Part shown: one piece after another, positions 1-20,774 of the stretch
Layout of the letters: each line of letters starts with the position of its first letter
Numbering within the stretch: the first letter of the stretch is position 1
From: a virus
Strand: one strand, 5' to 3'
Virus record (IMG/VR): IMGVR_UViG_3300044972_000644
Location: 1 to 20,774 of that record
Length of the DNA: 20,774 nucleotides
The notes under the pieces: generated by a model
What the model was told of the DNA's origin: nothing
What the model saw: the letters and a program-made list of their open reading frames with translations, nothing else
Databases searched by the model: none
Translations under genes and position numbers: made by a program

Positions 1-24
1 TTATAAATTATTTTAAATTATTTT

Positions 25-59
25 TTGTACGTATTGATTTTAAATTTCTGTACGTACAA
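25..59. repeat. 9-bp perfect inverted repeat after the DUF6291-like gene
   Basis: TTGTACGTA at 25-33 and its exact reverse complement TACGTACAA at 51-59 flank a 17-nt A/T-rich spacer. It lies three bases past the stop codon of the 62-694 gene. No U-run follows on either strand, so it is not a standard intrinsic terminator. It could be an operator for the next gene to the left (outside the window), a 3' end stabiliser, or a replication-related site. The repeat is seen directly; its function is unknown. Confidence 0.5.
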
Positions 60-61
60 TC

Positions 62-694
62 TTAAATCACATCGTCACCTACATACTTCTGACCTTGAGA
101 TGAACGATTGAAGACTACTGGTGCTTGTTTGACAAAAGTGTTATTAGGTTGTTTCTCTCTCTGTTTCCAAGTAGATAGTCTTCTCATCGTATCCCAAGCC
201 TTCTCATTAGTCAATCTCATCTTACCATTGGCTAATGGCTCACTCCAATAAGAATAGAATGCATTACAAGTATCCTTACCATACTTCTCTATTAATGGCT
301 TCATCTGATTGATTAGGTCTTGATGAGTATAAGACTTGAATGATGGTGCTTTAGCACTAATAACTTTATCCTTATCATTATCTTCATCCTTATCCTTATC
401 CTTATCCTTATAGGCTTCTACTTCGCTTTCAATTCGCTTCACTTTCGCTTCTGATTCGCTTATTGTTTGCTTTGTCTTTGGTCTACTTCCATTGATATAG
501 TTAGTATTACCTTTCTCTAATACTGGTCTTATGAGTCTCCATATGGTTAATGATAGACCACTTAATGTAGGCTCAACAAAGTCTAATGAGTATTCAAAGA
601 TGGCATTGTATAACTCAGCCTGATTCTCTTTAGGTAGTTCTTTTATTGATTCAAACATTGACCGATAAAAGATGCAAGTATCTCTGCTATTCAT
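62..694 (-). CDS. DUF6291-like phage replication protein
   Basis: The product has 210 aa. Residues 9-70 (YRSMFESIKELPKENQAELY through YINGSRPK) resemble the DUF6291 N-terminal domain found in phage replication-initiation or helicase-loader-like proteins. A charged linker at about 96-110 is almost pure Lys-Asp and is encoded by a hexanucleotide repeat. The C-terminal part (about 120-180) contains FYSYWSEPLANGKMRLTNEK followed by a Trp/Arg-rich segment, a layout seen at the C-termini of phage DnaT/replisome-organiser-like proteins, where it binds DNA or a helicase. It is the last gene of the replication block and has a structured leader of about 120 nt. The fold similarity is recalled rather than searched, so the replication role is inferred from domain layout and neighbours. 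Confidence 0.6.
   Translation of the reverse strand: MNSRDTCIFYRSMFESIKELPKENQAELYNAIFEYSLDFVEPTLSGLSLTIWRLIRPVLEKGNTNYINGSRPKTKQTISESEAKVKRIESEVEAYKDKDKDKDEDNDKDKVISAKAPSFKSYTHQDLINQMKPLIEKYGKDTCNAFYSYWSEPLANGKMRLTNEKAWDTMRRLSTWKQREKQPNNTFVKQAPVVFNRSSQGQKYVGDDVI
366..413. repeat. Imperfect hexanucleotide repeat (TTATCC) coding for Lys-Asp
   Basis: Eight consecutive hexamers close to TTATCC (three exact copies at 90-107 of line 361, that is 390-407, and variants around them) encode the KD repeat of the 62-694 protein on the minus strand. In-frame hexamer units mean copy-number changes would lengthen or shorten the linker by two residues without a frameshift. The repeat is seen directly. Confidence 0.75.
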
Positions 695-700
695 AACAAT

Positions 701-811
701 AAAAATACCCTATGAGGACTGAGGTAGTATCGACCTTGATTTTACTCTTAGTCTCTCAGTCACCATAGGGTGAAAAGTTTTACAATACATTCAGGATACT
801 ACCTCTGAATG
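701..811 (-). ncRNA. Structured leader RNA with two hairpins and complementary loops
   Basis: In the minus-strand RNA, hairpin 1 (788-811) is CATTCAG/CTGAATG with a 10-nt loop. Hairpin 2 (707-771) is ACCCTATG/CATAGGGT, a 2x2 internal loop, then GACTGAG/CTCAGTC. An 11-nt perfect complement joins the loop region of hairpin 1 (795-805) to the 3' side of the hairpin 2 loop (721-731). A-U5 follows hairpin 2 and the ATG of the DUF6291-like gene starts 13 nt past it. The RNA could therefore act as a terminator/attenuator or block translation initiation, with a kissing interaction or an alternative long duplex as the switch. The pairings are seen; the regulatory role is inferred. Confidence 0.6.
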
Positions 812-822
812 GTGCTAATTTA

Positions 823-830
823 CAAAATTA
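823..830 (-). promoter_or_regulatory. Candidate -7 box TAATTTTG upstream of the structured leader
   Basis: TAATTTTG matches the Bacteroidota -7 consensus TAnnTTTG and lies just before hairpin 1 of the leader. The nearest TTTG that could serve as a -33 box (854-857) is 23 nt away, longer than the usual 17-20, so this is a partial match. If used, the transcript of the DUF6291-like gene would start near 818 and carry the whole structured leader. Confidence 0.4.
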
Positions 831-888
831 TTTTACTTACTACTTGTTTTTATCAAATCAATTTTAAGGCACTAAAGAGACGATTTAA

Positions 889-921
889 CGAACTTAATAT
901 ATTTTTGATAGTGCAATACCT
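889..921 (-). promoter_or_regulatory. Candidate promoter with phage-specific -33/spacer element
   Basis: TTG at 914-916, a 17-nt spacer and TAAGTTCG at 889-896 (one mismatch to TAnnTTTG) form a promoter-like arrangement. The -33 region and spacer (898-921) are almost the same as those of the promoter at 5546-5580: AGGTATTGCA, two variable bases, then an ATCAAAA-rich stretch ending in TATA. Such conservation outside the boxes suggests that a phage or host regulator binds here. The rest of the 695-989 gap holds the leader hairpins and A/T-rich sequence; I see no gene in it. Confidence 0.45.
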
Positions 922-989
922 TTTTAAAAAGATAATGCTTTTGCCTTATAATCAGTCTGTTACAAATTGATAAATCATTGTCATTTTCT

Positions 990-1373
990 TTATTCTTGAT
1001 TAAGATATGACTCAATTACCTTGATTGTTTCATCTGCACCAGTAGAAAATAGTGCAGCATAACCTACCTCATTTAATGCTTTTAAGACCTCTGCTTGACG
1101 TTCTAAATGCTCATTCGATTTGAGTGAACCATCCTTCTTAAATGGGTTAGCCTTGTCAGTTTTTATCTCAATAAATAGTCCAGCAAAGTTACCTTTAGGA
1201 TATGCAATGAACAAATCAGGATACCCCTTGATTGGATTTTGAGACCTATGCTTATTTGCCATATAAGGACTCAGGTAGAGTCCAGCAGCAAAATCAAACC
1301 TAAAGATTAACTTAGGGTACTTAATGGTTAGATACCTTGCTATGACCTTGTATATCTCTGCTTCTTGACTCAT
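990..1373 (-). CDS. VRR-NUC domain nuclease
   Basis: The product has 127 aa and is essentially one VRR-NUC domain, a compact PD-(D/E)XK nuclease fold used in phages as a stand-alone Holliday-junction or branched-DNA nuclease. Visible catalytic elements are an N-terminal Glu (E4 in SQEAEIYK), GYPDLF with D53, IEIKT with E69 and K71, and Q93 in ERQAEVL. The length fits stand-alone family members. Its start overlaps the end of the upstream gene by 53 nt. With the exonuclease at 2349-2966 it gives this module two PD-(D/E)XK enzymes. The motifs are seen; the substrate is inferred from the family. Confidence 0.85.
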   Translation of the reverse strand: MSQEAEIYKVIARYLTIKYPKLIFRFDFAAGLYLSPYMANKHRSQNPIKGYPDLFIAYPKGNFAGLFIEIKTDKANPFKKDGSLKSNEHLERQAEVLKALNEVGYAALFSTGADETIKVIESYLNQE

Positions 1374-1758
1374 TTAGAAAAAGTTTGTAGTTGTGGATTA
1401 GTTGACTTCTTGAATTGTTGGCAAGGTAAAGATAGTAGTTCAGTTCATATACTGGTTGCCATTCAAATCTGTATGACTTAGGGTATATTCTTTCTAACTC
1501 TTTTTGTGAATAGGTGACCTCAACCTTTGGTGCTTGGTCTTTAATATCAACACCAGTTATCTTAGACATCTGTTTCTGAATCAGCAAAGTTAACTTATTG
1601 TGGTTGATGTCAAGGTAGTTTGCAATCTGTGAAGATGGTAACTCACCAACACACAAGAACCATCTATTGACTGCTATTGTGTATCTCTCTTCAATCTCTT
1701 TAAATCTCATTGACTTATCAGTCAGGTATTCGATGTGTTGGATAATTTCAGCCTTCAT
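1321..1758 (-). CDS. Hypothetical phage protein, 145 aa
   Basis: I do not recognise this protein. Residues 25-70 are helical in character and include PSSQIANYLDINHNKLTLLI, which could be a helix-turn-helix. A Tyr/Pro/Trp-rich segment (KSYRFEWQPVYELNYYLYLA) follows at about 93-113. It overlaps the metallopeptidase gene by 11 nt and the VRR-NUC gene by 53 nt, so the three are almost certainly co-translated parts of the early operon. DNA binding or a replisome accessory role is possible but not shown. Confidence 0.65.
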   Translation of the reverse strand: MKAEIIQHIEYLTDKSMRFKEIEERYTIAVNRWFLCVGELPSSQIANYLDINHNKLTLLIQKQMSKITGVDIKDQAPKVEVTYSQKELERIYPKSYRFEWQPVYELNYYLYLANNSRSQLIHNYKLFLNESRSRDIQGHSKVSNH

Positions 1759-2116
1759 TAGTTCTATAGTTTTTTATTAGTTCAAATACTTGATAAGATT
1801 CATTCTCAGCCCAAGTAATCAATTCTTCTTCATCTGTATGCAAATCAAAACTAAGATGCATCAGTTCGTGCATTACTAATCCAAATGTCTCAATATCAGT
1901 ATTGCATCTGCTAAGATTGATAAAAACATAATGCTTATCTGATTTTGGGATTAGATTACACCACCCAGCAATGTATGATGATTGCTGGGTGTTATTGTGA
2001 TTATTGCAGTCTTTAAGATTCAATCCGTGCATCTCATTTACATTGTAGTAAGTGAATATCTCACAAGGATTATAACTTAACAACAAATCATAATTACTCC
2101 TTGATACTATCTTCAT
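1748..2116 (-). CDS. Putative zinc metallopeptidase (HExxH)
   Basis: The product has 122 aa. Residues 80-90 read LVMHELMHLSF, a canonical HExxH zinc motif (H83, E84, H87) with a hydrophobic lead-in. Acidic residues follow, including E104 in WAENES, a plausible third zinc ligand in the gluzincin or ImmA/IrrE-like manner. Residues 60-72 (a VFINLS strand) would form the edge strand before the active helix. There is no signal peptide, so it acts in the cytoplasm. A substrate such as a host or phage repressor or toxin is conceivable by analogy with ImmA/IrrE; no helix-turn-helix repressor is plainly encoded beside it. The motif is strong and the family assignment is tentative. Confidence 0.7.
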   Translation of the reverse strand: MKIVSRSNYDLLLSYNPCEIFTYYNVNEMHGLNLKDCNNHNNTQQSSYIAGWCNLIPKSDKHYVFINLSRCNTDIETFGLVMHELMHLSFDLHTDEEELITWAENESYQVFELIKNYRTNEG

Positions 2117-2345
2117 TGATTACATTATATATCTGTTCATAATACTCACTACCATTGCTATAATTTTCAAGAATAAAACCATTCTTACCTAACCAATACC
2201 CATCATTCCAAGCAGATGCAATATGCATCTTTTCAATATTGATATAGTTTTCAATGATGTCAATTACTTCAGGACATTCTCTATTTAATCTTTGATGACT
2301 ACTGAGAATAAATAATAGACTTTCAATTGTTGATTTACTTTTCAT
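2094..2345 (-). CDS. Hypothetical small phage protein, 83 aa
   Basis: This is a small acidic helical protein I do not recognise. Its centre reads MHIASAWNDGYWLGKNG, followed by a SEYYEQIYN helix. It starts three nt after the stop of the exonuclease gene and overlaps the metallopeptidase gene by 23 nt, which supports it as a translated member of the operon. No membrane segment, signal peptide or metal motif is visible. Confidence 0.65.
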   Translation of the reverse strand: MKSKSTIESLLFILSSHQRLNRECPEVIDIIENYINIEKMHIASAWNDGYWLGKNGFILENYSNGSEYYEQIYNVINEDSIKE

Positions 2346-2348
2346 ACT

Positions 2349-2966
2349 TCAAGATTTATAAGACGAATTAAAATGTGATTTGAGTTCATTGATGTTCGTG
2401 TCAAGATAACCAGTAATAAGTTTGTATGCATCTGCAATCTCATTATCATTATGTCGATATACTAAGATGCTATCAGATGTACTATTAGTCTTCTTACTTC
2501 TTGCAGTCACTCCTATGTAGTAGAAGTTCTTAGGGTCAATACCAGCAATAAGACTATACCATACTGCTTGGATATGATTGTAGTGCTTAACCATATCACT
2601 TGCAAATACATCTAAGGTCTTAGCAGATGTGGTCTTGATGTCGGCAATCACATTAAGTTGTTGGTTGTAGATATCGAACATTGCTTTGCCTTCAATAGTA
2701 TGTCTACCAATTTGGACTTCCTTAATCATTGGGTGTTCATTGATTGCACCATTCATTATCCTCTTTGCTACTGGATGGTTACCTATTGCCTTATGGACAT
2801 TGTATGCCTCAAGGTTCATCTGTTCAGGGTTCAAATCTAACAACTGATGATGAAGACTTACCCCTAACTCAAGTGCTGCTTTTGCATATGATATATCTCC
2901 AGTATAGTGCTTCTTGATTCGTGAGCAAGATAAGGCTGGAAAGTAAACGAATTGGTCTCTTGTCAT
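2349..2966 (-). CDS. PD-(D/E)XK exonuclease, RecE/DUF3799-like
   Basis: The product has 205 aa and the motif order of the phage exonuclease VIII C-terminal family (PDDEXK_12/DUF3799, RecB-like). SCSRIKKHY comes near the N-terminus, then GVSLHHQLLD with His39/40, GKAMFDIY with D98, VIADIKTT with D109 and K111 as the (D/E)XK pair, and HIQAVWY with Q133. Such enzymes resect double-stranded DNA 5' to 3' for single-strand annealing. No recognisable RecT or Erf annealing partner sits next to it; the SSB-like and coiled-coil genes upstream are the nearest candidates. Its start overlaps the upstream stop by four nt (ATGA type). It is somewhat shorter than many family members. Confidence 0.8.
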   Translation of the reverse strand: MTRDQFVYFPALSCSRIKKHYTGDISYAKAALELGVSLHHQLLDLNPEQMNLEAYNVHKAIGNHPVAKRIMNGAINEHPMIKEVQIGRHTIEGKAMFDIYNQQLNVIADIKTTSAKTLDVFASDMVKHYNHIQAVWYSLIAGIDPKNFYYIGVTARSKKTNSTSDSILVYRHNDNEIADAYKLITGYLDTNINELKSHFNSSYKS

Positions 2967-3499
2967 AACTCAACCCAGTTAGTAGTTACCTCTGACTTGC
3001 TTATCTTATACTTACCAGTAGCCTTGAGAAAGTTGATGCACACCTCTTCAGTCAATCCAACATTGTTCGATGGTGTTGGTGTTGGTTTATAAACTGGTAA
3101 TGGTTGTGTTGGTGCATATAAGGTCTTTGGCTCACTCTCTTTTTTCTCATTAGCCTCTTTCTCTTCATTCAACTTATTAATGGCTTCTACATAGCTATAG
3201 TATGCTTTTCTGCTAAACCTTGAATTGAATGATGATATACCACTATAGTGGTCACCTGAGTATCCAGCAAGTTTGCTTAGTTGTATTTTGTTAAGATTGT
3301 GAATCAATCTATATTTTTCAAAGAGTTCAATTACTTGATAATGGTCTTTGCCTTTAGTAAAAGAATACATTGCATTACCTCTTCTCATTTTCTTTTCTTC
3401 AATTGTAAGTTGTGTGTTCATAGGTTTTTGATTAAAAAGATTTATACTTGAAAGATTTAATTTTCTTGTGCCTGATATTACTATTTCATTTAGTCTCAT
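2963..3499 (-). CDS. HTH-like phage protein with Pro-rich linker
   Basis: The product has 178 aa. Residues 55-85 (NLNKIQLSKLAGYS and what follows) look like a helix-turn-helix. A charged coiled stretch (about 108-123) and a Pro/Thr linker (PTQPLPVYKPTPTPS) lead to a C-terminal domain of about 35 residues ending in TTNWVEL. The listed start lies two nt past the upstream stop; an internal Met at 3421 (MNTQLTIEEKK) is an alternative that would drop 26 residues. A DNA-binding or recombination accessory role is inferred from the HTH-like region and from its place next to the exonuclease. I do not recognise the family. Confidence 0.6.
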   Translation of the reverse strand: MRLNEIVISGTRKLNLSSINLFNQKPMNTQLTIEEKKMRRGNAMYSFTKGKDHYQVIELFEKYRLIHNLNKIQLSKLAGYSGDHYSGISSFNSRFSRKAYYSYVEAINKLNEEKEANEKKESEPKTLYAPTQPLPVYKPTPTPSNNVGLTEEVCINFLKATGKYKISKSEVTTNWVEL

Positions 3500-3501
3500 A
3501 A

Positions 3502-4152
3502 TTAACGAATCACTTGTGTCTTGTGGTCGTAAATTTCAATACCATCTATCTTGACCACTCCGCATTTCTCCATTGCCTTAGCAAGTGGTGTTAGCAGTTC
3601 TTGGTAATCAAGGCACTCAGCAGCAAACAATACATTAAGTACCATCGACCAATTCACCTCACCACAGATACGAGCCTTCTTAGTTACCCTTATGTTTTTA
3701 GGCTGCTCAGTATTGATGCTGATTGATTGGTCAACTAACTGACCAGCTAATGCAGAGAAATCTTCAATGGATACATCTGACAATGCTTTCTCTGATTCAA
3801 TCCTTAGTTTCTCATTTGCCTCACGTTGCACTCTCTCAAGTTCTTCATTGTATGCCAACATCTTAGTCTTAGCAGATTCGATGTACATCTTGAGTGGTTC
3901 AGTTGCTTCTTTCTCCAATTCCATTATTCCCTTCTTGTATGCATCAATAGGAGTGGTTACGTATTTACGCATTGATTCAATCGATTTAACGACCTCATTT
4001 GCCAATTTGATGGTATGCTCAGTAATGTCGTAAGATAGTTTATCCTCAACCTTATTTGGGGCATCTTTGATTAGTTGCTGAGTCTTGAGAGTATTTGAAT
4101 GGTTGATGACTTCATAGAGTGAATCAACCTTGAGTAATAATTCTGCTTTCAT
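3502..4152 (-). CDS. Coiled-coil phage recombination-associated protein (DUF1351-like)
   Basis: From the ATG at 4152 the product has 216 aa. A long helical region (about 45-135) holds KYVTTPIDAYKKG and a heptad-rich segment with ELERVQREANEKL. A compact C-terminal domain with VTKKARICGEVNW and VKIDGIEIYD follows. This layout resembles DUF1351-type proteins found beside phage annealing and exonuclease genes. The frame is open to an upstream ATG at 4188, but that ATG and its next codons lie in a GGAGGG/CCCTCC hairpin, and the A/T-rich sequence before 4152 fits starts elsewhere in the window, so I chose 4152. The family call is tentative. Confidence 0.65.
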   Translation of the reverse strand: MKAELLLKVDSLYEVINHSNTLKTQQLIKDAPNKVEDKLSYDITEHTIKLANEVVKSIESMRKYVTTPIDAYKKGIMELEKEATEPLKMYIESAKTKMLAYNEELERVQREANEKLRIESEKALSDVSIEDFSALAGQLVDQSISINTEQPKNIRVTKKARICGEVNWSMVLNVLFAAECLDYQELLTPLAKAMEKCGVVKIDGIEIYDHKTQVIR

Positions 4153-4166
4153 AGTCAGTTTATTAA

Positions 4167-4186
4167 GGAGGGCTATTACACCCTCC
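4167..4186 (-). promoter_or_regulatory. Intergenic hairpin GGAGGG/CCCTCC
   Basis: On the minus strand GGAGGG, an 8-nt loop and CCCTCC form a 6-bp G/C stem, followed by TTAATAAA rather than a long U-run. It sits between the stop of the SSB-like gene (4196) and the preferred start at 4152. It could be a weak terminator, a processing or stabilising hairpin, or, if the ATG at 4188 were used, a structure over the first codons. The pairing is seen; the role is inferred. Confidence 0.5.
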
Positions 4187-4195
4187 ATTGATTAA

Positions 4196-4894
4196 TTAAA
4201 ATGGTAGTTTACTTGGGTCTTCAGAGTCTCCTTGCATCCAGTCAAAATCACTTGGGTTAACTGATTTCTCAATAGTGAATGTAGGTAATGATTCAATCTT
4301 AGGATACTTAGCACTCATCTCAGCATTCATATAAGCAATGAACTCATCACTTAACTTAATCTTGTCTTGTACGAAATCAGGTAGACTTCTGAACACATCC
4401 ATATCAGGTTGTTGAGTAGAGAATACAAGTGCTGGATTAACTGCTGGAGGACATACCATACCTTTAGGAAGTGGTGTGATGGTTTGAACATTGGCATAAG
4501 TCTTATCACCACTCTGACGATGAATTACGTTAACCATACATTCTTGACCAATCAATGTGAAGATGTTAAACTTCTTAGCCTCTTCATCTGTTAAGGTCTT
4601 ACCAAGCATAGACTGAACATCTTTTCTTAGGGTTGACTTCTCGTGCATTGACAAGGTATACATACCTCTTACGTAATAAGGTTGTTCACCTTTGTTAGGG
4701 TCAAAGATTGCAGTCTCAAGTGGTAACTCAAGAAGTACCTGAACCTTTCTTTTCTTACCACCAAACTGACCAGTCTGCTCTGTTGTGCCTAAGTCAATGA
4801 TTTGATAGATACGAGCAAGGTGCATACCTACTGGTGCTATCTTATTCGTGTAATTTGATTCGCCTCCTACTGGAGCATTTAGTGTTGGTAACAT
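4196..4894 (-). CDS. Putative single-stranded DNA-binding protein
   Basis: The product has 232 aa. The N-terminal 130 residues have a strand-rich pattern (GMHLARIYQIIDLGT, KRKVQVLLELP, then EQPYYVRGMYTLS and GQECMVNVIHR) that fits the OB-fold-like phage protein often annotated as ssDNA-binding in Bacteroidota phages. The last residues are acidic and end Leu-Pro-Phe (DFDWMQGDSEDPSKLPF), much like the acidic SSB tip that recruits replication and repair partners. It is first among the recombination genes, before the coiled-coil protein and exonuclease. The acidic tail is direct evidence; the OB fold is inferred from pattern only. Confidence 0.65.
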   Translation of the reverse strand: MLPTLNAPVGGESNYTNKIAPVGMHLARIYQIIDLGTTEQTGQFGGKKRKVQVLLELPLETAIFDPNKGEQPYYVRGMYTLSMHEKSTLRKDVQSMLGKTLTDEEAKKFNIFTLIGQECMVNVIHRQSGDKTYANVQTITPLPKGMVCPPAVNPALVFSTQQPDMDVFRSLPDFVQDKIKLSDEFIAYMNAEMSAKYPKIESLPTFTIEKSVNPSDFDWMQGDSEDPSKLPF

Positions 4895-4921
4895 AATTGA
4901 TTTGGATTTATTGATTAAAGA

Positions 4922-5215
4922 TTAAAGTGATTTAAACATTATGTGAGCAGCATCTTCTAACTTAGCTAATGCCTTGTCATATGCCTCTATGTATTCATCT
5001 ATACTTACTTCAACATAGTCACGATAGATAATAGGTACATTGTGATACTCTTCGTTGTGGAATTGTCTTGCCATTACAGCACAATTAGAATCACATCTTG
5101 TGAAGATACCGCTATAGCATCCTTCAGTTACGATTGAAATCATTGAGCCATTAAGATGGTCATAGTGAAAGTAGGTGTTACCTTCTGCAAGTTTGAAAAT
5201 AGTTGATGTGTTCAT
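4922..5215 (-). CDS. Hypothetical protein, 97 aa
   Basis: I do not recognise this protein. It is a mixed-composition 97-aa protein with three Cys in the middle (C58-type GCYSGIF and RCDSNC) and a helical C-terminus (EYIEAYDKALAKLEDAA). It is the first gene after the terminator at 5258-5286 and starts the early operon running left, so it probably has its own promoter in the 5216-5257 gap. No signal peptide or membrane segment is visible. Confidence 0.6.
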   Translation of the reverse strand: MNTSTIFKLAEGNTYFHYDHLNGSMISIVTEGCYSGIFTRCDSNCAVMARQFHNEEYHNVPIIYRDYVEVSIDEYIEAYDKALAKLEDAAHIMFKSL

Positions 5216-5221
5216 AGTACA

Positions 5222-5229
5222 CGAATTTA
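5222..5229 (-). promoter_or_regulatory. Weak candidate -7 box TAAATTCG
   Basis: TAAATTCG differs from TAnnTTTG by one base, with the same TTCG variant as the box at 889-896. It lies after the terminator at 5258-5286 and just before the ATG at 5215, where the early operon needs a promoter. No TTG is present at the expected -33 distance. The support is mostly positional. Confidence 0.3.
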
Positions 5230-5257
5230 GGATTGATTGATTAGAAAATTAGAAAAG

Positions 5258-5286
5258 AAAAAAGTAGGGAGGTCTGAGCCTCCCTT
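5258..5286 (-). terminator. Intrinsic terminator after the 67-aa gene
   Basis: The minus-strand RNA has AGGGAGG, a 6-nt loop and CCTCCCT (7 bp, 5266-5285), then UACUUUUUUCUUUU. The G/C-rich stem plus U-tract is a standard Rho-independent terminator, placed seven bases past the stop of the 5293-5496 gene. Together with the promoter at 5546-5575 it makes that gene a single-gene transcript. Confidence 0.85.
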
Positions 5287-5292
5287 GATTGG

Positions 5293-5496
5293 TTAGTTGA
5301 TTGTTTTTGTATATTGAATGTTTCTTGTAGTTAACTCAGCAACTAACATTTGCTCTTGTAAATTCAACATATGACTACCGAAATGATGCTCATATTTGAA
5401 TAATCCGTTTTGAGTTAAAGTAATATAACCTGATGATGCAAATGTTTCTACGTTAGTACCAGCAGATGTTTCGTAAGTGTAAGTTGTAGTTGTCAT
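5293..5496 (-). CDS. Small protein in a single-gene unit, 67 aa
   Basis: I do not recognise this protein. It has a Thr-rich N-terminus (MTTTTYTYETSAG), a predicted strand pair (YITLTQNGLFKYEHHFG) and a C-terminal helix (LQEQMLVAELTTR). No membrane segment is evident. It has a near-consensus Bacteroidota promoter 50 nt upstream and a strong terminator directly downstream, so it is transcribed alone and probably well. The promoter shares an element with the one at 889-921. The small size and separate control suggest a regulator or an early host-takeover protein, but that is inference only. Confidence 0.65.
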   Translation of the reverse strand: MTTTTYTYETSAGTNVETFASSGYITLTQNGLFKYEHHFGSHMLNLQEQMLVAELTTRNIQYTKTIN

Positions 5497-5545
5497 TGTG
5501 TTTGATTTAGTGAGTGAGTAAATATTTTGTGATTGATTGGTAGGG

Positions 5546-5575
5546 CAAATGTAAAACTATATTTTGATTCTGCAA
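5546..5575 (-). promoter_or_regulatory. Bacteroidota-type promoter TTG-N19-TACATTTG
   Basis: TTG at 5573-5575, a 19-nt spacer and TACATTTG at 5546-5553 match the Bacteroidota sigma-factor consensus (TTG and TAnnTTTG). It lies 50 nt before the ATG of the 67-aa gene. The -33 box and upstream part of the spacer are shared with the candidate promoter at 889-921. Confidence 0.7.
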
Positions 5576-5585
5576 TACCTCAATC

Positions 5586-5605
5586 AAAATAAACACATTT
5601 ATTTT
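5586..5605. terminator. A/T-only hairpin, possible weak terminator of the lysis operon
   Basis: AAAATAAA, a 4-nt loop CACA and TTTATTTT form a perfect 8-bp A/T stem between the end of the 5653-6336 gene and the promoter at 5546-5575. In the minus-strand RNA its 3' arm is itself U-rich. It is the only terminator-like element I find at the end of the lysis operon, but the stem has no G/C pairs and could be chance in A/T-rich DNA. Confidence 0.35.
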
Positions 5606-5652
5606 TACTTACATTTCGTAAATGACTGATAATGAAATACAAAACTTTACTA

Positions 5653-6336
5653 TTATTTTATTTGGCTACTCAATCCAATACCCAATAACACACCAACACC
5701 TATCTTAAATGCAGTTGATTGATACCACTTGGTTTCTTTCTTGACATAGATATTGGATAGGTTAGTGATTGACATAGTAGGATTATCAATGTGTAATCTA
5801 ACTACACTATCTGTTTTTCTCAATAACCTATTAATAAGACCATCTCTGAGAGTATCCCCCACAGAATATGTCAAAGTACCACTTGACACGATTGAGTCTA
5901 TTACAAGGCTTCCTATAGAGTCAATTTTTCCATCAATCGAATACCAATCATTATAATCTGAGAATTCAAGTGGTAGCTTAATGTAATTGGTTGAATCAAT
6001 TGTGATAGGTTCAGCAAGTTGAATCTTGGTTTTAACTATGGTCTTATACTTAATCTTGACTATCTCTTTAGGATTCCTAATAGCAAGTAATTTAATTGCC
6101 ATATCTTTTGAATCAATCTCACTTTGATAGTTTACTGCCTGACTTATCAATTGACTTGAATCTGCTAAGTGCTGCACCTTATAACTCTCTACCTCTTCTT
6201 TCATCTTACGATAGTCAATAGTCAACTGACCATTAGTACCACAAGTATGAATGAAGATAAGCAGCATAACCAAACCACCAACTAACATAAGAACCTTATC
6301 CAATGAATCAAACTTATCTTGTGGCATATCCTCCAA
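5653..6336 (-). CDS. Coiled-coil membrane protein, DUF6549/DUF6808-like (spanin-like?)
   Basis: The product has 227 aa. A short cytoplasmic N-terminus precedes a TM helix at about 14-32 (VLMLVGGLVMLLIFIHTCG). A coiled coil (about 40-85) and a strand-rich middle region (IKYKTIVKTKIQLAEPITID and beyond) follow, then a second hydrophobic segment at about 209-224 (FKIGVGVLLGIGL). This matches Bacteroidota phage proteins annotated DUF6549/DUF6808 near lysis genes. N-terminal anchoring and a periplasmic coiled coil are reminiscent of i-spanins, but the second TM is not typical. It overlaps the preceding gene by 23 nt and ends the lysis and membrane operon. A role in lysis is inferred from position. 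Confidence 0.6.
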   Translation of the reverse strand: MEDMPQDKFDSLDKVLMLVGGLVMLLIFIHTCGTNGQLTIDYRKMKEEVESYKVQHLADSSQLISQAVNYQSEIDSKDMAIKLLAIRNPKEIVKIKYKTIVKTKIQLAEPITIDSTNYIKLPLEFSDYNDWYSIDGKIDSIGSLVIDSIVSSGTLTYSVGDTLRDGLINRLLRKTDSVVRLHIDNPTMSITNLSNIYVKKETKWYQSTAFKIGVGVLLGIGLSSQIK

Positions 6337-6514
6337 TTAACTTAATGAATTTTTCCCACTTCAATTCAAAGCAAGACTTATCTCTTAGATTACTTCTTAG
6401 TACATTCTTAGCCACGTATATTGGCATTTGTCTCTCAGTCACATAGTGCTTTACCACAATTAAAAGTCTCTCGTCAGCCTCCTCCTCATCCATAGGTAAA
6501 GTACATTCTCTCAT
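6314..6514 (-). CDS. Hypothetical protein, 66 aa
   Basis: I do not recognise this small soluble protein. It has an acidic N-terminal stretch (MDEEEADERL), a helical middle (LLIVVKHYVTERQMP) and a basic segment with Cys and Trp (LRDKSCFELKWEKF). It overlaps the PAS-HisKA gene by four nt (ATGA) and the downstream membrane-protein gene by 23 nt, so it is translationally coupled to both. It shows none of the N, G1 or G2 boxes of a histidine-kinase ATPase domain, so it does not supply the part missing from the upstream gene. Confidence 0.6.
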   Translation of the reverse strand: MRECTLPMDEEEADERLLIVVKHYVTERQMPIYVAKNVLRSNLRDKSCFELKWEKFIKLIGGYATR

Positions 6515-7080
6515 AACTGCCTTGTTGCTTTCTTTACCAATGCGTGGATTGATTCATCTAATCTCTTCATTGAATCATCAACCATCTTTAGTAGTTCAGT
6601 CTGCTCTGAATCCTCCATCTTACCCTCTTTATCAAGCAGCAACTTAACCACTCCAGCAACTGATGTTAAAGGCTGCCTTAGTTCGTGACTAAGCATAAAT
6701 CTAAACTCCTCCAGTAACTGCTTTTGCTTCTCGTGTTCGTGGCTGGTGATTGATGTAACATCAGTAATTTGGAATCCTATGAAGTGAAGACTACCAAGTA
6801 TGGCATAGCAATTCCACAACACCCATCTTAACCCACTATTCTTCTGCTTAGTCCTTGCATAGATTCGAACTGGATTAGGTGATATCTCAATTGCTCTCTT
6901 AACTGATTCAACATAATCATCAAGTTCACTATCATCAGTAATGATATCACTTACCTTCTTAGGTTTGATGTGGCTGGAATACTCTTTGAAGAGGTCATTA
7001 GAACTAACTATGCTACCTTGATAATCAGATACCACATACAACAAGTCAATAGAGTTAGCTAAGATGTATTGAGTAGACAT
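6511..7080 (-). CDS. PAS + HisKA protein lacking an ATPase domain
   Basis: The product has 189 aa. Residues 1-108 fit a PAS fold (SIDLLYVVSDYQGSIVSSND, then RWVLWNCYAIL and HFIGFQITDVT, the usual ending). Residues 118-187 fit a HisKA (DHp) dimerisation helix pair with a canonical H-box, MLSHELRQPLTS, where H132 is the expected phospho-acceptor. The frame then stops; no HATPase_c N, G1 or G2 box follows here or in the next genes. It therefore cannot phosphorylate itself but could be phosphorylated in trans, relay phosphate, or titrate a host kinase or response regulator. It sits inside the lysis operon, three nt after a membrane-protein gene. The domains are read by eye; the role is inferred. 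Confidence 0.75.
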   Translation of the reverse strand: MSTQYILANSIDLLYVVSDYQGSIVSSNDLFKEYSSHIKPKKVSDIITDDSELDDYVESVKRAIEISPNPVRIYARTKQKNSGLRWVLWNCYAILGSLHFIGFQITDVTSITSHEHEKQKQLLEEFRFMLSHELRQPLTSVAGVVKLLLDKEGKMEDSEQTELLKMVDDSMKRLDESIHALVKKATRQL

Positions 7081-7083
7081 AGA

Positions 7084-7572
7084 CTAACTTCTAACTATCT
7101 TGTTAATCTTACGAATCATCTCAAGCCAATAGAATGTACTTCTATATAGCCATATTGATGTGGCTAATAGCATCAACATCATAACAATTGAGTTTGATAA
7201 ATCACTATATTGGTAAGGTTGATTCATAGTTAATTCAGTTTTATGTGAAATAATCGGTTTAAGATTCAACTTTTCACCACGAATTAACCACTTAGCATCA
7301 CAAGGTTGAATGGTATCTGATGCACGAAATGGTATAGATAGTGATGGTTCAACTTCTACCTCATCATTTGCCTCAAAATTAGTCAATAATTCATCAACAT
7401 ATAGTACCTCACCCCATTGATTTTGATAAATAAACATTGATGTGTCACCCATATAGTGATTGATGAACATAAATGGTTCAGGTTGTTTGATTTCCTTACG
7501 AGTTATAGTGTAACTTGTATCATAAGTCACCTTATATTGTGATTGGATGGTGTCCTTAACTGCATCAACCAT
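7084..7572 (-). CDS. Single-TM phage protein, 162 aa
   Basis: I do not recognise the family. About 130 N-terminal residues form a strand-rich region without a signal peptide. One hydrophobic segment follows at about 127-146 (SIVMMLMLLATSIWLYR), then a basic C-terminal tail (MIRKINKIVRS). The positive-inside rule puts the tail in the cytoplasm and the large domain outside, although no leader is present. It overlaps the holin-like gene by eight nt and ends three nt before the PAS-HisKA gene. It may be a lysis accessory protein, or a membrane partner for the PAS-HisKA protein; neither is shown by the sequence. Confidence 0.6.
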   Translation of the reverse strand: MVDAVKDTIQSQYKVTYDTSYTITRKEIKQPEPFMFINHYMGDTSMFIYQNQWGEVLYVDELLTNFEANDEVEVEPSLSIPFRASDTIQPCDAKWLIRGEKLNLKPIISHKTELTMNQPYQYSDLSNSIVMMLMLLATSIWLYRSTFYWLEMIRKINKIVRS

Positions 7573-7774
7573 TAGCGCCCCCTTTCTCAGATGGTTTCCA
7601 CACCCATTTCAAGGTCACTACAGCACCAATGATGTATGCAAATGACTCCTTATCTATCTTCTTAGTGAAAAATAGCCAAAATCCTACAACAGATATGAGT
7701 GAACCTATAGTCAAATGCCAGTACACCATAAGTAAGTCAGCTATTTGTTTGAATTTCTTAGGGTCGATAGCCAT
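7565..7774 (-). CDS. Putative holin, two TM segments
   Basis: The product has 69 aa. Two hydrophobic segments are visible at about 17-36 (VYWHLTIGSLISVVGFWLFF) and 44-59 (SFAYIIGAVVTLKWVW), joined by a short charged turn (TKKIDKE). The C-terminus is a short charged tail. Size, two-TM layout and place six nt after the lysozyme gene fit a class II holin, which would open the inner membrane so that the leaderless lysozyme can reach peptidoglycan. Holins share little sequence, so the call rests on architecture and context. Confidence 0.65.
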   Translation of the reverse strand: MAIDPKKFKQIADLLMVYWHLTIGSLISVVGFWLFFTKKIDKESFAYIIGAVVTLKWVWKPSEKGGANG

Positions 7775-7780
7775 GTACTA

Positions 7781-8239
7781 CTATACTACTTTTTTAAAGT
7801 ATAGTTCCACTTCTTTTTGCCTTCTTTTAGTTAATCCTTTCAACACCACACCACCGCCTCTGTTCCATTTTAAGAACTCTAAGGCTATCTTAACATCATT
7901 TGGGTTAGCAAGTACCATCTTGAGTAATGTAGACTTACTCAGATTACCTAAACCCACGTTAAAGGCAAATGATACCAATGCATCAAACTGATATTGAGTT
8001 AATTTGACTGACCTTGTGTATTTACTTACATAAATATCGTAATCTTCAAGGGTATTAATGAGTAATATTTCAGCTTCTTCTTTATCACGCAATACGTCAC
8101 CCATCTTGACATTAGATTTGTCAGGATAAAAGCAGGAACCATAGCCAATTGTAGGCACATTGGCTGAACACCTATAAGCATTCAGCCTTAGACCTTCAAA
8201 GTCTTTGACCAATTGAATACCAGTTTTACTAATGTTCAT
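7781..8239 (-). CDS. Endolysin, GH24 T4-type lysozyme
   Basis: The product has 152 aa, the normal size for GH24 muramidases. The catalytic region reads FEGLRLNAY, then YRCSANVPTIGYGS. By spacing against T4 lysozyme, E15 is the catalytic acid, C24 stands at the Asp20 position and T30 at Thr26, giving a Glu-Cys-Thr triad of a kind known in some phage lysozymes. Further family marks are QYQFDALVSFAFNVG and LTKRRQKEVELY at the end. There is no signal peptide or SAR segment, so it depends on the holin next door. Its ATG overlaps the upstream stop (TGATG). Confidence 0.92.
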   Translation of the reverse strand: MNISKTGIQLVKDFEGLRLNAYRCSANVPTIGYGSCFYPDKSNVKMGDVLRDKEEAEILLINTLEDYDIYVSKYTRSVKLTQYQFDALVSFAFNVGLGNLSKSTLLKMVLANPNDVKIALEFLKWNRGGGVVLKGLTKRRQKEVELYFKKVV

Positions 8240-8721
8240 CAGTTAATCTCATATTGGAAAATAGCGTGGCAAGTTGCAGACGATACAAGTGAAGTGTCTT
8301 CTGATAGCATTGATATTTTGTTATTTCTTACTGAACCATTAATTTGTTCTGTAATACTACTTGGACTTAATGACCCACCTCCATTGGCTGTTGTTGTAGC
8401 AATAGGATAAGTAAATTCAAAATCCCCGCTTGAAAGTGTGCTAAAATCAATATCGATAAATAAGTTTATTTGACAAGTTACAATATTCCCTATTCTTAAA
8501 TAACTTGCTGATGTTAATGTTGCCGCCGTTAACGCACCATTAAAATCGCTAAATGTCGGTGTCCAAGTTCCGCTTTCAAAGTCAAGTAAGTTGCCCACCT
8601 CAATCTGCTTTGATGTGCCTTGAGGCGATTCAGATATATCGCTGATGTCAACGATATACAATAGGTCTCCACTGACTGCCGTAGATAGTGGTGTTAAGTC
8701 GGTTATTTTTACGCCTGCCAT
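8239..8721 (-). CDS. Modular tail-associated protein, paralogue B
   Basis: The product has 160 aa. Residues 1-57 (MAGVKITDLTPLSTAVSGDL through SGTWTPT) are closely similar to the N-terminus of the neighbour at 8726-9223, with about 44 identical positions. The remaining 100 residues are strand-rich and unrelated at sight. The shared N-terminal part is probably an attachment module for the virion and the C-terminal part a variable, possibly carbohydrate-binding head domain, as in fibre or tip proteins. It lies four nt after its paralogue and shares TGATG with the lysozyme gene. The duplication is seen; virion location is inferred from neighbours. Confidence 0.7.
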   Translation of the reverse strand: MAGVKITDLTPLSTAVSGDLLYIVDISDISESPQGTSKQIEVGNLLDFESGTWTPTFSDFNGALTAATLTSASYLRIGNIVTCQINLFIDIDFSTLSSGDFEFTYPIATTTANGGGSLSPSSITEQINGSVRNNKISMLSEDTSLVSSATCHAIFQYEIN

Positions 8722-8725
8722 GATG

Positions 8726-9223
8726 TTATGCTATTAAGTAAGTTCCTTGAATGATGATGTTATATCCAGTATCAGCAGCACTATTAATCATTGAATGAAT
8801 AATACTTGCTCCATCACTTCCAATAGTATATGAAGTTGCAAGTGAGTTGCAATTTGCTACATTAGTTTTAAATGACATTGAACCAAGAATGTTGGTTGTT
8901 GGAGTAAGTCCAGTAGGAGGTGTGAAATATGTATCTCCGAAAAGAATTGGACTTGATACGTTTGATAAACCAAAGTTTATGTTAAAGCTAACAGAGTTTC
9001 CTGCTTTGACATAAATAGCTTTAAACAATACCGAACTTTGGTAATCAGTTGTAATCGTTGGAGTCCAAGTACCAGTCTCAATGCTTACAATGTTTCCTAA
9101 CTCAATGCTCTTTGATGTCCCTTGCGGACTTTCAGTATTATCGCTAACATCGACAATGTATAGTAAGTCATCACTTGAAGCCGTAGCAAGTGGTGTTAAG
9201 TCGGTAATCTTTACTCCTGCCAT
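8726..9223 (-). CDS. Modular tail-associated protein, paralogue A
   Basis: The product has 165 aa. The N-terminal module MAGVKITDLTPLATASSDDL through TGTWTPT matches the next gene, while residues 58-165 form a different strand-rich domain (SVSFNINFGLSN, ILGSMSFKTNV, YNIIIQGTYLIA). The ITDLTPL plus DLLYIVD pattern is common at the start of Bacteroidota phage fibre proteins, where it precedes receptor-binding or trimerisation domains. It overlaps the 68-aa gene by 13 nt. A receptor-binding or decoration role is inferred. Confidence 0.7.
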   Translation of the reverse strand: MAGVKITDLTPLATASSDDLLYIVDVSDNTESPQGTSKSIELGNIVSIETGTWTPTITTDYQSSVLFKAIYVKAGNSVSFNINFGLSNVSSPILFGDTYFTPPTGLTPTTNILGSMSFKTNVANCNSLATSYTIGSDGASIIHSMINSAADTGYNIIIQGTYLIA

Positions 9224-9417
9224 AAGTCAGATATTATTGGGTTGTAGGTTATCAAAGGTAAGAATTTAACCCAATCAAGGGAGGACTGCTCCACTTCTTC
9301 GATTGATATTATCCAATTGCCATCGGCATCTTGGATTGGGTTGAAGTAATTATCAGCAACATACTCGACACCATCGAGCCATCTTGCTTGTTGTTCAGTA
9401 AGTAGATGGACTTCCAT
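9211..9417 (-). CDS. Small fibre-module protein, 68 aa
   Basis: The product is a 68-aa, Trp-rich, acidic protein (HLLTEQQARWLDGVEYVADN, later DADGNWIIS and SLDWVKFLPL). I do not recognise a domain, but small proteins with a YFNPIQDADGNW-like strand are common next to phage fibre genes, as fibre-assembly or tip factors. Its ATG overlaps the upstream stop by one nt and its end overlaps the next gene by 13 nt, so translation is tightly coupled. Its function is unknown. Confidence 0.65.
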   Translation of the reverse strand: MEVHLLTEQQARWLDGVEYVADNYFNPIQDADGNWIISIEEVEQSSLDWVKFLPLITYNPIISDLWQE

Positions 9418-10205
9418 TATAATTGACGGGATAAGGTGGTTTGGAACGCTTGTACTGATGTTCTAAGATTGCTTACTTCAGTATCACTTAATCCCGAACT
9501 AATATAAGCAAATCGAAATTCTGAATTTACAAAAGATGGAATGTTTGCCGTTCCATTATTGTTAACCGTTCCAAGATAAATCGGAAGATTTGCTAATGTA
9601 CCACCTGAATTTAGATTTCTAATTAAAGAACCGTTTTTATAGTTTTTTGTTGTTGCAGCAGCAGTCCTATGAGAATCAAAACTACCACCTCCACCAATTA
9701 TAGTAGTATTAATATTAGCACTATTTAATCTTGATGCCATAACTATTGGAGTTATTGCAATCAAACTGGCTTGTAAAATAGTTATTAAAACACCTATCTG
9801 AACAGGGTCAGCTCCGCTAACTGTTCTTTCTGTTATGTACATACCTAATCCATTATTGTTAACAGATTGAGTTATGCTTGGAGTTAAAAATGTGTTTGCA
9901 TAGCCATTCGTTCCATTAGGCATTGCACCATTAGCTGAATGAGTCCATCCACCGACAAAGCTAAGTCTAAATGCGGCATTGGTGTCAAGTGGATTCTTAA
10001 GATTGTACTTATGCGTTGTAGCTGTTCCACCTACCATAGGATAAATGGCATTACACTTCGCCCAAGTACCGTCTGCTTTCATGGTTGTTACCAATGTGCA
10101 GATGGCTGATGTGATTGTGGCATCGGTTATTCCTGCTGCTGATAGGAATGCAACTGCATCGGCATCGCATCCACCATAAGAATATGGGTTGACTAAGAAA
10201 CTCAT
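9417..10205 (-). CDS. Lectin-like tail/fibre protein, 262 aa
   Basis: The N-terminal 75 residues (AVAFLSAAGITDATITSAIC, then MKADGTWAKCNAIYPMVGGT and HKYNLKNPLDTNAAFRL) form a module I recall from Bacteroidota phage virion proteins. The rest is strand-rich with SGLSDTEVSNLRTSVQAFQT at the end, the helix typical of concanavalin A/LamG-like jelly-roll domains in phage fibres. It overlaps the fibre gene by four nt (ATGA). It probably binds surface glycans or sits at the fibre tip. The fold assignment rests on pattern and recall. Confidence 0.65.
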   Translation of the reverse strand: MSFLVNPYSYGGCDADAVAFLSAAGITDATITSAICTLVTTMKADGTWAKCNAIYPMVGGTATTHKYNLKNPLDTNAAFRLSFVGGWTHSANGAMPNGTNGYANTFLTPSITQSVNNNGLGMYITERTVSGADPVQIGVLITILQASLIAITPIVMASRLNSANINTTIIGGGGSFDSHRTAAATTKNYKNGSLIRNLNSGGTLANLPIYLGTVNNNGTANIPSFVNSEFRFAYISSGLSDTEVSNLRTSVQAFQTTLSRQL

Positions 10206-12691
10206 GCGTAGTTGCCTATTAACATTACTTTTAATCCTTTCGCCGTTCCATTTCCAATCTGGTCGATGTCGATTGTAATCTCGCTATCATCGGCAAGAGC
10301 CGCATCGCTTATCACTGGAGGAGTGGCAGCCGTTGTACTTGTTAATTCTGTATTGTCTATGGTCAACTTTGTGCTTAAAATTGATGTACCACTTTCATTG
10401 ATGTCAACGGTAAAAATATTACCACTTGCTTGAGCAGTTGTGAGTGATGCTCTAACTGATGTTAAAGTTACTGCTCTTGGCATTCTAAAAGTAATCTTAG
10501 CAGTACCAGCAGTTAATGCAGTAGTTTCATCAGATGCTGCTATAACTAACTCAAATGGTGTAGCAAAGTTACCGCTTCCAAGAATGCTTGTTGAATTAAT
10601 TGTCTTAATGTTAGTACCACTAACAAGTGCATCTTGTTTACCATTAAAGGAAGTCCAATCAGATGTGCTTAATGCACCTCTGTTGGCAGCACTTGCAGTT
10701 GGAAGGTTAAAAGTGTGCGTTGCTGTTGTTGATGATATCGCAAAGTCAGTGCCTGATGTTCCAACTGCGAGGTATTGCGTGTTGGCTGTTAGTCCGTTCA
10801 ATGCTGATATGCCTCCTGCGAAGTTAGTAATCACTTGACATAGATGGCTGTCCTGCGTGTGCATGGTTATTGTCCTGCCTCCTACTGAGTTGACAATGTA
10901 CACTCTTAATGCAAGCCTGTCCGTTACAAGTAGCGTTGTTTGTGGTATGGCAAGAGAAGTCAAGTAAAGGTCAATGATTGTACCCCCTGTTATCGCCTCA
11001 GGTACTAATGAACTATTGGCGATTGTGGTGAATGTGCTACCGTTGTACTTCAACAACTCAACGTAGAACGCTGGAGTGCCGCCAGCGGAGGATGCAGACA
11101 TGAATATCTCGAAGTTCCAATTCCCTGCTGGTATCTCTAATCGGTTCGGGTCATTGGCATCTGTCAGCCATTGGCTAATCAACCCGTTTCCTGCCTTAGT
11201 GAAGTCTACGTTAGTTCCTACCACCGCAATTTGACTCATCTGAAAGTATGTGGCTACCGATGCAGCAGTACCCCCGTTCAGGTAGTAGCTAACAGCAGAG
11301 CCACCACTTGCATTGCTTGGTAGAGTTGCAAGCTGCCCATCTCCTCTGATGTACTGAGTTGCAAGCCCTGCCGCTGCAACAGCTAATGTTCCGCTTGTTG
11401 TTATTGGGTTGCCAGTGACAGAGAATGCAGCAGGCATGGTGAGGTCGACTGAGGTAACAGTTCCCGTTGGCAAAGTCGGAAATGGTGTAGGAGTTCCTAA
11501 CCCATCTAAGTAGTCAGTAATTGTACCCGTTGGTACATTGAACTTACCATTGAATGTATCCCAATCTGTTTGACTAAGATAACCATCAGTTGAGGTAGAT
11601 GCTTGACTAATGCTTATATCAGGATTAGTACCACCACTTGAAGATATAGGTAAGGTAGCAGTAACATCTTCTACAATAGTTGCTGGTAGTATTGGAATAG
11701 TAGGTTTATTAAGAATCTCACTTACACCACTTGTTGAGTTCCAATCACTATTTACTTGTGCTGCTGGTATTGTAGGTTTGTTTAATACCTGATTGTTACC
11801 ACTTGTTGCATTCCAATTAACTGGTCTTTCAATGGTTTCAAATCCAGCACCAAGATTAGTCCAATAAGTAGTATTTGTAGGTAATAATGAATCATTGTTA
11901 GCAATGCATCTGTAGATATTTCCATTATACCATACAACATTACCTACTACATATTGATTACCAGTTGATGTAAGATGGTCAGTTGAGAATGCAATAGCAG
12001 TTTTTATACCACCACCGCCACCACCACCAATTGCTATTAATGGGTCAGCAGTTGTACCATTGCCAATGATGGTCACACCATCTACTGCTACCTCAGTAAG
12101 ACAAGGTGTGCATGGTTGAAAGTCGGGTAGTGGAATGTCACCCGTTGCGCAAATATCGTAGCAGCCATCTTCACTTGCACTAACTACTGCCACATCAACA
12201 TCAACTGCAACACAAGCCCATTCATAGTTAGCAGTCAATGACTTAATATCATTGACATAACCATTAGGTATTACCTCATATTGTATAACACCTATAGCTA
12301 CCTTAAAGTCAGGGTCAGTACCACTTATCAATCTGTAGATACGTGATGCTATCCAATCTTGACTATCTTCACTATCACAAGGTAGATGTGACTTTCTTAC
12401 TACTGCATAAGCCGTTAATGGAAATGTAGTTTGATACAATGTTTTACATCCACTAACCTTTAATGATTCTGTTTTAACAACACTAACCTTACCACGTTTC
12501 GCCCAAAATAGAGTTCCTTGTTTAGCATCGAAATTAGTTACTACTTCTGCTTGACCATTACCAATATAATGTACCCAAGCCTTTTCATTACCATTGGCAT
12601 TTAGTTCACATAGTGGGTAGATTTGGTCAAAGATATTAGCAACTTCTACCCGTTGGTTTAATCTCTCTATTATCGTTTTAAGTAGGTTCAT
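10202..12691 (-). CDS. Tail fibre protein, 829 aa
   Basis: The N-terminal ~200 residues (MNLLKTIIERLNQRVEVANI to about PCTPCLTEVAVDG) are a Cys-containing attachment domain without repeats. A Gly run (IGGGGGGGI) leads into fibre repeats: two WNxTSG...LNKPTIP units, STDGYLSQTDWDTFNGK, GTVTSVDLTMPAAFSVTG, and later ALSTSDWTSFNGKQ. Between these, roughly residues 420-650 carry a strand-rich domain whose DNA (about 10730-11500) is more G/C-rich than its surroundings. The last 120 residues are another globular domain. Such proteins form trimeric fibres for host recognition. The length and repeats support the call strongly; the receptor is unknown. Confidence 0.85.
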   Translation of the reverse strand: MNLLKTIIERLNQRVEVANIFDQIYPLCELNANGNEKAWVHYIGNGQAEVVTNFDAKQGTLFWAKRGKVSVVKTESLKVSGCKTLYQTTFPLTAYAVVRKSHLPCDSEDSQDWIASRIYRLISGTDPDFKVAIGVIQYEVIPNGYVNDIKSLTANYEWACVAVDVDVAVVSASEDGCYDICATGDIPLPDFQPCTPCLTEVAVDGVTIIGNGTTADPLIAIGGGGGGGIKTAIAFSTDHLTSTGNQYVVGNVVWYNGNIYRCIANNDSLLPTNTTYWTNLGAGFETIERPVNWNATSGNNQVLNKPTIPAAQVNSDWNSTSGVSEILNKPTIPILPATIVEDVTATLPISSSGGTNPDISISQASTSTDGYLSQTDWDTFNGKFNVPTGTITDYLDGLGTPTPFPTLPTGTVTSVDLTMPAAFSVTGNPITTSGTLAVAAAGLATQYIRGDGQLATLPSNASGGSAVSYYLNGGTAASVATYFQMSQIAVVGTNVDFTKAGNGLISQWLTDANDPNRLEIPAGNWNFEIFMSASSAGGTPAFYVELLKYNGSTFTTIANSSLVPEAITGGTIIDLYLTSLAIPQTTLLVTDRLALRVYIVNSVGGRTITMHTQDSHLCQVITNFAGGISALNGLTANTQYLAVGTSGTDFAISSTTATHTFNLPTASAANRGALSTSDWTSFNGKQDALVSGTNIKTINSTSILGSGNFATPFELVIAASDETTALTAGTAKITFRMPRAVTLTSVRASLTTAQASGNIFTVDINESGTSILSTKLTIDNTELTSTTAATPPVISDAALADDSEITIDIDQIGNGTAKGLKVMLIGNYA

Positions 12692-13287
12692 TTCAATAAT
12701 TCGTTTATGACATCAACAACATATTGACCATGTAGTTTTAAGAACTCTTCTTCTTCCATATCAGTAGGTTGGAAAATTATACCATACCCTTTAAAGTTTC
12801 TATTACCTAACTCTAACCCTTCTGCTTTATCTACCTCTGAATCGGGCAATGTTACACTAACTGAAAGACCATCTTTAATTACTTCTGATTGTAAGAATCC
12901 ACCTTTTAAATTACCAGTTAATTGCAATGGTAAAGTAGCAGATGTCTTAGTCTTTAGTTCAGCATAACCACCAGCAAAGTATAATGACTTAATTGGTTTA
13001 CCTTTCTTAGTTTTTCCTTTGCTATCAATAGTTGATTTACCAAACTTGAATGATGCTGGTGCATTTCTCAGTGAATTAGGGTCAACATAGATAGGTGTTG
13101 TTGAATAGGAAAATGTTGGTAAACTTTGCATAGCAGTATTATATCCACCACTATTACCTTTGCCAAATATACGTTTGAACATTACCCTCTTTAAGTTTGT
13201 ACCAGCACGATACAAAGGTTTAAAATTGGTATTCCACTCTTTATTAAGAGCATCCATACGTGCGTTCATTTCCTTAATGGTAGGCAT
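12688..13287 (-). CDS. Putative tail-completion / virion morphogenesis protein
   Basis: The product has 199 aa. It has a basic helical N-terminus (MNARMDALNKEWNTNFKPLY), a middle with KSLYFAGGYAEL and LPLQLTGNLKGGF, and an end with GYGIIFQPTDMEEEEFLKLH. That order resembles HK97 gp10-like and Mu gpG-like proteins that join the head-tail connector. It lies between a virion protein and the fibre, with one-nt overlap to the former and four-nt overlap to the latter. The assignment is by layout and context, not by a diagnostic motif. Confidence 0.5.
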   Translation of the reverse strand: MPTIKEMNARMDALNKEWNTNFKPLYRAGTNLKRVMFKRIFGKGNSGGYNTAMQSLPTFSYSTTPIYVDPNSLRNAPASFKFGKSTIDSKGKTKKGKPIKSLYFAGGYAELKTKTSATLPLQLTGNLKGGFLQSEVIKDGLSVSVTLPDSEVDKAEGLELGNRNFKGYGIIFQPTDMEEEEFLKLHGQYVVDVINELLK

Positions 13288-14300
13288 CAGGGTAGTGCAG
13301 TTACGTACTTGTAATTCTTGTTACAATCAAAACAATGTCTATCGTCAGGCAGTCTCATGTTATTTAACATTGCACTTAACTCTTCATTGTATCTTGTTGC
13401 TGCTATATCACGTGCTTGAGTTATGCCTTCAACATTAATTGATACAGATGTATTCACTCTCTTGTTTGGTGCAATTGTAAGAGCATAATCATATATTTCA
13501 ATAGCAGTTGAATATGCTAAAGGCATAGCCATTAATCCACCAATAGAACATAACCAACTTTCTCTATCACAATTCACGTTATATACAAATGACATACCCT
13601 GAGTATACTTCTTAGATAATGAAGATAACACATTGAATCCATCAGTAGTTAATTCAATACCTATCGCATCTACGAATGGGCAAATGTGAGCCTCTTTCAA
13701 TCTACCACCACAATCAGTACAAGCACCTTTCTTGGTAATCATTTTGGTAGTGTCATATAGTGACTCATAAACAAATGCCAAATCTAACTTACGTCTCTTT
13801 GCCTTAAATGTTCTACCAATGAACTCTTCTACTGCCTCTGATTGATAATCAAAAGTATCAATCAATTTGAGGGTAGCCATATCAAATACCAATATCTCTA
13901 CTGGTGTAGCCATTGTATAGATGTCAATCTGTAATTGAGATAAGTAGAAGTTTAAGAATGATGTATTGTTTGGGTCAATCTTAACACGAATACCAGCATA
14001 TCTACCAGCACCAAGTGCAAGGTCAATGTTAGATGCATTAGTTAATACCTGACCAATTCTTTTATTTTCAATGATAGTGTCTGCTTTCATTGTAGCTTGA
14101 AGACGAGTCAGTATATCACTACTTAACTTTCTCCAAGCAAAGGCACGTTTACCTTCAAACAATTCTACACCAGTATTGTATTGGTCAGTTATTAATTGAC
14201 CTAACAGAGTCGTGTTAATGCCTAAATCATCTATATACAAACCAGTAGTTGGTTCAGATAATTGGCAGCCTTTCAAACCTAATAGTTTTTCAAAGCACAT
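13287..14300 (-). CDS. Cys-containing virion protein downstream of the MCP, 337 aa
   Basis: I do not recognise a characterised family. The N-terminus reads MCFEKLLGLKGCQL. Two Cys pairs are visible, CTDCGG with a later HICPF (about 193-208) and CFDCNK close to the C-terminus, and could bind zinc or form bonds. Residues 95-150 are strand-rich (YAGIRVKIDPNN, PVEILVFDM). The position directly after the MCP, with a terminator and a near-leaderless promoter in between, suggests a head-completion, adaptor or connector protein made in separate amounts from the capsid protein. Confidence 0.6.
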   Translation of the reverse strand: MCFEKLLGLKGCQLSEPTTGLYIDDLGINTTLLGQLITDQYNTGVELFEGKRAFAWRKLSSDILTRLQATMKADTIIENKRIGQVLTNASNIDLALGAGRYAGIRVKIDPNNTSFLNFYLSQLQIDIYTMATPVEILVFDMATLKLIDTFDYQSEAVEEFIGRTFKAKRRKLDLAFVYESLYDTTKMITKKGACTDCGGRLKEAHICPFVDAIGIELTTDGFNVLSSLSKKYTQGMSFVYNVNCDRESWLCSIGGLMAMPLAYSTAIEIYDYALTIAPNKRVNTSVSINVEGITQARDIAATRYNEELSAMLNNMRLPDDRHCFDCNKNYKYVTALP

Positions 14301-14313
14301 ATTTTAGTTTTTT

Positions 14314-14321
14314 CAAAGTTA
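14314..14321 (-). promoter_or_regulatory. Candidate promoter box TAACTTTG, short-leader
   Basis: TAACTTTG is an exact match to TAnnTTTG. It begins two bases after the terminator U-run and ends 13 nt before the ATG at 14300, so a transcript from it would have a leader of only a few bases. At -33 there is TTTA rather than TTTG, 18 nt upstream inside the terminator loop. Placement straight after a terminator matches the arrangement at 16043-16099. Confidence 0.5.
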
Positions 14322-14322
14322 T

Positions 14323-14352
14323 AAAAAAGGGTGGGCATTTAAACACCCACCC
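14323..14352 (-). terminator. Intrinsic terminator after the MCP gene
   Basis: The minus-strand RNA has GGGTGGG, a 10-nt loop and CCCACCC (7 bp, all but one pair G/C), followed by six U. It lies after the MCP stop and also after the end of the -1 frame extension (14359), so the extension stays inside the MCP transcript. It is a classical Rho-independent terminator. Confidence 0.9.
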
Positions 14353-14358
14353 CTCAAT

Positions 14359-14439
14359 TTATTGTGATAGTAAATTGTCACCATCTTGACCCAACAATTC
14401 ATCTAAGTTCTCACTCAGTAGAAATTGTGGGCTATCTAT
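14359..14439 (-). CDS. -1 frame extension of the major capsid protein
   Basis: After the MCP stop the -1 frame is open for 26 codons (IDSPQFLLSENLDELLGQDG, then DNLLSQ) and ends at TAA two bases before the terminator region. It has no ATG of its own; the only possible separate start would be a TTG inside the MCP gene. The reading is acidic, Leu-rich and protein-like. If the ribosome slips on A AAC CCA (14439-14445), the product is MCP plus 26 residues, 373 aa. A short C-terminal tail like this could be a minor capsid form comparable to T7 gp10B. The open frame and slip-site layout are seen; use is inferred. Confidence 0.6.
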   Translation of the reverse strand: MDSPQFLLSENLDELLGQDGDNLLSQ

Positions 14440-14445
14440 GGGTTT
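14390..14445 (-). promoter_or_regulatory. Programmed -1 frameshift signal (slip site + hairpin)
   Basis: In the MCP frame, GTA AAC CCA TAG places the heptamer A AAC CCA (X XXY YYZ form, 14439-14445) right before the stop. A 7-nt spacer (14432-14438) follows, then a 42-nt hairpin (14390-14431): CCCACAATT pairs with AATTGTTGGG with one bulged U, and inside it CTGAGT pairs with ACTTAG around a GAGA loop. Heptamer, 5-9-nt spacer and stem-loop are the three canonical parts of bacterial and viral -1 frameshift signals. The CCC slip codon is less common than A or U runs, so efficiency may be low. Confidence 0.6.
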
Positions 14446-15479
14446 ACAATTGAAACACAATTCACATAGTTAACACCAGCAAATTTATCTCCAGCCTCGT
14501 AGATGTCAGTTGGTAAAGTAACAATCTTACCAGTAGCAGTTACGATAACAGATAAGTTACCACAATCATCTTTTAATGTAAGGTCAACTGGTACACCAGC
14601 AGGAGTGAATGCAATTGTACGTGAGTAACCAGCACCAACAGATGGTGTAAAGTTTGAATTCCACTCAGCCAAATTGTAAGATAACCATTGGATTGCTCCA
14701 GCAGTAGTTACCAATGCTTTAGTTTGACCACCTTGTGCAGTTGCAACACGAGCATCATAAGCAAAACCAAAACCATTTTGTTGAGAGATTGCTAAGATAT
14801 CAATACCACTTTGTGAGCAGCATCCAGCCTTAACAGCATTAGCATATCTCTGCATTGCTGCACCACCAAAAGCAATTGGTGCTGCTGGGTAGTTAGCCAT
14901 TGCAGTTGCTTGAGTAATATCAGCAAGTGCAAATGGGTTAACATCATTAGTACCATTAATAGTATTTACTTCTAAGCAATCACCAGTCACAGTGTAGAAA
15001 CCTTCAACATCAGTACCCCAGTTACCGATTGCAGCAACTGCTTGTGCAGCAGCAACAGATGCAACTTTTCTATCAATTACATCCATAAGGCGCATAACTG
15101 ATTCAAGAAAGTATACACTATTATCTTGGCAATGACGAGCAATATCAGCACCTGAAATTAATTGGGATGCTTGATAAGTGTCAGTAGTCTCTAATGTGTA
15201 GGTCTCAGTTGAGTCACCATATACATTAGTAGCAGTACAATTACTAATATCAGCAGCAGCAAGAACTTCTGATTCGGGTAGACGTTGAATCCATCTTGCT
15301 TCAACGGTTCTCAATTTTCCGTTTCCAGTAGAAACTTCTTGACGGATTAATTTAACATTTTCAGGTGAGTTAAGATACTCAAGAAAAGGTAAAGACTCAC
15401 GTTGACCTACCTCAATGAAGAGTTGACCAAGTGGCATTTGAATGTTTGGACATTCTGAAAGTATACGAGAAATTGACAT
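14436..15479 (-). CDS. Probable major capsid protein
   Basis: The product has 347 aa. It follows a scaffold-like gene and has its own promoter, long leader and terminator, as expected for the most abundant virion protein. The N-terminus (MSISRILSECPNIQMPLGQL) is helical, a Thr-rich part is at about 80-102, and an Ala-rich helix (VASVAAAQAVAAIGNWG) is at about 138-155. The C-terminal half is strand-rich (VDLTLKDDCGNLSVIVTATG, IVTLPTDIYEAGDKF). The composition and layout fit a divergent HK97-fold capsid protein, but no strict motif proves it. Ten or so Cys residues, including GCCSQ and HCQD, are unusual for a capsid protein. Its 3' end carries a likely -1 frameshift signal. Confidence 0.75.
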   Translation of the reverse strand: MSISRILSECPNIQMPLGQLFIEVGQRESLPFLEYLNSPENVKLIRQEVSTGNGKLRTVEARWIQRLPESEVLAAADISNCTATNVYGDSTETYTLETTDTYQASQLISGADIARHCQDNSVYFLESVMRLMDVIDRKVASVAAAQAVAAIGNWGTDVEGFYTVTGDCLEVNTINGTNDVNPFALADITQATAMANYPAAPIAFGGAAMQRYANAVKAGCCSQSGIDILAISQQNGFGFAYDARVATAQGGQTKALVTTAGAIQWLSYNLAEWNSNFTPSVGAGYSRTIAFTPAGVPVDLTLKDDCGNLSVIVTATGKIVTLPTDIYEAGDKFAGVNYVNCVSIVNP

Positions 15480-15585
15480 TGTTAGTCGATTTATAAAGTT
15501 AGTTTTTGTCTCATTAAAGGTTGAGATGTTTACCTACTTTTTGGTATCGAGTTAGAGTCACGATTGACTACTTTGTCTTTTTGCG

Positions 15586-15599
15586 TGGTAAAGATAATA
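15586..15599 (-). repeat. 14-nt repeat TATTATCTTTACCA, copy 1
   Basis: The same 14 bases occur at 17102-17115, just before the ATG of the 76-aa gene, and in both places they are preceded on the minus strand by an A-run of six or more. Here it overlaps the candidate internal promoter of the MCP leader. It may be a phage regulatory site or a promoter core with TATCTTTA as -7 box. Confidence 0.5.
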
Positions 15600-15617
15600 C
15601 TTTTTTTAATTACCAAA
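15589..15617 (-). promoter_or_regulatory. Candidate second promoter inside the MCP leader
   Basis: TTTG at 15614-15617, a 17-nt spacer and TATCTTTA at 15589-15596 differ from the consensus only in the last base. It would start a transcript near 15584, leaving a leader of about 105 nt before the MCP and separating the upstream structured RNA from capsid synthesis. The TTTG also takes part in the TTTGGTA/TACCAAA helix, so the site may be promoter, RNA structure or both. Confidence 0.45.
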
Positions 15618-16042
15618 CATAACAAGGTCTACTTCCGTGCAAGGGTAAGTAGATAGATAATGAATATCTAACTGACCTCTTAGTAACCTATCCGTGTACC
15701 CCTTTTCTATATTTGAGGTGCTAACCTTGTCTCAACAATCTATCTAATGTTAGTCTTTATAAGTAACCCAATTAACTACTAAGGGATTGATACCCTCTTG
15801 CACTTGGTCGATGTTGACACCTTGTAAGTCATTGCATCTACGTAGCCATTGTTTGTTGGTCTCTTTAACGTAGTTTTTGATTGGTATTCCTACCCTATAC
15901 TCAGGTCAGTTCGTAACGTATCAACTGACTCAGTAGGACTTAGTAAAAATAAAAAAGCCCTGACTGGTGCGACAATCAAGACTTTTAAACAAGGTATTTT
16001 ATTTCCCTCAAAGTTCTTTACGATAGTCGCACCCATCTGTTA

Positions 16043-16072
16043 CAAAGATAAAAAATAAATTAATACCACAAA
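16043..16072 (-). promoter_or_regulatory. Consensus Bacteroidota promoter for the MCP unit
   Basis: TTTG at 16069-16072, an 18-nt spacer and TATCTTTG at 16043-16050 match the Bacteroidota consensus exactly in both boxes and spacing. Its -33 box lies in the U-tract of the terminator at 16070-16099, so old transcription ends where new transcription begins. The predicted start, near 16038, places the first leader helix (GGTGCGAC) at the very 5' end of the RNA. Confidence 0.75.
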
Positions 16073-16099
16073 AAAAAGGGTAACATTTCTGCTACCCTT
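16070..16099 (-). terminator. Intrinsic terminator after the scaffold-like gene
   Basis: The minus-strand RNA AAGGGTAGCA, tetraloop GAAA, then TGTTACCCTT forms a 10-bp stem (one G-U pair) followed by eight U. GAAA is a GNRA tetraloop, so the hairpin should be very stable. It lies 62 nt past the stop of the scaffold-like gene and cuts the head operon ahead of the MCP unit. Confidence 0.92.
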
Positions 16100-16160
16100 C
16101 CCCCATTTACTTAATCTTCGCATAAAAAGTAAACCACTATGAACACTCAAAGATACTAAA

Positions 16161-16976
16161 TTACATACCTAAAAAACGTGGGTTGACTGATTTTGTTTTG
16201 TTAGTTTGAACTGGTTCAATTGCTGGGATGTATGCACCTCTTTGATTAATTGGTTTGCCTTGATGTACATTTTTTTGTATGATACCAGCATCAGTAGCTT
16301 CTTTTAAAAGTACATCTGAGATACCTAAAAATGAACCAGCCTTTGCAGTTGACTTTAATCTTTCTCCACTCTTCTTATCCTTTACAATTGCATTACCATC
16401 ATCTTCTAAATCTATCACATACTTTTCTGCAATGACTGATTTAAACCCCCTAAGAGTAATGTCAGATACAGATGGGTCAATCTTGATAGCAGTAAGTTCT
16501 TTCTCAAAGATGTTATTGATGGTTGACACCTTAGTCTCTTCTTTGACTTTAGTCTTATATGATTCGAACTGATTCATTACATCTTGCCTTGCAGAATCCA
16601 CATCATTGTGTTTCTTTTCAAGAGACTTATACTTAGACTCCCATTCTTTGATTAAGGTCTCTGAGCCGTTACCTGATGCTCTTTTCTCCCACTCCTCACG
16701 TTGTGCTTCAAAGGATTCTTTAGCACGTTCTGATGCGCTCCTAAGTACCTCTTCTACTTTCTTATCTTTAAAGTCATCTTCTGTTAGTACAATACCAAAT
16801 GGTTCAAATGCCTTACGTGCTACGTTGGTAATGCTACCAGTTACACGACCTATCTTAGAAGATAGTTCCTCACTTTTTATCCATTGTGCTGTAAATTTTT
16901 CCTTCGCTTCCTCTATTGATTCTGCGTTTTCGAGATTTAGGAACTTTACCAGTTCCAATGCTTCGTTCTCCTTCAT
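16161..16976 (-). CDS. Scaffold-like capsid assembly protein
   Basis: The product has 271 aa. The N-terminal ALELVKFLNLENAESIEEAK followed by a long Glu/Lys-rich coiled coil (about 85-165, with EAQREEWEKR and WESKYKSLEKKHND) is typical of siphovirus and podovirus scaffold proteins, as is a compact C-terminal region (VIDLEDDGNAIVKDKKSGER). Scaffolds sit inside the procapsid, guide MCP assembly and leave before DNA enters. Its place between the MuF-like gene and the MCP fits well. Its start overlaps the end of the 76-aa gene by 107 nt; the N-terminal motif supports this start in spite of the overlap. Confidence 0.75.
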   Translation of the reverse strand: MKENEALELVKFLNLENAESIEEAKEKFTAQWIKSEELSSKIGRVTGSITNVARKAFEPFGIVLTEDDFKDKKVEEVLRSASERAKESFEAQREEWEKRASGNGSETLIKEWESKYKSLEKKHNDVDSARQDVMNQFESYKTKVKEETKVSTINNIFEKELTAIKIDPSVSDITLRGFKSVIAEKYVIDLEDDGNAIVKDKKSGERLKSTAKAGSFLGISDVLLKEATDAGIIQKNVHQGKPINQRGAYIPAIEPVQTNKTKSVNPRFLGM

Positions 16977-17100
16977 TGTTATTTGTATTTAGTTCAATTG
17001 GTTTAAGTTCTAATTTGCGACCACCATTCATAATGAGTAGTTCAGCAACCATGTTAGATACCTTTTTGATATCCCCATCAGGTGTTACTATTACGTTCAT
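16870..17100 (-). CDS. Small basic protein overlapping the scaffold gene, 76 aa
   Basis: The product has 76 aa and I do not recognise it. Residues 1-40 (MNVIVTPDGDIKKVSNMVAE, LLIMNGGRKLELKP) look like a folded strand-helix unit. The rest, from about residue 42, overlaps the scaffold-like gene in another frame and is strongly basic (KVPKSRKRRINRGSEGK), which could bind nucleic acid or be a by-product of the overlap. It starts 29 nt after the MuF-like gene. The 14-nt element TATTATCTTTACCA lies directly before its ATG. Confidence 0.55.
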   Translation of the reverse strand: MNVIVTPDGDIKKVSNMVAELLIMNGGRKLELKPIELNTNNNEGERSIGTGKVPKSRKRRINRGSEGKIYSTMDKK

Positions 17101-17101
17101 T

Positions 17102-17115
17102 TGGTAAAGATAATA
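17102..17115 (-). repeat. 14-nt repeat TATTATCTTTACCA, copy 2
   Basis: It is identical to 15586-15599 and is also preceded by an A-run. Its TATCTTTA would be a -7 box only four bases from the ATG at 17100, which would give a leaderless transcript; no TTG is found at -33. It may be a control element for the late genes. Confidence 0.45.
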
Positions 17116-17129
17116 ATTTTTTGATTGTG

Positions 17130-18044
17130 TTATATTGGTTTAAAACCTTCTGCTTTTGCTCTTGCCTTTACAGAATCATCTACCATATCTGATTCAATTG
17201 GTAATAAGTAATGTCTACAATTCCACCCACCAACAAAGGTGAATATACTCTTAGCATCAGTACCATCAATTCTACCAGCCCAAGTACCATCTTCAATATC
17301 GTCAATACCAGCAGAATTTTCACCATTACCCCACTTTTCTATTTCTCCCTTATGGAATACTTCACCCTCACGATGTTGACAGAATGGTCTTGTAGTAGGA
17401 ATCTCACCACCAAGATATTCAAAGTAGATAGCACCAATGGTTTCATTTACCGCTGCTGAATAAGACCTATCAGCAACCGCTTGAGCCGTTAATGCAGTAG
17501 TCTTAATGTGTCTCAATAACAAACCTTCATTAGCATCAGTACCAAGTATAGTACCTTGTAGTGCATTAATAGTATCTCTTAGTGGCGCACGTGCTGATAT
17601 GTTAACTACTAATTGTTCTAAGAATGGTTGAGTAACATTGTTCTTTAATCCACTACCAATGAAAGTATCAATAGCATTGGTTTTAGATATTTGAAGTAGC
17701 TTAGTCTGAGCAGCCGTTGGTTCAAATGCTGGGTCAAACTTTTGAGCCACTTCATTAGATAACACCACACCTTCATCAATAGAATTAAGAAAGGTTTTAA
17801 TAACTGCTTGGTATTCCTTACCAGCTAATGCCTCATTTAACTTATCTGCAATGATTCCAATACGTGCTATGTTGTTATCACTCTGTATGATGTTACCAGT
17901 AGAATCTACTTCTAAGTCATTGATAACTGGTAGCAGTTCTTTCCATATTTTTAACTGAACTCTCTCTGTAGCAGTACCCATCTTATCAGGTGTGCTATCA
18001 AAGAGTTTTATTTTCTCCTTAACTATATCACTAAGCGATGCCAC
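17130..18044 (-). CDS. MuF-type minor head protein
   Basis: The product has 304 aa. The C-terminal third carries the MuF signature: TTRPFCQHREGEVF with C222, WAGRIDGTD at 255-263, then FVGGWNCRHYLLPIE with C276 and H278. A long helical N-terminal part (about 25-200) precedes it. Mu gpF/SPP1 gp7-type proteins bind the portal and enter the capsid in a few copies. The gene follows the portal-like gene with a 14-nt overlap, the usual order. No toxin or other effector domain is fused after the MuF motif; the protein ends about 25 residues later. Confidence 0.85.
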   Translation of the reverse strand: MASLSDIVKEKIKLFDSTPDKMGTATERVQLKIWKELLPVINDLEVDSTGNIIQSDNNIARIGIIADKLNEALAGKEYQAVIKTFLNSIDEGVVLSNEVAQKFDPAFEPTAAQTKLLQISKTNAIDTFIGSGLKNNVTQPFLEQLVVNISARAPLRDTINALQGTILGTDANEGLLLRHIKTTALTAQAVADRSYSAAVNETIGAIYFEYLGGEIPTTRPFCQHREGEVFHKGEIEKWGNGENSAGIDDIEDGTWAGRIDGTDAKSIFTFVGGWNCRHYLLPIESDMVDDSVKARAKAEGFKPI

Positions 18045-19941
18045 TCAATAGATTTTGTTGTGCTAATTGGATAGGGTCAAGTACCTCACGAACTTTGCTA
18101 ACTGCTGCTTCTCTTAGTTGAACTATTTGGTCTTGCATAGGTTGCTCAAGGAAGTTTTCATATTCTGCATTAGGTACAAATGTACGTATCAATTCCATCA
18201 CAAGTTGAGGTGCTGATTGATGTAATACATCTTGCCATTTCTCAATAGTACCTAATCCAAGTCGTGCAACTATATCTGCTTGACCCATCAATAAGAGTTC
18301 ATCAGCATTCATTATCAATTCATAGACCGCTGCACTTTCATCATCAGTATAGTTGATGGCTTTGATGTAATTATATACATTAGCATAAGTTACCGCTGGA
18401 GGTACACCAGCCGCAATACCTTCCGATATAACTGCAAGGTAATCACTTGGAGTAGATATGTCAAACGAAGTAGGATATACCAAAGTAACACCCCCAAAGT
18501 ATTCGCCGTAACGCATCTGACCAATAGTGTTAAGCATGAATTCATACATTCCGAATAGTTGGTCAGAGATAGGTTTAACAAACGCATACAAGGCTCTCAT
18601 TTTATTGAGTGAACCAGTAGCAGTTGATGCCTCACCAATAGTACCAGCAGCATCACTTGAAGGTAGATGAAGTACACTCCTTGACTTATCCATCTGAGTA
18701 TTAATCTCAGTTCTCAAGAAAGTTAAGGTATCCATTGGTGGACTTACAAACTTCATATAGTCTCCACTCAATCCACTATCTCCCTCACTCATTGATGTCT
18801 TAGGTTTTACAAGTAGCATTCCAGTTGGACTAAATCTACTCTTTACACCAGCACCACTACAACTTCCACAAGTTCTATACCCACCACCAATAGGGTCAAA
18901 GATTTGACCATTGTCACATCTGTTACCCTCTCTATCTACAAACTCACAAATCTCACCCAATGCAACCATAAAAGGAAATGCAGAGGTAGCCTTTGACATC
19001 TGTAAGTATGATTCATCTAATACCACTTGGTCAAGTAATGGTACTGCCGTGATAAATGGAGATTGAAAGACCAATTCATTATTAACTAACAAAGGTGTAC
19101 CCATCAACTTACGACATGGTACATAGCCTAAGTCATGCTGAAAGTAAACAACTGGTTCACCAAAAGTCATATCACTTTTCTTACCTACTTGTTCTATTCT
19201 CCAAATGTTAACATCGTCAAATAACTCAAGTATGATTCCTGACTCTTCAACCTTGCTACCTACCTTAACATAACTATTATCTTCATCAATCACTAAGTAC
19301 CATCTACCATATTCTTGACCTACGATACGTTTGCAATTATAGTAAGAAGGCATTGGTTTAATTAGGTTGTTACCAATCAATACCTCTTCACCATTATCAT
19401 CGTCTTCAATATCAAAGTCTTCAGGTTCAATGGCAATGATACCATTAGGGTCAATCAACTTTAGAGTAGGTAACATTGATTTTACAAATGCTTCAACACT
19501 ACCAAACTTTTCTATCTCTTCATTAATGAATCTACTAAACGTGTCCTCACCGAATCGTTCATCTGTTTCGGGTCTTACATTGATTGACCAGTTTTGGTCA
19601 GCAAATGCACGTGAGATAGTAGCCTTGAAATCTTCAAAGACATTAAGAGTAGTAGCTTTGTAATTAGCTTTGATGTACTCATATTGTGCCTCTGTTTGAT
19701 TAGGACTTCTAACAGATAGAAGATGGTCAGGGTAGACATCAGCACGAGCATGAGGTAAGATTGAATCATACATCATTGCAGAGAAATTGTAACCATCCCA
19801 GTATTCAGGGTATTGATACATTCCTACTCTTCGCTTAGATATAGGATTGGTCATTGACCTTGACTTATCATTCTCGAATGCCTTATGTTTATAGGCAAAC
19901 TTTCTGACTATCTTATTTACCTCTTCTATAGAGAGTGCCAT
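18031..19941 (-). CDS. Portal-like protein with Cys-cluster insertion, 636 aa
   Basis: The protein is long and acidic, with a portal-like pattern: an N-terminal helical region, a strand-rich wing with IWRIEQVG and EPVVYFQHDLGYVPC, then STATGSLNKMRALYAFVKPI and a long C-terminal helical part. The gene order (portal, MuF, scaffold, MCP) supports the call. A Cys cluster at C332, C342, C358 and C361 (ICEFVDREGNRC, then YRTCGSCSGAG) resembles half of a DnaJ-type zinc finger inserted near the wing-to-stem region. Its ATG overlaps the stop of the 25-aa gene. The dodecamer at the capsid vertex is the DNA entry channel. The call is by context and layout. Confidence 0.75.
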   Translation of the reverse strand: MALSIEEVNKIVRKFAYKHKAFENDKSRSMTNPISKRRVGMYQYPEYWDGYNFSAMMYDSILPHARADVYPDHLLSVRSPNQTEAQYEYIKANYKATTLNVFEDFKATISRAFADQNWSINVRPETDERFGEDTFSRFINEEIEKFGSVEAFVKSMLPTLKLIDPNGIIAIEPEDFDIEDDDNGEEVLIGNNLIKPMPSYYNCKRIVGQEYGRWYLVIDEDNSYVKVGSKVEESGIILELFDDVNIWRIEQVGKKSDMTFGEPVVYFQHDLGYVPCRKLMGTPLLVNNELVFQSPFITAVPLLDQVVLDESYLQMSKATSAFPFMVALGEICEFVDREGNRCDNGQIFDPIGGGYRTCGSCSGAGVKSRFSPTGMLLVKPKTSMSEGDSGLSGDYMKFVSPPMDTLTFLRTEINTQMDKSRSVLHLPSSDAAGTIGEASTATGSLNKMRALYAFVKPISDQLFGMYEFMLNTIGQMRYGEYFGGVTLVYPTSFDISTPSDYLAVISEGIAAGVPPAVTYANVYNYIKAINYTDDESAAVYELIMNADELLLMGQADIVARLGLGTIEKWQDVLHQSAPQLVMELIRTFVPNAEYENFLEQPMQDQIVQLREAAVSKVREVLDPIQLAQQNLLSGIA

Positions 19942-20018
19942 TATGCTACTGATTTAGGAGTTGTAGTATTAATGATGTGTGAGCCACATGACTTAGAACG
20001 ACAAAAAGTAGGTTTCAT
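19941..20018 (-). CDS. 25-aa Cys-containing peptide before the portal gene
   Basis: ATG at 20018 opens a 25-codon frame (MKPTFCRSKSCGSHIINTTT, then PKSVA) whose TAA overlaps the portal ATG as TAATG. It starts four nt after the methyltransferase stop. The exact packing between two real genes argues that it is translated, at least as a coupling leader for the portal. The FCRSKSCGSH segment has two Cys and a His and may hold a metal. The function is unknown. Confidence 0.5.
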   Translation of the reverse strand: MKPTFCRSKSCGSHIINTTTPKSVA

Positions 20019-20022
20019 AGTT

Positions 20023-20613
20023 TTAGTATTTAGATATTAAAGATATACCACGACCTTCAGGTGTGTTTAAAGTTGTTGTGTTGTACTTATACAAAGCAGC
20101 ATAGTCAACAATTCTCTTAGGGTCACTTAAATGAATTGTATCGTGGTAAGCTATTACACCACCACGTGCTACTAACTTTTCTACTAACTTAAACTCAGGT
20201 AGTATTGATTCCCAAGAATGGTCACCATCAACAAAGATTAAATCAAAGTGGTTAGATGGTAGCTTACTTAATTCGTTATGTGAGTTACCTAATATAAAAT
20301 CAATTGACTTACCACCCTCTGCCATATATAACTTAGTTGCATCTGTTCTATAATCATTAATGTCGATACCTACATATTGACCACCCTTAGGTAGTGCCTT
20401 GATAAGATGTTGTGTTGTTTCACCTTCAAAGACTCCAATCTCAAGAATGGTCTTATACTTTGACATTGTAACTAATGATGCTAAAAACTTACCAACTTCA
20501 TCTTCTGAGTTCCAATCGTGCCGTGCAACCTCTGTGAATGTTTCTGTCGTAACAATATCTTTTTCTACTTTATTAGTTTTTACTTTCGGTTTTTTGGTAG
20601 ATATATCTTTCAT
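20023..20613 (-). CDS. Class I SAM-dependent methyltransferase (Methyltransf_24-like)
   Basis: The product has 196 aa. A Lys/Thr-rich N-terminal 30 residues precede a Rossmann core: motif I ILEIGVFEGETT (57-68), the acidic loop VGIDIND with D84, FDLIFVDGDHSW (123-134) and GGVIAYHDT (151-159). The VDGDHSW and YHDT motifs are marks of the Methyltransf_24/cephalosporin hydroxylase-like group, which often acts on sugars, peptides or small molecules. In a phage head operon it might modify virion glycans or proteins; no glycosyltransferase is seen in the window. The fold is sure and the substrate unknown. Confidence 0.85.
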   Translation of the reverse strand: MKDISTKKPKVKTNKVEKDIVTTETFTEVARHDWNSEDEVGKFLASLVTMSKYKTILEIGVFEGETTQHLIKALPKGGQYVGIDINDYRTDATKLYMAEGGKSIDFILGNSHNELSKLPSNHFDLIFVDGDHSWESILPEFKLVEKLVARGGVIAYHDTIHLSDPKRIVDYAALYKYNTTTLNTPEGRGISLISKY

Positions 20614-20645
20614 TTCTTTGGTTTCTTTTTAGTAGGCTTATACAT
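20610..20645 (-). CDS. Possible 11-aa leader peptide before the methyltransferase
   Basis: ATG at 20645 opens MYKPTKKKPKK and stops at TGA, which overlaps the methyltransferase ATG (ATGA). The Lys-rich sequence resembles the start of the next protein (MKDISTKKPKVKT), so it may be a small duplication or chance in A-rich DNA. Its only support is the overlap. Confidence 0.25.
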   Translation of the reverse strand: MYKPTKKKPKK

Positions 20646-20653
20646 TTTTAAAA

Positions 20654-20774
20654 TTATTTGTTAACGTATTTTTGACCAATAATTCTATCTATGTGAAATT
20701 GATGTACTTTCTTTTCTGATTTCATCATTACTTTTAAAAGTCTCTCAAGCCATTCTGTGTAGAACCTTGATGTA
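20654..20774 (-). CDS. C-terminal end of an unidentified gene (partial)
   Basis: From the window edge one minus-strand frame is open for 39 codons to TAA at 20654-20656. It reads SRFYTEWLERLLKVMMKSEK, then KVHQFHIDRIIGQKYVNK. It is helical and basic and its codon use matches neighbouring genes. The start lies outside the window. By position it could be the end of a terminase or another head-operon gene, but nothing in these residues proves that. Confidence 0.6.
   Translation of the reverse strand, partial: TSRFYTEWLERLLKVMMKSEKKVHQFHIDRIIGQKYVNK

Follow-up and report, generated by a model that had tools for sequence, protein, structure and literature searches.

A probable programmed -1 frameshift that would extend the putative major capsid protein in a family of lake phages

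Known extended capsid proteins and the locus in the window

Frameshifting of -1 in the capsid gene is established for the phages T7, T3, A2, A118 and A500, and of +1 for PSA (PMC5009743). Several of these frameshifted capsid proteins carry Ig-like extensions, and a review remarks that the direction of the shift is indifferent (PMC5009743). Here we analysed a 20,774-nt stretch of viral DNA (the window), in which the probable major capsid gene very probably carries a programmed -1 ribosomal frameshift site at its 3′ end. As in gene 10 of T7 and T3 (gp10A/gp10B), slippage by -1 close to the capsid stop codon would produce a minor form with a C-terminal extension (PMC5009743). However, X_XX is G_GU in T7, where a CCCC within the terminator, more than 200 nt downstream, is involved (PMC5009743), whereas the lake phages described here have A_AA and a hairpin 5-6 nt downstream. 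The T7 and T3 extensions are also longer, and Ig-like in T3, in contrast to an acidic repeat of 25-28 residues. A2 and A118/A500 (-1) as well as PSA (+1) likewise obtain a second capsid form by frameshifting (PMC5009743; Garcia 2004, cited in PMC10885494). A2 and the Listeria phages have Gram-positive hosts, Ig-like or other extensions and other shift sites, whereas the lake phages have probable Bacteroidota hosts and include whole clades without the tail. SPP1 gp17.1/gp17.1* shares a proline codon beside the stop and a minor extended form of a major structural protein, but the shift is +1 and not -1, the protein belongs to the tail tube and not to the head, and the extension has 87 residues (PMC6316719). 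The initial annotation regarded a frameshifted capsid in such a phage as new; the kind of recoding is known from T7, T3, A2, A118, A500 and PSA (PMC5009743), and what holds is its occurrence in an unrelated family.

No sequence relation to the capsids of T7 or other sequenced phages was found. A tblastn search of the capsid gene against 50,697 phage records gave no match, and scans of GTDB genomes revealed no relatives of the gene. The phages are uncultivated, come from lakes and form a family unrelated to the known frameshift-capsid phages. Their hosts are probably Bacteroidota, based on promoter-like TAnnTTTG motifs.

The probable major capsid gene occupies 14439-15479 on the minus strand of the window (14436-15479 including the stop; 347 codons in the 0 frame of the list of open reading frames) and ends in ATT GTA AAC CCA TAG. 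As initially proposed, the slippery heptamer A AAC CCA lies in X XXY YYZ phase at 14439-14445 (minus strand) and abuts the 0-frame stop UAG at 14436-14438 (minus strand). A stimulatory hairpin is predicted from folding and covariation at 14389-14432 (minus strand). The hairpin and its GAGA loop had been described correctly, but it measures 44 nt with 11 + 6 main pairs instead of 42 nt with 9 + 6 bp, and the distance from the heptamer to the first pair is 6 nt instead of 7 nt. The site folds better than expected by chance, with a z-score of -3.1 for a 97-nt stretch and -5.3 with the terminator included. The -1 frame is open and conserved at 14359-14439 (minus strand), giving 26 codons and TAA; read from the heptamer it begins with I D S P Q F, ends with N L L S Q and forms the tail IDSPQFLLSENLDELLGQDGDNLLSQ. 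Both the open frame that ends before a terminator and the acidic, leucine-rich composition agree with the first description; the tail contains no lysine or arginine. The tail stop (TAA, 14359-14361) is located a few bases before a strong intrinsic terminator at 14321-14355 (minus strand), which was recognized as a G+C hairpin and T run in a fold of 14320-14460 and was not flagged by a simple terminator scan.

The T run of the terminator (14314-14355, minus strand) is directly continued by TAACTTTG, which is a -7 motif of the Bacteroidota type (TAnnTTTG). It lies 13 nt upstream of the start codon (ATG) of the following 337-aa gene, so that the terminator overlaps the promoter and the downstream mRNA is almost leaderless.

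From the gene order, the gene at 14436-15479 (minus strand) probably encodes the major capsid protein. In the L001 record the order is TerL, structural genes, portal, a 304-residue protein, a small ORF, a scaffold-like 271-residue protein and the capsid gene; the portal matches phrog_7376 (E 1e-21). Between the window and the related record L016, the capsid gene is 84% identical, compared to 79% for the portal and 71% for the scaffold-like protein, and is the best conserved of the module genes compared. The capsid protein had no match among PHROGs, Pfam, NCBIfam and PDB profiles. AlphaFold was run twice, on 22 and on 38 homologues, and returned unusable models (pLDDT about 37); E-loop-like strands and a 40-residue helix at 110-151 appear in an HK97-compatible order, which carries no weight at this pLDDT.

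In the leader between the scaffold-like and capsid genes, positions 15601-16049 (minus strand) hold a stretch of 440-450 nt that contains no ORF. Copies of this stretch are present in 12 loci that belong to two groups distant from each other (57-59% identity from one group to the other), whereas close relatives lack it. Its consensus fold has 58 pairs, with 97.8% of cells paired and double changes in 12 pairs, and no Rfam family was matched. It looks like a mobile structured non-coding RNA.

Conservation of the probable shift site among relatives

More than 200 relatives of the capsid gene were collected from IMG/VR, and removal of duplicates left 163 distinct 3′ ends. An open -1 tail is found in 125 of them, five have a UGA followed by a 0-frame tail, and 33 are tail-less. 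Counts out of 105 given below refer to the first 137 distinct ends, which comprise 105 with the frameshift arrangement, 27 with none and five with UGA. The -1 tail stays open down to 62% identity, and the 125 tail-bearing ends encode 71 different peptides. The most distant of them, L276, is 62% identical to the window protein, ends in AAA CCC G TAA, encodes the tail VTSNTNLLLENGDDLLLQNGDLLIL and has a hairpin of its own (z -4.0). As a side observation, the records L060 (62,297 bases) and L057 (52,227 bases) each contain two TerL genes about 35 kb apart, while many related records are only 34-38 kb long; these two are probably chimeric or concatenated assemblies.

The sequence AAACCC(A/G) is present at the gene end in 120 of 125 tail-bearing ends but in only 8 of 33 tail-less ends (two-by-two table 25, 8; 5, 120). 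At other places in 126 capsid genes the heptamer was seen a single time. Where relatives lack the arrangement, tail and heptamer were mainly lost together: 25 of the 33 tail-less ends, on independent branches, also lack the heptamer and read AAT CCT, GTT AAC CCT, AAC GCT, AAC TCT and similar. The initial annotation had named relatives that keep the capsid end while losing the heptamer or the -1 frame as the case that would speak against it. The eight tail-less ends that retain the heptamer do count against a frameshift. When the last 15 codons are left out of the tree, 15 changes are required to explain the presence and absence of the tail. Of 13 independent pairs with one tailed and one tail-less member, about 9.5 show a change of the heptamer in the same direction and none in the opposite direction (p about 0.002). 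Outside the gene end, AAT makes up approximately one third of the asparagine codons and CCT or CCC approximately half of the proline codons of the capsid genes, so that AAC CC(A/G) at the end is not a codon habit.

It is possible, though on balance rather doubtful, that only the proline tRNA slips by -1 at C CCR in the P site with the stop codon in the A site, and that the A AA part merely helps. C CCR is found in all 125 tail-bearing ends. These include five ends in at least two lineages (L005/L010 and L368/L370/L378) that have kept the tail after exchanging A AAC CCR for GTC CCG before UAA, so that only C CCG remains slippery. The exchange suggests an alternative single-tRNA slip site; in these ends, either single-tRNA slippage at C CCG suffices or expression of the tail was recently lost. 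SPP1 gp17.1* shifts at a comparable proline-stop site, CCC UAA, in the +1 direction (PMC6316719). On the other hand, in several ends CCG is separated from the stop by one sense codon (CCG TCA TAG, CCG GCA TAG and CCG TCT TAG), and in one (L034) the stop is displaced by two codons. In all of these the heptamer is kept and the -1 frame is open. Retention of A AAC CCG at displaced stops fits tandem slippage at the heptamer.

A sister clade with UGA before the tail

The five UGA ends (L016-L020) form one clade with a tree support of 100 that is sister to the clade of the window. With L038 and L058, which are fragments with the same UGA end, the arrangement is known from five distinct sequences in seven records. 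The ends read NNA or VNA, then UGA, then an in-frame tail of the form (M/I)(T/A)ELNLLTEDGSDLTTE..NLLV, which comprises 24 codons in the 0 frame, contains the motif LLTEDG and aligns without gaps to frameshift tails such as that of L072 (NIDMNLLLENGDDLLLQNGDTMLL). A stable hairpin begins 7 nt after the UGA. The conserved in-frame ORF thus follows an otherwise ordinary stop codon: in these contigs UGA ends the portal gene, the downstream 337-aa gene and others, and it is absent inside homologous genes. The simplest reading is that leaky UGA readthrough probably yields the same kind of minor extended protein in this clade, an arrangement that the initial annotation had not anticipated.

UGA could instead be read as selenocysteine or as a sense codon, without any readthrough. 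Bacterial SECIS elements sit roughly where this hairpin lies relative to the UGA. Nevertheless, this explanation is improbable, since UGA terminates other genes of the same contigs and occurs within none of the homologues, and a scan of the loci L016 and L020 revealed no tRNA gene. A general sense reading of UGA was rejected on the same ground, that it ends other genes there. The coat protein of Qbeta reportedly also has a minor form, A1, with a C-terminal extension reached through a leaky UGA. Qbeta is an RNA phage with a long extension, whereas the L016 clade has a tail of 24 residues that shares its origin with the frameshift tails of the sister clades. For tailed dsDNA phages, an incomplete collection of literature contained no description of a major capsid protein extended by readthrough.

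Hairpin, tail peptide and the possible role of a minor form

The spacing of the hairpin is conserved. Nearly all tail-bearing lineages have a spacer of 3-7 nt between shift site and hairpin; it measures 5 nt in 67, 6 nt in 16 and 3-4 nt in 20 of 105 ends. The 55 nt downstream of the shift site have a median z of -4.2 over 78 distinct tail-bearing relatives, while the hairpin sequences themselves differ widely among lineages. In the 27-residue class (29 distinct sequences), the outer 10-bp stem is 97.9% paired with double changes in 6 of 10 pairs. All five covariation measures exceed those of 500 out of 500 shuffles, and pairing drops to 29-49% in slid versions. In the 26-residue class (20 sequences), 96.5% of cells are paired, five pairs show double changes, and 36 double-change cells were counted, whereas shuffles gave 11.9; in this class, two of the five measures are no higher than in shuffled alignments. 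A different hairpin, nearer to the shift site, is present in the lineage of L191, L192 and L194, whose arms are TTTGTT/AACAA, CTTCTT/AAGAA and CTGC/GCAG in the three members. For L105 and L190, folding at the hairpin was no better than in shuffled sequences.

The tails have 25-28 residues and a net charge of -3 to -7, are almost devoid of lysine and arginine, and form an acidic, leucine-rich repeat of the type (L/I)L(S/T)(Q/E)...LL(T/S)QxGxD. Comparison with PHROG, PDB and phage records yielded nothing meaningful. With 25-28 residues, an acidic repeat and no PHROG or PDB match, the tail does not correspond to an Ig-like domain of approximately 100 residues. That the motif is a common repeat in other phage proteins was rejected, as it was seen only at the capsid gene end in the loci examined. 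The -1 frame shows a protein-like codon pattern in which position 2 is most conserved and position 3 most variable. In two length classes, dN/dS is 0.27 and 0.25 in the -1 frame, compared to 0.81 and 0.52 in the 0 frame and 1.62 and 1.81 in the +1 frame; stops are absent from the -1 frame and present in the 0 frame of 14 of 14 and 8 of 8 sequences. The -1 ORF is therefore under purifying selection, with dN/dS at about 0.26. The part of the tail beyond the hairpin has the same codon pattern, so RNA structure alone is no explanation.

The locus thus combines an X XXY YYZ heptamer correctly phased with the 0 frame, a 3′ structure about 5-9 nt downstream and a selected -1 ORF, as is expected of a programmed -1 frameshift site. 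The three checks suggested at the outset, on conservation of the heptamer, covariation of the hairpin and constraint in the -1 frame, all came out in support of the frameshift. It is very likely that a minor extended capsid form is real and selected.

Two other explanations of the cassette are far less probable. The tail might be a separate small protein made by termination and reinitiation at the capsid stop, with the hairpin as reinitiation signal. Its frame runs across the stop codon, as is typical of coupled reinitiation, and an ATG, GTG or TTG precedes the motif in 46 of 105 -1 ORFs. We consider this highly unlikely, because 59 of 105 tails have no such codon ahead of the last 20 codons, the start codons that are present occur at no conserved place, and AAC CCR is conserved upstream of the stop, where reinitiation does not need it. 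Separate initiation is thus not general, and translation of the tail on its own was rejected. It is equally hard to credit that the hairpin is only a structure of the mRNA 3′ end associated with the terminator and that chance or ancestry has left the -1 frame open. The terminator does directly follow, and 3′ hairpins can stabilise abundant capsid mRNAs. Against this stand a pattern of codon positions and a dN/dS that are seen in the -1 frame alone and extend to the region beyond the hairpin, the linkage of tail and heptamer on the tree, and the tail-less relatives, which retain the terminator and have no hairpin. Transcriptional slippage is unlikely, as AAACCC(A/G) contains no long homopolymer, and assembly or sequencing error was rejected, as the arrangement recurs in more than 120 distinct sequences.

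With programmed -1 frameshifting, most ribosomes would stop at UAG or UAA and release the protein of 347 residues. The hairpin, together with the stop codon adjoining the shift site, would slow a minority of them, in which the asparagine and proline tRNAs would re-pair from AAC CCR to AAA CCC. These ribosomes would pass the stop unread and append 25-28 residues, which would result in a minor form of 373 residues in the phage of the window. On the virion, the tail would most likely form a sparse surface feature or one near a vertex or the portal, needed on few subunits and impossible on all. We lean towards the view that the acidic tail is the unit under selection and is kept at low dose by interchangeable recoding, through A AAC CCR, GUC CCG before a stop, or UGA readthrough. 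This includes slippage at GUC CCG-stop only as a possibility in at least two lineages, and allows whole lineages to dispense with tail, site and hairpin.

What is new compared to the described systems is the unrelated family, the short acidic repeat tail, the local covarying hairpin, the repeated loss of the cassette and the probable swap to readthrough. If the latter is true, we know of no earlier tailed dsDNA phage whose major capsid protein is extended by readthrough. Gene callers would truncate the capsid protein across a widespread lake phage family. The site would also provide an experimentally compact recoding signal for Bacteroidota, in which Shine-Dalgarno-type stimulators are little used. 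The purpose of a few tailed copies of the shell protein has been open since T7, and the known cases are isolated. With more than 120 distinct natural versions, sister clades that probably differ in their recoding mechanism and a cassette gained or lost independently about a dozen times, this family offers a comparative system for the function of the extended form and the tuning of its ratio. If the recoding mechanisms are indeed interchangeable, the family would be a natural experiment on the purpose of a minor capsid extension.
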